This document shows, one piece after another, positions 1-64,000 of a stretch of DNA of 64,000 bases (its first letter is position 1; the number at the start of each line of letters is the position of its first letter). The notes under the pieces were generated by a model, which was not told the DNA's origin, did not search any database, and worked only from the letters and a program-made list of their open reading frames with translations. This DNA comes from Mesonia profundi (GTDB taxonomy: Bacteria > Bacteroidota > Bacteroidia > Flavobacteriales > Flavobacteriaceae), in the NCBI RefSeq assembly GCF_031085155.1, contig NZ_JAVHUL010000001.1, forward strand, positions 1 through 64,000. The letters run 5' to 3'. Made by a program: the position numbers and the translations under genes.

Positions 1-71
<71 letters not shown>

Positions 72-78
72 TTTTTTG

Positions 79-94
79 CCTACCAATTGGTAGG
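79..94. repeat. Perfect 16-bp palindrome after 5S rRNA
   Basis: CCTACCAATTGGTAGG is a perfect inverted repeat directly downstream of the 5S 3' end, followed by TTTTAT. It may act in rRNA 3' processing or as a first, weak terminator ahead of the stronger hairpin at 101-130. The role is inferred; the symmetry is seen directly. Confidence 0.6.
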
Positions 95-100
95 TTTTAT

Positions 101-134
101 AAACCCTTCACTAAATATAGTGGAGGGTTTTTTT
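101..134 (+). terminator. Intrinsic terminator of the rRNA operon
   Basis: A 13-bp stem (bases 101-113 pairing with 118-130, one G-U pair, AATA loop) is followed at once by a run of T. This is a classic factor-independent terminator closing the rRNA operon. Confidence 0.88.
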
Positions 135-135
135 A

Positions 136-450
136 TGCCTTTTTTTAAGGGATTAGACTAGTGAGATTTAAAAGTACGCGATACTCCCGAAGCTTGGGGG
201 ACGCACCAGCCTTTCTTTGGAAAAGACTTCTTTTTAATTCTCTTAACAGTTTCAGCTTTAATTTCACTTGAATTCTACTACAAAGGGATTGTGGCTTCGA
301 TACAATTTTCTATCGAAAATCACTCAGCCACCGCTAATCATTTTTTAGGTTCTATTTCGATTTCATTTATTCATTTTTAGACTAGAGTTTCTATGTATTC
401 TAAAAGAAAAGGAATAAATTTACGCTTCAGATCTAAAAATTACTTCAGGA
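136..450. other. Gene-free stretch with small palindromes
   Basis: No convincing ORF is visible. The stretch holds a CCCGAAGCTTGGGG palindrome-like unit around 186-200 and a larger palindrome at 291-331 (GTGGCT...AGCCAC outside, CGATA...TATCG inside) of the same general form as repeats at 18201-18250 and 30032-30080. I see no clear TAnnTTTG promoter for the downstream aminotransferase gene. Confidence 0.6.
291..331. repeat. Palindromic intergenic repeat (GGYT...TCGA family)
   Basis: Outer arms GTGGCT (291-296) and AGCCAC (326-331) enclose a second inverted repeat CGATA...TATCG. The layout, with TTCGATAC on the left and CACTCARCCACC on the right, matches the element at 18201-18250, so the two appear to be diverged copies of one REP-like family. 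Confidence 0.5.
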
Positions 451-1587
451 ATGACTTTATCTAAAATTTGGTTGTCTTCTCCACATATGGGAGGAAATGA
501 AATTAACTATATCCATACCGCTTTTGACGAAAATTGGATTGCTCCGTTAGGACCTAATGTTAATGGTTTTGAACAGGACTTAAAGCAATTTATAGGAAAC
601 AACAAAGAGGTTGCCGCATTGAGTAGCGGAACAGCCGCGATTCATCTAGCTTTAATTCAGCTCGGAGTCGGTTTAGATGATGAAGTAATTTGTCAGTCTT
701 TTACTTTTTCCGCTTCAGCGAATCCTATCAAGTATCAAGGAGCTCAACCTGTGTTTGTGGATAGTGAAAAGAGCACATGGAATATGTGTCCGAAGGCTTT
801 AAAAGAAGCGATTGAAGACCGAATTAAAAAGGGCAAGAAACCTAAAGCCATTATTGTGGTTCATCTCTATGGAATGCCTGCGTTAATGAATGAAATTATG
901 GCGGTGGCTAAGGATTATACTATTCCGGTCATTGAAGATGCGGCAGAAGCTTTGGGTTCTACGTATAAGAACCAGAAGTGTGGAACTTTTTCTGAGTATG
1001 GAATCTTATCCTTTAACGGAAATAAAATTATTACCACCAGTGGAGGAGGAGCTTTGGTTTGTTCTTCGGAAGAGAAGAAGAAAAAAGCTGTTTTTTATGC
1101 CACACAATCTAGAGACGATGCACCACATTACCAACACAGTCACGTGGGCTATAATTATAGACTGAGTAATATTTGTGCGGGGATTGGAAGAGGACAGATG
1201 GAAGTTTTAGAAGATCACATTGCATTACGAAGAAAAATGCATTTTTTTTATAAAGACTTATTTGCTTCGATTGAAGGAATTGAGGTCTTTGAAGAACCTC
1301 ATGATGACTTTTATTCTAATCATTGGCTCAGTGCTATTACGGTGAATTCTAAGTTAACGAACGGAATTACTCGAGAAGATCTACGTTTAGCCTTTGAAAA
1401 GGAGAACATAGAAAGTAGACCTTTATGGAAACCTATGCATTTACAACCCATTTTTGAGAATGCTCCTTACTATGGAGAGAAGGTTGCGGAACATTTATTT
1501 GAGGAAGGTTTGTGTTTGCCTTCAGGTTCTAATTTAACGGATGAGGAGCGCGAAAGAATTACCAAGGTGGTACAAAATATTTTTTAA
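451..1587 (+). CDS. DegT/DnrJ/EryC1/StrS-family PLP aminotransferase
   Basis: This 378-residue protein is a sugar aminotransferase of the DegT/DnrJ/EryC1/StrS family, which transfers an amino group from glutamate to a nucleotide-linked keto-sugar for cell-surface glycans. It shows ALSSGTAAIHLAL near residues 56-68, the VIEDAAEALGS PLP-phosphate/Asp region at 160-170 and SFNGNK at 187-192, where K192 should form the Schiff base with PLP. Full length for the family. It most resembles the PglE/bacillosamine-type transaminases; the sugar substrate cannot be told from sequence. The nitroreductase gene starts 5 bases after its stop, so the two may be co-transcribed, although no functional link is obvious. 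No other glycan genes are adjacent. Confidence 0.9.
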   Translation: MTLSKIWLSSPHMGGNEINYIHTAFDENWIAPLGPNVNGFEQDLKQFIGNNKEVAALSSGTAAIHLALIQLGVGLDDEVICQSFTFSASANPIKYQGAQPVFVDSEKSTWNMCPKALKEAIEDRIKKGKKPKAIIVVHLYGMPALMNEIMAVAKDYTIPVIEDAAEALGSTYKNQKCGTFSEYGILSFNGNKIITTSGGGALVCSSEEKKKKAVFYATQSRDDAPHYQHSHVGYNYRLSNICAGIGRGQMEVLEDHIALRRKMHFFYKDLFASIEGIEVFEEPHDDFYSNHWLSAITVNSKLTNGITREDLRLAFEKENIESRPLWKPMHLQPIFENAPYYGEKVAEHLFEEGLCLPSGSNLTDEERERITKVVQNIF

Positions 1588-1592
1588 CTTCT

Positions 1593-2144
1593 ATGATACT
1601 AAAAACCATTCAGGAGAGACGTTCCGTTTTTCCTGCGCAATATAATCAAGACCGAGTAAGCAAAGAAGAGATAGTGCAACTGTTAGAAGCTGCCAACTGG
1701 GCTCCTACGCACCGTAAGACGGAACCTTGGCGTTTTTATGTGGTTACCGGAAATCAATTAGAGAACTTGGGAGATTTCTTAGCAGATATGTATCGAAAAA
1801 CTACCACGAAGTTTTCTGAATTTAAGCTACAAAAGATTAAAGCTAAACCGCTACAAGCAAGTCACGTGATTGTAATTTGCATGGAACGTGATCTTAAAGA
1901 ACGCGTCCCCGAATGGGAAGAGGTTGCTGCTACTGCTATGGCGGTTCAAAATATGTGGTTAATGGCTACCGAATTAAAACTGGGCAGTTATTGGAGTTCT
2001 CCAACGCTTATCAACCAGATGGGAGATTTTCTTCCGATGAAAGAAAATGAAACATGCTTAGGTTTCTTTTATGTGGGCAATTATGATGGCGAAATTCCGA
2101 AGGGAGAACGCAAGCCTATAGAAGATAAAGTGACTTGGTTGTAG
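1593..2144 (+). CDS. Nitroreductase-family protein (YdjA-like)
   Basis: A 183-residue FMN-dependent oxidoreductase of the nitroreductase fold. The N-terminal ERRSVFPAQYNQDRVSKEEI segment (residues 8-27) carries the Arg-Arg-Ser FMN phosphate-binding motif, followed by LLEAANWAPTHRKTEPWRF, typical of the short YdjA-like group. Members reduce nitro- or quinone-type compounds with NAD(P)H and act as dimers; the physiological substrate is unknown. The start lies 5 bases downstream of the aminotransferase stop. Length is normal for the short subfamily. Confidence 0.88.
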   Translation: MILKTIQERRSVFPAQYNQDRVSKEEIVQLLEAANWAPTHRKTEPWRFYVVTGNQLENLGDFLADMYRKTTTKFSEFKLQKIKAKPLQASHVIVICMERDLKERVPEWEEVAATAMAVQNMWLMATELKLGSYWSSPTLINQMGDFLPMKENETCLGFFYVGNYDGEIPKGERKPIEDKVTWL

Positions 2145-2159
2145 TTAATTTAAGATGCT

Positions 2160-2212
2160 AGACCGCTGTATGCCGGCACGGAGGGTCTTATATCTTAGTC
2201 GGACACGACTAA
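2160..2212. repeat. Interspersed hairpin repeat, copy 1
   Basis: Bases 2195-2212 form the hairpin TTAGTCG-GACA-CGACTAA, preceded by TCTTATA and a second small inverted repeat AGACC...GGTCT (2160-2188). The reverse complement of 2185-2212 matches 21882-21909 over 28 bases with one mismatch, so this is a dispersed repeat. It lies between the nitroreductase and a gene on the opposite strand and could act as a bidirectional 3' end structure. Confidence 0.75.
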
Positions 2213-2225
2213 TTACAAATATCAA

Positions 2226-2999
2226 TTAGTCTACGTCAAAACTAATTTCTCCCAGGCCTTCAATCGTAGCTTTTAGCTTATCGGAAGGCTTTAAATTCAC
2301 CATTGGACCCAAAGCTCCTGATAGAATTACTTCTCCTTTCTTAAGCGGATTTCCTAAAGCACTCATTTTATTCGCCAACCAAACGACCGAATTTAATGGA
2401 TTTCCCATACAAGAAGTCCCGTCGCCTTCAGAAACCAATTCATCGTTCACAAAAAGCTGCATTTTACTGTTCTCTAAATCTATATCTTGTATGGATAGTT
2501 TTTTACTTCCTAAGATAAAATGACTAGAAGAAGCATTATCTGCAATGGTATCGGTGATTTTTATGTTCCAATCTTTAATTCTGCTACCTACAATTTCAAT
2601 AGCGCTTACGACATAATCTGTCGCCTTGATGATATCTTCAGTCGTGAGTTGATTTCCTTCTAAATCATGTTTTAATACAAAAGCAATTTCAGCTTCAGCT
2701 TTGGGTTGCATCAAATCCGCGAAAGCGAGATTCTCCCCTTGATTAAATTGCATATGCTGAAGTAAAATCCCGAAATCGGGTTGATCTACGCCCAATTGTT
2801 CTTGCACTTTAAAAGAAGTAAGACCTATTTTTTTCCCGACTTCAATTCCGCCTTTTGCTATTTTTTCATCTACATTGAGTTTTTGAATGGCATAAGCCGA
2901 GTCTAAATCTAAGTCGGGTAAATGCGTACGAATAGGTTCACAAGCTTTTTGAGTAATTTCTGCTTGTAACAAAATAGCGGCGATTTCTTGATGCGTCAT
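2226..2999 (-). CDS. 2-keto-4-pentenoate hydratase / FAH-fold enzyme
   Basis: This 257-residue protein belongs to the fumarylacetoacetate hydrolase fold, closest in layout to 2-oxopent-4-enoate hydratase and 4-oxalocrotonate decarboxylase (MhpD/DmpE/DmpH group), which work on 2-keto acids from aromatic ring breakdown. Visible hallmarks are KIGLTSFKVQEQLGVDQPDFG in the first half, EAEIAFVL with the metal-binding Glu pair, and AIEIVGSRIKDW. No other aromatic-degradation genes are near, so the substrate is open. The DUF456 gene lies immediately upstream on the same strand with one base between them, so they are probably one transcript. Confidence 0.85.
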   Translation of the reverse strand: MTHQEIAAILLQAEITQKACEPIRTHLPDLDLDSAYAIQKLNVDEKIAKGGIEVGKKIGLTSFKVQEQLGVDQPDFGILLQHMQFNQGENLAFADLMQPKAEAEIAFVLKHDLEGNQLTTEDIIKATDYVVSAIEIVGSRIKDWNIKITDTIADNASSSHFILGSKKLSIQDIDLENSKMQLFVNDELVSEGDGTSCMGNPLNSVVWLANKMSALGNPLKKGEVILSGALGPMVNLKPSDKLKATIEGLGEISFDVD

Positions 3000-3000
3000 T

Positions 3001-3504
3001 TTAAAAAAAGGATTGAAAGTGTTGAATAAAAATACTTATAAATATTCCCAAATATACACAGGCTGTAAGGAAACTCACAAAGGAAGAAGCTAAAAATCCT
3101 AAAAAAGACCCTGTGGCGGCACGAAAAGCTTTTTTAGTATTGCTTTGTTTGTTAAATAAAAGTTCGCCTAGGAAGGCTCCCAAAAATGCCCCGATGAGAA
3201 TTCCAAAAGGAATGGGAACAAAAATACCTACAATTAAGCCCAGCGTCGTCCCAATTGCGGCGGCTTTACTCCCTCCAAATCTTTTGCTGGCCGCTGCAGG
3301 AATCACATAGTCTAAAATAAGAATACCGGCTGCAATCACAAAAGTAATCACAAGAACTGTATAATTTATCTCTACCACAGAGGTCAAATAAATCATCAAT
3401 ATACCTAGCCAACTCAAGGAAATTCCCGGTAATGCGGGAAGAAATGTACCCGCGATCCCTACTAGACATAAAATGAGACCTAGAAACAGTAAAATTAAAT
3501 CCAT
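3001..3504 (-). CDS. DUF456-domain membrane protein
   Basis: A 167-residue, very hydrophobic protein with about five predicted membrane segments and the Gly/Pro-rich signature GIAGTFLPALPGISLSWLG near the N-terminus that marks DUF456. A second Gly-rich region, PIPFGILIGAFLGAFLGEL, is also typical. Function of the family is unknown. It sits upstream of the hydratase gene and diverges from blaI; the 134-base region between them holds palindromes that may affect both directions. Confidence 0.85.
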   Translation of the reverse strand: MDLILLFLGLILCLVGIAGTFLPALPGISLSWLGILMIYLTSVVEINYTVLVITFVIAAGILILDYVIPAAASKRFGGSKAAAIGTTLGLIVGIFVPIPFGILIGAFLGAFLGELLFNKQSNTKKAFRAATGSFLGFLASSFVSFLTACVYLGIFISIFIQHFQSFF

Positions 3505-3526
3505 AAGTATTTTTTTAACTAGAAAG

Positions 3527-3557
3527 TTAGTTTAAACTAAAATTTTAGTTATATTTG
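3527..3557 (+). promoter_or_regulatory. blaI promoter with overlapping palindromic operators
   Basis: TATATTTG at 3550-3557 fits the Bacteroidetes -7 consensus TAnnTTTG. A -33-like TTAG lies 19 bases upstream. Two overlapping perfect palindromes, TTAGTTTAAACTAA (3527-3540) and AACTAAAATTTTAGTT (3535-3550), cover the -33 box and spacer, the expected place for a repressor. A partial repeat AGTTTAAAC recurs at 3571-3579. As the next gene encodes a BlaI-type repressor, this is most simply its operator. The binding is inferred; the symmetry and promoter match are seen. Confidence 0.7.
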
Positions 3558-3638
3558 AGTATTCTTAAAAAGTTTAAACCAAAAGTAAGTTATATTTTTT
3601 AAGGAATTACACCTAATGAATTAAGATAAAACTGCCGT

Positions 3639-3998
3639 ATGAAAGAATTAACGAAAGCCGAAGAAGAGGTGATGCAACAATTATGGAAATTAAAAGAAGC
3701 CAATGTAGCCGCTATGATTGAAGAAATGCCAGAACCTAAACCCGCTTACAATACGGTTTCTACCATTGTAAGAATCTTGGAAAGCAAGGGTTTTGTAGGC
3801 TATAAGAAAGTAGGAAGAGGCCATGATTATTTTCCGTTGGTCGAAAAAGACAGCTACAGTAAGTTCTCAATGACTAAGCTGATGAACAATTATTTTGATG
3901 GCTCCATGAAAAGTATGTTATCGTTTTTTGTAAAAAAGAATGATTTAAGTACTACAGAATTGGAAGAAATTTTAAAAGAAATCAATAAAAAACAATAA
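3639..3998 (+). CDS. blaI: BlaI/MecI/CopY-family transcriptional repressor
   Basis: A 119-residue winged-helix repressor. The opening LTKAEEEVMQQLWKLKEANVAAMIEEM and the TVSTIVRILESKGFVGYKKVGRGHDYFP segment (recognition helix and wing) are diagnostic of the BlaI/MecI family; the C-terminal half should form the dimerisation helices. In the classic system the repressor is cleaved after a membrane M56 peptidase senses a signal. The M56 gene follows with one base between stop and start, so they form one operon. No beta-lactamase gene is near, so the regulon is likely envelope-related rather than penicillin resistance. Confidence 0.93.
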   Translation: MKELTKAEEEVMQQLWKLKEANVAAMIEEMPEPKPAYNTVSTIVRILESKGFVGYKKVGRGHDYFPLVEKDSYSKFSMTKLMNNYFDGSMKSMLSFFVKKNDLSTTELEEILKEINKKQ

Positions 3999-3999
3999 G

Positions 4000-5652
4000 A
4001 TGGGATTATATATTTTGCAATTCAGTTTGTTTTTAGCGGTATTTTATATCGTTTACTTGGTGTTTTTAAAGAAGGAAACTTTTTTTCAGCACAACCGTTG
4101 GTATTTATTGCTTAGTCCGTGTGTGGCGTTAATCTTACCTTTAATTAATTTAGATATTTTAAGTCCAACCAACGCAGTAGGACAGGCTTTTGTCAATTTA
4201 CCGCCTGTATTATTGGGCGATTTTTCTGGTGCAGCGGGAGAAGAACAAATGGCACAGCAAGTGATGTCGTCTCCCAATTGGAAAGATTGGTTTTTACAAT
4301 ATGGAGTTCTCTTTCTTTACGGACTTGGTTTTATGGTCGCGTTCTTTTTATTACTGAAAAAAACCTTTCAGTTTCATCGTTTTATGAAAACTGGAATTTT
4401 AAAAGAATATCGTGGAACTGCTTATTATCAAGTAAAGGATAGCCAAATGGCGTGTACCTTTTATAACCAGATTTTTATGGGAGATGAAATCCCTGCCGAA
4501 CAAAGAGATTATATTTTACAACACGAGTTGGTGCATGTTTCTCAAAAACACAGCCTTGATTTACTCTTTTTTGAAGCACTTAAATTAATTTTTTGGTTTC
4601 ATCCAGCCATTTATGCCTACCAAAAACAACTCAGCAGTTTGCATGAATATATCGCAGACGAAGCGGTGACGCGTCACACTTCTAAAAAACAATATTACCA
4701 AAACCTTCTCAATGTAGCTTTTGGAACGCATCAAATCTCATTCATCAATCAATTTTTTAATCATTCATTAATCAAAAAACGAATACTTATGTTACAAAAA
4801 TCAAAATCATCGACCCGTGCAAAACTCAAGTACCTTATTGTTTTGCCTTTAATCGCGCTCATGCTGACCTATGTTTCATGTTCAGATAATGAAGAAATTG
4901 TAGAAACCAATACCTCTGAACTTCCCGCTCCGCCACCGCCACCGCCACCTGCACCGCCTGCTGATTTTTCTAAGGAAGATGTTCAACTAATGAACAATCT
5001 TCAAAAAGAATTAAATTTTATGGAAGAAGAAGGTAAAGGTTTTGATGAAATCACAAAAGCTTTCTTTACTGAAAAAGGAAAGCACATTAAATCAAAAGAT
5101 TCTTATTATAGGTTTAAAATTTATTCCAAATGGATTCTGAAAAGTTCTAAAGAACAAAAAATTAAAGAAGGAACATGGAATGATGAAGATCAGAAAAACC
5201 ATAATTATATGCAGTCTACAGGCTACAAGCAAACCTATGAGGATTATGTAGCTCATCGTAAAACTGTCGTTCCCCAATCTCCAGCTAAATCGGAAGGTAT
5301 CCCTTTCACCGCCATAGAGCTCGTACCTGCATATCCTGGTTGTGACCAAAGTTTAAGCAATGATGAGATTAAAAAATGTACGAGTGATAAAATTAAAGCT
5401 TTTGTTAATGCTAACTTTAATACAGGTTTAGGAAAAAAGCTTGACTTAGAAGGAGTAAACCGCGTTTATGTTCGTTTTACTATCGGAAAAGATGGCAGTA
5501 TAAAGGATGTAGGTGCTCGTGCTCCTTACCCCGAATTAAGCGAAGAAGCAGAACGCGTAGTAAACAGTTTGCCTAAGATGCAGCCAGGAATGCAAGATGG
5601 AAAAGCGGTTAATGTACTTTACTCGTTGCCAATTATTTTTCAAATCAACTAG
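4000..5652 (+). CDS. M56 (BlaR1-like) membrane metallopeptidase with TonB C-terminal domain
   Basis: A 550-residue membrane sensor-protease. Hydrophobic segments open the protein and recur around residues 97-120; the zinc motif HELVH (175-179) is followed by HEYIADEAV with the expected third ligand region. After a further hydrophobic segment ending in SC (about 276-294) comes a run of prolines (about 308-318), then a TonB C-terminal-like domain beginning near IPFTAIELVPAYPGCDQS and ending VLYSLPIIFQIN. There is no penicillin-binding sensor domain, so this is not a beta-lactam receptor of the staphylococcal type. It likely cleaves BlaI in response to an envelope signal passed through the TonB-like domain. 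The next gene repeats its C-terminal part. Confidence 0.9.
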   Translation: MGLYILQFSLFLAVFYIVYLVFLKKETFFQHNRWYLLLSPCVALILPLINLDILSPTNAVGQAFVNLPPVLLGDFSGAAGEEQMAQQVMSSPNWKDWFLQYGVLFLYGLGFMVAFFLLLKKTFQFHRFMKTGILKEYRGTAYYQVKDSQMACTFYNQIFMGDEIPAEQRDYILQHELVHVSQKHSLDLLFFEALKLIFWFHPAIYAYQKQLSSLHEYIADEAVTRHTSKKQYYQNLLNVAFGTHQISFINQFFNHSLIKKRILMLQKSKSSTRAKLKYLIVLPLIALMLTYVSCSDNEEIVETNTSELPAPPPPPPPAPPADFSKEDVQLMNNLQKELNFMEEEGKGFDEITKAFFTEKGKHIKSKDSYYRFKIYSKWILKSSKEQKIKEGTWNDEDQKNHNYMQSTGYKQTYEDYVAHRKTVVPQSPAKSEGIPFTAIELVPAYPGCDQSLSNDEIKKCTSDKIKAFVNANFNTGLGKKLDLEGVNRVYVRFTIGKDGSIKDVGARAPYPELSEEAERVVNSLPKMQPGMQDGKAVNVLYSLPIIFQIN

Positions 5653-5742
5653 AGATATACTAAACTCAATCTAATTTAAAATGCAAGGGTCGGAGTATAA
5701 GCCTCGGCTCTTGCTTTACCATATAAAGGTTTGTCAAAATAT

Positions 5743-6387
5743 ATGAAACAAATCGAACTGGATTTATTAATTAAAAAACGAATACTTATGTTACAAAAAA
5801 TAAAATTATCGACGAATATTATTTTGCCATTATTGGCACTTATGCTTAGCGTGACTTCATGTTCTGTGAACCCATCTAATGTGGGTAATAAAGGAAATGA
5901 GAAGTTATCACAATATGATAAAGAGCAAATAAAAGACGAAGAAATCGCAAAGTTTAGAAAGTATATTCAAGATTCTTTAAAAGAAAGTTATGCTGTAACT
6001 GTCAAAAAAAATCTAAATACAGACGTGGATGCAGTTCCTTACTCTGCCATAGATTTGGTTCCTGCCTATAAAGGTTGTGACCAAAGTTTAAGCAAGGAGG
6101 AAATTGAGCATTGTACAAGTGAAGGAATAAAAAATTACGTAAATTCTAATTTTGACACCAAGGGCGTAGAAGAGTTTGCTCAAGAAGGAGTGAATCGAGT
6201 TTATGTTCGGTTTACCATTTCTAAAGAAGGTAGGGTGAAAGATGTTGATGCTCGTGCTTCTCATCTCAAATTAAGCGAGGAAGCAAAGCGAGTAGTTTAT
6301 AGCATACCTAAAATGCAACCTGGGAAACATCGAGGAGAGGTTGTTAGCGTACTTTATTCGTTGCCAATTATTTTTGAAATGAAATAG
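5743..6387 (+). CDS. TonB C-terminal-domain protein, partial duplicate of the M56 gene
   Basis: A protein of about 214 residues from the ATG at 5743 (a TTG at 5731 would add four). It begins with the same LIKKRILMLQK stretch, hydrophobic segment and Cys (TSCSVNP) found in the middle of the M56 protein, and ends with a matching TonB-C-like domain (VPAYKGCDQSLSKEEIEHC ... VLYSLPIIFEMK). The peptidase and N-terminal membrane segments are missing. DNA around 4773 and 5773 is identical for about 27 bases, so this is a recent tandem duplication of the 3' half of the upstream gene. The Cys after the hydrophobic segment could be a lipobox. It is followed without a gap by the TPR gene. Confidence 0.8.
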   Translation: MKQIELDLLIKKRILMLQKIKLSTNIILPLLALMLSVTSCSVNPSNVGNKGNEKLSQYDKEQIKDEEIAKFRKYIQDSLKESYAVTVKKNLNTDVDAVPYSAIDLVPAYKGCDQSLSKEEIEHCTSEGIKNYVNSNFDTKGVEEFAQEGVNRVYVRFTISKEGRVKDVDARASHLKLSEEAKRVVYSIPKMQPGKHRGEVVSVLYSLPIIFEMK

Positions 6388-7545
6388 ATGTTGAAAGTAG
6401 TTAGCTTTTTAATTATTGTTTTTATAATGCCAAGAGTCGGAGCGCAAACTTCGACTCTTGCTATGGCCGATAGTTTGTATGCCGTAGGTGATTATCAAAA
6501 AGCGATTCATTTATATGAAAAGCAAGATTCTCTTTCGGCTTCTGTTTACCAAAAAATAGCTTCTGCGGAACAAGCACGAGGAGATTTGAATAAGGCGTTG
6601 ATAGCTTATGAAAAATCAATTCAGCAGAATCCGAAGCTTGTGGTGGCTAAAGCTAATTATGGAAAACTATTAAGACTTACGTATCAATATAAAAAAGCAG
6701 ATAGCGTTTACACGGAATTAATTCAGCAATACCCTCAAAATCCAGATTTTCAGTATCAGTTGGGACTCATCAAGGAAAAACTGAAAAATCCTAGAGCCTA
6801 TCAGTTTTTTGAAAAAGCCATACAACAAGACGCTACGCATCAAAATGCTTTGTATGAATTGGCTTCTTACCATTACCAGAATAAAGCATTTAAGGAAACC
6901 GAAAACCTCACTCAAAAAGCCTTAACAAGTGCGCCCAAAAACATCAAAATGCAATTGCTTTCGGCCTTAAATGCGTATAGTCAACGGGATTATTCTTCCG
7001 CTTTAAAGCGATATCAAAAAGTGATTCAGTTGGGTTACACTTCAGAAAGTGTTTGGAAAAAACTTGGGATGTGTTATTACCAAGAAGCTTTTATCACAAA
7101 GGCCATAGAAGCTTATCAACATGTGTTAAAATTTAATGCTGAAAATGCGTCGGCTCATTTATACATAGGAAAATTATACTTACATAAAGAGAAACTGGAA
7201 GACGCAGAGAGATATTTACTCATGGCTTTATTGCTTTCTAAGCCGAAATTGGATGAAAACTATCAATCTTTGGGCTTAGCTTATAAGGGAAAACAAGAGT
7301 ATAAAAAGACCATGCATTATTTTAAGTTGGCGTTAGAAGAGGATCCAAAAAAAATGAGAAGTCAGTTTGAGTTGGCAGTGGCCGCTGATAACTATTATGC
7401 CGACTTGCAAACGCGGCTTAACTACTACGCATTATTCCTTAACAAGTTTGAGGAAGAACCAAAGGCATCGATTTTTATCAAGTTGTCAAAACGAAGAATT
7501 TCTGATCTTAAAAAGGAAATCCACTTATCTAAAAAAGCAGACTAA
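6388..7545 (+). CDS. Tetratricopeptide-repeat protein
   Basis: A 385-residue protein with an N-terminal signal peptide (cleavage probably after VGAQ near residue 20) and an almost continuous array of TPR units, for example NKALIAYEKSIQQNPKLVVAKANYG and KKTMHYFKLALEEDPKKMRSQFELA. TPRs bind other proteins; the signal peptide puts it in the periplasm. The start codon follows directly on the stop of the preceding TonB-C gene, so translation is probably coupled. The context suggests a partner of the TonB-C proteins in the BlaI operon, which is an inference. Confidence 0.88.
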   Translation: MLKVVSFLIIVFIMPRVGAQTSTLAMADSLYAVGDYQKAIHLYEKQDSLSASVYQKIASAEQARGDLNKALIAYEKSIQQNPKLVVAKANYGKLLRLTYQYKKADSVYTELIQQYPQNPDFQYQLGLIKEKLKNPRAYQFFEKAIQQDATHQNALYELASYHYQNKAFKETENLTQKALTSAPKNIKMQLLSALNAYSQRDYSSALKRYQKVIQLGYTSESVWKKLGMCYYQEAFITKAIEAYQHVLKFNAENASAHLYIGKLYLHKEKLEDAERYLLMALLLSKPKLDENYQSLGLAYKGKQEYKKTMHYFKLALEEDPKKMRSQFELAVAADNYYADLQTRLNYYALFLNKFEEEPKASIFIKLSKRRISDLKKEIHLSKKAD

Positions 7546-7597
7546 GAATTTAAGTTTCTACTCTTCTTCTTTTCGCTGATTTACTTACATTTACCTT

Positions 7598-8074
7598 ATG
7601 TATAAAATTACGTGGCTATTTTTATTAGTGGTGCTGCTAGGTTGTCAACAATTGGAAACCAAGAAGATTTTTTCTGACGAAATAGCAGCCGAAGAACTCA
7701 AACATATCAACTGGAATGATGTGGAGACTTACCCTAGCTTTCCCGAATGTGAAAAGTGTGAAAATAAATCGGAGCAAAAACGTTGTTTTGAGCAACAAGT
7801 AACCCGCGTTATTTATCAAAGTTTGGCTGCGCATCAAGTAGTTTTACAGGATAGCTTACAAGAAAAAGTAGTTGTGTTTATGGGAATCTCGGCTAAAGGA
7901 GAAGTAAAAATAGACTCTTTAAAAGCTTCTTCGCATCTCTATTCTCAACTTCCAGAATTTAAAACCTGGATACGAGATGCTGTTTCTAGTTTACCTAAAA
8001 CCTATCCCGCTCAAAAACGAGGAATCCCGGTAAGTACCAGTTTTCAACTCCCGCTAACGATTCAATCTGAATAG
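7598..8074 (+). CDS. Small lipoprotein with TonB-C-like domain
   Basis: A 158-residue protein with a lipobox (LLVVLLGC, Cys16) and no acidic export signal after the Cys, so probably anchored in a membrane and facing the periplasm. The remainder (YPSFPECEKCENKSEQKRCFEQ ... GISAKGEVKIDSLKASS ... ISLP-like SSLPKTYPAQKRGIPVSTSFQLPLTI) follows the layout of TonB C-terminal domains seen in flavobacteria. It is the third TonB-like domain in this operon and probably its last gene, 52 bases after the TPR stop. Confidence 0.75.
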   Translation: MYKITWLFLLVVLLGCQQLETKKIFSDEIAAEELKHINWNDVETYPSFPECEKCENKSEQKRCFEQQVTRVIYQSLAAHQVVLQDSLQEKVVVFMGISAKGEVKIDSLKASSHLYSQLPEFKTWIRDAVSSLPKTYPAQKRGIPVSTSFQLPLTIQSE

Positions 8075-8078
8075 AGCA

Positions 8079-8960
8079 TTATATTTTAAATTTATAACCT
8101 AGAGTGATGTCTACGGGAAATTCTCCGTTGCTGTCTTCCATAATTGAAACTACATCGTTGTAACTAAGGGTTAAAAAACCATTAGGAGTAATTCGATAAG
8201 CAATCCCAGCACCAAAGCTTACAGGGAAATTTAATTCACTTCCGGTTCTATTTATCTTTTCATTATTACTTGGATCTGCAGAGTCTATAATGCTAAATTT
8301 TTCATTATAAAAGCGAAGATTAAATAATTCCGTGTTAACGAATAAATGAAAATCGGTTAGATTGATTACTTTAAAACGGTAATTGAGAGAAAAATTTGCT
8401 TCTGAATATTTGTACTCCTCTGACTCAAACACATACTTAAACTGTACAAAGGCGGAATGTCTTTTTAATTTTTTGTAGCTATAAACCTCTCATTCTGCCC
8501 CAAGAAGTGAAGCCGTTTCGTTGGTAGGGTTTGCAGTGTAGATTATATTGCTAATTCCGCCAAAGAATCCTAACCGGAAATTATAATCTCTTTTGGATTC
8601 TAAGTCTTCAAAACTCTTATCTTTTAAAGTATAGTATTGAATGGTAAACTCCTTTAAACTCGCCAAGGTTAAATTAATTCTATCTGTAGGAATATCTTTA
8701 TCGCTGGTGAAATTTTGTAAAGTGGCTTGGTATTCTCTCTTGTATTCCCCGTCAACTTTGGTGTTGAGAAGCTCCTCTAATTCTCCATTTTTAGCAATAA
8801 AATATCGGTATCTTCCATCTATAATATTGTATAATAAAACGAGCTCTCCATCTACAGTTTTTATAAGAGAATAGGTGTCTCCTTGATAGGTGTGATTTTT
8901 TTGTGCACTTGATAAATTGAATACAAATAGCGTAATGAAAATCGTGAAAAGTGATTTCAT
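8079..8960 (-). pseudogene. Outer-membrane protein gene interrupted by an in-frame TGA
   Basis: Reading leftwards from the ATG at 8960 (MKSLFTIFITLFVFNLSSAQ, a clear signal peptide) the frame runs to LLGAE, hits TGA at 8487-8489, and continues in the same frame as EVYSYKKLKRHSAFVQFKYVFE to a stop at 8079. The last third looks like beta-barrel strands (NYRFKV, GAGIAYRI, VDITLGYKFKI). Only one base change would restore about 293 residues. It looks like a recently inactivated outer-membrane protein of the kind common in flavobacteria; function unknown. A sequencing error or readthrough cannot be excluded. Confidence 0.75.
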
Positions 8961-9103
8961 AATGGGTGGGGTGTTTCTCAAATTTAATAATTCTTAGCTT
9001 AGGGAAGGTCGATTGTGGATTGTTTTATAAATGTTCTGCCTTTCCCTGAATAGCTTTCAAAGCATAAAAACTAGGACAAATAGGTCAAAACGAAATTCTA
9101 AAA

Positions 9104-9136
9104 TTGAAGTCTACTAAAAACAATTGTTTAGCTTTG
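9104..9136 (+). promoter_or_regulatory. Putative promoter of ruvC
   Basis: TAGCTTTG at 9129-9136 fits TAnnTTTG and a TTG at 9104-9106 lies 22 bases upstream, slightly longer than the usual spacing. The ruvC GTG start is about 48 bases downstream of the -7 box. Confidence 0.5.
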
Positions 9137-9184
9137 TGAGAAGTAGCAATTTAATATTAAGAAGCCTAACCAAGAAGATACCAA

Positions 9185-9742
9185 GTGAGTTCAAAAACAG
9201 AAAAAATAATTTTAGGGATTGATCCAGGGACCACTATTATGGGATTTGGACTCATCAAAGTAGTAGGCAAGGAGATGGAATTTTTGCAGCTGAATGAGTT
9301 GATTCTAAAAAAATACAGTGATCATTACGTGAAACTAAAACTCATTTTTGAGCGTACCATCGAGTTGATCGATACGTATCACCCCGATGAAATTGCCATT
9401 GAAGCTCCTTTCTTCGGAAAAAATGTGCAGTCAATGCTAAAGTTGGGACGTGCGCAGGGTGTGGCGATGGCAGCAGGATTAAGTAGAGAAGTAGCCATAA
9501 CAGAATATTCTCCCAAAAAAATAAAGATGGCAATTACCGGAAATGGAAACGCCAGCAAAGAGCAAGTTGCTCGTATGTTACAAAGCACTTTAAAATTAAA
9601 AACCTTACCTAAAAACCTCGATTCTACTGATGGTTTGGCTGCTGCCGTTTGTCATTTTTATAATCAAGGCAGGGTAGAAGTAGGTAAAAGCTATACAGGT
9701 TGGGAAGCTTTTGTAAAACAGAACCCTAAAAAGCTGAAGTAA
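9185..9742 (+). CDS. ruvC: Crossover junction endodeoxyribonuclease RuvC
   Basis: A 185-residue Holliday junction resolvase that cuts four-way DNA junctions as a dimer with RuvAB. The four acidic metal ligands are present: D13 in GIDPGTT, E73 in IAIEAPFFGKN, and D146 and D149 in LDSTDGLAAAVCHF. The start is GTG at 9185, chosen because the conserved IILGIDPG core begins eight residues later and there is no closer ATG. It stands alone, with no ruvA or ruvB beside it. Confidence 0.96.
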   Translation: MSSKTEKIILGIDPGTTIMGFGLIKVVGKEMEFLQLNELILKKYSDHYVKLKLIFERTIELIDTYHPDEIAIEAPFFGKNVQSMLKLGRAQGVAMAAGLSREVAITEYSPKKIKMAITGNGNASKEQVARMLQSTLKLKTLPKNLDSTDGLAAAVCHFYNQGRVEVGKSYTGWEAFVKQNPKKLK

Positions 9743-9836
9743 TACTTCTATTTCTTTACACTTTTTCTTTGTTAAATCTTTTTGAAGATGGGAGCTTATG
9801 GGATAATCTTTTCATAATTTAGTAAAAAACTAGACT

Positions 9837-10391
9837 ATGAACACCAACAGATTATCCAAGAAAGTAGAAAAAATATTAAATCATCAACTTGAAAAAGAAG
9901 CCAATGCCTCCCAAATTTATTTGGCTTATGGAGTGTGGGCAGATAGTGAAGGCTATGGAGGAGTGGCTAATTTCTTATTTAGACACTCTCAAGAAGAACG
10001 CGATCATATGACCAAAGTAATGGAATATATTATGGAGCGCGGGGGAAGACCAAAAATTGGTGGAGTAGAAGCGCCTCCTGCAGATCCTAAAAATATTCAA
10101 GAGTGTTTTGAGAAAATTTTTCAGCATGAAATTGATAATACCAATGCCATTTATGACATCGTTTCGTTGTCTCAAGAAGAAAAAGATTGGGCTACGTGGA
10201 ATTTCGCACAATGGTTTGTAAAAGAACAAATTGAGGAAGAAGCGATGGTACTAGATATTATGGATCAGTTGAAAATTGCTGGCGGACCAAAAGCGACTTC
10301 AGAGTCCTTGTATTATTTCGATTCTCAGATTGGAAAAAGAGAAGATGAAACAGAATTAGCTAGAGATGCTAGTAGTAATCATCCTTTGTAA
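9837..10391 (+). CDS. ftnA: Ferritin
   Basis: A 184-residue bacterial non-haem ferritin that oxidises and stores iron in a 24-mer cage. The di-iron ferroxidase ligands are visible: Glu in the first helix (QLEKEANASQIYLAY), E54 and H57 in QEERDH, and Glu residues in KEQIEEEAM of the later helix. Length is normal. It is followed 52 bases later by a glutathione peroxidase gene; together they suit an iron/oxidative stress function. The symbol is by family and not proven orthology. Confidence 0.92.
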   Translation: MNTNRLSKKVEKILNHQLEKEANASQIYLAYGVWADSEGYGGVANFLFRHSQEERDHMTKVMEYIMERGGRPKIGGVEAPPADPKNIQECFEKIFQHEIDNTNAIYDIVSLSQEEKDWATWNFAQWFVKEQIEEEAMVLDIMDQLKIAGGPKATSESLYYFDSQIGKREDETELARDASSNHPL

Positions 10392-10443
10392 TATCAATTT
10401 TAAATAAGAATTGGTATAATTCTTTACGGAAGAAATCACACCT

Positions 10444-10995
10444 ATGAAAAAAGTACTCACATGCTGTATTTTAATGTTCAGCATTATGATTCAAGCCCAA
10501 AAATCAACCTCTATGGAAAATACAATTTATCAATTTAAGCTAGAAGATATTGAAGGAAATACGTTTGATCTCGCTTCGCTGAAAGGAAAAAAAGTGATGT
10601 TAGTAAATACCGCAAGCGAATGCGGACTTACACCACAATATGAGCAGTTAGAAGAAATTTATAAAAGCTATAAAAACGATAACTTTACAATTATTGGTTT
10701 TCCTGCCAATAACTTTGGAGCACAAGAACCCGGAAGCGATAAAGAAATCGCTCAGTTTTGTGAGAAAAATTATGGTGTTACTTTTCCTATGATGAGTAAA
10801 ATTTCTGTAAAAGGAAAAGATATGCATCCGCTGTATGAGTTTCTAACTCAGAAAGCTAAAAATGGATTAGAAGATTCTGAAGTGGAATGGAATTTTCAGA
10901 AATACTTGATTGACGAAAACGGAAAGTTGGTTAAAGTAATTAGTCCTAAAACCTTACCCAACGATAAAAGTATTGTGAGTTGGATTGAGGAATAA
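10444..10995 (+). CDS. Glutathione peroxidase-family thiol peroxidase
   Basis: A 183-residue peroxidase with an N-terminal hydrophobic segment ending QAQ (residues 1-19), so probably exported. The catalytic tetrad of the family is present: C60 in ASECGLTPQY, Q94 in FGAQEPG, and W149-N150 in EVEWNFQKYL. Bacterial members usually take electrons from thioredoxin rather than glutathione. A strong terminator follows at 11023. Confidence 0.93.
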   Translation: MKKVLTCCILMFSIMIQAQKSTSMENTIYQFKLEDIEGNTFDLASLKGKKVMLVNTASECGLTPQYEQLEEIYKSYKNDNFTIIGFPANNFGAQEPGSDKEIAQFCEKNYGVTFPMMSKISVKGKDMHPLYEFLTQKAKNGLEDSEVEWNFQKYLIDENGKLVKVISPKTLPNDKSIVSWIEE

Positions 10996-11022
10996 AGTAA
11001 GAGCAAAAAAGCTTAAAGATAG

Positions 11023-11056
11023 AAACCGATTAGTTGAATTACTAATCGGTTTTTTT
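11023..11056 (+). terminator. Intrinsic terminator after glutathione peroxidase gene
   Basis: A perfect 12-bp stem, AAACCGATTAGT (11023-11034) with ACTAATCGGTTT (11041-11052), 6-base loop, followed by T residues to 11056. Confidence 0.9.
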
Positions 11057-11103
11057 ATTCGGCGAAAGCCTTATGCCAATTCTATTTTAAGGGAAAATTG
11101 GTA

Positions 11104-12378
11104 TTATTCCTTTACTTCTTTCATTTGAGAACTAATAAAAGGTACCCGCGGAGCTAGAAAATAACCGGTAAGGCTCGCAAATAAAATAGGAACCAAATAT
11201 TCAAATCCCGTTAAAGTCGCTAACAAAATAGTGGTACTCATAGGAGTTCTGGTTACGCAAGCATTAATGGCTGCCATACAGCTTATAATGGTAAGGGATA
11301 AATTAATACCCGGAAAAAAGTGATGCAAGATTAAACCTAAAGTAGCACCTACAAAAAACAAAGGGATAATAAATCCTCCACGCCAACCTGAAGTTACCGT
11401 TACTGAAATAGCTAGAATTTTAAAGATTAGAATTGCTCCAAGAAAGTAAAGGGAGGAGTCGCTAAAAATTAAATCGTTAATTTCATGATGCCCAAAATAT
11501 CGGGTAAGCGGAAAGTAAAATGAAATAATTCCTAGAATAATTCCGCCTATTAAAGTTTTCACATAGATGGGGGAATCCAATTTTTTAAAGAGCTGTTTTA
11601 AAGATTTGGTGCATAAAATAAACACCCAACCTATAAGGGCTGCAAAACAAGCAAAGAGAATGGCATAGCCAAAATCGAATAGATTACTCATTTCATAGGT
11701 GGGTAAATCCCAAATGGGACCCAATCCTAAATGTACGATTAAGGCAAAAATGATGTAACTAAAGCAACTGGCCACGAAAGCAGGAATAATCGCTTGGTAG
11801 TATTCTACAGCGTGTTTGTAATGCAGAATTTCTAGTGAAAATAAACTTCCTCCCAATGGAGCGCCAAATAAAGCGGTAAATCCCGAAGCCATCCCAGCAA
11901 TACTAAGCGAGCGCAATTGTTCTCCTTTAAGTCGGCATATTTTTCCCAGCCAAGATCCGGTAGAACCGGTGACTTGTACCAAAGGTGCCTCGGGACCTAG
12001 GCTTCCTCCAGAGGCAACGCAAAGTAAGGAGGACATAATCATGGAGGGATTATTCTTAGGGTTCAACTTTCCTTTGTTAAAACGAATGTTGTTCACAATA
12101 AGGTCCATCTCTCCAGGATCGCCAATAAAATGGATAATTAAACCCGCGAGTAACCCACTAAAAGCCATGACGGGAATCACTAACCACCCGTCAAAAAATG
12201 CCATTTGATGGGTGAGAAATTCTAATACAATCCAGTAAGCCCCAGCAGAGATCCCACCAATAACTCCTACAAGAGCCCACAGTAAAAACATTCTACTAAA
12301 TAGAAAAGGTCTAAACCTTATCGGTTTGTCTAAAATGTTGAGATAAGTAACTAGTCTCTTTTTACTCTTTATTTTCAC
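11104..12378 (-). CDS. ClC-family chloride channel/transporter
   Basis: A 424-residue polytopic membrane protein of the ClC family. The filter motifs are GGSLGPEAP (124-132, with the gating Glu at E130) and GGFIIP (334-339). By eye-alignment with E. coli ClC-ec1, APLGGSLFSLEI (about 173-184) places Ile184 at the internal proton-pathway Glu203, and the usual GSGIP motif reads as GDPGE near 86-90. This suggests it may not be a standard Cl-/H+ antiporter. The start is GTG at 12378. No CBS domains. It stands alone between convergent and co-directional neighbours. Confidence 0.9.
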   Translation of the reverse strand: MKIKSKKRLVTYLNILDKPIRFRPFLFSRMFLLWALVGVIGGISAGAYWIVLEFLTHQMAFFDGWLVIPVMAFSGLLAGLIIHFIGDPGEMDLIVNNIRFNKGKLNPKNNPSMIMSSLLCVASGGSLGPEAPLVQVTGSTGSWLGKICRLKGEQLRSLSIAGMASGFTALFGAPLGGSLFSLEILHYKHAVEYYQAIIPAFVASCFSYIIFALIVHLGLGPIWDLPTYEMSNLFDFGYAILFACFAALIGWVFILCTKSLKQLFKKLDSPIYVKTLIGGIILGIISFYFPLTRYFGHHEINDLIFSDSSLYFLGAILIFKILAISVTVTSGWRGGFIIPLFFVGATLGLILHHFFPGINLSLTIISCMAAINACVTRTPMSTTILLATLTGFEYLVPILFASLTGYFLAPRVPFISSQMKEVKE

Positions 12379-12398
12379 GTGATTTTTTTTTGAAGCTG

Positions 12399-14426
12399 CT
12401 AATGTATTAAACCTGCACGTTTAAGCAAAGCTTCTGGGTTAGGTTCTTTTCCGCGAAAGCGTTTATATAACACCATAGGGTCTTCTGTACCGCCTTGACT
12501 TAGTACGTTTTCTTTGAATTTTGTAGCTACTTCTTTATTAAAAATCCCTTCTTCTTTAAAATACGCAAAGGCATCGGCGTCCAATACTTCGGCCCATTTA
12601 TAAGAATAATAGCCGGCAGAATAACCGCCTTGAAAAATATGAGAAAACGAAGTACTCATACAATTTTCGGCTACATCTGGGAACAATTTCGTGTTTTCAA
12701 ACGCTTGTGTTTCGTGTTCTTTTACATTTTTTATCGTAGAAGGATCAATTCCGTGCCAAGCCATATCTAACATTCCAAAACTCAGCTGCCTTAGGGTTTG
12801 CATCCCTTCTTGGAAGTTCGCCGATTTCTTTATTTTCTCAATCAATTCCTTCGGAATAATTTCTCCTGTTTTATAATGATTGGCAAAAAGTGCTAAGGCT
12901 TCTGGCTCGTAACACCAATTTTCTAACACCTGACTCGGCAACTCAACAAAATCCCAATATACCGAAGCTCCCGAAAGACTAGCATATTTGGTGTTGGCAA
13001 GCATCCCGTGTAAGGCATGTCCAAACTCGTGAAATAGCGTAGTCACTTCATTAAAAGTTAGTAAAGCAGGCTTTTTGGCTGTGGCTCTGCTAAAATTACA
13101 TACGTTAGAAATATGCGGACGAATATTCTTTCCGTCTTTCTTTTCTTGATCGCGGTAAACCGTCATCCAAGCGCCACCCCTTTTTCCTTCGCGCGGATGG
13201 AAATCGGCGTAAAATAGGGCAACTTCTTCTCCGTTGACATCGGTTACCCGGTAGGTTTTTACTTCTTCGTGATAGGTATCTACGTCGTGCACTTCTTTAA
13301 ACTGCAAATCGTAGAGTTTGTTGGCTACGGTAAAAACGCCATCAATCACATTTTCCAATTGAAAGTAAGGCTTCAGTTGCTCATCATCTACGTCAAACAA
13401 CTTCTGTTTTAACTTTTCGCTGTAATAAGCGCTGTCCCATTTTTCAAGATGATCTAATCCATCCAATTCTTGAGCAAAAGCGGTAAGTTCTTTAAATTCT
13501 TTCTCTGCTGCAGGTTTTGCTTTCTCTAGCAATTCCTCCAAAAAGCCATTTACTTTTTCGGGTGTTTTGGCCATACGCTCTTCCAACACAAAATGGGCGT
13601 GCGTTTTATAACCTAATAAATTAGCGCGCTTATGGCGTAAATTGGCGATTTTTAAAACGATTTCTTCATTGTTATATTTATTGTCTTGAAATGCTTTGGC
13701 ACCAAACGCGATAGAAAGTTCCTTACGTAGTTCACGGTTTTTCACGTACTTCATAAACGGAATATAACTAGGATGCTGTAAAGTAAAAATAAAACCTTCT
13801 TTTCCTTTCTCTTTCGCTAATTGGGCAGCGCTTTCTTTTTCAGATTCGGGTAAACCATCTAATTTACTCTCGTCGGTGATGAGCAATTCATAATTGTTGG
13901 TTTCTGCCAACACATGTTCGCCAAAAGTCAGAGATAATTTAGAAAGCTCACTGTCTAAGGTTCTTAATTCCTTTTTGTCTTCGTTGTTTAAGTTCGCCCC
14001 ATTGCGGCTAAAAGATTTGTAATGCTTTTCTAGCAATTTATGTTTTTCTACGCTCAGCTCTAAGGAATCTCTTTGGTCGTAAACCGCTTTTACGCGTTTA
14101 AAAAGGGCTTCATTTAGCGTTAAGTCATTACCAAATTCACTTAACCAAGGTGAAACTACTTGGGCTATTTCTTGAATCTCGTCGTTCGTTTCGGCAGAAT
14201 TCAAGTTAAAGAAAATGCTGGTGGCTCTACTTAAGGTTTCGCCGCTATTTTCTAAAGCTTCTATGGTATTCTTAAAAGTTGGCGCTTCCGCGGAAGCGGT
14301 AATGGCATCAATTTCTGCTTTTGCCAAAGCAATTGCTTCTTTGATTGCCGGTTGGTAATGTTTGGTTTTTATTTTTGAAAATGGAGCCTCTTCAAAAGAC
14401 TGCAAAAGTGGATTATTCTGATTCAT
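12399..14426 (-). CDS. M3-family metallopeptidase (peptidyl-dipeptidase/oligopeptidase)
   Basis: A 675-residue zinc peptidase of family M3 (Dcp / oligopeptidase A group). The motif TLFHEFGHALHGML gives the HEFGH zinc site at about residues 465-469, and the third ligand region lies in WDFVELPSQVLENW. Length and the NPLLQSFEEAPFSKIKTKHYQPA opening are typical. There is no signal peptide, so it should act in the cytoplasm on short peptides. Whether it is Dcp or PrlC-like cannot be settled here. Its start is 20 bases from no other gene on this strand; the ClC gene follows downstream. Confidence 0.93.
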   Translation of the reverse strand: MNQNNPLLQSFEEAPFSKIKTKHYQPAIKEAIALAKAEIDAITASAEAPTFKNTIEALENSGETLSRATSIFFNLNSAETNDEIQEIAQVVSPWLSEFGNDLTLNEALFKRVKAVYDQRDSLELSVEKHKLLEKHYKSFSRNGANLNNEDKKELRTLDSELSKLSLTFGEHVLAETNNYELLITDESKLDGLPESEKESAAQLAKEKGKEGFIFTLQHPSYIPFMKYVKNRELRKELSIAFGAKAFQDNKYNNEEIVLKIANLRHKRANLLGYKTHAHFVLEERMAKTPEKVNGFLEELLEKAKPAAEKEFKELTAFAQELDGLDHLEKWDSAYYSEKLKQKLFDVDDEQLKPYFQLENVIDGVFTVANKLYDLQFKEVHDVDTYHEEVKTYRVTDVNGEEVALFYADFHPREGKRGGAWMTVYRDQEKKDGKNIRPHISNVCNFSRATAKKPALLTFNEVTTLFHEFGHALHGMLANTKYASLSGASVYWDFVELPSQVLENWCYEPEALALFANHYKTGEIIPKELIEKIKKSANFQEGMQTLRQLSFGMLDMAWHGIDPSTIKNVKEHETQAFENTKLFPDVAENCMSTSFSHIFQGGYSAGYYSYKWAEVLDADAFAYFKEEGIFNKEVATKFKENVLSQGGTEDPMVLYKRFRGKEPNPEALLKRAGLIH

Positions 14427-14571
14427 AAAAGTATTTCAGTTTAAGAAAAGCAAAGTTACAAAGTAGGAGTCCAATCTTAAAAGTTAACGTAATAAAATGA
14501 AGTTAATTTAAAAATTGTACTTTGGTTTAAAATTTATTAAATATCCGCATTCACTCCTCAAACTAGTTTTT

Positions 14572-14630
14572 GTCACCTTGAGCGGAGTCGAAAGGTTAAA
14601 CAAAAGCGTCTCGACTCCGCTCGACGTGAC
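14572..14630. repeat. Palindromic intergenic repeat, long stem
   Basis: Arms at 14572-14591 and 14611-14630 are inverted copies (18 of 20 positions pair), containing GAGCGGAGTCGA and TCGACTCCGCTC. GC content is well above the surrounding DNA. This is a REP-like palindrome of the type scattered through flavobacterial intergenic DNA; the sequence TTGAGCGGAGTCGAAAGG also resembles the arms of the elements at 30032-30080. Confidence 0.75.
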
Positions 14631-14687
14631 ATTAACACTATTATCTGATTACACTAGAAACTAAACGGATAAAAAAAATTATTAAAT

Positions 14688-14933
14688 ATGATAAAACAAC
14701 TTCTTTTTTTAGGATATTTTCTGCTGGTTTCCACAACTGTTTTTGCAGATACAGGCGACTTTACAAGTACTACTTCTGTTGTGCAGAAAGGAGTGGGATT
14801 GGGCAGTGTAATTGCAGTCGTAACTTCATGGGAACGCAATAAATCTATTTTATGGGCTATTCTTCACGGTATTTTTAGCTGGTTTTATGTCATTTACTTT
14901 GCACTTACTCGAAACAGTAGCGAAACGAAATAG
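14688..14933 (+). CDS. Small membrane protein of unknown function
   Basis: An 81-residue protein with a predicted signal peptide (LFLGYFLLVSTTVFA, cleavage after about residue 20) and a hydrophobic C-terminal segment (SILWAILHGIFSWFYVIYFAL). The middle holds GVGLGSVIAVVTSWERNKS. The layout of signal plus a WA-x-x-H-G-x-x-SW-x-Y-V-x-Y segment looks conserved rather than random, but I do not recognise a named family. It precedes the LpxR-like gene by 48 bases and may share its transcript. Confidence 0.65.
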   Translation: MIKQLLFLGYFLLVSTTVFADTGDFTSTTSVVQKGVGLGSVIAVVTSWERNKSILWAILHGIFSWFYVIYFALTRNSSETK

Positions 14934-14981
14934 CTTTTTTTCGGCTTAAAACTCTATTCGTGTCGATTGCGTACATAAAGT

Positions 14982-15941
14982 ATGCGAAAAAGTCTATATG
15001 TTTTACTCTTATTAGGAATCAGTTTTTCTTTATCAGCTCAAAAAATAGAGCATACTTCTTCTTTTAGAGACATGAAAAGCGCGTCTTATTTTAGGTTCAA
15101 TTACGATAATGATTATTTCGCTTCCGCGGATAAAAATTATACCCAGGGATATCAATTCGAACTCGCTTTGCCTTTTTTTGAGAAGAACCCTCTTAATTTT
15201 TTATTTTTAAAGCCGAAGCAAACAGAGAAATTATATGGCTTGGCTCTAGAGCATATTGGGTTTACACCCGATGATTATGTGAGTAGAGAGATTCAATTGG
15301 GGGACCGGCCTTTTACTGCGGTCATAATCCTAAAAAGTTTCTTGGTTGCAAAAGATACTGTCAATTCTTCCCGATTAACCTCTTCTTTAGGTTTAGGAAT
15401 GATAGGTCCGGGGGCTTTTGGCGGAGAAATGCAGCGGAGTATTCACGAAGCTACAGGAAATAAAATTCCTTATGGTTGGAGAAATCAAATTGAAAATGAT
15501 GTGGTGATAAACTATCAACTGGCTTATGAAAAACAAATGTTTCGCTATGCCGATTTTTTCTCCCTACAAGCACAATCTGAACTCCAATTAGGAAGTCTTT
15601 TTACCAATGCTTCTGTTGGCGCAAATGCGACTTTAGGTTTAATCAATAACGGATTCTCTTCCGCTAAGAATAAAAATAAATTTCAGGTTTATGTTTTTGG
15701 ACAATCTGTGTTTAGGTTGGTAGGCTATGATGCTAGTTTACAAGGCGGACTTTTTAATACCAAAAGTGTTTATACCATTTCTTCTAGTGATGTAAAGAGA
15801 TTCACGGGTCAGTTTAATTACGGACTTATACTAAGAAGCAAAACCTTGTATGTTGAATACACGAGAACAACCACAACTCCCGAGTTTAAAGACGGCGATG
15901 CCGCAAACTGGGGCGGAATAAAAATTGGGTATAGGTTTTAG
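14982..15941 (+). CDS. LpxR-like lipid A deacylase (DUF2219)
   Basis: A 319-residue outer-membrane beta-barrel with a signal peptide ending SAQ (residue 20). It matches the LpxR/DUF2219 family, whose Salmonella member removes the 3'-acyloxyacyl chain of lipid A. The active-site residues appear conserved: N43-D44 in YDNDYF, T54 in NYTQGYQ and H155 in EMQRSIHEATG. The ending GIKIGYRF with terminal Phe is a usual barrel signal. It could remodel lipid A in the outer leaflet; activity in this organism is inferred. Confidence 0.88.
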   Translation: MRKSLYVLLLLGISFSLSAQKIEHTSSFRDMKSASYFRFNYDNDYFASADKNYTQGYQFELALPFFEKNPLNFLFLKPKQTEKLYGLALEHIGFTPDDYVSREIQLGDRPFTAVIILKSFLVAKDTVNSSRLTSSLGLGMIGPGAFGGEMQRSIHEATGNKIPYGWRNQIENDVVINYQLAYEKQMFRYADFFSLQAQSELQLGSLFTNASVGANATLGLINNGFSSAKNKNKFQVYVFGQSVFRLVGYDASLQGGLFNTKSVYTISSSDVKRFTGQFNYGLILRSKTLYVEYTRTTTTPEFKDGDAANWGGIKIGYRF

Positions 15942-15947
15942 ATTATT

Positions 15948-17438
15948 CTAATATTCAAATTCTTTTAAGTCACTTTCTGGAGAAATAATGTTGTAGTCTT
16001 TCCAAATGGAAGCATTGTATTTCTTTATTTTCTCGATGACTACGCCTTCTTTTTCTGTAAACGAGTTATAGGTTTCTGTGGTAATAGGTTCCGCTTTTAC
16101 AAATAAGAGTTCTTGGTTGATGTTAGAATCGTTTTCTGCTAATAAATCAAACTTAAATTTTATACGATTAGAGCGGTCATCTGTATTTTCTTTAAATTTA
16201 AAACTACGGTTGAGGTACACATAATCTTGAGTGCTACTTTTCATATACATAGGATCATACGTATTTTGTGCATTTTTTTTAAAGATAACTACACCTGTAT
16301 TTTTATTTCTTCGGTATTTGATACCCAATAAAAATTTAAGATTCATTCCAGCGGCTTTTTCGCCTTCTCCCAATTCATATTCGGCTTTTACAATCGCAAA
16401 AGTTTCCGAAGAAATATAAAGTGTTCCATGGTATTTTGCTCTTCCCTTGCGCGGAACAAAATTTAAAACGTAGACCATTTCTCCTTGATAGCCTGTAATT
16501 TTCTCTTGAGTAAAATCATATGCCTTAAAATCTTCTATAAATTCCAATTTTCCTGGATGTAAATTGGCACTATGTTTCATGCTTCTCGCATAAGCTGATT
16601 TTACCTCTTTGGTGAGGAGAGAATCTTGAGAACGATTTACTTTAAACGACTTGCCTACTTCTAAAGAATCATCTATAGGTAGAAGCCCCGATTTCACTTT
16701 AAAAGTGTTTTTACTCTTTAAATTTTTTGCAATCTTTCCAAAGACTTGAGAAGAAAAGTCTTCTGCGTCTCCCGCTTTGGTCTCGTCTTTTAGTTGAGTT
16801 ACTTTTTGCAAGTCAACTTTAAGACTGTCCAGTGAAGACCCTATAAAAATCTGGGTATAACTTTCTGAATAAGAGGTGTTGGTAGAATTTTTGTTGATGT
16901 GAAGTAAACTGTCTATGCTCTTATTAAAATTTTTACGAACCGATTTGTCTAAAAAAGTAGCTTTATTAATTTCAAACTCCATATCGAGTACCTTGGTAGT
17001 CGATTGTTTTCTGGAAAAAATGTCAAATTTCTTTAAACTATAGTTGTAGTTTTTATCTAGATTTTCATTGACTTTGGTCATGATTTCTTCCATAGATAAG
17101 TTTTTATTTACCAAAAACACATCTTCTAATTGGCTTACGTCCTCTTTTAAATAGATCGTACTGTTGGGCTTAAAATTTTTTAAAGTTATCTTTTGTTCTA
17201 CAAAACCCATAGAAGAGAAGTGAAGCGAATCATTTGCCGAAAAGCGTTCCACGTTAATTTGAAATTCGCCCTCATTATTGGTGATCACGCCATAATTCTC
17301 ACCAATTTGTACGGCAGCATAAGGGATGCTTTCATTGGTTTCTTTTGAGAATAGTTTACCCGAAAGTTGCTGAGCAGATAGAGAAAAACCTGTAAGGCAT
17401 AACAGGCTAAAAAACGGTAGGAAGTATTTTTTTTGCAT
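15948..17438 (-). CDS. Carboxypeptidase-like regulatory-domain protein
   Basis: A 496-residue secreted protein with signal peptide (FFSLLCLTGFSLSAQ). Residues about 24-95 form a CarboxypepD_reg-like beta-sandwich (LSGKLFSKETNESIPYAAVQ ... SLHFSSMGFVEQKI), the fold that often starts TonB receptors, but no plug or full barrel follows. The remainder is not recognised; it lacks a lipobox. Such proteins are common and uncharacterised in flavobacteria. Convergent with the LpxR-like gene, with six bases between the stops. Confidence 0.8.
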   Translation of the reverse strand: MQKKYFLPFFSLLCLTGFSLSAQQLSGKLFSKETNESIPYAAVQIGENYGVITNNEGEFQINVERFSANDSLHFSSMGFVEQKITLKNFKPNSTIYLKEDVSQLEDVFLVNKNLSMEEIMTKVNENLDKNYNYSLKKFDIFSRKQSTTKVLDMEFEINKATFLDKSVRKNFNKSIDSLLHINKNSTNTSYSESYTQIFIGSSLDSLKVDLQKVTQLKDETKAGDAEDFSSQVFGKIAKNLKSKNTFKVKSGLLPIDDSLEVGKSFKVNRSQDSLLTKEVKSAYARSMKHSANLHPGKLEFIEDFKAYDFTQEKITGYQGEMVYVLNFVPRKGRAKYHGTLYISSETFAIVKAEYELGEGEKAAGMNLKFLLGIKYRRNKNTGVVIFKKNAQNTYDPMYMKSSTQDYVYLNRSFKFKENTDDRSNRIKFKFDLLAENDSNINQELLFVKAEPITTETYNSFTEKEGVVIEKIKKYNASIWKDYNIISPESDLKEFEY

Positions 17439-17527
17439 AGTAGCAGTTTTAGATAGTTGCTATAAATATGCTACTTTTTTTTGAAACACTCTGGTTTTAG
17501 TTTAAGATAACTTTGATTTTATATAGA

Positions 17528-17640
17528 ATTGTCATTCCGACGAAGGAAGTATTTTTTCGGGCTGTCCCGTCCGAACGTTTCATCCGGGCGGGCGCTCAAA
17601 ATTGCCTTCAGGTGTTTCCTGAAAAATTACTTTATCACTA
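17528..17640. repeat. Intergenic repeat unit (ATTCCGACGAAG type)
   Basis: The unit begins GTCATTCCGACGAAGGAAGT and continues into TCGGGCTGTCCCGTCCGAAC and a GC-rich CCGGGCGGGCGCTC segment, quite unlike the A+T-rich surroundings. Related ends occur at 37748 and around 38028 and 38130. I read it as a degenerate dispersed repeat; exact borders are unclear. Confidence 0.5.
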
Positions 17641-17654
17641 AGTTTTTCTGAATT

Positions 17655-18143
17655 TTAACCTTTATTCACTTCTTTTGCGCCGTCAATTACTTTTTGCTTC
17701 AAGCCTTCTTTGTAAGTCAGAATTTTATTTAAAACACTTTTATCTGAAGTTCCAATAATTTGAGCGGCCAAAATACCTGCATTTTTAGCACCATCTAAAG
17801 CAACGGTAGCTACAGGAACACCGCCTGGCATTTGTAAAATAGAAAGTACAGAATCCCAGCCGTCGATAGAATTTCTAGATTTTACGGGCACTCCAATTAC
17901 AGGAAGCGGAGAAAGTGAAGCAATCATTCCCGGTAAATGTGCTGCGCCGCCAGCTCCAGCGATAATGACATTCATTCCGCGTTCGTGAGCGTTTTTGCCG
18001 TAGTCAAAAAGTTTATCTGGCGTGCGGTGGGCCGAAACAATATCTACTTCCACCTCAATATCAAAGTCTTTTAAAATGTCTATGGCTTCTTGCATAATAG
18101 GAAGATCACTAGTGCTTCCCATAATTATTCCTACTTTACTCAT
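17655..18143 (-). CDS. purE: 5-(carboxyamino)imidazole ribonucleotide mutase PurE
   Basis: A 162-residue class I PurE, which moves the carboxyl group of N5-CAIR to give CAIR in purine synthesis. GSTSDLPIMQEA (9-20), SAHRTPDKLFDY (37-48, H39) and GAGGAAHLPGMIAS (63-76) are the substrate and phosphate loops. It pairs with PurK encoded just upstream on the same strand; the 189 bases between them are filled by repeats rather than being tightly spaced. Confidence 0.96.
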   Translation of the reverse strand: MSKVGIIMGSTSDLPIMQEAIDILKDFDIEVEVDIVSAHRTPDKLFDYGKNAHERGMNVIIAGAGGAAHLPGMIASLSPLPVIGVPVKSRNSIDGWDSVLSILQMPGGVPVATVALDGAKNAGILAAQIIGTSDKSVLNKILTYKEGLKQKVIDGAKEVNKG

Positions 18144-18200
18144 CTTATGAATTTATAAAATTATTTTTTCTGATTTACAATCTAGTTGTTGTCACCGCTT

Positions 18201-18250
18201 TGGTTTCGATACACCCCGAAGTTTCGGGGCTATCTAATTTCACTCAACCA
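18201..18250. repeat. Palindromic intergenic repeat between purE and purK
   Basis: Outer arms TGGTT (18201-18205) and AACCA (18246-18250) enclose a perfect CCCCGAA-GT-TTCGGGG hairpin (18213-18228). Same layout as 291-331. It could form a strong structure in a purK-purE transcript. Confidence 0.65.
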
Positions 18251-18278
18251 CCACTGATTCATCTTTCACTTTTAAAAT

Positions 18279-18350
18279 ACTGAATACTGAATACTGAACT
18301 CAACTTCAACTTCAACTTCAATTTCAACTTCATCACTCACTACTAATCAC
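18279..18350. repeat. ACTGAAT / CTTCAA short tandem repeats reaching into purK
   Basis: Three units of ACTGAAT-like heptamers are followed by repeated CTTCAA hexamers and then a TCACTCACTACTAATCAC segment. A similar ordered mix (CTTCAACTTCAGC, TCACTAATCACTACTGAAT) occurs at about 37900-38020. The tract overlaps the last codons and stop of purK (18333 onward). Confidence 0.65.
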
Positions 18351-19490
18351 TTTTATCTCTTTCTTCACAGCTTCGGCAATTTTTCTAGCTTCATTTATGT
18401 CTTTATTTACGATAGTCACATGCCCCATTTTCCGAAAAGGACGCGTTTGTTTTTTACCATAAATATGCGGAGTCACGCCTGGCATTTGCATAATTTTCTC
18501 GATGTTTTGATAGTTCACCTGTCCTTTGTGACCTTCTTCACCTACCAAATTTACCATCACGCCGCCCACTTTACTTTCGGTTTCACCTAAAGGCAAATCT
18601 AATATGGCTCTTAAATGTTGTTCAAACTGGTTGGTGTAGCTGGCTTCAATACTGTAGTGCCCGCTATTATGCGGTCTTGGCGCGACTTCATTCACCAAGA
18701 TTTCATCGTCTTGGGTTTGAAACATCTCTACTGCCAAAAGGCCTACATGTTGAAAAGCTTCCGATACTTTTACCGCCAATTCTCGTGCTTTTTTCGCTAC
18801 TGCGGAATCAATTCGTGCAGGGCAAATGACATATTCTACCTGATTGGCTTCTGGATGAAATTCCATTTCCACGACCGGATAAGTTTTTACTTCCCCGGAA
18901 GGGTTTCTGGCTACAATCACTGCCAATTCATTCTTAAAAGGAATCATTTTTTCAGCAATACAAGGCGTATTAGCAACAGGAATTAAATCTTCTTCATCCC
19001 GAATAATACTCACGCCTTTTCCATCATATCCGCCAGTAGAACTTTTCCAAACAAAAGGATATTCCCATTCTTTTCTTACCAAAGCTTCGGTAAGATCATC
19101 TTTTTCTTGGTACACTTTAAACGGAGAAGTAGGAATGTTATGATCGCTATAAAACTGCTTCTGAATGCCTTTATCTTGTATTTTTCTCAATACCGCGGCT
19201 TGAGGATATACTTTTTTCCCTTCCTTTTCCAATTGCTCCAACGCCTCTACATTAACACCTTCAATCTCAAAAGTTAAGACATCTACTTTTCTGCCAAACT
19301 GCAAGACCTTATCATAGTCCATCAAGTCTCCTTCCTCAAAATGATCACAGGCAATTTTGCAAGGAGCTTCGGGATTAGGATCTATGACATAGGTTTGTAT
19401 ATCGTATTTTCTAGTATCGTAAAGCATCATCTTACCGAGTTGACCTCCGCCAAGGATGCCTAATTTAAAAGAAGAGGAAAAATAATTCAT
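18333..19490 (-). CDS. purK: 5-(carboxyamino)imidazole ribonucleotide synthase PurK
   Basis: A 385-residue ATP-grasp enzyme that carboxylates AIR with bicarbonate and ATP to N5-CAIR, the substrate of PurE. FKLGILGGGQLGKMMLYDTR near the N-terminus, VWKSSTGGYDGKGV in the ATP-grasp loop and NEVAPRPHNSGHY near residue 250 are hallmarks. I start it at ATG 19490 (MNYFSSSFKLG); the longer frame to 19538 lies over a good promoter and lacks similarity. The last residues (VISSE) are encoded within an intergenic repeat. Confidence 0.95.
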   Translation of the reverse strand: MNYFSSSFKLGILGGGQLGKMMLYDTRKYDIQTYVIDPNPEAPCKIACDHFEEGDLMDYDKVLQFGRKVDVLTFEIEGVNVEALEQLEKEGKKVYPQAAVLRKIQDKGIQKQFYSDHNIPTSPFKVYQEKDDLTEALVRKEWEYPFVWKSSTGGYDGKGVSIIRDEEDLIPVANTPCIAEKMIPFKNELAVIVARNPSGEVKTYPVVEMEFHPEANQVEYVICPARIDSAVAKKARELAVKVSEAFQHVGLLAVEMFQTQDDEILVNEVAPRPHNSGHYSIEASYTNQFEQHLRAILDLPLGETESKVGGVMVNLVGEEGHKGQVNYQNIEKIMQMPGVTPHIYGKKQTRPFRKMGHVTIVNKDINEARKIAEAVKKEIKVISSE

Positions 19491-19506
19491 AGGTGTGGTG
19501 TTTGAA

Positions 19507-19538
19507 CAAAAATAAGGTTTCTTGGTTTGTTTGTCCAA
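19507..19538 (-). promoter_or_regulatory. Putative purK promoter
   Basis: On the minus strand TATTTTTG (19514 down to 19507) fits TAnnTTTG, with TTG (19538-19536) 21 bases upstream. The purK ATG is 17 bases beyond the -7 box, which supports the shorter start. Confidence 0.6.
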
Positions 19539-19619
19539 GTTTTTTCTTCGGAATAGTGAGATATTAAATTAAAAAATGAATTGGTTTCTAAGAATGAATC
19601 TACTTTAAAGTGAAATCTT

Positions 19620-19627
19620 TATCTTTG
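19620..19627 (+). promoter_or_regulatory. Putative -7 box for hpt-adk-obg
   Basis: TATCTTTG fits TAnnTTTG and lies 22 bases upstream of the hpt ATG; no good TTG -33 box is visible at the normal spacing. Confidence 0.45.
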
Positions 19628-19649
19628 CGCCTGAAGATAAGTATCCTGT

Positions 19650-20180
19650 ATGATAAAAATCCATGATCTTTTTTTTAAACCCTTTATCAGCAAACAAGAA
19701 ATTGCAGAAGCGGTAAAAAAAATAGCTAGTCAAATAGAAGAAGATTACCAAGGCAAAACTCCAGTTTTTCTTGGAGTACTTAATGGAGCATTCGCGTTTG
19801 TAGCAGCGCTCTCTAAAGAATATACAGGAGATTGTGAAATAGAATTCACCAAACTTAGTTCCTATCAAGGTACCCAAAGTACCAAGGCCGTGCAAAGTCT
19901 TATTGGAGTTGAGAATTTAAGAGGTAGAGATGTAATCGTGCTAGAAGATATTGTAGACACAGGACATACCTTAACTAAAATTATAGAAATTTTAAAAGAA
20001 GAAGAAGTAGCCAGTTTTAAAATAGCGACGTTGTTTTATAAACCCGAAGCTTATCATGAAGCTCATACCTTAGATTATATAGGGATAAAAATCCCCAATA
20101 AATTTATTGTAGGTTTTGGATTAGATTATGACGGTTTGGGAAGAAATTTACCAGAAGTATATCAATTAAAAGAAAAATAA
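19650..20180 (+). CDS. hpt: Hypoxanthine phosphoribosyltransferase
   Basis: A 176-residue purine salvage enzyme that joins hypoxanthine or guanine to PRPP. The PRPP-binding motif VIVLEDIVDTGHT is at residues 95-107 and LGVLNGAF at 41-48 forms the pyrophosphate loop. adk follows with no gap (stop 20180, start 20181), giving a nucleotide-metabolism operon with obg next. purK is divergent. Confidence 0.95.
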   Translation: MIKIHDLFFKPFISKQEIAEAVKKIASQIEEDYQGKTPVFLGVLNGAFAFVAALSKEYTGDCEIEFTKLSSYQGTQSTKAVQSLIGVENLRGRDVIVLEDIVDTGHTLTKIIEILKEEEVASFKIATLFYKPEAYHEAHTLDYIGIKIPNKFIVGFGLDYDGLGRNLPEVYQLKEK

Positions 20181-20753
20181 ATGATTAAAATAGTATTGTT
20201 TGGTCCTCCGGGAGCCGGAAAAGGAACACAAGCAACCATTCTTAAAGAGAAATATGATTTAATGCATCTTTCTACAGGAGATATTTTTCGTTATCATATG
20301 AAAAATGATACGCCTTTAGGGAAAGAAGCTAAATCTTATATAGAGAATGGTCAATTGGTACCCGATGAGGTTACTGTAGGCATGCTGAAAGATGAGGTGA
20401 ACAAACAGAAGGAAGCCAACGGATTTATTTTTGATGGCTTTCCAAGGACAGAAATGCAAGCAGAGGCTCTAGATAATTTTTTAGCAAATAAAGGAGAGGA
20501 AATTAATGCGATGATTGCCTTAGAAGTATCAGATGAAACCTTGGTGAAGCGTTTATTAGAACGTGGGAAAACCTCTGGAAGAAAAGATGATGCCAATGAA
20601 GAGGTGATACGTAAGAGAATTAAGGTATATCACGACGAAACCGCTATCGTAAAATCATTCTACCAAAAACAAAGTAAGTATTACGGTGTAAATGGAGAAG
20701 GAAGTATCGAAGAGATTACGGCGCGTTTAAGTGATGTGATTGACCAACTATAA
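20181..20753 (+). CDS. adk: Adenylate kinase
   Basis: A 190-residue kinase interconverting ATP plus AMP and two ADP. GPPGAGKGT (8-16) is the P-loop, FDGFPRTEMQAEAL the AMP/core region, and RLLERGKTSGRKDDANEEVIRKR shows a short LID with no zinc Cys cluster, usual for short-form enzymes. Directly joined to hpt. Confidence 0.97.
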   Translation: MIKIVLFGPPGAGKGTQATILKEKYDLMHLSTGDIFRYHMKNDTPLGKEAKSYIENGQLVPDEVTVGMLKDEVNKQKEANGFIFDGFPRTEMQAEALDNFLANKGEEINAMIALEVSDETLVKRLLERGKTSGRKDDANEEVIRKRIKVYHDETAIVKSFYQKQSKYYGVNGEGSIEEITARLSDVIDQL

Positions 20754-20807
20754 TGTATTTAATGGTGTTTTTGCACCGTGTTTTATATTTATAACAGAGA
20801 AGTTAAG

Positions 20808-21827
20808 ATGAGAGAAGGGAATTTTATAGATTATGTAAAGTTACATGTAACTTCTGGGAAAGGAGGGAAAGGCTCCATGCACTTACACCGGGAGAAGTAC
20901 ATCGATAAAGGAGGTCCAGATGGAGGAGATGGTGGTCGCGGCGGACACGTAATTTTACGCGGAAATAAAAACCTTTGGACGCTTCATGAATTTACGTTTA
21001 AAAGACACATTAAAGCCACGCACGGAGAACATGGTTCTAAGCAACGGAGTACCGGAGCAGATGGGGAAGATAACTTTGTAGATGTGCCTTTAGGAACCGT
21101 AGTTAGAGATACCGAAACTGAGGAGATCATTGCTGAAGTGGTAAGTGATGAACAAGAAATTATTATCGCTGAAGGCGGAATGGGAGGTCGTGGAAACTGG
21201 CACTTTAAATCCTCTACCAATCAAACGCCTCGTTACGCACAACCAGGGATTGATGGAGAAGAACGAGATATCACGCTCGAGTTAAAAGTCTTGGCAGATG
21301 TAGGATTGGTTGGTTTTCCAAATGCAGGAAAATCTACCTTGCTGTCTGTGATTACTTCCGCAAAGCCAAAAATAGCGAACTATGAGTTTACCACCTTAAA
21401 ACCTAACCTTGGGATTGTAGAATACAGAGACTATAAGTCGTTTGTAGTGGCAGATATTCCAGGAATTATTGAAGGTGCAGCAGAAGGAAAAGGTCTTGGA
21501 TATCGTTTCTTAAGACATATTGAGAGAAACTCTACGTTATTATTTTTAGTGCCTTGTGATGTAGAAAGCATCGAAGAACAATATGAAGTTTTATTGGACG
21601 AATTAAGACGTTACAATCCAGAATTATTAGATAAAGATCGTGTCTTGGCTATTTCTAAAAGTGATATGCTCGATGGAGAATTGAGAGCAGAATTAGAAAA
21701 AGAAGTCGCGAAAGCTTTTAAGAAAGTTCCCTATGTGTTTATCTCTTCTGTGGCGCAACAAGGTTTACAGAAGTTAAAAGATACCTTATGGGAAGTGTTA
21801 AATAAAGAGCCCTTGCAAAAAAATTAA
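20808..21827 (+). CDS. obg: GTPase Obg
   Basis: A 339-residue Obg/CgtA GTPase acting in 50S ribosome assembly and stress control. The Gly-rich Obg fold occupies residues 1-158 ([20 protein letters not shown] and GGDGGRGG), followed by the G domain with GFPNAGKST (169-177) and [17 protein letters not shown] start at ATG 20808 ([11 protein letters not shown]), because family members begin there. It lacks a C-terminal OCT extension. Third gene of hpt-adk-obg. Confidence 0.96.
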
Positions 21828-22128
21828 CTGTTAAGAATACGTTACACCTAGAAGTAGCTGCTTTATTTTTAGTATTTTTAATTAGTCGTATCCGACTAAG
21901 ATATAAGACCGCTGCGCTGAAAGAGATAAGACATAAGACTTGATTTTTAATAGCCTGATAATTAGATTAAATTGATTAAGCATTCGTATTAATTTTTAAA
22001 TTTCAATGGTAAACTTAATAGCAAGCTGTCACTTAATAAAAAACCTCTAAACGTCTTTTATGTTTGAATCAACAGAATTCTGTAATGTTTTAATCGGACA
22101 CTAATGATTTTTAATTAAATATTAAACA
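21828..22128. other. Gene-free stretch with one dispersed repeat
   Basis: Contains the hairpin repeat at 21882-21909 followed by CGCTGCGCTGAAAGAG and AGATAAGACATAAGACTT, which looks like an extension of the same element. The remainder is A+T-rich with no ORF, no clear terminator for obg and no consensus promoter for the DUF4136 gene. Confidence 0.55.
21882..21909. repeat. Interspersed hairpin repeat, copy 2
   Basis: TTAGTCG-TATC-CGACTAA (21882-21899) followed by GATATAAGACC. Inverted relative to the copy at 2185-2212 and identical to it over 28 bases except for one position. Confidence 0.75.
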
Positions 22129-22650
22129 ATGAAGCAGCTATTCTTTTTTCTGGGTATGATAAGTTTAATCTCTTGTGGCGGACCCAAAGCCTTCTATGAT
22201 TATGACGAAAAAATGGACTTTGAGCAATGTCAAAATTTTTCTTACTACAGCGATTTAAAATCTGGACTTAGCGAATTAGACGAAGAACGATTGGTACGAA
22301 GTTTGTCTAAAAGTTTGATGGATGAAGGTTACCAACAAAGTGAAAACTCCGATTTTAGAATTAATTTTTATGCGGAGTTTTATGAAGAACACAACAACAA
22401 TACGATTGGAGTAGGTGTAGGTAGTGGAGGCGGTGTTGTTCGTGGAGGAATATCTGGCGGGATTCCTATTGGAGGAACAAAACAGTTTATAAGCCTTACC
22501 ATAGAATTCACCAACGCACTTAATGACGAACTTTTTTGGCAAGCGGTAGTAGAATCTAAATTCAATAAAGAACTTTCTCCTCAAAAACGAGAAGAGGCTT
22601 TCTTAGATATTGCTAAAAAAGCACTAGAAAACTTCCCTCCCGAAAAATAA
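22129..22650 (+). CDS. DUF4136 lipoprotein
   Basis: A 173-residue lipoprotein: LFFFLGMISLISC gives a lipobox with Cys16 followed by GGPK, without an acidic surface-export signal, so it likely faces the periplasm. The body matches DUF4136 (YDYDEKMDFEQCQNFSYY at the start, LFWQAVVESKFNKELSP near the end). A Gly-rich loop (GVGVGSGGGVVRGGISGG) lies in the middle. Function unknown. Convergent with the macroglobulin-like gene, with nine bases between stops. Confidence 0.85.
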   Translation: MKQLFFFLGMISLISCGGPKAFYDYDEKMDFEQCQNFSYYSDLKSGLSELDEERLVRSLSKSLMDEGYQQSENSDFRINFYAEFYEEHNNNTIGVGVGSGGGVVRGGISGGIPIGGTKQFISLTIEFTNALNDELFWQAVVESKFNKELSPQKREEAFLDIAKKALENFPPEK

Positions 22651-22659
22651 TTTTCTTCA

Positions 22660-25600
22660 TTACTCAATCTCTAAGCGAGTACCTTTGGTTTGTACCGAAA
22701 ATTCTGGTGCATACAAACTTTGAAGCTGAGTTGTTCCATTAGAGAAGTCTCCTTTATTATTCACTTTTAAGCTATATTCTAGCACATAAGTTCCCTTTCT
22801 TAGATTGTCAAAGAAAAAGTGGGTAGCCACATCTTTCGTGCTTTGGTAAAATGCCAATCCATCTTGGTATTTATATTTTGAAATTACATCTACAGGCTCT
22901 AATCCTGCCGCGCGCATATCTTTTAAGTGCATAAAGCTAAAGGACTCTTTGGCGTTGATTTCAAGTCTAACCACTACGATATCTCCTAAGTTTAAATTTT
23001 GTTCATTTATAGGCTCTAAGGAGCTTCCCTCATTGGTTTCTACTTTTTTATACAAGTTCTTCTGAATAGAAATTTGCTCTTGTTGATGCTCTTTTATTTG
23101 ATCTGACTCTTCAAAATATTGCCAATATAGTCCGCCGTATTGAGCAGTTTGAGATTTGTTATTAATATCAACTTGTCCCATTTGAGGCGTTATTTCTTCC
23201 GAAGAAAAAGAAGTTTTAAAGTACCCTGTTTTAGCTTCGGCAGTCTTGGGAGTAATTTTTTTATCTCCTATTTTAATGCTAGGAAATTCTGGTTCAGCTT
23301 TAGTTGTACCATAGGTTAAGAGTACATAAATCGCTTCGGTGGTGGCTTTGGTAGATTTCCAAGCTTCGGTTTTTTTGTTTCGCAACAACCATGTTTTTAA
23401 TTGACGAACGCTTTCTTCACTCTTATCAATTTCATTAAAAGCTTCCATTGCTAAGGCTTGGGTGGCAATGGCGTCATTAAACCAAGCATAACTCTTAGTT
23501 AACTCCTTCCAATACATGCCGTAGTTAGAATTGATGACCGCATTTTGTTTTAATGATTCCAGAATGTTCTTCGCAAGCTTTTTATCTTGAAAACGATGTG
23601 CGACCAAAGCAAGTGTAACTTTAGATTGTATGGATAAACTCAGCCATTCCTCTTGGTACTGCTTTAGTAATTCATCACTATACTTTTTTATTTCTGGTTT
23701 GGACTGCAGCGCATCAAAACTTCGGGCATAAAGATAATTAAGCTGAAGATTAGAATAATGTTCTCTCTCTATTTCTAAAAATTCATTATCGAGGTAAGTG
23801 ATGAGCTTATTTTTAATCTGCTGGTATTTGGATAAATCAGAAAGCCCCTGATTCATTTTTTCTAACCTTTCCATACTTATTAAAATGTGTAAGGAGATAG
23901 AAAGATTTTCTCTCCCTCCAGTAAACCAAGGAAAAGCACCAGAGCCTAATTGCATCTGCTCTAGTTTAACCAAGGTCTTTTGGGCTCTTTCACTAGCTTT
24001 TTTAGCCTCGAGTAAATCGGCAATTCTTTTTTGCTGCTCTTCTTGGGATTGCGCTGTTTTTAACCACGGCGTCTCTTGAATAAGAATATTTTTGAGTTCT
24101 TCATTCTTGTTAAGCTCAGAGATTAAGCTCCCATTTTTCTCCCATTCTTTTAAAACCGATTCAATCTCAGGATTCTGTTTGAGGAGAAATTCGGCGAGAT
24201 TGTTTGCGAAAAAACGTGCAAAAGTTTGTTCAGCACAGTCATAAGGATATTCTACCAAGTAAGGAAGCGCTTTAATAGCGGTCCAAATAGGGTTGCTGGT
24301 ATATTCAAAAATAAGTTGGTGATTTTCTAAAGTAGAAGACTTATTATTTTTAAGATTCTCTAAGCTAAACGACTTAGCTTCTTTGGGATTAAGCCAAATG
24401 GGTAAACTCTCGGTGATAAATATGCGATTGGTAAACACCGGAATCACATTTTCTTCTCCATCAGAAAAATTTCCTGCTTTGGCGACAATGCGATAACGTA
24501 CAGCAGATAATCCTTCAGGAATGGCTAGCTTCCAGTTCACTTCGGTATTTCCTTTAGAAGGAATGCTAAAATTCTTTACGGAAGAAGCATCCACGATAAG
24601 CGGGATTTTCTCTTGTGTGAGTTCATCGGTGAATTCTAATTGAATAATTCCGTTAAGGCTTTTATCGGCTAGATTATTCACCTTGGCGGAAATAATAATA
24701 CTATCCTTGCTTCTAAAAAAACGAGGGAAATTAGGAAGTATGTTGAGGTCTTTTTGCGTCATACTGGTTAAATCTAACTTCGCCTGATGCAGATTTTTAT
24801 CGTGAGCAAAGGCCTGAAACTTCCAACGCGTCAAGGCTTCCGGACTTTTAAACTTAAAGCTGATTTCCCCTTTCTTATTGGTTTTTAACTGCGGAAAGAA
24901 AAAAGCAGTTTCTTGCAAGTTGGTACGCGTTTGTACTTGCTGTAACTCTTTTTCGGCAGCTTTTGTAGTAATAATCATGACCCCGTTAGCTCCTTGTGAC
25001 CCATATAGTGCTGCACCGTTACTTCCTTTTAATAGATTTAAACTACTCATTTGAGCAGGAGTTAGTTTTTCTAAATCTTCTGCGCTTGCAATTTTTCCGT
25101 CAATCACAATGAGAGGAGATTTACTTTCTGAAACAGAACGACTTCCTCTTAAAACAATTTGAGAACCACCACCAGGAATAGATTTTATTTGTAATCCAGA
25201 GATCTTACCCGCTAAGTCTCTAACAACATCTGGATTGTTGGGATTCATTAAATCTTCAGTATTTATGATCTCATAAGAACTGGTAATTTGATCTTTGGAT
25301 CTTTTTATGCCTAAAGCAGTAACCACAACTTCTTCTAACGCATGCCCTGCTAGCATCACCACATTTAACTTTTGCGGTTGATCTACTTGTATGGCCTGCG
25401 TATCAAATCCTACATAAGAAATGATCAGAGTCATTTTTGGCGCATAATCTATTATAAATTTGCCATCAAAATCAGTTTGTGTACCCTTAGAAGTTCCTTT
25501 AACAATAATATTTACACCAGGAAGCGGTAAGCCTTCGTCATCTATGACTACGCCTACAACAACATTTTCGTGGGTTATATTTTTTTCAATCAAAGAAGAA

Positions 25601-28600
25601 ACATAAATTTTTTGATAGGTATCTGTATGAATGAAATGATATCCAAAATGCTTTAAATTAGTAGAAATCAACTTACCTAAAAATCGAAAGCGAAACGAAC
25701 TAAAGTTTCTTCTTCTGTTATAGGCTTCATAACTTACATTCGTATTCTGCTGTTTTAGATGAGGAAAAGCATAATAAATATCTTTATTTCTTTCTTGGTA
25801 TAATTGAATACTCCAATCGTGTGCTTTAAATTGATCTAGAGAAGCGTCGTACATGCTAGCCAACACTTCTGCCTCAGCAGCTTTGTTTTTTTGATCTAGT
25901 ACTTTTAACTCCCAAGTTTCTTCGTTTCCAGGTTTCAATTTGTTTTTAAAGCTCATTACTTCAAACTGAAGTGTCTTTTCCTTCTTTTTCTTTTTAGGAA
26001 TAGAAACAGATTTTGTTTGTTGCTGCGAAATTCCTTGAGTAGTAAAAGCGTATCTCAACCCCACATTTTCTATGTTTTTAGCAACTTCTATAGGAATTAT
26101 ATTATCTCCCTTTTGAAGCTGAATGTATTTTTTTAACTGAAGCTTCTCAGAATAATTCACTTCCAAAAGGATGTTTAAACCCTCTATTGGAGTGTAGAAA
26201 TGAGCTTGAATAAGATTCTTTTTTGTCTTCTTCTCCACTTTAGAAGAGAAGGTCACAAATTCTGTATTTTTTAAATTGTCTTCATCTTTCTTATTTCGCA
26301 ATTGAAGGGCTAGAGAAGTAGTAATGCTATCGCTTGCATCATCTTTTCCTTTAAACTGAAGTAAATATTCGCCAGAACTAAGCTCTTTCTTCCAGTCCTT
26401 GTAATCGAGTTCTATGCGGTCTTCAAAATTAAGGTCGATGGTTTTGACGATTTCTTTTTGCCAATGCGCTTTTACATCTAGACTATCGTAAGCAAAATAA
26501 GGATAATGTTGCAAGAATTTTTCTTTAGGAATGCGCTGTATTTCTGGGGTTGGCCAAGGACGTCTGTGAATGATTCGTTGAGGTGTTTGGTACTGATACA
26601 CCAACAGCTGTCCCGAAACTTTTATAGGTTTATCATTAAAATCTTTTGCCAGGAGCCTCAGTTTTTGGTCTTCTTGCAGCTGAACTTGTCGCGGAGATGT
26701 AATTTGTATTTCCCCGGCGTGATAACCAAACTTAAGTTGCTTCTTCTGGAATTGTGTTTCCCCATTAATATCGGTGATAGAAGCGGTGATAGAATAGGTA
26801 AATACAGGCTTAAACTTACGAGCAACCAGACTATCTGGAACCGCTTTAAAATCAACCGCAAACTCTCCTTTTTCGTTCGTAGAAACCGTTCCTGAAGCTA
26901 TTCTTGTGCTTTCTACCGGAATATACCTAGAGCTTTGTCTATATAGCGGATTGCGATTTAACGAGCGGTTAATTTCATACTTCACTTTTGCGTTACTAAG
27001 ATTACCGCCAAAGAAAGCAGCGGCTTTTCCCTTTAGTGAAACGGAGTCGTTTAAAACATAAGTAGAATCTAACTTTAGGAGCTCCACTTCAAAAGTAGGA
27101 CGCTTGTATTCTTCCACGCTTATCGTGGTGGATTGCTCGTAAAAATTGGAGCGATTGGTGAGAGATTCATCATCAAAAGCTTCGTCTACTATTAACCGGT
27201 AGCTTCCCGTAAGATTATTATCGGGAATAATCAATTCTCCAGCTGCCGATCCAAATTCATTGGTGGTGAGCTCTATTTCTTGTACGCTATTGTGATTAGG
27301 ATCAGTTAAAATGAGGGTTAGCTTTTCGTTGGGAACCACCTTTCTCTCGTTGTCATTTTCGTAAGAAAGAATGACTTTATAATAAAGAGGCTGTCCGGGT
27401 CGATAGATACTGCGATCGGTAAGAATATGGGATTTTATATTCCCAACGTTAGAGCTAGATCTTCTATGTTTTTTAGAGAACCTCACTTCAGTAGCTAAAC
27501 TGTCTTTCTCCTTAATTAATAAAGTATTTTCAGAATAGTATTTATTTTCTCCTTTTAAGATTACAAAACCTTCTTCATTGGTAACATAATTTTCCTTATT
27601 CTGCAAGTTTACTTGCGTTTTAGGAACAGATAATCCTGTTTCTCTGCTCTGTACATACAAATGCTGCTCTCTATCATAATCATACAAGTTGTAGGTTAAA
27701 TCGGTAACATATATCATATGATATAGATACATATCAGTATCCAAATCTGGATTTTTTTTAGTGCTAAAAAGACGTATGTACTGTCCGGGTTCTAAAGACC
27801 TAGATAGAAATTCTGTACTGTAAGCATAAAATGGATCTGGGTTTTGAAGATTGAAGATTTCTTGATGTATAGCTTCAGCAGTTTCTAACGTTTTAGTAAC
27901 AAGAGCATTTCTTTTTTTATAAGTATAAAAATTTACGGGAGCCTTGTATACTGAAACATATAACGTGTCGATGTTTTTGGTGGTAACCTGTGTTAAAATC
28001 GGCCGATTAGGTAAAGGGCTCTCTTGTGTCTCTACGGAAAATGTGCTGGAATAAATTTTCTTTTTTAGTTTTAAGACTTCTCGTTCAGGAATGGTGTTGG
28101 CGTCTAAGGAAAGAACGTATTCAGTCTGCTCTAATGCCTTTTCTGGATAATCGGGATGTTTTGCTTTATTGGCGTTTTCAATATAAAATTTGGCAAGATG
28201 ATAGGCAATCCATGCTTTTTCTTTTGCTGAAGTGGTATTTGCTAAAAAGCTTTTCAACGCTTTTAGGTATTCTGCTTGGTTATCTTCGTAATTTCCATGT
28301 TCTGCCAAGAACTTGAATCGGTCTAAAGTAATAATACAAACCGAAAGACTATTATTTTCTTTTACGTGAGCCTGCGTTAAGGCTTGATAGATTTTTAGGG
28401 TTTTATAGCGTTTGGAAGAGGTATTCTCTGGCTTGATAGTAAGTTGACTAAATTTTTGGGGAAGACTAAAGAAATTAGCTTCATCCAAAAGAAAACTGTT
28501 TTTAGAAAGACTGTAAGATTGTCTTGGTTCTATAGCTTTAAGATACCGAAATGCTAAAAGGTCTAAGAGGCTACTTCTATAACGACCATAATTATCTCCA

Positions 28601-29127
28601 TAAGAAAGAATTTCTTTATAGTCGCTTAGCGGAATTTTTATGAGCTCATCTTTATGCGTTAAAGATAACTCATAATAAGCATCAATATTTTCTTGAAAAG
28701 TTTCTTGATCCCAAGTGGTGAAAGCGCTCTTTATACTATCAATCTTGGTGCGATTTCGTATGCGGTAGCGATGTTGGTTGTAATATTGCGTTAAGCTTTC
28801 GGCTAGATAAGAAGATAAAATGTTCTTTACAGGAAAAGACTGTTTGCCTATTTCCTCCACAAAATCTTGATGCACCTCCTCTAGACTATTGTCTTTTAAA
28901 AGCAGTTTAAATTTTTCAACATATAAAAAGGCCTTTATAAACTGATGCGGATTATCTTTTCTGTCAGCCTTCTTTAAGATCTTCTCCGCTTTTTCATAAG
29001 CATCCATAAATAAGCCTGCTCTTTCATCCTGTTCTACTTTGTCCCACCATCGGTCAAATTTTTTCTGAGCAAAAACAGTCGACGAAATGAATAAGACGAG
29101 AGAAAGAAGGAGTAGTTTTTTGAGCAT
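22660..29127 (-). CDS. Alpha-2-macroglobulin-like protein with inserted TonB-receptor plug
   Basis: A 2155-residue exported protein (signal peptide LLLLSLVLFISSTVFAQ). Residues up to about 560 are mostly helical/unknown; near 570-590 HILTDRSIYRPGQPLYYKV marks the MG2-type macroglobulin domain, followed by further beta-sandwich domains. At about 1185-1270 a CarboxypepD_reg-like domain (GVVIDDEGLPLPGVNIIVKG) begins, and about 1270-1390 is a TonB plug-like domain (LEEVVVTALGIKRSK ... LNLLKGSNGAALYGSQGANG). Then A2M resumes: ALTRWKFQAFAHD, and CAEQ with the thioester Cys near residue 1631 inside YPYDCAEQTF, followed by the helical thioester domain and a receptor-binding-like end. Bacterial A2Ms trap attacking proteases. 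No pbpC lies next to it. It is one uninterrupted frame. Confidence 0.88.
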   Translation of the reverse strand: MLKKLLLLSLVLFISSTVFAQKKFDRWWDKVEQDERAGLFMDAYEKAEKILKKADRKDNPHQFIKAFLYVEKFKLLLKDNSLEEVHQDFVEEIGKQSFPVKNILSSYLAESLTQYYNQHRYRIRNRTKIDSIKSAFTTWDQETFQENIDAYYELSLTHKDELIKIPLSDYKEILSYGDNYGRYRSSLLDLLAFRYLKAIEPRQSYSLSKNSFLLDEANFFSLPQKFSQLTIKPENTSSKRYKTLKIYQALTQAHVKENNSLSVCIITLDRFKFLAEHGNYEDNQAEYLKALKSFLANTTSAKEKAWIAYHLAKFYIENANKAKHPDYPEKALEQTEYVLSLDANTIPEREVLKLKKKIYSSTFSVETQESPLPNRPILTQVTTKNIDTLYVSVYKAPVNFYTYKKRNALVTKTLETAEAIHQEIFNLQNPDPFYAYSTEFLSRSLEPGQYIRLFSTKKNPDLDTDMYLYHMIYVTDLTYNLYDYDREQHLYVQSRETGLSVPKTQVNLQNKENYVTNEEGFVILKGENKYYSENTLLIKEKDSLATEVRFSKKHRRSSSNVGNIKSHILTDRSIYRPGQPLYYKVILSYENDNERKVVPNEKLTLILTDPNHNSVQEIELTTNEFGSAAGELIIPDNNLTGSYRLIVDEAFDDESLTNRSNFYEQSTTISVEEYKRPTFEVELLKLDSTYVLNDSVSLKGKAAAFFGGNLSNAKVKYEINRSLNRNPLYRQSSRYIPVESTRIASGTVSTNEKGEFAVDFKAVPDSLVARKFKPVFTYSITASITDINGETQFQKKQLKFGYHAGEIQITSPRQVQLQEDQKLRLLAKDFNDKPIKVSGQLLVYQYQTPQRIIHRRPWPTPEIQRIPKEKFLQHYPYFAYDSLDVKAHWQKEIVKTIDLNFEDRIELDYKDWKKELSSGEYLLQFKGKDDASDSITTSLALQLRNKKDEDNLKNTEFVTFSSKVEKKTKKNLIQAHFYTPIEGLNILLEVNYSEKLQLKKYIQLQKGDNIIPIEVAKNIENVGLRYAFTTQGISQQQTKSVSIPKKKKKEKTLQFEVMSFKNKLKPGNEETWELKVLDQKNKAAEAEVLASMYDASLDQFKAHDWSIQLYQERNKDIYYAFPHLKQQNTNVSYEAYNRRRNFSSFRFRFLGKLISTNLKHFGYHFIHTDTYQKIYVSSLIEKNITHENVVVGVVIDDEGLPLPGVNIIVKGTSKGTQTDFDGKFIIDYAPKMTLIISYVGFDTQAIQVDQPQKLNVVMLAGHALEEVVVTALGIKRSKDQITSSYEIINTEDLMNPNNPDVVRDLAGKISGLQIKSIPGGGSQIVLRGSRSVSESKSPLIVIDGKIASAEDLEKLTPAQMSSLNLLKGSNGAALYGSQGANGVMIITTKAAEKELQQVQTRTNLQETAFFFPQLKTNKKGEISFKFKSPEALTRWKFQAFAHDKNLHQAKLDLTSMTQKDLNILPNFPRFFRSKDSIIISAKVNNLADKSLNGIIQLEFTDELTQEKIPLIVDASSVKNFSIPSKGNTEVNWKLAIPEGLSAVRYRIVAKAGNFSDGEENVIPVFTNRIFITESLPIWLNPKEAKSFSLENLKNNKSSTLENHQLIFEYTSNPIWTAIKALPYLVEYPYDCAEQTFARFFANNLAEFLLKQNPEIESVLKEWEKNGSLISELNKNEELKNILIQETPWLKTAQSQEEQQKRIADLLEAKKASERAQKTLVKLEQMQLGSGAFPWFTGGRENLSISLHILISMERLEKMNQGLSDLSKYQQIKNKLITYLDNEFLEIEREHYSNLQLNYLYARSFDALQSKPEIKKYSDELLKQYQEEWLSLSIQSKVTLALVAHRFQDKKLAKNILESLKQNAVINSNYGMYWKELTKSYAWFNDAIATQALAMEAFNEIDKSEESVRQLKTWLLRNKKTEAWKSTKATTEAIYVLLTYGTTKAEPEFPSIKIGDKKITPKTAEAKTGYFKTSFSSEEITPQMGQVDINNKSQTAQYGGLYWQYFEESDQIKEHQQEQISIQKNLYKKVETNEGSSLEPINEQNLNLGDIVVVRLEINAKESFSFMHLKDMRAAGLEPVDVISKYKYQDGLAFYQSTKDVATHFFFDNLRKGTYVLEYSLKVNNKGDFSNGTTQLQSLYAPEFSVQTKGTRLEIE

Positions 29128-29222
29128 TCTAAAGTGTTTTCTCTAAAGATATAAAAATTATAATTCTATCTTGCAGCTTGTAGAAAGCGAAACTGCGTTA
29201 TAGCATGTCAACTTCCATTTTT

Positions 29223-29939
29223 ATGCGGTATATTTTTGTTTTTTTGAGTCTAATTTCATTTACTTTGAATGCGCAAAACTCTTTCAGTCAGGGTGTAATG
29301 AGTATGGAGGAAGAAAGCTTTACGGAAGCTTTATTAGATTTTAAAAAAGTTTCAGAAGAAGACGATAATTACTGGAAAGCTCAAGAATATATAGGCGACA
29401 TCTATGCTCAACAAGAAAAATAGGACGAAGCAGTTGAGGTTTATGAAGAACTTGTAGGAACTTTTCGGCAAAGCGCTATCTATAATTTTAAGTACGGGGG
29501 AGCTTTGGGAATGAAAGCGCTGACTCTAAGTAAAATGCAAGCTGCGTTTTACATTTCAGATATTAAATTTTATTTAAAGAAAGCTGCAGAGCTAGATTCA
29601 AAACATATTGAAGCTCGATGGGCGCTTACCAAACTTTATATGCAATTGCCCGGTATTTTGGGCGGCAGTACCGCTACTTCTTATGAATATACAGACCAGC
29701 TGCTTAAGATTAGTCCGGTAGACGGCTGGCTCTCAAAAGGCTATGTAGCCAACGAAGATGAGGATTATAAAGCAGCCCAGAATTATTATAAAAAAGCACT
29801 TGAGATTGGAGGCTCAGTGACCTGTTATAAAGAGTTGATTCAGCTTTATGAAGAAAAGCTAGACCAGCAAGAAGAAGCGCAACAGTTAAGAAAAGAAGCC
29901 CAGGAAAAACATCCTGCTCATAATTGGACTAAAAACTAA
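29223..29939 (+). pseudogene. TPR protein gene interrupted by an in-frame TAG
   Basis: From ATG 29223 (signal peptide MRYIFVFLSLISFTLNAQ) the frame reads into a TPR (ESFTEALLDFKKVSEEDD), stops at TAG 29421-29423 after AQQEK, and continues in the same frame DEAVEVYEELVGTF through more TPR units to 29939. TAG may replace a TGG Trp by one transition, as QEKWDEAVEVYEEL would fit TPR spacing. The product would be about 238 residues. Divergent from the macroglobulin-like gene by less than 100 bases. A restart inside the second part (29505) is possible but would lack a signal peptide. Confidence 0.75.
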
Positions 29940-30031
29940 TTCTATTCCTAAGAAAACTTTCAAATTTTATATCTTTACTTTTTTATAGAGATTGGTAGTT
30001 ATTTTGATAGATAATTTTTATCGAATTTTTC

Positions 30032-30080
30032 AGGTTGAGCGCCAGCCTGAAAGAGTTATTCTGGCGGGGAGTCGAAACCT
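30032..30080. repeat. Palindromic intergenic repeat upstream of mpl
   Basis: AGGTTGAGCGCCAG (30032-30045) and CTGGCGGGGAGTCGAAACCT (30061-30080) pair at their ends (AGGTT/AACCT and GCCAG/CTGGC). It resembles the repeats at 14572-14630 in carrying TTGAGCG and GAGTCGAAA. Confidence 0.65.
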
Positions 30081-30151
30081 ATTTTTTACGACTCAAAATT
30101 TATCTACGAAGTATATTTACCTACTGTCTTTTAATTGCTTAAACAACAACT

Positions 30152-31507
30152 ATGCGTGTACATTTTATAGCCATAGGAGGAAGTGCGATGCACAATTTAG
30201 CATTGGCGCTTCACCATAAAGGCGAAACCGTTTCAGGAAGTGATGATGCGATTTTTGAACCCTCAAAAAGCAGACTTAAAAAGTATGATTTACTACCAGA
30301 AGAAATGGGATGGTTTTCCAACAAAATCACTTCAGAATTAGATGCGGTTATTCTGGGAATGCACGCAAAACCTGATAATCCCGAACTGTTGAAAGCGCAG
30401 GAACTCGGTTTAAAAATATATTCTTATCCAGAGTTTCTTTACGAACATAGCAAAGAAAAAACCCGAGTAGTCATTGGCGGTTCTCACGGTAAAACCACTA
30501 TTACTTCGATGATTTTGCATGTGTTGCATTACCACAATCTCGAAGTAGATTTTATGGTTGGCGCCCAGCTAGACGGTTTTGATACCATGGTTCACCTTAC
30601 CAAAGAGAATGATTTTATGCTGTTGGAAGGCGATGAATATTTGTCTTCTGCCATAGATAGACGTCCTAAATTTCATTTATATAAGGCCAATATTGCTTTG
30701 CTTAGCGGAATTGCTTGGGATCACATTAATGTATTTCCTACGTTTGAAAACTATAAAGAACAGTTTCAGGTTTTTGTAGATACCATGATCAACGGAAGCA
30801 TGTTAGTCTACAACGAAGAAGATCCCATAGTGGCAGAAGTTGCTGAAAATGCAACCAAACCCACCCGAAAGCATCCCTACCAAACGCCAGAGTATTTTAT
30901 TGAAGATGGAGAAACCTATTTGGTCACTCCAGAAGGGGATATGCCCATAGAAGTTTTTGGAAAACACAATTTAAACAATCTTGCCGGCGCCAAATGGGTG
31001 TGTCAGCATATGGGAGTTGATGAAGAAGGATTCTATGAGGCAATAAGTACTTTTAAAGGAGCTTCTAAGCGATTAGAAAAAATAGCAGAAACCAAGTCTA
31101 CCACCGTTTATAAAGATTTTGCGCACAGTCCGTCAAAAGTAGTAGCCACCACACAGGCGGTGAAAGAACAATTTCCGAAAAGAAAATTGATAGCTTGTTT
31201 AGAATTACATACCTATAGCAGTTTAAATGCCGAGTTTTTAAAACATTATAAAAATACGCTAGATGAAGCAGATGAAGCGGTTGTTTTTTACTCTCCCGAA
31301 GCGGTAGCGATTAAAAAATTGGAAGAGGTTGACGCAAAAGATATAGAAGCTGCTTTTCAACATCCTAACTTAAAAATTTATACGAATCCGCAATCCTTTC
31401 AAGAGTATCTTAAAAATCAAGACTATAAGAACACTACCTTATTATTGATGAGTAGCGGAAATTATGGAGGTTTAGATTTTGATACTATAGATGGGTTTTT
31501 AGATTAG
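30152..31507 (+). CDS. mpl: UDP-N-acetylmuramate:tripeptide ligase Mpl (Mur ligase family)
   Basis: A 451-residue Mur ligase that joins a recycled L-Ala-gamma-D-Glu-meso-DAP tripeptide to UDP-MurNAc, saving cell-wall material. MRVHFIAIGGSAMHNLALAL opens the protein in the Mpl style (rather than MurC), and the ATP loop GGSHGKTT is at residues 109-116, with KDFAHSPSKV in the C-terminal domain. Upstream is a TPR pseudogene; downstream is a convergent DUF1569 gene. Confidence 0.9.
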   Translation: MRVHFIAIGGSAMHNLALALHHKGETVSGSDDAIFEPSKSRLKKYDLLPEEMGWFSNKITSELDAVILGMHAKPDNPELLKAQELGLKIYSYPEFLYEHSKEKTRVVIGGSHGKTTITSMILHVLHYHNLEVDFMVGAQLDGFDTMVHLTKENDFMLLEGDEYLSSAIDRRPKFHLYKANIALLSGIAWDHINVFPTFENYKEQFQVFVDTMINGSMLVYNEEDPIVAEVAENATKPTRKHPYQTPEYFIEDGETYLVTPEGDMPIEVFGKHNLNNLAGAKWVCQHMGVDEEGFYEAISTFKGASKRLEKIAETKSTTVYKDFAHSPSKVVATTQAVKEQFPKRKLIACLELHTYSSLNAEFLKHYKNTLDEADEAVVFYSPEAVAIKKLEEVDAKDIEAAFQHPNLKIYTNPQSFQEYLKNQDYKNTTLLLMSSGNYGGLDFDTIDGFLD

Positions 31508-31508
31508 A

Positions 31509-31958
31509 TTAAACTCCAAATTGGGTCAGGTGATGGTTGAGGTGTTTGTATTGCATTTTCCCCCATTGCTCTTTGGTAAAGACTCCAAAGACAGGATGAG
31601 GTTCCCATACTTCTTGGTTTTTCTTTTGATGAAACTCTTTTACGAGAGCAGCTAGTTTTTCTTTTTCCAGATCAAAATCTTTAGAAGAAGTTACTTTAAG
31701 TTCCTTAGCAGTAGGAAGTCCGTGTTTCCAAACCTTATCGTTATAAAACATGGGTTTTATCAGTTTGCTCGCTATCTTAAAAAGAAAATTAGGCTTTGCT
31801 AGTTTCTCTTTCTGTAGCCCCACTAAAAGTGGTTTCTGGCAATGATAAAACATTTGTGCCACCTCCATTTTACCCCATTGTTTTTCAGAATTTTCAGAAA
31901 TAGTTTCCAACCGTTCCTTAATTTCTAAGTAAGTTTCTTCGTCGAATAGTGACTTCAT
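31509..31958 (-). CDS. DUF1569 (DinB-like) protein
   Basis: A 149-residue cytoplasmic protein matching DUF1569, a branch of the DinB/YfiT-like four-helix fold. The conserved metal-type His positions appear in AQMFYHCQKPL and in MQYKHLNHHLTQFG near the end. The catalytic role of this family is not established. Convergent with mpl, one base between stops. Confidence 0.82.
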   Translation of the reverse strand: MKSLFDEETYLEIKERLETISENSEKQWGKMEVAQMFYHCQKPLLVGLQKEKLAKPNFLFKIASKLIKPMFYNDKVWKHGLPTAKELKVTSSKDFDLEKEKLAALVKEFHQKKNQEVWEPHPVFGVFTKEQWGKMQYKHLNHHLTQFGV

Positions 31959-32095
31959 AAAAATTCTTTTTATAAAAGTAAGTTTTTTTTTAATTATTAA
32001 CGGCTTTTTACATTTCTTCTATTGCTCTGAGCGTTAAATAATTATATTAACTCATCAACGGATAGTATTTTATTTTTTTGTGCTTATCTTTAGAA

Positions 32096-32794
32096 ATGGA
32101 AGAATACAAAAAATCTTTTTCGATTAAGCAATGGGCAGAAGGAGATCGCCCTCGGGAGAAGCTCTTACTAAAAGGGAAAACGGCTTTAAGCGACGCCGAA
32201 TTGATTGCTATTTTAATAGGTTCGGGGAACCGGCAAGAAAGCGCGGTGGAGTTGTCTAAACGTATTTTACAAGCTTCAGAAAATAACTTGAATCAACTCG
32301 GGAAGGTTTCCGTAAAGCAATTAATGAAATTTAAAGGCATAGGGGAGGCCAAAGCGATTTCTATTGTTGCAGCCCTAGAATTGGGAAGAAGGCGAAGGGG
32401 GGAAGAAGCTTTACAGCGAAAGAAAGTCACTTCTAGCGATTCGGTTTACGAAGTACTGCAACCCATTATTGGAGATTTAGATCACGAAGAATTTTGGATT
32501 TTGTACTTAAACAATTCCAATAAAATATTGCAAAAATTACAACTGAGTAAAGGGGGAATTACAGGCACAATTGTGGATGTGCGTTTGGCTTTTAAAGGCG
32601 CCTTAGAGATAGGCGCAACGGCCATTATTTTAGCGCATAATCATCCCTCGGGAACACTCCAGCCCAGCACCGCCGATAAGCAACTAACGCAAAAGCTAAA
32701 AATTGCAGGTGAAAGTTTAGATATAAAAGTATTAGACCATCTTATAGTCACTCAAAAATCTTATTTTAGCTTTGCCAATGAAGGACTACTGTAG
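32096..32794 (+). CDS. radC: RadC-family JAB-domain protein
   Basis: A 232-residue protein of the RadC (UPF0758) family. An N-terminal helix-hairpin-helix region (MKFKGIGEAKAISIVAALELG) precedes a JAB/MPN metalloprotease-like domain with the motif HNHPSGTLQPSTAD. Its cellular role is unclear; the old DNA-repair assignment has been withdrawn for E. coli. I start at ATG 32096 (MEEYKKSFSIKQWAEGDRPR). Three bases separate it from the deacetylase gene. Confidence 0.93.
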   Translation: MEEYKKSFSIKQWAEGDRPREKLLLKGKTALSDAELIAILIGSGNRQESAVELSKRILQASENNLNQLGKVSVKQLMKFKGIGEAKAISIVAALELGRRRRGEEALQRKKVTSSDSVYEVLQPIIGDLDHEEFWILYLNNSNKILQKLQLSKGGITGTIVDVRLAFKGALEIGATAIILAHNHPSGTLQPSTADKQLTQKLKIAGESLDIKVLDHLIVTQKSYFSFANEGLL

Positions 32795-32797
32795 CTT

Positions 32798-34084
32798 ATG
32801 TTATTAATTTACGTTAAAACACTTACGCCCAGAATTAATTATACTTTTAAACAAGTATGCGCAAATATCTTAGGATATGAGATAGGCTTTACTTCAAAAA
32901 TTGAAGAATTTGTGGCCCACGAAGGCATGAAGCTTTCGTATGGGAAACAAAAAATGGGAAATGAGTTTTTTATTCAGGAAGCAGGTCTCTTGAATGAGCA
33001 AGGTTTTAGTGATGTCGATTTAAAGTTTTATTCTTGGGACAAGACCACTTGTTTTTTTAAAGTTTCAGAGCGCAGTGATATTCCTTATGATATTTTTTCG
33101 GCTAGCTTCTATTTGCTTAGCAGGTATGAAGAATACTTACCTCATGTAAAAGATGATTTTGGGAGATATCCCTTTGAAGAGAGTATTGGATATAAGCATG
33201 ATTTTTTGGAGCAACCGGTAGTAGATTTATGGGCCTATAAATTTAATACCTTGTTATGTGAACGCTTTTCTAAAGACAATTCCGTAAAGCGAAAGTTTCA
33301 AAATAAAAATGTTTTAGCAGTATCTGAAGCCTATAAATATAGAAAAAAGGGTTTAGTAAGAAGTATAGGCGCTAGTCTTAGAGATTTCTTTAAATTGGAT
33401 GTGAGTGATCTTATTGAACGATTTAAAGTCTTGTTTTTTATCACTAAAGATCCTTACGATATTTATGATGGTTTAGTGAAAGAATCAAAACAAAATCATT
33501 ACAAATGGCATTTCTTGTTTCAGTTAAGTAATTACTCCATCAATAGTAAAAATGTAAGTTATAACAAGATTAAATACCATACCCTCATTAAATCTATGGG
33601 TGATTATGGAGAAATAGGTTTGCTACCGGGTTATGAAGCTTTGTATAGTTTTGCCACGTTGAAATTAGAGAAAAAAAGATGGGAGTCTATCGTAAACCGA
33701 CCTTTGAGTTTTGTGGGAAGCTATAATTTTGACTTAAATTTACCCACGTTATATAATAACTTTGACAAACTCGAAATAGAACAAGATTTTTCTATGAGCT
33801 ACGCTGAAGCCGTAGGTTTTAGAGCGGGAACGTGTACTTCTTTTTTATATTATGATATAAATTTTGAAAGAATTTCTCCCTTGGTGTTAGAACCAGTTGT
33901 TTTTAATAGCAATTGTATTAAACATCATACTTTTTTTGAATTAAAAACTCAATTGGAAAAAATTAAAGAGGATGTAGAAAAAGTAGGCGGTTCCCTGAAT
34001 ATCTTGATGAATAACAAAGATTTTGATGATTGGAACAAAGAAAGAAAGTACTTGAACTTGATAACTTACCTTAATGAAAAATAG
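32798..34084 (+). CDS. Polysaccharide deacetylase-family protein
   Basis: A 428-residue protein. The N-terminal half (LLIYVKTLTPRINYTFKQVC ... YDIFSASFYLLSRYEEYLP) is the region that usually precedes a divergent polysaccharide deacetylase fold in flavobacteria, and the C-terminal half with GDYGEIGLLPGYEA and EQDFSMSYAEAVGFRAGTC is consistent with that fold. The canonical NodB DD and H-x-x-x-H motifs are hard to see, so activity is uncertain. It overlaps the HAD gene by 11 bases and follows radC closely. Confidence 0.75.
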   Translation: MLLIYVKTLTPRINYTFKQVCANILGYEIGFTSKIEEFVAHEGMKLSYGKQKMGNEFFIQEAGLLNEQGFSDVDLKFYSWDKTTCFFKVSERSDIPYDIFSASFYLLSRYEEYLPHVKDDFGRYPFEESIGYKHDFLEQPVVDLWAYKFNTLLCERFSKDNSVKRKFQNKNVLAVSEAYKYRKKGLVRSIGASLRDFFKLDVSDLIERFKVLFFITKDPYDIYDGLVKESKQNHYKWHFLFQLSNYSINSKNVSYNKIKYHTLIKSMGDYGEIGLLPGYEALYSFATLKLEKKRWESIVNRPLSFVGSYNFDLNLPTLYNNFDKLEIEQDFSMSYAEAVGFRAGTCTSFLYYDINFERISPLVLEPVVFNSNCIKHHTFFELKTQLEKIKEDVEKVGGSLNILMNNKDFDDWNKERKYLNLITYLNEK

Positions 34085-34760
34085 AATTACAGATATTTTT
34101 TTTGACTTGGACCATACTTTATGGGATTTCGAAAAAAACTCTGCCCTTACGTTTCAAAAGATTTTTTTTAAAAATAAGCTAAAGGTAAATTTGGACCAAT
34201 TTTTGGATTCCTATATTCCCATTAATAGATTGTATTGGAGACTTTTCTCTGAAGACAAAGTATTAAAAGAGGATTTGAAGTACAATCGCTTGCAGGAATC
34301 TTTTATGAAAATAGATTATAAAATAGAAGATGAGGTGATTCATCAGCTTTCAGAAGATTACGTAATGCATTTATCAGAGTATAATTTTTTGTTCGATGAT
34401 ACACATGAAGTCTTAGATAGACTAAGTTCTATCTACAAATTGCATATCATTACCAATGGATTTAAAGAAGTGCAACATTTAAAATTGAAAAATTCTAAGA
34501 TTGATCATTATTTTAATACAGTCATCACTTCAGAAGATGTGGGGGTAAAGAAACCAAATCCACTAATATTTGAAAAAGCCTTGGCAGATGCAAAAGTACA
34601 TTCTAGTAAAAGTTTGATGGTAGGTGATAATCTAGAAGCAGATATTAAAGGTGCCAATCGCGCAGGTTTGGAAAGCATTTTGTTTGATCCTGAAGATAAA
34701 ATAAGCCATCATGGTTATAAAATTAAAACATTAAAAGAATTAGAAACTTTATTAACTTAG
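34074..34760 (+). CDS. yjjG: HAD phosphatase, YjjG-type nucleotidase
   Basis: A 228-residue haloacid dehalogenase-type phosphatase. FFDLDHTLWDFEKNS gives motif I (DLDHT), LHIITNGFKEVQHLKL motif II, KKPNPLIFEKAL motif III Lys and MVGDNLEADIKGANRAG motif IV. These match the YjjG family that removes phosphate from non-canonical pyrimidine nucleotides. Translation likely coupled to the preceding gene through the 11-base overlap. Confidence 0.88.
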   Translation: MKNRITDIFFDLDHTLWDFEKNSALTFQKIFFKNKLKVNLDQFLDSYIPINRLYWRLFSEDKVLKEDLKYNRLQESFMKIDYKIEDEVIHQLSEDYVMHLSEYNFLFDDTHEVLDRLSSIYKLHIITNGFKEVQHLKLKNSKIDHYFNTVITSEDVGVKKPNPLIFEKALADAKVHSSKSLMVGDNLEADIKGANRAGLESILFDPEDKISHHGYKIKTLKELETLLT

Positions 34761-34765
34761 TCCCA

Positions 34766-35572
34766 ATGAATAACAAAATTGTAATATTATGTGTACTGTC
34801 CCTATTTGGTTGGAACGGTTTTTCCCAAACCATGAAAACCATAGATGACTTTAAATATGTGGTGATTCCCATGCAATATAAATTATCTCAAGAAGATAAT
34901 CAGTACCTATTAAACACAACCACCAAATTCTTATTAAAACAAGAAGGCTTCATCACTTTTATGGAAGTGGAAAAGTTTCCTAAAGATTTGATTTTTAATC
35001 AATGTTTGGCGCTATACGCTGATGTTGAGAATGTAAACTCAAGTTATTTTTCTTTTAATACTAAATTGATTTTAAAATTAAAAGATTGTTTTGGTAATGT
35101 GGTTTTTGAAAGTAGAGAAGGAAAAAGTAAAAAGAAAAAAATAGAGGAAGGTTATAAGGAGGCACTTATTAATACATTCGATTCTTTTAAAGGATTGCAT
35201 TATGCGTATAATGGCAATACGAATGAAAACCTTCAGATGAATAAGCAACAAAACAAAGGACAATTAGAGAGAAAAACTGCTGCCACAAATCAATCTGTCG
35301 TTGTAACCTCCCTAAAGAAACTAATAGGGAAATCTTTTCATTTTCGGAATGAAGTATTTATATTAACTAAAATAGAAGCGGGATACCTTTTGATGGATGA
35401 ATATGGAAGTAAAGAAGCTTTTATTAATCAGACTTCTAACGGAAGCATACTTTATAATTCTGAGCGCTTAAATGGATCTTTAATTATCCTAGAAAATGGT
35501 GATTTGCAAGTGGAATATTTTAATAAGGAAACAGGAAAACTAGACCAGGCTATCTTTAAAAAACAAGCTTAA
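34766..35572 (+). CDS. Secreted protein of unknown function
   Basis: A 268-residue protein with signal peptide (IVILCVLSLFGWNGFSQ). I recognise no family. It begins MKTIDDFKYVVIPMQYKLSQED after the signal, has a Lys-rich central part (SREGKSKKKKIEEGYKEAL) and a C-terminal stretch that could be beta-structured (FILTKIEAGYLLMDEYGSKEAF). It is 5 bases downstream of the HAD gene, so part of the radC transcript. Its stop overlaps the rarA stop (TTAA at 35569-35572). Confidence 0.8.
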   Translation: MNNKIVILCVLSLFGWNGFSQTMKTIDDFKYVVIPMQYKLSQEDNQYLLNTTTKFLLKQEGFITFMEVEKFPKDLIFNQCLALYADVENVNSSYFSFNTKLILKLKDCFGNVVFESREGKSKKKKIEEGYKEALINTFDSFKGLHYAYNGNTNENLQMNKQQNKGQLERKTAATNQSVVVTSLKKLIGKSFHFRNEVFILTKIEAGYLLMDEYGSKEAFINQTSNGSILYNSERLNGSLIILENGDLQVEYFNKETGKLDQAIFKKQA

Positions 35573-36846
35573 TAGTTGTACTTGCTCTTCCAACGATTTT
35601 TTAGAAAGTCTCTATTAATTTGTTCGCGCTTATTATCTCCAGGATCATAAAGTTTGGTTCCCGCAATTTCTTTAGGTAAAAATTCTGAATCAACAAAATT
35701 ATTCTCATAATCATGAGCGTATTTGTAATTGTCGCCGTAACCTAGCTCCTTCATAAGCTTGGTGGGCGCATTTCTTAACGCAAAGGGAATAGGTAGATCC
35801 CCTGTTTGTTTTACCAGTTGTTGTGCTTTATTAATTGCCATATAACTGGCGTTGCTTTTTGCTGATGTCGCCAAATAAACCACACATTGGCTCAAGATAA
35901 TCCGCGCTTCGGGGAAACCTACTGTTGTTACCGCTTGAAAGGTATTATTCGCCATAATTAGAGCGGTTGGATTCGCAATGCCTATGTCTTCACTAGCAGA
36001 AATCACTAAACGTCGCGCAATAAATTTAACATCTTCGCCTCCTTCAATCATTCTTGCCAACCAGTATACTGCCGCATTAGGATCGCTTCCGCGGATAGAT
36101 TTGATAAACGCAGAAATTATGTCATAATGCTGTTCTCCCGTTTTGTCATAGCGTACTACATTCTGCTGAATTTTATCCTCTACCATTTTGTTGGTAAGAA
36201 CAATTTCATCTTTCCCTTCAGAATTGACAATAAGCTCAAAAATATTTAATAATTTTCTTGCATCACCACCACTAGCTCTTAATAAGGCTTCGGTTTCTTT
36301 CAACTCAATTTTTTTAGAACTTAAAAGCTTGTCTTTTTTTATAGCTCTCTCTAAAAGCTCAATCAGGTCTTCTTTTGTGAAGGAGTTGAGTACATAAACT
36401 TGGCAACGGGAGAGAAGGGCAGGGATGACCTCAAAACTAGGATTTTCTGTGGTCGCACCAATTAAGGTGACATAACCTTTTTCTACAGCTCCTAAAAGCG
36501 AATCTTGTTGAGATTTACTAAATCGATGGATCTCATCAATAAAGAGAATCGGGTTTTTTGTCGTGAACAAACCATCCTGCTTTTTTGCTTTTTGAATCAC
36601 TTCTCGCACGTCTTTTACTCCGCTACTAATTGCGCTCAACGTGTAGAAGGGTCTATCGGTAGTCTCAGCAACAATATTAGCTAAAGTAGTTTTTCCTACG
36701 CCAGGAGGCCCCCATAGGATAAGAGAAGGTAAGATTCCCTTTTCTATCTGGTTTCTTAACGAGCCTTTGTCTCCAACAAGGTGCTTTTGGCTAATGTAGT
36801 CTTCTAGACTTTTTGGACGTAAACGTTCTGCTAAAGGTCGATTCAT
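35569..36846 (-). CDS. rarA: Replication-associated recombination protein RarA (MgsA)
   Basis: A 425-residue AAA+ ATPase related to clamp loaders, acting at stalled replication forks. Walker A WGPPGVGKTT (45-54), Walker B ILFIDEIHRF (100-109), sensor ATTENPSFEV, and the C-terminal GSDPNAAVYWLARMIEGGED and YGDNYKYAHDYEN regions are typical. The start is ATG 36846 (MNRPLAERLRPKS); the longer frame adds five unlikely residues. Confidence 0.96.
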   Translation of the reverse strand: MNRPLAERLRPKSLEDYISQKHLVGDKGSLRNQIEKGILPSLILWGPPGVGKTTLANIVAETTDRPFYTLSAISSGVKDVREVIQKAKKQDGLFTTKNPILFIDEIHRFSKSQQDSLLGAVEKGYVTLIGATTENPSFEVIPALLSRCQVYVLNSFTKEDLIELLERAIKKDKLLSSKKIELKETEALLRASGGDARKLLNIFELIVNSEGKDEIVLTNKMVEDKIQQNVVRYDKTGEQHYDIISAFIKSIRGSDPNAAVYWLARMIEGGEDVKFIARRLVISASEDIGIANPTALIMANNTFQAVTTVGFPEARIILSQCVVYLATSAKSNASYMAINKAQQLVKQTGDLPIPFALRNAPTKLMKELGYGDNYKYAHDYENNFVDSEFLPKEIAGTKLYDPGDNKREQINRDFLKNRWKSKYNY

Positions 36847-36938
36847 TTTACAAAAATACAAATAAGAATAACGCTGACAATTTTACACCTCCAACAAGTT
36901 TGGTTAAAGTTTTGTTTACATAATTTTAAATTTCATCC

Positions 36939-37727
36939 ATGCGAAAAAGGCATCCCTTAGAGTTTTCTTTGTTTACGATAGCAGTTCCGCTGTTTAGTGT
37001 GCTTCTTTTGTGGATTATTTATTGGGTAGAGATTCGTTTTCATGTCAACTTAACTTATTTGGGCGTGCAACCCCAATCTTTAATGGGGCTTAGAGGTATT
37101 TTCTTTAGTCCGTTTATTCACGGTAGTATAGATCACTTGTACAGCAACAGTATTCCGCTATTGGTATTATTAATGGCCTTGTTGTATTTCTATAAACCTA
37201 TTGCCTTAAAAGTGATTTTATGGGGCGCATTATTCACCGGTCTTTTAACTTGGTTGATTGCAGATAAGGGAAGTGTACATATTGGTGCCAGCGGAATTGT
37301 TTACCTTGTCTCTAGTTTTTTATTTTTTAAAGGAATCTGGTCCAAGCACTATAGGCTGATTGCGCTATCATTAATTGTTGTTTTTCTCTACGGAAGTTTA
37401 ATTTGGGGAGTACTTCCTGGAGAAGAAGGCATTAGTTGGGAAGGTCATCTTTCTGGTTTTCTTATCGGAATTGTTTTAGCCTTTATTTATAAAAAAAGTG
37501 CTATTCCTATCACTTCTTATGCTTGGGAAAAACCCTCCTATAATGAGAAGGATGACGAGTTTATGAAGCATTTTGATGAAAACGGAAACTTTGTTCCGTC
37601 CTCAGAACTTTATAAAGAAGAAGAGGAGGAGAATGAAACCTTGAATGAGCATGAAAATTCATCTAGAACCCATAGCATAGACTACGATTGGAAATCTGAC
37701 CATACTTACGGTACTCCTAAAGAATAG
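36939..37727 (+). CDS. Rhomboid-family intramembrane serine protease
   Basis: A 262-residue polytopic membrane protein. HGSIDHLYSN (61-70) is the conserved His/Asn segment, GASG places the nucleophile at S118, and WEGHLSGFLIG places the catalytic His at H170. The C-terminal 80 residues are acidic and cytoplasmic or periplasmic (KEEEEENETLNEHEN). Substrate unknown. Divergent from rarA. Confidence 0.92.
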   Translation: MRKRHPLEFSLFTIAVPLFSVLLLWIIYWVEIRFHVNLTYLGVQPQSLMGLRGIFFSPFIHGSIDHLYSNSIPLLVLLMALLYFYKPIALKVILWGALFTGLLTWLIADKGSVHIGASGIVYLVSSFLFFKGIWSKHYRLIALSLIVVFLYGSLIWGVLPGEEGISWEGHLSGFLIGIVLAFIYKKSAIPITSYAWEKPSYNEKDDEFMKHFDENGNFVPSSELYKEEEEENETLNEHENSSRTHSIDYDWKSDHTYGTPKE

Positions 37728-38325
37728 GGGTTCTTTTAGCTTTATTGTTATTCCAACGAGGAATTTTAATTATTAAGCTAAGACTCTCCTATATGATTAA
37801 AAAAACGAAGATAAGATGCTTCCTTGCCCGCTCTTCATTATTTAATAGGTGGCAGGCGGGACTTCATTGCTTTCACTCTTAATGCCAGTTATTTTGTTAA
37901 TTTCAGCTTCAAATTCGACTTCAGTTCATTTTTTCTCACCTCTAACACTGAATCTTCAACTTCAGCTTCGAGTTCATTTTTAATTTGATTTTCTCACTAA
38001 TCACTACTGAATACTCACACTGAAAACTGTTATTCCGAAGTAGAAGAAATTTTATTAACTGGAAATATTTTTTCTGATTGAATTTTATACGCTACCATGA
38101 GATTCTTCCTTTCGTTGTGCTTCAGTCTGAATGACAGTTATTTTTGTGTTTTAACAGGAGATTACTCACCCCGAAGCGGCACCTTGAATGACCAATCTTA
38201 TTCTTTCCTAATTCCTATATCTTACACATTGATTCTAAAACCGCGTGTGAAACGGACAGGATGAACCTACTTGCTGGCAAAGGCAGGGTTTAAGTTCTTC
38301 ATCAAGGAACAATGAGTTAAAGGTA
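37728..38325. other. 598-base gene-free region filled with degenerate repeats
   Basis: No ORF of significance. Segments recognised: TTATTCCAACGAGGAAT at about 37748; a GC-rich inverted pair TTGCCCGC / GCAGGCGGG near 37826-37862; a CTTCAA/ACTGAAT tract at about 37900-38020; and an inverted pair, GTTATTCCGAAGTAGAAG near 38028 and CTTCAGTCTGAATGACAGTT near 38122-38142. Beyond 38200 is unclassified sequence with CTGGCAAAGGCAGGG. It looks like a graveyard of short dispersed elements between convergent genes. Confidence 0.6.
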
Positions 38326-39060
38326 TTACAAACGTTGTCTTACAATTTCGTATAAGATTGCACCACAAGCTACAGATACATTAAGAGAGGAAGTAGAGCC
38401 TAACATGGGTAATTTGGCTTTGTAGTCTACCATTTTAAGGATTCCAGAAGTGACTCCTTTTCCTTCACTTCCCATAATTAAAGCAAGAGGAAAATTTAAA
38501 TCAATATCATAGACGAGTTGATCTGTTTTCTCTGTTGCGGCTATGCTTTTTACGTCATAGGATTTCAAGAAAAACAAAGCATCTTTTAAATGGTCTACTT
38601 TACAAATAGGGATATTAAAAATGGCTCCCGTAGAAGTTTTTACGGTTTGTTCGTTAATAGAAGCAGTACCTTGTTTAGGAAGAATGATTCCTTGCGCTCC
38701 AATAGCTTCTGCAGTTCTAATAATGGCTCCTAGATTTCTTACATCGCTTATTTGGTCTAACAGAATAAAGATAGGAGTAGGGGTGCTTTTAAAAGCATTC
38801 TCTACCAAGTTTTCTATGTCTAAGATAGGAATGGGAGAGCAACTTGCAATAACACCTTGATGATTTCCATTTTTGGAAAGTTTGTTTAACTTCTCTAAGG
38901 GCACATAAGAAATCTGAATGTTAGCAGTTTTAGCAGCGTGTTCAATTTCTTTTATACCAGCACTGGAGATGGCTTTTTGAATAAACAGCTTATCGATATC
39001 TTGTTGGGTTTCTAATGCTTCTTTGACCGCATGAAGCCCGAAAATTTTTGAATCACTCAT
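38326..39060 (-). CDS. rlmB: 23S rRNA 2'-O-ribose methyltransferase RlmB (SpoU family)
   Basis: A 244-residue SPOUT-class methyltransferase with an N-terminal RNA-binding part and a knotted C-terminal domain. NLGAIIRTAEAIGAQGIILP, LIMGSEGKGVTSGIL and SLNVSVACGAILYEIVRQRL are motifs 1-3. The expected target is G2251 of 23S rRNA. Start chosen at ATG 39060 (MSDSKIFGLHAVKEAL); a -7 box lies only four bases upstream, so the mRNA may be nearly leaderless. Confidence 0.92.
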   Translation of the reverse strand: MSDSKIFGLHAVKEALETQQDIDKLFIQKAISSAGIKEIEHAAKTANIQISYVPLEKLNKLSKNGNHQGVIASCSPIPILDIENLVENAFKSTPTPIFILLDQISDVRNLGAIIRTAEAIGAQGIILPKQGTASINEQTVKTSTGAIFNIPICKVDHLKDALFFLKSYDVKSIAATEKTDQLVYDIDLNFPLALIMGSEGKGVTSGILKMVDYKAKLPMLGSTSSLNVSVACGAILYEIVRQRL

Positions 39061-39064
39061 GCTC

Positions 39065-39072
39065 CAAAAGTA
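39065..39072 (-). promoter_or_regulatory. Possible -7 box directly upstream of rlmB
   Basis: TACTTTTG on the minus strand fits TAnnTTTG and ends four bases before the rlmB ATG. A TTG lies 23 bases further upstream, outside the usual spacing. Confidence 0.4.
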
Positions 39073-39103
39073 ATAAAAAAAGCAGCCTTTAATAACAATA
39101 TAT

Positions 39104-39137
39104 AATAAAAAAACCACCTCTTTTAGGAGGTGGTTTT
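39104..39137 (-). terminator. Intrinsic terminator of the susCD operon
   Basis: An 11-bp perfect stem (39110-39120 with 39127-39137, loop TTTTAG) containing ACCACCTC / GAGGTGGT. Read leftwards it is followed by TTTTATTAT, placing it 26 bases after the last lipoprotein gene stop. Confidence 0.85.
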
Positions 39138-39162
39138 CATAAAGTCTTAGACTATATAAAAC

Positions 39163-40014
39163 TTATGGTAGTTGACTAATGGTATAATCACTTCCAGTTT
39201 TAACAATCTTTAAAAGCCTGTAAGTATCTGTTTCTAAACTAGGAGATACATCTGCTGTGTACTGCTCTAAGTTTTCATTATCAAATACTCCTTCAAAGCT
39301 AACAGTTTCTCCATTTGGTTTATGTAACCCAAAGTTAAATTCAAATTGCTCTTCAATTAACTCGTAAGGATCAATACCTACGTAGTAAGTACCATCAGCA
39401 TCTGTATTTAAAATAAGTACTTCAACTTCAGGAACATCTCCAGTAGCTACGAAAGAATGCTCAGAACCTTCAGAGTCATAGGCAACAACATCGATATCTG
39501 TTGCTTGGTCTTCATTCCAGTTCATACCAACAGTCAAACCTTCATTACTGTTTACATTTAATAATTCGTAAGTGTAAACTTTAGTTGAAAGATCATTCTC
39601 TAAGTTAGCTGCATTGGTGGCATTCGTAGGCTCAATAATAATTTTAGCCGTCAACGTTTCTTGAGGAAAACCATCATCAGGAAAACTAACTGTAATTTCA
39701 GTAGAAGTAGTATAGGCTGCAATTTTCGTCGTTCCTAATACTACGTCTTGTCCAACTCTAATCCCTTCTGAACTGCCTTCCGCTAAGGTAGCTTTAAACT
39801 GAGTAGGGTATGCAAAGGGCTTATCTAATTCAATTACGTAAGTAATCATTGAACCTTGCTCTATTTGACCTTCAGAAACATCTGCCGTCACGGTGGCTTC
39901 TGGTAAAAATTCTGTGGATCCTATTGGCTCTGCATCCTCATCTTTACGACTATCGCAAGAGAAAAGAAGAATACCGACAAATAGTACTAATATTGATTTA
40001 TATGTGTTTTTCAT
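39163..40014 (-). CDS. SusCD-associated lipoprotein (unknown)
   Basis: A 283-residue lipoprotein (LVLFVGILLFSC, followed by DSRKDEDAEP). The Lys plus acidic run just after the Cys resembles the lipoprotein export signal that sends Bacteroidetes lipoproteins to the cell surface. The middle (VTADVSEGQIEQGSMITYVIELD) looks like a beta-sandwich, and the C-terminal half (MNWNEDQATDIDVVAYDSEG) is acidic and possibly metal-binding. Family not recognised. Last gene of the susC operon, 18 bases after the gene before it; may help capture the substrate. Confidence 0.8.
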   Translation of the reverse strand: MKNTYKSILVLFVGILLFSCDSRKDEDAEPIGSTEFLPEATVTADVSEGQIEQGSMITYVIELDKPFAYPTQFKATLAEGSSEGIRVGQDVVLGTTKIAAYTTSTEITVSFPDDGFPQETLTAKIIIEPTNATNAANLENDLSTKVYTYELLNVNSNEGLTVGMNWNEDQATDIDVVAYDSEGSEHSFVATGDVPEVEVLILNTDADGTYYVGIDPYELIEEQFEFNFGLHKPNGETVSFEGVFDNENLEQYTADVSPSLETDTYRLLKIVKTGSDYTISQLP

Positions 40015-40032
40015 AATTAAAATTTGTTTTTA

Positions 40033-40824
40033 TTATTGTTTAATCATTGTAAAAGACAAATTCTCGTAGCCCGCTACTCCTTCTACACTAATAGATGTCC
40101 ACTCTATATTTCCATTTTCAGCAACAAAGCCTACTCCATGAATTGGGTTAGCATCGTCAAAAAGCCATCCTGTAATGGTTAATTCGTCACATACATCAGA
40201 GAAATTGGTTGTATAACCAGAACCTGGGAAACCAGGAAGAGTACTCATTTCATAAACACCACTTTCAACTTGGGTAATCACATGTGGCTGTGGGCCTGAT
40301 GAATATTCTACTAAGTAAGTACCAGCTAAATCTGAGAAACAAAGGTATTTAATAGTTATCTCTATTTGTCTCGTTCTACCATTAGCGATTGCGCCGTTAC
40401 CACCTGTTACATTAGTTACATTTAAGATCAATACTGGATCAGTTTCTAATGGAGGCTCAAAACCAGCCGTTAAAATAGTAATAGGGAAACTTTTAATTAA
40501 GTTTTGCCCTGGTTCTAAAGTTACAGAGGTAGTACTTAACTCATAGTTAACTCCCGCCTCGGCAGTAGAAGCGGCATCAACAGAAATATCAAAAGTTACA
40601 TTTTCAGTAATTTCGTTTTTTGTAGGCCCTACTACTTCAGTAGCTACCATATAGGTTTTATCTTCACCATCTGCCGTCACACTGGCATTTACTTTGCCAT
40701 CGGTGAACCCAACTAAGTTAGGTCCTTGGTCATAATCATCTATCGCTGTATCATCATCTACAAAACAAGAAGTCATTGCGAGAGATGCAAAAATCACGAT
40801 TAAAAATTTATTTATATTTTTCAT
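40033..40824 (-). CDS. SusCD-associated lipoprotein, Calx-beta/DUF1735-like
   Basis: A 263-residue lipoprotein (FASLAMTSC followed by FVDDDTAIDD, an acidic surface-export-like signal). Residues about 40-155 (VNASVTADGEDKTYMVATEV ... YELSTTSVTLEPGQNLIKSF) have the layout of immunoglobulin-like domains (DUF1735/Calx-beta type) found in proteins beside SusD. The C-terminal part begins YLCFSDLAGTYLVEYSS. Located 13 bases after susD, so translated from the same mRNA; likely binds substrate at the surface. Confidence 0.8.
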   Translation of the reverse strand: MKNINKFLIVIFASLAMTSCFVDDDTAIDDYDQGPNLVGFTDGKVNASVTADGEDKTYMVATEVVGPTKNEITENVTFDISVDAASTAEAGVNYELSTTSVTLEPGQNLIKSFPITILTAGFEPPLETDPVLILNVTNVTGGNGAIANGRTRQIEITIKYLCFSDLAGTYLVEYSSGPQPHVITQVESGVYEMSTLPGFPGSGYTTNFSDVCDELTITGWLFDDANPIHGVGFVAENGNIEWTSISVEGVAGYENLSFTMIKQ

Positions 40825-40837
40825 CTTTTATTTTTTT

Positions 40838-42346
40838 TTAGTTTGCCCAGAAAATTTTATCTGAAAACTCATTTGGTTGGTTTGGTACATTAGCAGCATT
40901 TCCAACTCTTTCAGAAGCTGGGTAAGATAATCTTACAGGTCTGTCTGCATTCGTTTGGTTTAGTGCTACAGGTACGTTAGCAGGATATCCAGTTCGGTTG
41001 TACTCAACCCAAGATTCCCATCCATTAGTTCCATTTAACGCGATCCATTTTTGGGTAATAATAGCTTCAATAGGATCACTACTACTCCAACCTACATTTG
41101 TTTTACTTTGTCCAAAATACGTTGCAGCATCATCATCTGTAGAACCATCTTCATTAGCATCTGCACCTAAGAAATTAAATGAAGCAGTAATTGCTTGCTC
41201 GTATAAAGCTTGTGCATTTCCACTTAAGTAACCTCTTTGAGCTGCTTCAGCTTGTAAGAATAGACTCTCTGCAGCTAACATGATAGGAGAAGATTGTGTA
41301 GAACCTTTCAATAGCCCAGGACCAATATTAGAAACGTCTGCAGCTTCAAATCCGTCAGGATAGTTTGTTAAACCTTGAGGTGTTCCTTTATGACCACCAG
41401 CTGGTTCTTCATAAAGTCTATCAATTCGAGGATCACTTGCATTTTGTAAGAAATCGATTACAAACTCAGAAGCACAAGTGGCTAAATTATTGTTAACCGC
41501 TTCTCCAGCAATATTTTCTCCGAAATCCTGAAAAAATGGATTTTGCTTACCATCATCATTCGAATAACCAGGGTTAACTAAAGCATCTTCTAATAAGAAA
41601 CCGCTTCCTTCAGCAACGATATTGTTCATATTCTCTTGAATATAAGCTTGCTTGCTGCTCATTCCTGATTGACGAACTAAGATTCTCAATTTTAAAGTAT
41701 TGGCAAATTGGATCCAAGAAGTCATATTACCGTTAAATACGATATCACCAGAACCTGGTACTTGATCATCTGAATCTGCCTCCTTAATAGTGGTTATAGC
41801 TTCATCTAATTTGATAATTAAATCATCATAAATAGCTTCTGCACTATCATATGCAGGTGTTGCAGCATTTTCTCGTTGTAAAGCTTCAAAATAAGGAATG
41901 TCTCCGTAACCATCTACTAACATTTGAAAATGGTAAGCTTTCATAATTTCTGCTATAGCAGTAAAATTATCGGTAGTTTCATCACCTGCATTGATTACTT
42001 CTTGATACGTTTTTAACGTATTTATATAACTGTAATCAAAAATTCTATCGTAAAAATTAGAGCCCATAATATAACCAAACTCATCATCATACCAAGAATA
42101 ACCATCAGTCTCACTCCAGTTAGCCATCATGATGTTACCAAAGGTATTAGTGTATCTACCCCCAACACCTAGGTACATGTTTCTAACCGTGTAGTTTTGA
42201 GCCGTTGGTAAGATCAAATCTGGAGATACCTCTGTAGGGTTGTTAGGGTCTACATTGACATCTAAGTAATTATCGTTATCACAAGAACTAATAGCGAGTG
42301 CTAATAGCGATACTTGTACGTATTTAATATATTTTTTCATTTTCAT
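40838..42346 (-). CDS. SusD/RagB-family outer-membrane lipoprotein (SusD_2 type)
   Basis: A 502-residue surface lipoprotein that caps the SusC channel and binds nutrient. The lipobox LLALAISSC is followed by DNDNYLDVNVDPNNPTEVSPDL, the typical start of the SusD-like_2 group. TPR-like helices follow, with NTLKLRILVRQSGMSS and MLAAESLFLQAEAAQRG (the latter a strongly conserved SusD segment). Seven bases downstream of susC. The SusD_2 group is often seen away from glycan loci and no glycoside hydrolase is near, so the substrate may be peptide or other material; this is inference. Confidence 0.93.
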   Translation of the reverse strand: MKMKKYIKYVQVSLLALAISSCDNDNYLDVNVDPNNPTEVSPDLILPTAQNYTVRNMYLGVGGRYTNTFGNIMMANWSETDGYSWYDDEFGYIMGSNFYDRIFDYSYINTLKTYQEVINAGDETTDNFTAIAEIMKAYHFQMLVDGYGDIPYFEALQRENAATPAYDSAEAIYDDLIIKLDEAITTIKEADSDDQVPGSGDIVFNGNMTSWIQFANTLKLRILVRQSGMSSKQAYIQENMNNIVAEGSGFLLEDALVNPGYSNDDGKQNPFFQDFGENIAGEAVNNNLATCASEFVIDFLQNASDPRIDRLYEEPAGGHKGTPQGLTNYPDGFEAADVSNIGPGLLKGSTQSSPIMLAAESLFLQAEAAQRGYLSGNAQALYEQAITASFNFLGADANEDGSTDDDAATYFGQSKTNVGWSSSDPIEAIITQKWIALNGTNGWESWVEYNRTGYPANVPVALNQTNADRPVRLSYPASERVGNAANVPNQPNEFSDKIFWAN

Positions 42347-42353
42347 TTTTTTT

Positions 42354-45300
42354 TTAGAATTCTACATTAATGTTAAACCCGTATGTTCTTGTAGGAGGTG
42401 TTTGAAAATAACCACCAAGACCTACTGCATTTGAATTAGCCGTATTGTTATTGAATTCTGGATCTGCATATCTGTTTTCTTTTGGTAACCAAGTTAATAA
42501 GTTGGTACCAACTACTCCAAGACTAACTTTGTTTAAAGGAGTGTTCTTTAAGAAGTCAGAAGGCACAGAGTAGCGTATGGCAAGCTCTCTCAATTTAACT
42601 GCAGTTGCATCTTTTACATAATTTTCTGCAATATTGTTGTAATGGTTGGTCCAATAGTTTTGTCTACCACCTGTAATTGGAATATTGGTGTTAGTTACAT
42701 ATTGAGGGTTACCATTAGCATCTGTTCCACTTTGGTATACAGAATTAGGAATTACGAAATCTTGACGATTAGATGAAACACTAGCCATAGATCTTCCTGT
42801 AAATTCTAACTGGTGACCTAACTGTGAGTAATAAACGTGTCCTGTTCTATAATCCCAAGTAGTAGATAAAGTAAAGCCTTTATATCTTACGTTAGACGTT
42901 AAGCCAATGATATAGTCTGGTGTAGTTTTACCTAAACTTACCACATCTCCAATAATTGGATTACCAGTGCTTTGGTCTACCACAACACTTCCTTGATCAT
43001 CTCTTACATAAGAACTACCTTTAATTTGAGGGAAAGCCTCTCCTTCAGAAGCATAGATCCCACCATCTGCAAATGCTTGTACAATTGCTTGATCTGTTTG
43101 CTCTGAAACTTCATTTACTACAGTTTCATAAGCACTAAAGTTGATGTTTGCATCCCAAGAGAAATCAGATTCTGGGAAGCTCAATATTTTAGCTCCTAAA
43201 GTTAATTCTACTCCTTTTCCTTCTAATTCACCAATGTTGGTTAATAGAGAGCTTGCTGCAGAAGTAACAGAAGGTGTTACCTGCGTAAGAAGGTCTGTAG
43301 TTGTCGTTTTAAATACAGAGGCGTCAAGCGTTAAACGATTCTTTAAGAAGGCGAAGTTAGCACCAAATTCTGTAGTGTTAATTTTCTCCTTTTTAAGATC
43401 AGAATCTGTAGCTGTTCCTTGAATGGTAAAACCATTAGTATTAGCAAAAGGGAAATATGCTGGCTGTAAATAATTTTCAACCGCTTCATAAGGTTTTAAA
43501 TCATTATAAACCGTAGAGTTATTTGCGGTTATTTTTAAGTAATTTAAAACATTTCCTTTAATACTAGGAATAGCATCTGTTGCGATAAAAGAAAGTCCTA
43601 CCCCTGGGTAGAAATAACTATTTTCATCACTAGGTAAACTAGAAGTGTAGTCATAACGACCGCTCACATCTAAGAATAAATAATCGTTGTATCCAAAATT
43701 TAACTGTCCTAAGTAACCGTATGTTCTGTACGTTTCTTCATTTACTGCAGCTTGTAATTGTCCTGCACTGTTAGAAATGTCGTAAAAACCATCAACACTT
43801 ATATTATTAGCAGTAATTTGACTTCTTCTGTCTTCACTAGTAAAATTAGTAGCACCTAATAAAGCATCTAAAGAGAAAGAATCAGATAAGTCAAATTCTC
43901 CATTAGCAATAAAAGTAGAAGTGTACTGTAAATACTGTCGCTCATAATCGGTTACAAACGAAGTTGATGCGTTTGGTCTAGAGTAAGTGATATCATCATT
44001 AAAGGATAACCCATTTCTATACTCTTTACCAATAGTGCTTAGAGTATTTATACCCATTCTACCTGTAAAGCTTAACCATTCATTAGCTTGCCATTCTGCA
44101 GAAATATTACTGGTGAACCTCCCGCTCTTGTCATTATCACGGTTGTTGTCAACTGCCCAGAAAGGGTTCTCGTAATATCCGTTGTAAAAACCATCAGGAT
44201 TAGCAAACTTGTTGTTTCTCCAGTCACGGTAGTTAGATAATGGAATGTTGTTAGGAGTGTTTAAGATAAACCAATATAATGGACGATCTTGTGCTCCAAT
44301 TTGTTGACCTGATACGCTGGTATCATCTCTGAAATAACTTGTATTTACAGATAGTGTCAAATCACCTAAAGTTTTGGATCCATTAAATCTAAACGTGTTT
44401 CTGTTGTACTTGTCACCAGGAACAATTCCTTTTGTGTCTTGCTCTCCAATAGAAAGGTAAAAACTACTGGTGTCATCACCTCCACTAATAGAAACGGTGT
44501 TTTGTAAAGTTACACCCGTATCGTAAAAGTTTTTTAAGTTGTCCTGAACAGGAGCGTAAGGTACAGACTGAAAACTTCCGTCTAAAAGGGTAGGCCCAAT
44601 AGGTCTAACCACACCATCAAAACGTGGTCCCCAGTTAGTGTTTTCAATTCTTTCGTACTGTGTTTGCCATCCAATACCATATTCAGATTGAAACTCTGGC
44701 ATATAAGCAATTTCTTGAAAAGTTGTAGTAGAGTTAATTGCTACTTTAAACTTTTCAGTAGAACCTTTCTTAGTTGTTACAACCAAGGCACCGTTTGCGG
44801 CATCACTACCATAAAGTACAGCAGCTGTAGCACCTTTTAAGATGTTTACAGACTCCACGTCATTTGGGTTTAATGCGTTAAAAGCACCTTCAGAAGCAAT
44901 ACTACCGTCAATAACGACAAGAGCTGTACTGTTTCCACTAATAGAACGCAGACCTCTTAAGACAATTTTTGTCCCAGGATTAACTCCGTTGTTAGTAGTG
45001 TTAATTTGTAGTCCGGCAACTTTTCCAGTTAAACCTTGTGCCACGTTTTGCGGCTGCACTACATTAAGTTGTTCTGCATCAACCTCTTCAGATTGGTAGG
45101 ACAACTGTTTCTTTTGTCTTTTAATACCAAAAGAAGTTACAACTACTTCATCAAGGGTGTTCCCTGCTTCCATAGTAACGTCGTAAGAGCTTGCCGCGCC
45201 TACAGTAACCTCTTGGGTTTCAAAACCAATGTAGCTGAACACTAATGTTGAGCCATTTGATGCCTCCAAATTGTAAATACCATCAAAATCAGTTTGTGTA

Positions 45301-45455
45301 CCTGACGAAGTTCCTTTGATAATAATGTTAACTCCTGGTAACGGGAGACCTTGATCATCGGTCACCGTCCCGGAAACTGTTTTTTCTTGTGCAAACGTAA
45401 TTTGCACGACAAACGCTAGAAGTAGCGTTAGAATTCCACTAAACTTTGTTCTCAT
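42354..45455 (-). CDS. SusC/RagA-family TonB-linked outer-membrane transporter
   Basis: A 1033-residue TonB-dependent transporter. Signal peptide (LLLAFVVQITFAQ), CarboxypepD_reg-like domain at about 26-105 (GTVTDDQGLPLPGVNIIIKG), then the plug (about 105-225: LDEVVVTSFGIKRQKKQL ... LKGATAAVLYGSDAANGALV) and a 22-strand barrel ending FNINVEF with terminal Phe. Works with SusD to import a bound ligand with energy from TonB-ExbBD. Part of its N-terminal DNA is closely similar to the insert in the macroglobulin-like gene at 24.9-25.6 kb. Confidence 0.95.
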   Translation of the reverse strand: MRTKFSGILTLLLAFVVQITFAQEKTVSGTVTDDQGLPLPGVNIIIKGTSSGTQTDFDGIYNLEASNGSTLVFSYIGFETQEVTVGAASSYDVTMEAGNTLDEVVVTSFGIKRQKKQLSYQSEEVDAEQLNVVQPQNVAQGLTGKVAGLQINTTNNGVNPGTKIVLRGLRSISGNSTALVVIDGSIASEGAFNALNPNDVESVNILKGATAAVLYGSDAANGALVVTTKKGSTEKFKVAINSTTTFQEIAYMPEFQSEYGIGWQTQYERIENTNWGPRFDGVVRPIGPTLLDGSFQSVPYAPVQDNLKNFYDTGVTLQNTVSISGGDDTSSFYLSIGEQDTKGIVPGDKYNRNTFRFNGSKTLGDLTLSVNTSYFRDDTSVSGQQIGAQDRPLYWFILNTPNNIPLSNYRDWRNNKFANPDGFYNGYYENPFWAVDNNRDNDKSGRFTSNISAEWQANEWLSFTGRMGINTLSTIGKEYRNGLSFNDDITYSRPNASTSFVTDYERQYLQYTSTFIANGEFDLSDSFSLDALLGATNFTSEDRRSQITANNISVDGFYDISNSAGQLQAAVNEETYRTYGYLGQLNFGYNDYLFLDVSGRYDYTSSLPSDENSYFYPGVGLSFIATDAIPSIKGNVLNYLKITANNSTVYNDLKPYEAVENYLQPAYFPFANTNGFTIQGTATDSDLKKEKINTTEFGANFAFLKNRLTLDASVFKTTTTDLLTQVTPSVTSAASSLLTNIGELEGKGVELTLGAKILSFPESDFSWDANINFSAYETVVNEVSEQTDQAIVQAFADGGIYASEGEAFPQIKGSSYVRDDQGSVVVDQSTGNPIIGDVVSLGKTTPDYIIGLTSNVRYKGFTLSTTWDYRTGHVYYSQLGHQLEFTGRSMASVSSNRQDFVIPNSVYQSGTDANGNPQYVTNTNIPITGGRQNYWTNHYNNIAENYVKDATAVKLRELAIRYSVPSDFLKNTPLNKVSLGVVGTNLLTWLPKENRYADPEFNNNTANSNAVGLGGYFQTPPTRTYGFNINVEF

Positions 45456-45483
45456 TTTATAATTTATTTGAATTAGCCAATGC

Positions 45484-45514
45484 CAAAAATCTTAATAAAA
45501 ACTTAATTACACAA
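45484..45514 (-). promoter_or_regulatory. Putative susC operon promoter
   Basis: On the minus strand GATTTTTG (45491-45484) is a one-mismatch TAnnTTTG box with TTG (45514-45512) 20 bases upstream; the susC ATG lies 28 bases downstream of the box. Confidence 0.4.
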
Positions 45515-45573
45515 CTATTTTCCTTTATATTTTACTTTTTGTTTTGATATCCGATGATAAATCCCGTCAAATG

Positions 45574-47268
45574 TTAAAATCTAGCCATTAGTTGTAAGTG
45601 CACTTTAGTGTTGCTAAAATTAAAGCCTTGTCCCTTTGTTTTTCCGTTAGCGAACATGAGTTTTAAGTGACCTACTTTGGTTTTTAGTCCCATTCCAAAG
45701 CCTAAGCTTAGCAAGTTTTCTTTGTTTTTGATTTCTGGAGTCTCTAAATAGGCGAAGTCAGTAATGGTATGGGCGTAAATACTTGCAGAAAGTAGGTATT
45801 GGTATTCTAACTGAAAGGCACTGAATAGTTTAGCGTTGATGCTGTTTTCTTCAAACCCTCTAATGCTATTGATTCCGCCTATGCGAGGAAGTTCGTTCGT
45901 AAGGTAGGAACCTGAATTTAAAAACCCAGATGTGTTGTTTAAGCTTATGGCATTTCTGGGGTTGAGCAAATATTGATATTGAACTTTGATGTTGTAGAGT
46001 TGTTGTGGTTCTTTCTTTGAATTTGTCTTTCGTGAACCTATGCCAACTTTTGTATTGATAAAAGAATTTCTTCGGAAAAATAAATTTGGATGACGCTTTA
46101 AGTAAATTTGTGCTCCCATTAAGAGCCTTTTGCTGTCAAAATCCTCATTGAAAGAAATGAGGTTTTCGTTTTGTAGGTTGTTAGAGCTTTCGTTGAAGTA
46201 ACCTATGCTAAATTTTAAATTTGGGTTGAGCTGGTGATTCGCTTGGATGCTTTTTTGCGTGTTGGTGTAGGTAGAGTCTCTTTTAAATAAATTGAGATTC
46301 AATTCTACTCCCAATGGGGTGTTGAATAAATAGGGTAATTCTAGATTAACGTCAAATTCTAATTGTTGTTCGCCGTCGTTTCGATAAAGAATGCTGAATT
46401 TCTCTCCAGCATTAAAATTGTTTTCGAGCTGTAGGTTTAAATAACCGTTAAATTCTAGCTTCTGGGTTTCTTCGTTGGTCGCGAATCCTACATATCCGTC
46501 AAAACTATTCGAGTTTTTCTTTTTTAAGTAAAGAAAGACGGTAGTGGAGTCTTTTTGAAAAAGCACTTCGGGGTTTCGGGTGGATTCGCTAAAACTTAGG
46601 TTTTCGAGTCGGTCTACTTTTTCGTCGATTACCTGTTTATTGAATAATTGTCCTTTTCTTAAGTGGAGATAGTGCTGAGTATAACTTTTTGGGAATTTCT
46701 CATAGCCTTTAATTTCAATTTTGGAAATGCTTCGGGTGCTGGAGGGAGTGTTTTGTAGTTTTCCGAAGAGAGAATCATTTCTTTTACTGATTTCTTTTAA
46801 TTCAGAGTACGTAAATGGTTTTCCTTGATTGGCTAGAAAATTATTGATCTCATTAATTTTTTCTTCTAGCTGCATTAATGGAATGGGGGTATAGTTTTTT
46901 TGGTCTACTTCTTTAAAGAGTTTCTTTTTTACTTTTTCAGAAAAGCTGTCTGGAAGTTGGGTATGTATATAGGTGTATTTTTGCTGAAGAGAAATTTGAT
47001 AGCTGTAGGTTTTAGTAGCTTCCGGATTCTTGTTTTTGGCTTTCTTTATTTCAGCATCAATATAGCCTCTTTTAAAAAGCTGTTGTTTAAAATCCGTCAA
47101 GGCAATTTGCATGGAATTGATGTTGGCATGATTTTTTTTATAATTTATTTCGGTTATAATTTCTTGCTCTTTTTCGCTTTCGCTGAATAGAAACAGATGT
47201 AGCTCTTGGCTAAAACTAGAATTAAAGCTGAGTAAAAAAAAGGGGTAAAGGAGTGTTTTGAATTTCAA
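45574..47268 (-). CDS. Omp85/BamA-TamA-like outer-membrane protein
   Basis: A 564-residue outer-membrane protein with signal peptide (LYPFFLLSFNSSFSQ). The first part (to about 240) probably forms POTRA-type domains (RSISKIEIKGYEKFPKSYTQ ... RKGQLFNKQVIDEKVDRLENL), and the second is a beta-barrel with GGINSIRGFEEN, the conserved Arg-Gly-Phe lid-lock of the Omp85 family, and a terminal Phe (LQLMARF). It is shorter than BamA, nearer TamA or FhaC/TpsB size. Substrate unknown. Divergent from rpsL. Confidence 0.85.
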   Translation of the reverse strand: MKFKTLLYPFFLLSFNSSFSQELHLFLFSESEKEQEIITEINYKKNHANINSMQIALTDFKQQLFKRGYIDAEIKKAKNKNPEATKTYSYQISLQQKYTYIHTQLPDSFSEKVKKKLFKEVDQKNYTPIPLMQLEEKINEINNFLANQGKPFTYSELKEISKRNDSLFGKLQNTPSSTRSISKIEIKGYEKFPKSYTQHYLHLRKGQLFNKQVIDEKVDRLENLSFSESTRNPEVLFQKDSTTVFLYLKKKNSNSFDGYVGFATNEETQKLEFNGYLNLQLENNFNAGEKFSILYRNDGEQQLEFDVNLELPYLFNTPLGVELNLNLFKRDSTYTNTQKSIQANHQLNPNLKFSIGYFNESSNNLQNENLISFNEDFDSKRLLMGAQIYLKRHPNLFFRRNSFINTKVGIGSRKTNSKKEPQQLYNIKVQYQYLLNPRNAISLNNTSGFLNSGSYLTNELPRIGGINSIRGFEENSINAKLFSAFQLEYQYLLSASIYAHTITDFAYLETPEIKNKENLLSLGFGMGLKTKVGHLKLMFANGKTKGQGFNFSNTKVHLQLMARF

Positions 47269-47358
47269 GAATGTCTTTTTAGGGATAACGAAGATAAAAC
47301 GAAAATAGCGTACAATTTGCTAAGAATCAAAATCTCACTGAAATTTAATTCATATTTA

Positions 47359-47389
47359 TTTGAATATTTCAGATTTATTTCTAAATTTG
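47359..47389 (+). promoter_or_regulatory. Promoter of the str-S10-spc-alpha supercluster
   Basis: TTTG (47359-47362), 19-base spacer, TAAATTTG (47382-47389): an exact Bacteroidetes promoter, with the rpsL ATG 54 bases downstream. It is the best promoter match in the window. Confidence 0.85.
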
Positions 47390-47443
47390 CAAACCCTAAA
47401 AATAGGGGAAATATTTTTTAACATAATTAGTGTAAAAGAAATT

Positions 47444-47818
47444 ATGCCAACAATTTCACAATTAGTACGTAAAGGAAGAACCAAAATAACTAAGAAGAGT
47501 AAATCGGCTGCTTTGGATTCGTGCCCACAACGTCGTGGAGTTTGTACGCGTGTTTATACAACTACACCTAAGAAACCTAACTCAGCGATGCGTAAAGTAG
47601 CGAGAGTAAGGTTAACAAACGGTAAGGAAGTTAACGCATACATTCCAGGAGAGGGACACAATCTACAAGAGCACTCGATAGTATTAGTTAGAGGTGGAAG
47701 GGTAAAAGATTTACCAGGAGTTAGATACCATATTGTTCGTGGAGCCTTAGATACCGCAGGTGTTGAAGGAAGAACGCAAAGAAGATCTAAGTACGGTGCC
47801 AAACGCCCTAAGAAGTAA
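47444..47818 (+). CDS. rpsL: 30S ribosomal protein S12
   Basis: A 124-residue decoding-centre protein. [11 protein letters not shown] opens it; [19 protein letters not shown] and [17 protein letters not shown] are invariant. The lysines that mutate to streptomycin resistance (E. coli K42 and K87) are present as wild type. I start at ATG 47444; the longer frame to 47360 lies across the promoter. First gene of the cluster, 23 bases before rpsG. Confidence 0.98.
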
Positions 47819-47841
47819 TTAACAACTTTTAAAGAGAAGAC

Positions 47842-48318
47842 ATGAGAAAAAAACAGGCAAAAAAGAGACCTCTTTTACCGGATCCAAAGTTTAATGATCA
47901 GTTAGTGACGCGTTTCGTTAACATGATGATGTGGGATGGTAAGAAATCGGTAGCTTTTAAGATTTTCTATGACGCCATGGCGATTGTAGAGGAAAAAAAT
48001 CAGGACGAAGAAAAAACCGCTTTAGAGTTGTGGAAAGATGCTTTATCTAACGTTATGCCTCACGTTGAAGTGAGAAGTAGACGTGTTGGAGGAGCTACAT
48101 TTCAAATTCCAAACCAGATTAGACCAGACCGAAAAGTATCAACCGCTATGAAGTGGTTAATCTCATTTTCGCGTAAACGTAACGAAAAAGGAATGGCTGC
48201 AAAATTAGCTGCTGAAGTTTTAGCTGCGGCTAAAGAAGAGGGTGCTGCGGTTAAGAAAAGAGTAGATACGCATAGAATGGCAGAAGCAAATAAAGCATTC
48301 TCACACTTTAGATTCTAG
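47842..48318 (+). CDS. rpsG: 30S ribosomal protein S7
   Basis: A 158-residue protein that nucleates assembly of the 30S head and touches the E site. [39 protein letters not shown] and [15 protein letters not shown] are characteristic. Five bases before fusA. In other bacteria it represses the str operon; no such target is evident here. Confidence 0.98.
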
Positions 48319-48323
48319 AAACA

Positions 48324-50432
48324 ATGGCACAAAGAGATTTAAAATATACAAGAAATATTGGTATTGCAGCGCATATTGATGCTGGAAAAACAACCACTAC
48401 CGAGCGTATTTTGTTTTATACAGGGGTAAATCATAAGATAGGTGAGACGCACCAAGGTGCTGCTACTATGGACTGGATGGAGCAGGAGCAGGAAAGAGGT
48501 ATTACAATTACTTCTGCTGCAACGCACTGTAAATGGATGTATAAAGATACAGAGTTTACAGTAAATATTATCGATACTCCAGGTCACGTTGACTTTACAG
48601 TAGAGGTAGAGCGTTCTTTGCGTGTATTGGATGGTGTTGTTGCTTTGTTTAGTGCGGTAGATGGTGTGGAGCCACAGTCTGAAACCGTTTGGAGGCAGGC
48701 AGATAAATATAAAGTACCTAGATTAGGATTTGTAAATAAAATGGACCGTCAGGGTGCAGATTTCTTTAATGTGTGTAAGCAAGTTAGAGAGATGCTTGGA
48801 GGTAATCCAGTACCATTGCAGGTTCCTATTGGTGATGAGTTAGATTTTAAAGGTGTAGTTGATTTGATTTCCAAAAAAGCAGTTGTTTGGGATGATGATA
48901 ACTTCGGGATGACTTATAGTGAAATTGAGATTCCTGCAGAACTTTTAGAAGATGTAAATAAATACAGAGCTGAGCTAGTTGAAGCTGTGGCAGAATATGA
49001 TGAAACCTTAATGGAGAAATTCTTTGAGGATGAAAGTTCTATTACAGAAGATGAAATTATTGCAGCTTTAAGAGCAGCTACTATAGATATGTCTATCATA
49101 CCTATGATGTGTGGTTCTGCTTTTAAAAATAAAGGAGTTCAGGCGATGTTAGATGCTGTAATGCGTTACTTGCCTTCTCCGGTAGATATTGAGGCTATTG
49201 AAGGAACTAATCCTGATACAGGTGCCGAAGAATCTCGTAAGCCAAATGTAGACTCTCCTTTTTCTGCATTAGCATTTAAAATTGCTACCGATCCTTTTGT
49301 AGGTCGTTTAGCTTTCTTTAGAACGTATTCAGGTTCTTTAGATGCTGGGTCTTATGTTTTGAATAATAGATCTGGTAAAAAAGAAAGAATTTCTAGAATG
49401 TATCAAATGCACGCTAACAAGCAAGAGCCTATTGATAGAATTGAGGCTGGAGATATTGGAGCAGCAGTTGGGTTTAAAGATATTAAAACGGGAGATACTT
49501 TGACCGATTTAGATCATCCTATTGTTTTAGAATCTATGACTTTTCCAGCACCAGTAATTGGTATTGCGGTAGAGCCAAAGACTAAGGCAGATGTGGATAA
49601 GATGGGGATGGCTTTAGCTAAATTAGCAGAAGAAGATCCAACTTTCGTGGTGAAAACGGACGAGATTTCAGGTCAAACTATTATTTCTGGTATGGGAGAA
49701 TTGCATATCGAAATTCTAGTAGATCGTTTAAAAAGGGAATTTAAAGTAGAGGTGAGTGAGGGTGAGCCTCAGGTAGAGTACAAAGAAGCGGTAACTAAGA
49801 CTACAGAGCATAGAGAGGTTTATAAGAAACAATCTGGTGGTCGTGGTAAGTTTGCTGATATTGTATTTGAAATGGGTCCTGTTGATGAGGATTTCGAAGG
49901 AACTGGTTTGCAGTTTGTAGATCAAATTAAAGGTGGACGTGTTCCAAAAGAGTTTATCCCATCTATAGAGAAAGGATTTACTCAAGCGATGAAAAACGGA
50001 CCTTTGGCTGGTTTCCAGATGGATAGTTTAAAAGTTACTTTAAAGGATGGTTCTTTTCATCCTGTAGATTCAGATCAACTATCTTTCGAGTTGGCAGCAA
50101 AAATGGGTTATAAAGCAGCGGCAAAAGGAGCTGGTGCAATTATTCTTGAGCCAATGATGAAGAATGAGGTGGTAACTCCAGAGGAAAATATGGGGGATAT
50201 CGTAGGTGACCTTAACAAACGAAGAGGTCAAGTTAACGATATGTCAGATAGATCTGGGGCGAAAGTAATTAAAGCATTAGTGCCTTTGGCAGAAATGTTT
50301 GGTTATGTAACTACGCTAAGAACTTTATCTTCGGGTAGAGCAACTTCTACAATGGAATTTTCTCACTTTGCTGAAACTCCTTCAAATATTTCTGAAGAAG
50401 TGATCAAAGCAGCAAAAGGAACTAACGACTAA
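48324..50432 (+). CDS. fusA: Elongation factor G
   Basis: A 702-residue translational GTPase that drives tRNA-mRNA translocation. AHIDAGKT at 16-23 is the P-loop, [14 protein letters not shown] switch [21 protein letters not shown] the G3 region and [11 protein letters not shown]4. Domains II-V follow at full length. In many bacteria tuf follows; here rpsJ follows after 11 bases. Confidence 0.98.
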
Positions 50433-50443
50433 TATCAAGTAAC

Positions 50444-50749
50444 ATGAGTCAGAAAATCAGAATAAAATTAAAATCTTACGATTATAACTTGGTAGATAAA
50501 TCTGCTGAGAAGATTGTAAAAACAGTAAAAACTACTGGAGCTGTAGTAACGGGTCCAATCCCATTGCCAACACATAAAAAGATATTTACCGTATTGCGTT
50601 CTCCGCACGTTAACAAAAAAGCAAGAGAGCAATTTCAACTTAGTTCTTACAAAAGACTATTAGATATCTACTCTTCTTCTTCAAAAACGATTGATGCGTT
50701 AATGAAATTAGAGTTGCCAAGTGGTGTGGAAGTAGAGATTAAAGTTTAA
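50444..50749 (+). CDS. rpsJ: 30S ribosomal protein S10
   Basis: A 101-residue protein of the 30S head, also the NusE partner of NusB in antitermination. [20 protein letters not shown] and [25 protein letters not shown] are invariant segments. The next gene, rplC, is unusually far (204 bases) because of a repeat and hairpin. Confidence 0.98.
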
Positions 50750-50754
50750 TAAAT

Positions 50755-50845
50755 TTCTGCGGAAGCAGGAATCTCTAAATCCAAACTGGTTTTGTGAGAT
50801 TTCTATTTTGCAAGAAGGTAAAACAGATTCCTGCCTATGCAGGGA
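50755..50845. repeat. Inverted-repeat element between rpsJ and rplC
   Basis: Ends TTCTGCGGAAGCAGGAATCT (50755-50774) and AGATTCCTGCCTATGCAGGG (50825-50844) are imperfect inverted copies, each itself with a small CTGC...GCAG hairpin. About 91 bases long, with no ORF. It has the form of a small palindromic dispersed element. Confidence 0.65.
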
Positions 50846-50889
50846 ACTACATGTCTGGAGCTTCGTGCGAAGGAAAAACGGAAAGATAC

Positions 50890-50927
50890 ATTCAGGATTG
50901 GAAGGTATTTTCAATCCTGAATATTTT
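50890..50927 (+). terminator. Hairpin plus T-run ahead of rplC (possible attenuator)
   Basis: A perfect 11-bp stem, ATTCAGGATTG (50890-50900) with CAATCCTGAAT (50912-50922), followed by ATTTTT. It lies within an operon, so it may act as a partial terminator or regulatory leader for rplC onward. Confidence 0.55.
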
Positions 50928-50953
50928 TAAATAAATAATTTAAATAAATAATT

Positions 50954-51568
50954 ATGTCTGGGTTAATAGGAAAAAAAATCGGTATGACCAGCATTTTTGA
51001 CGAGAACGGGAAGAACATTCCTTGTACCGTTATTCAAGCTGGACCATGCGTAGTTACCCAAGTCAGAACCAATGAGGTTGACGGGTACGAAGCACTTCAA
51101 CTTGGTTTCGATGACAAATCAGACAAAGCTTCCACTAAAGCTGCTCAAGGGCACTTTAAAAAAGCTGGTACTGTTGCTAAACGCAAAGTTGTCGAGTTCC
51201 AAGGTTATAAGAGTGAACACAAATTAGGTGATGAAATCACCGTAGAACATTTTACCGAAGGAGAATTTGTTGATGTAGCAGGGACTTCTAAAGGAAAAGG
51301 TTTTCAGGGAGTCGTGAAAAGACACGGCTTTAGAGGATCTACAAGAACTCACGGTCAGCAAAGTATGTTGAGAGCGCCAGGTTCGGTTGGTGCTGCGTCG
51401 TATCCTGCGAGAATTTTCAAGGGAATGCGTATGGCCGGAAGAATGGGTGGAGAAAAAGTGAAAGTACAAAATCTTAAAGTGTTAAAAGTTGTGACAGACA
51501 AGAATTTGATTGTTGTTAAGGGGTGTGTTCCTGGTCACAAAAACGCTTACGTAACTATTCAGAAGTAA
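50954..51568 (+). CDS. rplC: 50S ribosomal protein L3
   Basis: A 204-residue early-assembly protein near the peptidyl-transferase centre. [40 protein letters not shown] and [20 protein letters not shown] mark it. By alignment the Gln methylated in E. coli L3 is not conserved. Preceded by a direct repeat of AAATAAATAATT. Its TAA overlaps the rplD ATG by one base. Confidence 0.98.
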
Positions 51569-52197
51569 TGAAAGTAGCAGTTGTAGATATTAAAGGAAAA
51601 GAAACAGGTAGAGAGGCAAACCTTTCTGATGCTGTTTTCGGAATAGAGCCTAATGATCATGCTGTATATTTAGATGTAAAGCAATTCTTGGCTAATCAAA
51701 GACAAGGAACGCATAAAGCTAAAGAACGCGCAGAGATCGTAGGAAGTACTAGAAAAATCAAAAAGCAAAAGGGTACTGGTACCGCTAGAGCTGGTAGTAT
51801 TAAGTCTGGTATTTTTAGAGGTGGAGGTCGTATTTTTGGACCAAGACCAAGAAATTATGGTTTTAAATTGAATAAGAACTTAAAGCGTCTTGCACGTAAA
51901 TCAGTTCTTAGTCAGAAGGCTAAAAACAACGAAATAGTTGTGGTAGAAGATTTTAAATTTGATGCTCCAAAAACAAAAAACTTAATTGAAGTTTTAAAGG
52001 GAATTGGTGCTGATAGTAAAAAATCTCTAATAATCTTGGGTGATTCAAATAAAAATGTATATTTGTCATCACGTAATTTAAAAACTTCTGAAGTTATAAC
52101 TTCCTCTGAGCTAAGTACTTATAAAATACTTAATGCTAAAAAAGTGGTAGTTTTAGAAGGTGCGTTAGAAGGAATTGAAACGAACTTGAGTAAATAA
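51568..52197 (+). CDS. rplD: 50S ribosomal protein L4
   Basis: A 209-residue protein; KKQKGTGTARAGSIKSGIFR and GGGRIFGPRPRNYGFKLN form the loop that lines the exit tunnel. ATG 51568 ([12 protein letters not shown]) overlaps the rplC stop (TAATG), which supports coupling; the longer frame is an artefact of rplC. In E. coli L4 represses the S10 operon. Confidence 0.97.
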   Translation: MKVAVVDIKGKETGREANLSDAVFGIEPNDHAVYLDVKQFLANQRQGTHKAKERAEIVGSTRKIKKQKGTGTARAGSIKSGIFRGGGRIFGPRPRNYGFKLNKNLKRLARKSVLSQKAKNNEIVVVEDFKFDAPKTKNLIEVLKGIGADSKKSLIILGDSNKNVYLSSRNLKTSEVITSSELSTYKILNAKKVVVLEGALEGIETNLSK

Positions 52198-52202
52198 ACG
52201 TT

Positions 52203-52493
52203 ATGAGTATCTTAATAAAACCTATTATTACAGAAAAAGCAACTAGCGATAGTGAATTAAACAATCGCTTTGCATTTGTAGTAAATAATAAGTCGAACAA
52301 GATTGAAATTAAAGATGCAGTTGAGTCTGCTTATGGCGTTTCGGTTGAAAAAGTTCGCACAATGAATGTCCGTCCTGATCGCAAATCTCGTTATACAAAA
52401 ACGGGGGTTGTAACTGGTAAAACAAATGCTTATAAGAAGGCAATTGTACAGGTGGCGGAAGGAGAAACTATAGATTTATATACTAATCTTTAA
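52203..52493 (+). CDS. rplW: 50S ribosomal protein L23
   Basis: A 96-residue protein at the exit of the tunnel, a docking site for trigger factor and SRP. ILIKPIITEKATSDSELNN and VEKVRTMNVRPDRKSRYTKTG are typical; length normal. Five bases after rplD. Confidence 0.97.
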   Translation: MSILIKPIITEKATSDSELNNRFAFVVNNKSNKIEIKDAVESAYGVSVEKVRTMNVRPDRKSRYTKTGVVTGKTNAYKKAIVQVAEGETIDLYTNL

Positions 52494-52503
52494 GAATTAG
52501 AGA

Positions 52504-53331
52504 ATGTCGGTTAGAAAGTTAAAACCAATCACTCCTGGTCAGCGTTTTAGAGTAGTTAATGGGTATGACGCCATTAGTACTGATAAGCCGGAGAAGAGCT
52601 TGCTCGCTCCGAACAAAAGATCTGGAGGTAGAAACAGTCAAGGGAAAATGACCATGCGCTACATTGGTGGTGGTCATAAAAAGCGCTATCGTATCATCGA
52701 TTTTAAGAGAGACAAATCAGGAATTCCTGCAACTGTCGCTTCTATAGAATATGATCCGAATAGAACTGCTTTTATTGCGTTGTTAAATTACCAAGATGGA
52801 GAGAAGCGTTACGTGATCGCTCAAAATGGTCTACAGGTGGGTCAAAATTTAGTTTCTGGTACTGCAGATGTAGCTACAGAAATTGGAAATGCAATGCCGT
52901 TAAATCAAATTCCATTAGGTACTATTATTTCTTGTATTGAGCTTCGTCCTGGACAAGGAGCTGTAATGGCTAGAAGTGCAGGTTCTTTTGCTCAATTGAT
53001 GGCGAGAGAAGGGAAATACGCTACAGTTAAACTTCCTTCTGGTGAAGTCAGAATGATATTAGCGGGCTGTATGGCGACTATTGGTGCTGTTTCGAATAGT
53101 GATCATCAGTTGTTAGTGTCTGGTAAGGCTGGTAGAAGTAGATGGTTAGGAAGAAGACCTAGAACAAGACCTGTGGTGATGAACCCTGTCGATCACCCAA
53201 TGGGAGGTGGAGAAGGAAAATCAGCTGGAGGTCATCCAAGATCTAGAAAAGGTCTTCCTGCTAAAGGTTTCAGAACTCGTTCTAAAACCAAGTCGAGTAA
53301 TAAGTATATTGTAGAACGTAGAAAGAAATAA
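52504..53331 (+). CDS. rplB: 50S ribosomal protein L2
   Basis: A 275-residue protein needed for subunit joining and peptidyl transfer. [20 protein letters not shown] contains the conserved His equivalent to E. coli H229, and [25 protein letters not shown] lies near the start. Confidence 0.98.
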
Positions 53332-53337
53332 TAAGAT

Positions 53338-53616
53338 ATGGCACGTTCATTAAAAAAAGGACCTTACGTTCACTATAAGTTAGAGAGAAAGGTAGCTCAA
53401 AATGTTGAGTCTGGTAAGAAGTCTGTGATCAAAACATGGTCTAGAGCTTCTATGATTACTCCAGATTTTGTAGGGCAAACTATAGGAGTTCATAACGGGA
53501 AGCAATTTGTGCCTGTATATGTAACAGAGAATATGGTAGGTCATAAACTAGGAGAATTTTCACCAACTCGCTCGTATAGAGGACATCAAGGTGCGAAAAA
53601 TAAAGGTAAAAAATAA
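53338..53616 (+). CDS. rpsS: 30S ribosomal protein S19
   Basis: A 92-residue head protein touching 23S rRNA at a bridge. [41 protein letters not shown] and [15 protein letters not shown] are signatures. Six bases after rplB. Confidence 0.98.
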
Positions 53617-53624
53617 TTGAAGCT

Positions 53625-54032
53625 ATGGGAGTTCGTAAAAGAGAAAGAGCAGAGCAAATAAAGGAAGCTAAAAAGCAGATAGCTTTTGCAAAACTAAATA
53701 ACTGCCCTACTTCCCCACGAAAAATGCGCTTAGTAGCGGATTTAGTAAGGGGTGAAGGTGTAGAAAAAGCGCTTCAAATCTTGAAATTCAATTCTAAAGA
53801 AGCTTCTCGTAGATTGGAGAAACTTTTGTTGTCGGCTATAGCTAACTGGCAAGCAAAAAATGAAGATGCGAGTGTTGAAGAGGCAGAGTTGTTTGTAAAA
53901 GAAATTCGTGTGGATGGTGGGAGTATGTTGAAAAGACTTCGTCCTGCACCACAAGGAAGAGCACATAGAATAAGAAAAAGATCAAACCACGTTACATTAG
54001 TGTTGGGATCTAAAAATAATACACAAAGCTAA
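53625..54032 (+). CDS. rplV: 50S ribosomal protein L22
   Basis: A 135-residue protein with a tunnel-lining beta-hairpin ([22 protein letters not shown]). Bears a short N-terminal extension ([17 protein letters not shown]) ahead of the conserved [22 protein letters not shown]. Confidence 0.97.
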
Positions 54033-54040
54033 GAAGTAGT

Positions 54041-54766
54041 ATGGGACAAAAAACAAATCCAATCGGAAATAGACTTGGTATCATTCGTGGATGGGAATCT
54101 AATTGGTACGGAGGAAATGACTACGGCGATAAATTAGCTGAGGACGATAAGATTAGAAAGTATATCCATGCTCGTCTTTCTAAAGCTAGTGTATCTAGAG
54201 TAATTATTGAGCGTACGCTTAAACTTGTAACCGTTACTATCACTACAGCTAGACCTGGTATTATTATTGGGAAAGGTGGGCAAGAGGTAGACAAGTTAAA
54301 AGAGGAGCTTAAGAAAATTACTGGAAAAGAGGTTCAGGTTAATATTTTTGAAATCAAAAGACCTGAAGTTGATGCACATCTAGTAGGAGCAAGTATTGCT
54401 AGGCAAATTGAGAATAGAATCTCATACCGTCGTGCAATAAAGATGGCTATTGCTGCTGCAATGCGTATGAATTCTGAAGGAATCAAGATCCAAATTTCTG
54501 GCCGTTTAAACGGAGCAGAGATGGCACGTTCAGAGTCGTACAAAGATGGAAGAATTCCTCTTTCCACTTTTAGAGCCGATATTGACTATGCTTTAGTGGA
54601 AGCTCACACTACTTACGGTAGATTGGGTATTAAAGTATGGATCATGAAAGGTGAGGTTTACGGAAAAAGAGAACTTTCTCCACTTGTTGGATTGTCTAAG
54701 AAGCAAGGAGGAAAATCTGGATCTGGATCTGGTCGAGGTGGTAACAAGTCACGTCGTAGAAAGTAA
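54041..54766 (+). CDS. rpsC: 30S ribosomal protein S3
   Basis: A 241-residue protein at the mRNA entry channel. [18 protein letters not shown] opens it, the KH-domain motif [17 protein letters not shown] follows, and the C-terminus ends in a Gly/Ser/Arg-rich tail ([18 protein letters not shown]). Confidence 0.98.
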
Positions 54767-54784
54767 TTTTTTAAAGAATAAGAA

Positions 54785-55204
54785 ATGTTACAGCCTAAGA
54801 GAACAAAATATCGTAAGCAACAAAAAGGACGTATGAAAGGAAATGCCGGAAGAGGGCATAGGCTTTCAAACGGTACTTTCGGAATCAAATCATTAGACTC
54901 TAATTTTGTTACTGCGCGCCAAATTGAAGCTGCACGTATTGCAGCCACTCGTTATATGAAAAGGGAAGGATCTTTATGGATCAAAATTTTCCCAGACAAG
55001 CCAATTACTAAAAAGCCTCTTGAGGTTCGTATGGGTAAAGGTAAGGGTAACGTAGAGTATTGGGCAGCAGTTGTCAAACCGGGAAGAATTTTATTCGAAA
55101 TTGGAGGGGTGCCTCAAGCCATTGCAAAAGAAGCATTGCGTTTAGCAGCTCAAAAATTACCGGTGAGAACCAAATTTATTATAGCTAGAGATTATCAAGA
55201 ATAA
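54785..55204 (+). CDS. rplP: 50S ribosomal protein L16
   Basis: A 139-residue protein at the A-site tRNA elbow. [34 protein letters not shown] and [20 protein letters not shown] identify it. Eighteen bases after rpsC. Confidence 0.98.
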
Positions 55205-55214
55205 TTTTTTAATT

Positions 55215-55406
55215 ATGAAACAATCAGAAGTAAAAGAATTATCTGTAGATGAGTTGCAGGAACAAGTAGCTAGCTCTGAACAATCTTATAGAGATTTGAA
55301 GATGGCACATGCAATCACGCCTTTAGATAACCCTGCACAGTTAAGATCTGTGAGAAGGACTATCGCGCGTTTGACTACAGAAATCACAAAAAGAGAATTA
55401 CAATAA
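55215..55406 (+). CDS. rpmC: 50S ribosomal protein L29
   Basis: A 63-residue two-helix protein near the tunnel exit. MKQSEVKELSVDELQEQV and NPAQLRSVRRTIARLTTEI are characteristic. Ten bases after rplP. Confidence 0.96.
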   Translation: MKQSEVKELSVDELQEQVASSEQSYRDLKMAHAITPLDNPAQLRSVRRTIARLTTEITKRELQ

Positions 55407-55421
55407 TTCTGCTGAAGTAAG

Positions 55422-55679
55422 ATGGAAAAAAGAAACTTAAGAAAAGAACGGGTAGGTGTTGTTACGAGTAGCAAAATGGAGAAATCTATTGTAGTTGCTG
55501 AAGTAAAAAAAATGAAACATCCCATGTACGGGAAGTTCGTTTTGAAAACTAAGAAATACGTAGCACACGACGAGACAAACGACTGCAACGAAGGAGATAC
55601 AGTTAGGATCATGGAAACAAGACCTATGAGTAAATCTAAATGTTGGAGATTAGTAGAAATAATTGAAAGAGCGAAGTAA
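55422..55679 (+). CDS. rpsQ: 30S ribosomal protein S17
   Basis: An 85-residue OB-fold primary rRNA-binding protein. [20 protein letters not shown] and [20 protein letters not shown] are signatures. Two bases before rplN. Confidence 0.97.
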
Positions 55680-55681
55680 TT

Positions 55682-56050
55682 ATGGTACAACAAGAGTCTA
55701 GATTAAAAGTAGCAGACAATACCGGAGCTAAAGAAGTTTTAGCAATTAGAGTATTGGGAGGTACAAAGAAGCGTTATGCTTCTGTTGGAGACAAAATCGT
55801 TGTTAGTGTAAAAGAAGCTACTCCTAATGGAAGCATTAAGAAGGGAGCAGTTTCAACAGCAGTTGTTGTTCGTACCAAAAAAGAAGTGCGTAGGGCTGAC
55901 GGATCATATATCCGTTTTGACGATAATGCTTGTGTCTTATTAAACCCAACGGGTGAGATGAGAGGAACACGTGTTTTTGGACCTGTTGCAAGAGAACTTC
56001 GTGATAAACAATTTATGAAGATTGTATCACTGGCACCAGAAGTGCTTTAA
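55682..56050 (+). CDS. rplN: 50S ribosomal protein L14
   Basis: A 122-residue protein at an intersubunit bridge and RsfS site. [39 protein letters not shown] and [14 protein letters not shown] are invariant. Confidence 0.98.
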
Positions 56051-56060
56051 TACAGAAAAA

Positions 56061-56372
56061 ATGACAAAGCTTAAAATAAAATCAGGAGATACTGTACGTG
56101 TAATTGCTGGTGATCATAAAGGTCAAGAGGGGAAAGTACACAAAGTGTTGATGGCGAAAAATAAAGCAATTGTTGAAGGTGTGAATATGATCTCAAAACA
56201 TGAGAAGCCAAGCGCATCTAATCCGCAAGGAGGCATTGTGAAAAAAGAAGCACCTATACATATATCTAACTTGTCTTTATTAGATAAAGACGGGAACACC
56301 ACACGTGTGGGGTATAAGGTAGAAGGAGACAAAAAAGTAAGATTTTCAAAAAAATCTAATGAAGTAATTTAG
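56061..56372 (+). CDS. rplX: 50S ribosomal protein L24
   Basis: A 103-residue KOW-domain assembly initiator. [20 protein letters not shown] is the KOW motif. ATG 56061 ([10 protein letters not shown]) is chosen; an upstream extension into rplN is out of keeping with the family. Confidence 0.97.
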
Positions 56373-56374
56373 TT

Positions 56375-56926
56375 ATGAGTTACGTACCAAGACTTAAACA
56401 AGAGTATAAAGACAAGGTCATTAAAGCTCTTACAGAAGAATTCAGTTACGAAAATGTAATGCAGGTTCCTAAACTTTCTAAGATTGTTCTTAGTAGAGGA
56501 GTTGGAGCAGCTGTAGCTGACAAGAAACTTATTGATCACGCTGTAGACGAACTTACTGCGATTACTGGTCAAAAAGCCGTATCAACTATATCTAAGAAAG
56601 ATGTTGCTTCATTTAAACTACGTAAAGGTATGCCAATTGGCGCCAAGGTTACGTTAAGAGGAGATCGCATGTATGAGTTTTTAGATCGTTTAATCACAGC
56701 TTCACTTCCGCGTGTACGTGATTTTAACGGAATAAAAGCTACTGGATTTGACGGGAGAGGAAATTATAACTTAGGGGTAACTGAGCAAATAATTTTCCCA
56801 GAAATTAATATCGATAAAGTGAACAAAGTTTCAGGAATGGATATTACTTTTGTGACTTCTGCACCTACAGATAAAGAAGCGAAATCATTGTTAACTGAAC
56901 TAGGGTTACCTTTTAAAAAGAATTAA
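56375..56926 (+). CDS. rplE: 50S ribosomal protein L5
   Basis: A 183-residue 5S rRNA-binding protein. [39 protein letters not shown] and [18 protein letters not shown] are diagnostic. Two bases after rplX. Confidence 0.98.
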
Positions 56927-56928
56927 TT

Positions 56929-57198
56929 ATGGCTAAAGAATCAATGAAAGCCCGTGAGGTAAAGAGAGAAAAAATGGTAAAGAAGTATGCTGCAAAGCGT
57001 GCCGCTTTGAAAGAAGCAGGTGACTATGAAGCATTACAAAAATTACCCGCAAACTCTTCTCCTGTACGTTTACATAACCGTTGTAAATTAACAGGTAGAC
57101 CAAAAGGGTATATGAGACAGTTTGGTCTTTCTCGTGTAATGTTTAGAGAAATGGCTAATCAAGGATTAATTCCAGGTGTTAAGAAGGCAAGCTGGTAA
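56929..57198 (+). CDS. rpsN: 30S ribosomal protein S14, zinc-free form
   Basis: An 89-residue S14 of the long, C-minus type: only one Cys is present ([17 protein letters not shown]), so no four-Cys zinc site. [20 protein letters not shown] is conserved. Followed by a 70-base palindromic gap before rpsH. Confidence 0.97.
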
Positions 57199-57210
57199 AA
57201 TTATAAATAG

Positions 57211-57254
57211 GTTGCAGGTTCTTCCAGATAGCTATCTGGATGAAAACCACAACC
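57211..57254 (+). promoter_or_regulatory. Nested palindrome between rpsN and rpsH
   Basis: CCAGATAGCTATCTGG (57224-57239) is a perfect 16-bp palindrome, flanked by GGTTG...GGTT and AACC...CAACC that extend pairing outward. It could be a translational control structure for rpsH onward or a small dispersed palindrome. No T-run follows. Confidence 0.55.
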
Positions 57255-57268
57255 GCAAATTCAAATAA

Positions 57269-57667
57269 ATGAATACAGATCCTATTGCAGATTATTTAAC
57301 GAGAATTCGTAACGCTGTGGCAGCAAGCCATAGAGTTGTAGAAATTCCGGCTTCTAACTTAAAGAAGCAAATGACAAAGATTTTGTTCGATCAAGGATAC
57401 ATCCTTAGTTACAAATTTGAAGAGGAAACCGCTCAGGGAACCATCAAAATTGCTCTTAAGTACGATAAAGATACTAAAGAGTCAGTGATTAAGAAATTGA
57501 ACAGAATAAGTAAACCAGGTTTACGTAAATACGCCGGCGCAGACGGACTTCCTAGAATCTTGAATGGATTAGGTATTGCAATTGTTTCTACTTCTCACGG
57601 AGTAATGACAGGAAAGCAAGCTAAGAAAGAGAAAGTTGGAGGCGAAGTACTTTGCTACGTTTACTAA
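57269..57667 (+). CDS. rpsH: 30S ribosomal protein S8
   Basis: A 132-residue primary assembly protein. [20 protein letters not shown] at the start and [24 protein letters not shown] at the end are typical. In E. coli S8 represses the spc operon by binding its mRNA; the hairpin just upstream here is a candidate target but does not obviously copy the 16S site. Confidence 0.98.
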
Positions 57668-57686
57668 TATTTAAAAGACAAAAATT

Positions 57687-58229
57687 ATGTCAAGAATAGG
57701 TAAAAGTCCAGTTTCAATTCCAGAAGGAGTTACGGTAAGCGTAAATGATGGTCTTGTAACTGTAAAAGGAAAATTAGGGGAATTAACTCAAGAATTTTCT
57801 GAGATAGAAATTAAAGTTAAAGAGAACGAAGTGGTGTTGGAAAGATCTTCTGAAAAGAAGAACTTTAAAGCTAAACACGGCCTTTATAGATCTTTAATTC
57901 AAAATATGGTAGAAGGTGTTTCTCAAGGATTCACTAAAGAACTAGAGTTGGTAGGAGTAGGTTATAGAGCTTCTAATCAAGGACAAAAATTAGATTTGGC
58001 TGTTGGTTTTTCACATAACATCGTGATGGATTTAGCTCCTGAGGTAAAAGTAGAGGCGATTGCTGAAAAAGGTAAGAACCCTAGAATTAAATTAACTTCT
58101 TTTGATAAGCAGTTAGTTGGTCAGGTAGCAGCGAAAATTCGTTCATTCCGTACTCCAGAACCTTACAAAGGAAAAGGAATTAGGTTTGTAGGAGAACAAG
58201 TTAGAAGAAAAGCAGGTAAATCAGCTTAA
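57687..58229 (+). CDS. rplF: 50S ribosomal protein L6
   Basis: A 180-residue protein near the factor-binding site. [20 protein letters not shown] and [20 protein letters not shown] are signatures. A rare Shine-Dalgarno-like sequence follows the stop, serving rplR. Confidence 0.98.
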
Positions 58230-58230
58230 T

Positions 58231-58237
58231 AAAGGAG
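58231..58237 (+). promoter_or_regulatory. Shine-Dalgarno-like sequence before rplR
   Basis: AAAGGAG lies two bases before the rplR ATG at 58240. Such sequences are nearly absent from this window, as expected for Bacteroidetes, so this one stands out, though it may be chance. Confidence 0.4.
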
Positions 58238-58239
58238 TT

Positions 58240-58593
58240 ATGGCATTTTCAAAAGAAAAGAGAAGAGAGAAAATCAGAAAAAGAATCCGTAAGACCCTTA
58301 TGGGGACTGCAAGTAAACCAAGATTATCGGTATACAGAAGCAATAAAGAAATTTATGCTCAGGTTGTCGATGATGTAAATGGTAAAACATTAGCAGCGGC
58401 TTCTTCAAGAGATAAAGGAATAACCACTGATGGTACTAAGAATGAAGTATCAACTGCGGTTGGAAAATTAATTGCTGAAAAGGCAGTTAAAGCTGGAGTA
58501 GAAACCATTACTTTCGATAGAGGTGGATATTTATACCACGGTAGAGTTAAATCATTAGCAGAAGGTGCTCGCGAAGGAGGACTTAAATTCTAA
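58240..58593 (+). CDS. rplR: 50S ribosomal protein L18
   Basis: A 117-residue 5S rRNA-binding protein. [20 protein letters not shown]-like segment ([20 protein letters not shown]) and [20 protein letters not shown] are conserved. Ten bases after rplF. Confidence 0.97.
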
Positions 58594-58598
58594 AAGAT

Positions 58599-59123
58599 AT
58601 GTATCAAGATTATAAAAACGTAGAACTTGTTAAACCAAGTGGCTTAGATTTAAAAGATCGTTTAGTTGGAATACAACGTGTTACAAAAGTAACAAAAGGG
58701 GGTAGAGCCTTCGGATTTTCTGCAATTGTTGTTGTAGGAGATGAAAACGGTGTTGTTGGTCAAGGTTTAGGTAAGTCTAAAGAAGTAGCAGAAGCAATTT
58801 CGAAAGCAGTTGAAGACGCTAAAAAGAATTTAGTTCGTATTCCTTTAGATAAAGGAACACTTCCACACGAGCAAAAAGGTAAATATGGTGGGGCTAGAGT
58901 ATTATTACTTCCAGCAGCAGCAGGTACCGGAGTTATTGCAGGTGGAGCTATACGTGCGGTATTAGAATCTGTAGGAGTACAAGATGTACTTTCTAAAAAC
59001 CAAGGTTCTTCTAACCCTCATAACGTGGTGAAGGCAACTTTTGACGCATTATTACAATTAAGAAGTGCAGAAACTGTAGCGAAACAACGTGGAGTATCAT
59101 TAGATAAGGTTTTTAACGGATAA
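58599..59123 (+). CDS. rpsE: 30S ribosomal protein S5
   Basis: A 174-residue accuracy protein. [40 protein letters not shown] and [20 protein letters not shown] are hallmarks. Five bases after rplR. Confidence 0.98.
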
Positions 59124-59135
59124 TTCAAGGACAAC

Positions 59136-59318
59136 ATGGGAAAGATAAAAGTAACTAAAGTAAAAAGTGCTATTAATCGTACCAAGAGCCAAAAGCTAAC
59201 ATTAGAAGCTTTAGGTTTAAAGAAAATTGGTCAGACAGTTGAACACAACGATACGTCCAATATCCTTGGAATGATAAATAAAGTTAATCATTTAGTTTCT
59301 GTAGAAGAAGCAAAATAA
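59136..59318 (+). CDS. rpmD: 50S ribosomal protein L30
   Basis: A 60-residue protein. KIKVTKVKSAINRTKSQKLT and LGLKKIGQTVEHNDTSNILG match the family. Twelve bases after rpsE. Confidence 0.96.
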   Translation: MGKIKVTKVKSAINRTKSQKLTLEALGLKKIGQTVEHNDTSNILGMINKVNHLVSVEEAK

Positions 59319-59326
59319 ACGAACAA

Positions 59327-59779
59327 ATGGAATTATACAACTTAAAACCTGCAACAGGTTCAGTTAGAAATAACAGCAAACGAATTGGTCGTGGAGAAGG
59401 TTCTGGAAAAGGAGGAACATCTACACGTGGTCATAAAGGGGCTAAATCTCGTTCTGGATATTCTAAGAAAATAGGTTTCGAAGGAGGGCAAATGCCACTT
59501 CAAAGAAGAGTTCCTAAATTTGGTTTTACCAATATTAATAGAAAAGAGTATCAAGGAATTAACCTAGATACACTTCAGAAGTTAGTAGATGACGGAAAGA
59601 TAAAAGATTCTGTTGATATGGAAACTCTTGTTGAAAACCGTTTAGCAAGAAAAAACGAGTTAGTTAAAATATTAGGTAGAGGAGAGCTTAAGGCGAAATT
59701 AAAAATTTCTGCGCATAAGTTCACTGCAACTGCTCAGAAAGCTGTTGAAGCTGCTGGAGGAGAAGCTATAACCTTATAA
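59327..59779 (+). CDS. rplO: 50S ribosomal protein L15
   Basis: A 150-residue late-assembly protein. RIGRGEGSGKGGTSTRGHKG and GFEGGQMPLQRRVPKFGF are invariant. Ten bases before secY. Confidence 0.97.
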   Translation: MELYNLKPATGSVRNNSKRIGRGEGSGKGGTSTRGHKGAKSRSGYSKKIGFEGGQMPLQRRVPKFGFTNINRKEYQGINLDTLQKLVDDGKIKDSVDMETLVENRLARKNELVKILGRGELKAKLKISAHKFTATAQKAVEAAGGEAITL

Positions 59780-59789
59780 CAAGTTTAGA

Positions 59790-61127
59790 ATGAAATTTTT
59801 TGAAACAATAAAAAATATTTGGAAGATAGAGGAGCTCAAAAATCGTATCATGATTACTTTTGGGCTTTTGCTTGTATATCGTTTTGGTACTCAAGTAGTT
59901 CTTCCTGGGATCGACGCATCTCAATTGGCAGATTTAGCCAACCAAACAGATGGTGGTTTATTGGGTTTGCTTAATGCTTTTACTGGAGGAGCATTTTCTA
60001 ATGCTTCTATATTTGCATTGGGGATTATGCCTTATATCTCTGCTTCAATTGTGGTGCAATTAATGGGAATTGCAGTTCCTTATTTGCAAAAGTTGCAAAA
60101 AGAAGGAGAAAGTGGTAGAAAAAAGATTAATCAAATTACAAGATGGCTTACTATAGCAATCACCTTGGTTCAAGGTCCTGGTTATATCTATAATCTTTAT
60201 GCTACTTTACCAGATTCTGCATTCTTATTAGGAGATTCATTTAGTTTTGTTGTTTCGTCGGTTATCATCTTAACTACAGGTTGTGTATTTGCAATGTGGC
60301 TAGGGGAACGTATTACAGATAAAGGTATTGGAAACGGTATTTCTTTATTAATTATGGTAGGTATTATTGCTACTCTTCCTCAAGCATTCTTACAAGAAAT
60401 ACAATCTCGTGTAACAGAGTCTAATGGAGGTTTAATTATGATCTTAATTGAATTGGCTATTTGGTTTGCTATTATTCTAGCATCGGTGATGTTGGTAATG
60501 GCGGTAAGGCAAATACCAGTACAGTATGCTCGTAGGAACTCAACCGGAGGATATGAGAAGAATATATTTGGTGGGGCAAGACAATTTATCCCATTAAAGT
60601 TAAATGCATCAGGGGTAATGCCCATCATCTTCGCACAAGCAATTATGTTTATTCCTGCAGCGGTAGCTGGATTATCAGATTCAGAAATGGCGCAAGGCGT
60701 AACTGCAGCATTTAGTAATATGTTTGGTTTTTGGTATAACTTGGTATTTGCTTTGTTAATTATCATTTTTACTTATTTCTACACTGCGATTACGGTTCCT
60801 ACCAATAAGATGGCTGATGACTTAAAGCGTAGTGGAGGATTTATTCCAGGAATAAGACCGGGGACCGAAACTGGAGAGTATTTAGACCGTATTATGTCTC
60901 AAATTACTTTACCAGGATCTGTATTCTTAGCTTTAATTGCTATTTTCCCTGCAATCGTTGTCTCTTTAGGGGTGCAACAAGGTTGGGCTTTATTCTTCGG
61001 AGGAACTTCATTATTAATTATGGTGGGGGTTGCAATAGATACAATTCAACAAGTGAATTCCTATTTATTAAACAGACACTATGACGGTTTAATGAAATCT
61101 GGAAAAAATAGAAAAGCAGTAGCTTAA
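59790..61127 (+). CDS. secY: Protein translocase subunit SecY
   Basis: A 445-residue inner-membrane channel with about ten membrane segments. [57 protein letters not shown] and [20 protein letters not shown] are family landmarks. It is the translocon pore used with SecA and SecE. Two bases before infA. Confidence 0.98.
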
Positions 61128-61129
61128 TT

Positions 61130-61345
61130 ATGGCAAAACAACCAGCAATTGAACAAGACGGAAGCATTGTAGAAGCATTATCTAATGCGATGTTTCGTGT
61201 AGAGTTAGAAAATGGTCATATTGTGACCGCACATATTTCAGGTAAAATGCGTATGCATTACATTAAATTACTACCAGGAGATAAAGTGAAATTGGAAATG
61301 AGTCCTTACGATTTAACTAAGGCTCGAATAACCTATAGATACTAA
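61130..61345 (+). CDS. infA: Translation initiation factor IF-1
   Basis: A 71-residue OB-fold factor binding the 30S A site. [40 protein letters not shown] and [12 protein letters not shown] are typical. Two bases after secY; a 111-base gap with a promoter-like box follows. Confidence 0.97.
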
Positions 61346-61380
61346 ATGACCGATATAGTGGTTATTAATATTTTTTTTAT

Positions 61381-61388
61381 TACTTTTG
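61381..61388 (+). promoter_or_regulatory. Possible internal -7 box ahead of rpmJ
   Basis: TACTTTTG fits TAnnTTTG in the unusually long infA-rpmJ gap. A good TTG is not visible at 19-21 bases upstream (GTGG instead). It could give separate transcription of rpmJ-rpsM-rpsK-rpsD-rpoA. Confidence 0.4.
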
Positions 61389-61456
61389 CGTGCTGAAAAA
61401 AATATGAGTGATCCTTTTCAAGTAAATAAATTACTAATCGGGTAAAATTAAAAAAG

Positions 61457-61573
61457 ATGAAAGTAAGAGCATCAATAAAGAAAAGAAGTGCCGACTGCAA
61501 GATTGTTCGCAGGAAAGGTAGACTTTACGTTATTAACAAAAAGAATCCTAGATTTAAACAAAGACAAGGCTAA
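61457..61573 (+). CDS. rpmJ: 50S ribosomal protein L36, zinc-free form
   Basis: A 38-residue protein starting [20 protein letters not shown] and ending NPRFKQRQG. Only one Cys remains of the usual Cys-Cys-Cys-His zinc site, so this is a C-minus L36. Too short for most ORF cutoffs but certain from its sequence and place two bases before rpsM. Confidence 0.96.
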
Positions 61574-61575
61574 TT

Positions 61576-61950
61576 ATGGCAAGAATAGCAGGTGTTGATA
61601 TACCGAAACAAAAGCGAGGAGTTATAGCATTAACCTATATCTTCGGAGTTGGCAAAAGTAGAGCTCAAGAAGTCCTTAAGAATGCCAAAGTAGACGAAAG
61701 TACAAAAGTTTCAGATTGGACTGATGAGGAGATCGGAAGAATCCGTGAGGCTATTGGTAGTTATACGATTGAAGGAGAGTTACGTTCTGAAGTTCAGTTA
61801 AGCATTAAGCGTTTAATGGATATCGGTTGTTATAGAGGAATTAGACATAGAGTAGGTTTGCCACTTAGAGGTCAGCGTACGAAAAACAACTCTAGAACAC
61901 GTAAAGGAAAAAGAAAAACAGTTGCGAACAAGAAAAAAGCAACTAAATAA
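61576..61950 (+). CDS. rpsM: 30S ribosomal protein S13
   Basis: A 124-residue head protein contacting P-site tRNA with its basic tail. [20 protein letters not shown] and [20 protein letters not shown] are signatures. Confidence 0.98.
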
Positions 61951-61959
61951 TAAGTAACC

Positions 61960-62343
61960 ATGGCAAAGTCAACAAACAAAAAACGTAAAGTAATCGTTGA
62001 GTCTTTTGGAGAAGCGCATATTTCTGCCTCTTTCAATAATATCATCGTTTCTTTAACTAATAAAGGTGGTGATGTTATTGCTTGGTCTTCAGCAGGGAAA
62101 ATGGGCTTTAGAGGTAGTAAGAAAAATACTCCTTACGCTGCTCAATTAGCTGCAGAAGATGCAACAAAAGTAGCACATGAAGCTGGACTTAGAAAAGTGA
62201 AAGTATATGTGAAAGGACCTGGTAATGGTAGAGAATCTGCTATCAGATCATTACATAATGCAGGAATTGAAGTGACTGAGATTATCGATATCACTCCAAT
62301 ACCTCACAACGGATGTCGTCCTCCTAAGAGACGTAGAGTATAA
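61960..62343 (+). CDS. rpsK: 30S ribosomal protein S11
   Basis: A 127-residue platform protein. [40 protein letters not shown] and [15 protein letters not shown] identify it. The Asn-Gly near the end is the site known to form isoaspartate in E. coli. A 90-base gap follows. Confidence 0.98.
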
Positions 62344-62433
62344 TATTAAAAGTATCAACAAGAGGGAGACTACGATTATCGAAGGATTAATACTAAGACC
62401 TTAATTCATAATCACCTTCTAAAAAAATAAAAT

Positions 62434-63039
62434 ATGGCAAGATATACTGGTCCAAAAACTAAAATAGCCCGAAAATTCGGAGAAGCTATTTTTGGAGATG
62501 ATAAATCTTTTGAAAAAAGAAATTATCCTCCAGGTCAGCACGGAAACAATAGACGCCGTGGTAAAAAATCTGAATACGCTATCCAATTAATGGAGAAGCA
62601 AAAAGCAAAATATACTTATGGTATATTAGAGCGTCAATTCAGAAGCATGTTTAAAAAAGCAAATGCTGCTCAGGGTATTACTGGGGAAGTATTGTTGCAA
62701 TTATGTGAGTCACGTTTAGACAACGTAGTATATAGAATGGGAGTTTCTCCTTCTAGAAGCGGAGCTAGACAATTAGTGTCACATAGACATATCACGGTGA
62801 ATGGTGAACTTGTAAATATTCCTTCTTACCAGTTAAAAGCTGGAGATGTTGTAGGAGTAAGAGAGAAATCAAAATCCTTAACCGCTATTCAGTCTTCATT
62901 AGAGAATTCTAGTGCAGTATATGAGTGGATTACTTGGAACGGAGAAAAGAAAGAAGGTACTTATGTATCTATTCCTTCTCGTATTCAGATTCCAGTAACT
63001 ATAAACGAACAACTCATCGTCGAATTGTATTCGAAATAA
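62434..63039 (+). CDS. rpsD: 30S ribosomal protein S4, zinc-free form
   Basis: A 201-residue primary assembly and accuracy protein. [20 protein letters not shown] opens it without the N-terminal Cys zinc cluster, and the S4 domain [20 protein letters not shown] follows. In many bacteria S4 represses the alpha operon; the 90-base leader before it might hold such a site, but I see no clear fold. Confidence 0.98.
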
Positions 63040-63061
63040 TTTAATTGACAGAACTCAAAAT

Positions 63062-64000
63062 ATGGCCATACTAAATTTTCAGAAGCCCGATAAAGTTATC
63101 ATGATCGATTCAACCGAGTTTGAAGGGAAATTTGAATTTCGTCCTTTAGAACCGGGTTACGGATTAACAGTTGGTAACGCTTTAAGGAGAGTACTGTTAT
63201 CTTCTCTTGAAGGATTTGCAATCACTTCTTTACGTATAGAAGGAGTAGATCACGAATTTTCTACCATCGCTGGTGTTGTAGAAGATGTTACAGAGATTAT
63301 TTTGAACTTGAAGCAAGTGCGTTTCAAGAGACAAATAGAAGATATCGATAACGAAAGTGTTACGATCTCTTTATCTGGTAAAGATCAAATTACCGCTGGA
63401 GACTTCCAAAAATTCATTTCTGGATTTCAGGTTTTAAATCCAGATTTGGTACTTTGTAACCTTGAGAAAAGTGTGAACCTTAATATAGAACTTACTATCG
63501 ATAAAGGTAGAGGTTATGTTCCTGCAGAAGAGAACAAAAAAGGTAACGCTCCTTTAGGGACTATTTACACAGACTCTATTTATACGCCAATAAAAAACGT
63601 TAAATATAGTATTGAAAACTTTCGTGTAGAGCAAAAGACAGATTACGAAAAATTAGTTTTCGAAATTAGTACAGATGGTTCTATACATCCTAAAGATGCT
63701 TTAACTGAAGCTGCAAAGATTCTAATTCACCACTTTATGTTATTCTCTGATGAGAGAATTACTCTTGAAGCTGATGAAATCGCTCAAACTGAGACTTACG
63801 ATGAAGAATCTTTACATATGCGTCAATTACTTAAGACTAAATTGGTAGATCTAGATTTATCAGTAAGAGCGCTTAACTGTTTGAAGGCTGCAGAGGTTGA
63901 TACCTTAGGAGATTTAGTGTCCTATAACAAAAATGACTTGATGAAGTTCCGTAACTTCGGAAAGAAATCTTTAACCGAACTAGAAGAATTAGTGAATGTT
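63062..64000 (+). CDS. rpoA: RNA polymerase alpha subunit, 3' end outside the window
   Basis: About 313 residues are visible before the window ends, of roughly 330 expected. [20 protein letters not shown] is the dimerisation motif of the N-terminal domain, and [20 protein letters not shown] with [16 protein letters not shown] is the C-terminal domain that touches UP-element DNA and activators; the Arg and Asn matching E. coli R265 and N268 are kept. Starts 22 bases after rpsD. rplQ should follow outside. Confidence 0.97.

What the first reader, a model, noticed from the sequence alone, without database searches (positions are those of the whole stretch)
24940..25590. SusC-type regulatory and TonB-plug domains inside an alpha-2-macroglobulin
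Residues about 1185-1390 of the 2155-residue protein read as CarboxypepD_reg plus TonB receptor plug (GLPLPGVNIIVKG, VVVTALGIKRSK, GAALYGSQGANG), with macroglobulin domains on both sides and the CAEQ thioester motif kept downstream. A plug normally fills a TonB-dependent barrel, and no barrel is present. The insert might tether the trap to a SusC-like barrel or to TonB, or link protease trapping to uptake of the trapped material. Seen: the domains and single frame. Inferred: the function. Similar fusions may exist in other Bacteroidetes; I cannot check.
Basis: partly seen in the sequence, partly recalled or inferred. Interest (0 to 1): 0.78.

Follow-up and report, generated by a model that had tools for sequence, protein, structure and literature searches.

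The report
Protease trap baited with SusC parts
A large bacterial protein of the protease-trapping macroglobulin family carries, where such traps hold their protease bait, the front end of the cell's own kind of outer-membrane nutrient importer (SusC), and related bacteria have rebuilt this bait from SusC pieces several times, which suggests the trap is baited with a copy of a self protein.

Summary
The 2155-aa ORF (22660-29127, minus strand) is an intact alpha-2-macroglobulin (A2M) with CAEQ thioester. Residues ~1190-1392 are a SusC N-terminal module: NTE, TonB box (LEEVVV) and plug, no barrel. They sit at the A2M bait position, just before the MG7 part. In the family this bait turns over fast: of 65 orthologs read from a sample of about one genome per genus, 24 carry SusC-type domains; 27 of the other 41 carry SusC short motifs, mostly in an order reversed from SusC; 14 carry neither. 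None of 25 orthologous A2Ms from other Bacteroidia families reaches the threshold. Inserts are not one clade (AU p 4e-9). In Mesonia the plug matches the plug of the same genome's SusC of the neighbouring type; outside the genus this match is weak. Two pairs show the cassette replaced between near-identical flanks. Best reading: a protease trap whose bait imitates the cell's own SusC (integrated decoy), inferred, untested. TonB docking is the main functional rival, tolerated junk the dull one. The structure job never returned.

The parts
22660..29127 (-). A2M gene, 2155 aa, signal peptide (MLKKLLLLSLVLFISSTVFAQ) without lipobox; adjacent ORFs on the other strand on both sides
   Evidence: signal peptide and lipobox judged by eye
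27163..27432 (-). MG2 domain (residues 566-655)
   Evidence: E 1.2e-16
24922..25833 (-). bait region as cut here: from the end of the MG6 motif MYDASLD to NLQETAFFFP (residues 1099-1402, 304 aa)
   Evidence: place supported by the TEP1 alignment
25321..25554 (-). SusC N-terminal extension (NTE, CarbopepD_reg_2, residues 1192-1269)
   Evidence: E 5.7e-18
25321..25338 (-). TonB box LEEVVV (residues 1264-1269)
   Evidence: sequence; the tested Ton box of Bt1763 is VDEVVV (PMC7782687 passages)
24979..25296 (-). TonB plug domain (residues 1278-1383)
   Evidence: E 6.2e-10; TIGR04056 2.9e-61 over 1190-1405
24961..25044 (-). SusC/RagA signature region with GAALYGSQGANG (TIGR04057, residues 1362-1389)
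   Evidence: E 6.1e-10, below the curated cut-off
24640..24909 (-). A2M domain PF00207 (residues 1407-1496), first A2M domain after the bait
24226..24237 (-). thioester motif CAEQ (residues 1631-1634)
   Evidence: aligned to GCGEQ of TEP1
22702..23073 (-). bMG10 domain (residues 2019-2142)
   Evidence: E 5.7e-28
42354..45455 (-). complete SusC (1033 aa, NTE, plug, barrel) 13 kb away; 45% identical to the insert over NTE and plug, 47% over TonB box and plug
40838..42346 (-). SusD partner of that SusC
   Evidence: SusD-like_2 2.6e-77

Best explanation
It is a signal-peptide-bearing alpha-2-macroglobulin with a thioester motif, whose bait region has been rebuilt from the N-terminal module of a SusC importer. 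I think it works as a protease trap with a self-mimicking bait (an integrated decoy): the bait shows the NTE, TonB box and plug that a SusC shows to the periplasm; a protease that attacks SusC, or is drawn to its TonB box or plug, cuts the bait instead; the cut lets the bait leave the central channel, the A2M collapses and the thioester fixes the protease. Shown by sequence: the domains, their place at the bait position, the kept thioester motif, the recurrent SusC-type content of this bait in the family, more than one origin of the inserts, the match to the own SusC in Mesonia, purifying selection on the insert in the two close pairs examined. Inferred: the periplasmic site, that bait cleavage triggers trapping here, that SusC-directed proteases exist, and that the likeness to SusC is selected.
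For: Place: window residues 1398-1645 align to TEP1 602-852 through the thioester, with the insert just before; in cleaved ECAM 20 residues of the bait (Arg923-Leu942), in a domain found within MG8, are not seen (PMC4498604 passages); the genome's second A2M has PF07703 (bait-region domain) before its PF00207. Baits can be replaced, and which protease cuts them follows the inserted substrate sequence (PMC8267569 abstract; PMC9352918 abstract). SusC content: 40 of 95 baits hold SusC-type domains (NTE alone is not proof of SusC, but 10 of 11 NTE-only baits also score for the TonB box); other families gave only weaker or few hits (listed under evidence against); 35 of 55 domain-free baits hold at least one SusC motif (TonB box 26, LxGKVAGV 16, IRIRG 9; 0.28 expected each), at about 160, 200 and 45 times the density of the rest of the same A2Ms; in a second sample 27 of 41 (22 of 32 not identical to a bait of the first set); 0 of 25 orthologs from 13 other families of the class. 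Recurrence: 25 changes of domain state as the fewest on the A2M tree; inserts not one clade, AU p 4.4e-9. Self-match: Mesonia, 9 pairs, 0 of 50,000 permutations as high; with pairs left out p 2e-5 to 0.0016; the insert of G007 lies in a clade (SH-aLRT 100) with the SusCs of G007 and G010, 80 for the pairing with its own; that of Urechidicola pairs with a SusC of its own genome (95). dN/dS about 0.22 (0.04/0.18) and 0.14 (0.03/0.22) in two close pairs of inserts. The CxEQ motif is found behind the bait in 94 of 98 orthologs.
Against: No protease, cleavage or complex was tested, and there is no structural model. A folded plug may be a poor bait. 20 of 95 and 14 of 65 baits show no SusC trait at all. 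Motif counts are not independent, since the sequences are related. The self-match is clear only in Mesonia and two or three other genomes; in 21 other pairs p is 0.004, carried by the long baits (10 pairs, p 0.015), and the short baits show none (11 pairs, p 0.34); own SusC ranks 20th or lower of 65 for 7 of 21 inserts. For the window's own insert the SusC of G003 is slightly closer than its own (49 against 47%). Matching could come from old gene conversion without function. Other domain hits in the baits, not examined further: CooC_C in 12 (best 6e-5), TTR_TEN1-4 in 5, five Pfam families in one each; BamP in 21 (best 6.5e-8), Ca_tandemer in 3, GldJ in one (1.3e-6), AutTranAdhPGAsTpgA in one, besides other TonB-receptor models; I take those in NTE-bearing baits for the NTE fold, unchecked. 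5 of 16 Mesonia genomes have no match to the A2M and the thioester Cys is lost in some orthologs, so it is dispensable.
Confidence: 0.42

Rival explanations
1. TonB docking or force trigger: the TonB box in the bait is gripped by TonB, which holds the trap under the outer membrane or, by pulling the bait out of its channel, springs the trap with proton-motive force and without a protease.
For: The TonB box is the commonest of the three motifs (26 of 55 and 20 of 41 domain-free baits; 10 of 11 NTE-only and 19 of 22 NTE+plug baits); it resembles the tested SusC box VDEVVV, whose deletion or alanine change gave growth defects (PMC7782687 passages); A2M is triggered when the bait leaves a central channel (PMC9352918 abstract).
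Against: Does not explain the other SusC motifs (LxGKVAGV, IRIRG), plug-only baits without a scored TonB box (4 of 7), or the match of the plug to the own SusC. In PMC9352918 elongating the bait without breaking it did not trigger collapse (abstract).
Confidence: 0.2
2. Tolerated recombination: the bait accepts almost any sequence, SusC genes are very numerous in these genomes, and their N-terminal pieces are inserted by chance and persist with no role of their own.
For: High turnover (25 changes); replacement of the cassette between near-identical flanks in two pairs (G010/G012 and two Winogradskyella); 15 to 59 matches to a SusC N-terminus in each of 30 genomes; 20 of 95 baits without any SusC trait.
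Against: SusC-type domains dominate, with no other domain family of like support in 95 baits; the short motifs lie in reversed order in 9/9 and 7/7 baits (first set) and 8/10 and 6/6 (second set; 6/8 and 5/5 among its new sequences), which one insertion does not give; none of 25 orthologs in other families of the class (their SusC numbers were not counted); dN/dS well under 1 in two pairs.
Confidence: 0.23
3. Spare plug or barrel tether: the plug binds inside an empty SusC barrel, so that the trap sits behind open channels; matching to the own SusC reflects fit to the barrel.
For: Self-match in Mesonia; the window's insert covers the whole plug; dN/dS under 1 in two pairs of inserts.
Against: A plug is normally built into its barrel in cis; 66 of 95 orthologs have no plug match, yet many of these keep SusC motifs.
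Confidence: 0.08
4. Released signal, like the anaphylatoxin domain of complement: cutting the bait frees the NTE-TonB box-plug fragment, which acts on TonB or a regulator.
For: A folded domain as the susceptible region has a precedent: the introduction of PMC9352918 names the ANA domain of complement factors.
Against: Absent or reduced to short motifs in most orthologs (55 of 95 without domain); no receptor known.
Confidence: 0.07

Closest known systems
Bacterial alpha-2-macroglobulins (ECAM/YfhM, Salmonella A2M; type I with thioester)
   Same: MG2, PF00207, thioester motif, bMG10, signal peptide; bait between MG domains
   Different: No lipobox (by eye), no penicillin-binding protein gene among the adjacent ORFs (partly by eye), no PF07703 match, bait made of a SusC module; the same genome has a second A2M with PF07703 followed by a PBP1C-like gene
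SusC/RagA TonB-dependent transporters (TIGR04056)
   Same: NTE, TonB box and plug in the same order; 202 residues aligned to solved SusC 8aa4 with five small gaps
   Different: No beta-barrel, no adjacent SusD, embedded in another protein
Complement factors with the anaphylatoxin domain as the susceptible region
   Same: A folded domain at the place of the A2M bait (PMC9352918 introduction)
   Different: Unrelated domain; here gained and lost many times and derived from a transporter
M56/BlaR1-like peptidase with half-plug repeats (G012, L250)
   Same: Half-plug modules without a barrel in a protease-type protein
   Different: Different host protein; named by eye from HEKIH and the repeats, no family search run
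Integrated decoys (plant NLR receptors; recalled)
   Same: A copy of an attacked self protein built into a sensor
   Different: Analogy only; the attacker is unknown here

Membership tests
Alpha-2-macroglobulin (type I, thioester) | PF00207 and MG domains over cut-off | tested here: met
   MG2, A2M, bMG10 over gathering scores
Alpha-2-macroglobulin (type I, thioester) | CxEQ thioester motif at the right place | tested here: met
   C1631-A-E-Q, aligned to TEP1 GCGEQ; found in 94 of 98 orthologs
Alpha-2-macroglobulin (type I, thioester) | cleavable bait that triggers the trap | not testable with these tools
   Place fits; no biochemistry
Alpha-2-macroglobulin (type I, thioester) | Pfam bait-region domain PF07703 | tested here: not met
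   No PF07703 match at E up to 1; the second A2M of the genome has it. Not every A2M need match this model, so this lowers, but does not decide, membership in the ECAM type
SusC/RagA transporter | NTE, TonB box and plug | tested here: met
SusC/RagA transporter | beta-barrel; TIGR04056 over cut-off | tested here: not met
   208 bits against 368 needed, profile 3-220 of 981: not a SusC
Integrated decoy | domain homologous to a self protein | tested here: met
   homology to the own SusC
Integrated decoy | that self protein is attacked, and the attacker acts on decoy and target | not testable with these tools
   no candidate protease known

The most novel reading that the evidence does not exclude
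Flavobacteria run an arms-race immune trap in the periplasm: an A2M whose bait is a living copy of the cell's own SusC importer, refreshed from SusC genes by recombination and, where no whole domain is kept, by short SusC motifs in new order, so that attackers of SusC (proteases, or agents that ride on TonB) are caught covalently.
Probability: 0.33. Interest if true: 0.92.

Novelty: new variant of a known kind. Interest (0 to 1): 0.8.

Why it matters
The bait decides what an A2M catches, and I know of no bacterial A2M whose natural target is established (recalled, not searched for as such). A bait that is repeatedly rebuilt from one kind of self protein points to what the target normally attacks and makes the question testable: find what cuts or binds SusC N-termini. 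If the reading holds it would be a bacterial case of an integrated decoy, and a use of TonB box and plug outside transporters.

Tried and rejected
Chance or assembly artefact: rejected, the fusion is in ten other genomes of the genus. A single old insertion followed by decay: rejected for the NTE+plug inserts by the AU test (long branches present) and made unlikely for the short motifs by their reversed order, although descent from one ancestral short bait that already had them is not excluded. Recent gene conversion from the SusC: not supported, dS 1.1 to 2.8 between A2M and own SusC in six pairs, undefined in a seventh; old conversion stays open. Lateral transfer of the Tenacibaculum cassette: suggested by dS 0.22 in the insert against 0.78 in the flank, not upheld by sliding windows, where the flanks close to the bait are nearly as similar. 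The neighbouring SusC as part of the BAM machinery: the BamP model hits P0001 only over residues 9-117, far under its cut-off, as it hits 21 baits; PMC12611786 (passages) names BamA, D, G, H, M and P. Link of the A2M to BAM: the word macroglobulin was not found in the main text of PMC12611786 and PMC12578637. That the neighbouring SusC equals the abundant Fjoh_0403 complex of PMC12611786 (passage) was a recalled lead about gene place; one paper search did not confirm it. A profile of 18 short-bait orthologs matched no solved structure at 0.001. Paper searches for such a fusion (listings of 5 to 20 titles each, none) showed none; the library holds open-licence papers only, and database annotation may well show these architectures without comment.

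Rows dropped or of doubtful weight: of 80 named loci (itself the best 80 of at least 589) 73 gave a bait (L049, L062, L106, L113, L114, L119, L126 failed the motif cut); with 25 from the genome search that made 98, less 3 duplicates 95. Of 68 family-sample genomes with a match 65 gave a bait (G030, G401, G453 not; further copies in G393 and G481 not taken). Of 40 SusC stretches fetched 35 were read; the 45 SusC segments behind the HMMs and motif scores hold nine genes twice with different ends. Of 30 SusC loci, 29 entered the tree (L233 not). In one search row L035 used a badly cut SusC segment and was kept. G006 (near copy of G001) and G013 (broken gene) were left out of the Mesonia permutation. 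In two of the nine Mesonia pairs (G007, G008) A2M and SusC lie on different contigs, so neighbourhood is not shown there; the SusC was taken by its like N-terminus. The 25 control baits are from the 30 best-scoring loci; L193 and L199 have weakly TonB-box-like stretches under the threshold (by eye).

Full report
The gene. ORF 22660-29127 on the minus strand reads 2155 aa in one frame. It starts with a signal peptide without a lipobox (by eye), and the adjacent ORFs on both sides are on the other strand. hmmscan finds MG2, CarbopepD_reg_2, Plug, A2M (PF00207) and bMG10 over their cut-offs; TIGR04056, the SusC/RagA model, matches residues 1190-1405 with E 2.9e-61 but only its positions 3-220 of 981. 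Against solved structures the best match of the insert is a SusC (8aa4), 202 residues aligned to residues 33-234 with five gaps of one or two residues. The TonB box LEEVVV stands between NTE and plug as in SusC; in Bt1763 deletion or alanine change of the box VDEVVV gave growth defects, and the NTE is PF13715 (PMC7782687, passages).

Where the insert sits. The A2M part after the insert (1398-1645) aligns with mosquito TEP1 602-852, thioester on thioester, and the conserved stretch RTNLQETAFFFP follows the insert directly. Upstream lies the MG6 end MYDASLD. From the end of the insert to the thioester are about 240 residues; in ECAM, bait residues 923-942 are not seen after cleavage (PMC4498604 passages; the like distance to its thioester is recalled). 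The genome's second A2M, on contig 4, has the Pfam bait domain PF07703 before its PF00207 and a PBP1C-like gene next to it. The insert therefore fills most of the bait region. No model confirms this: the structure job was accepted but unfinished.

Spread. The genus is Mesonia (a contig of same-genus genome G013 equals in length and place a contig titled uncultured Mesonia). The A2M is found in 11 of 16 genomes of the genus, the window's own included; in all 11 SusC-like sequence stands in the bait, in ten in an unbroken gene, in G013 in a gene cut into several ORFs. One genome (G012) lacks the NTE. In the class, 151 of 295 sampled genomes have a match, not all of them surely orthologs; in the family, 68 of 130.

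The bait of the family is made of SusC. The first set holds 95 non-redundant baits: 25 from the genome search (22 of the window's family, 3 of other families of the order) and 70 from named records, mostly Flavobacteriaceae by title. 22 carry NTE and plug, 11 NTE only, 7 plug only, 55 neither (own HMMs from 45 SusC segments). Pfam and NCBIfam give 33 CarboxypepD_reg, 29 Plug, 54 TIGR04056 of 95; other hits are fewer or weaker (CooC_C in 12, BamP in 21, GldJ in one and some others). Among the 55 without a domain, 35 hold at least one of the SusC motifs above a threshold that shuffled baits pass in 0.5%: TonB box 26, LxGKVAGV 16, IRIRG 9, expected 0.28 each; two further plug motifs gave 0 and 1. 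The same scan finds 4, 2 and 5 hits in the remaining 106,433 residues of these A2Ms, and 8, 3 and 5 in 112,510 residues of other ORFs of the same loci. In SusC the order is TonB box, LxGKVAGV, IRIRG. In these baits it is turned round: LxGKVAGV before the TonB box in 9 of 9, IRIRG before the TonB box in 7 of 7. A second sample, about one genome per genus, gave 65 baits: 10 NTE+plug, 12 NTE only, 2 plug only, 41 neither; of the 41, 27 hold a motif (22 of the 32 not identical to a bait of the first set), order turned in 8 of 10 and 6 of 6 (6 of 8 and 5 of 5 among the new). So 20 of 95 and 14 of 65 show no SusC trait. As a control, 25 orthologous A2Ms from 13 other families of the class (family codes) have baits of 139-177 aa and none of the motifs or domains at the same thresholds.

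Recurrent origin. On a tree of the A2M part behind the bait (99 rows, quick method) the fewest changes of domain state are 25 (13 for plug, 18 for NTE; the tree has a few long branches). A tree of 22 inserts and 65 SusC segments needs 6 changes of label, 5 forced by starred branches; forcing the inserts into one clade costs 168 log units, AU p 4.4e-9. Two pairs show the swap directly: G010 and G012 are 89-100% identical in DNA in the windows on both sides, while the SusC cassette is 55-79% and the NTE is missing in one; two Winogradskyella are 87-97% identical on both sides with 53-67% inside.

Match to the own SusC. A complete SusC with SusD and two lipoprotein-like genes lies 13 kb away in the window. 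The SusC with the same N-terminus is on the contig of the A2M in 9 of the 11 Mesonia genomes that have the A2M (not in G007 and G008) and the best SusC is near the A2M in 16 of 30 further genomes. In nine Mesonia genomes the plug of the bait is closer to the plug of the own SusC than expected: 0 of 50,000 permutations reach the observed value, and it holds with the strongest pairs left out (p 2e-5 to 0.0016). The insert of G007 lies with the SusCs of G007 and G010 (support 100; 80 for its own; 80% identical plug), that of Urechidicola with a SusC of its own genome (95). For the window itself own SusC is second (47% against 49% for that of G003), and fifth of 65 among the SusC segments held. 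Outside the genus the match is weak: all 21 pairs p 0.004, long baits p 0.015 (10 pairs), short baits p 0.34 (11 pairs); own SusC is first for 5 of 21 inserts with 0.5 expected, in the first five for 13, but 20th or lower for 7. Between A2M and own SusC dS is 1.1-2.8 in six pairs, so exchanges, if any, are old. In two close pairs the insert has dN/dS of about 0.22 and 0.14, as a kept domain would.

Mechanism. A2Ms are sprung by a cut in the bait, which lets the bait leave a central channel (PMC9352918, abstract); the bait can be replaced by glycine-serine repeats, and substrate sequences put into it set which protease is caught (PMC8267569, abstract). A bait made of SusC thus should catch what cuts SusC. 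This explains why whole modules, half modules and loose motifs of SusC come back in this place, and why the thioester motif is kept in 94 of 98. It does not say which protease. TonB docking explains the TonB box but not the rest. Tolerated junk explains turnover but not the dominance of one source, the turned order or the low dN/dS. I hold the decoy at 0.42.

Novelty. Both parts are known; a bait built of, and in one genus matched to, a self transporter was not found in the paper searches made (listings only, open-licence library). Filed as a new variant of a known kind.

Noticed in passing
L250 1540-3996 (G012 contig 2) and L249 999-2168 (window genome contig 31): M56/BlaR1-like peptidase (HEKIH) with several half-plug repeats (such as DPLILIDGK...YGEKGKNGVIEIT), and a related ORF near a contig end: barrel-less SusC plug modules in another protease-type protein. 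Named by eye.
   Followed up: partly
G013 contig 6, L034: The Mesonia MAG copy of the A2M is broken into several ORFs, with an ORF like an IS3-type transposase (by eye) close by, in a genus in which 5 of 16 genomes have no match to the A2M.
   Followed up: no
window 38326-45455: SusC, SusD and two genes without Pfam match that look like lipoproteins lie between rlmB and a POTRA-domain protein, with an EF-G gene at 48324-50432. The plug of this SusC differs much in type between species of the genus although signal peptide and NTE look conserved (by eye).
   Followed up: partly
A2M in L039, L043, L044, L045: Thioester Cys lost in these orthologs; L043 and L044 (another family of the order) still have a TonB box in the bait.
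   Followed up: no
G000 contig 4, L046: Second A2M (1856 aa, with PF07703) followed by a gene with transglycosylase, transpeptidase and BiPBP_C domains.
   Followed up: yes
The genome search: The Plug family search of the own genome listed 21 matches but not the A2M plug, although hmmscan gives it 6e-10: the loose first look can miss domains.
   Followed up: no
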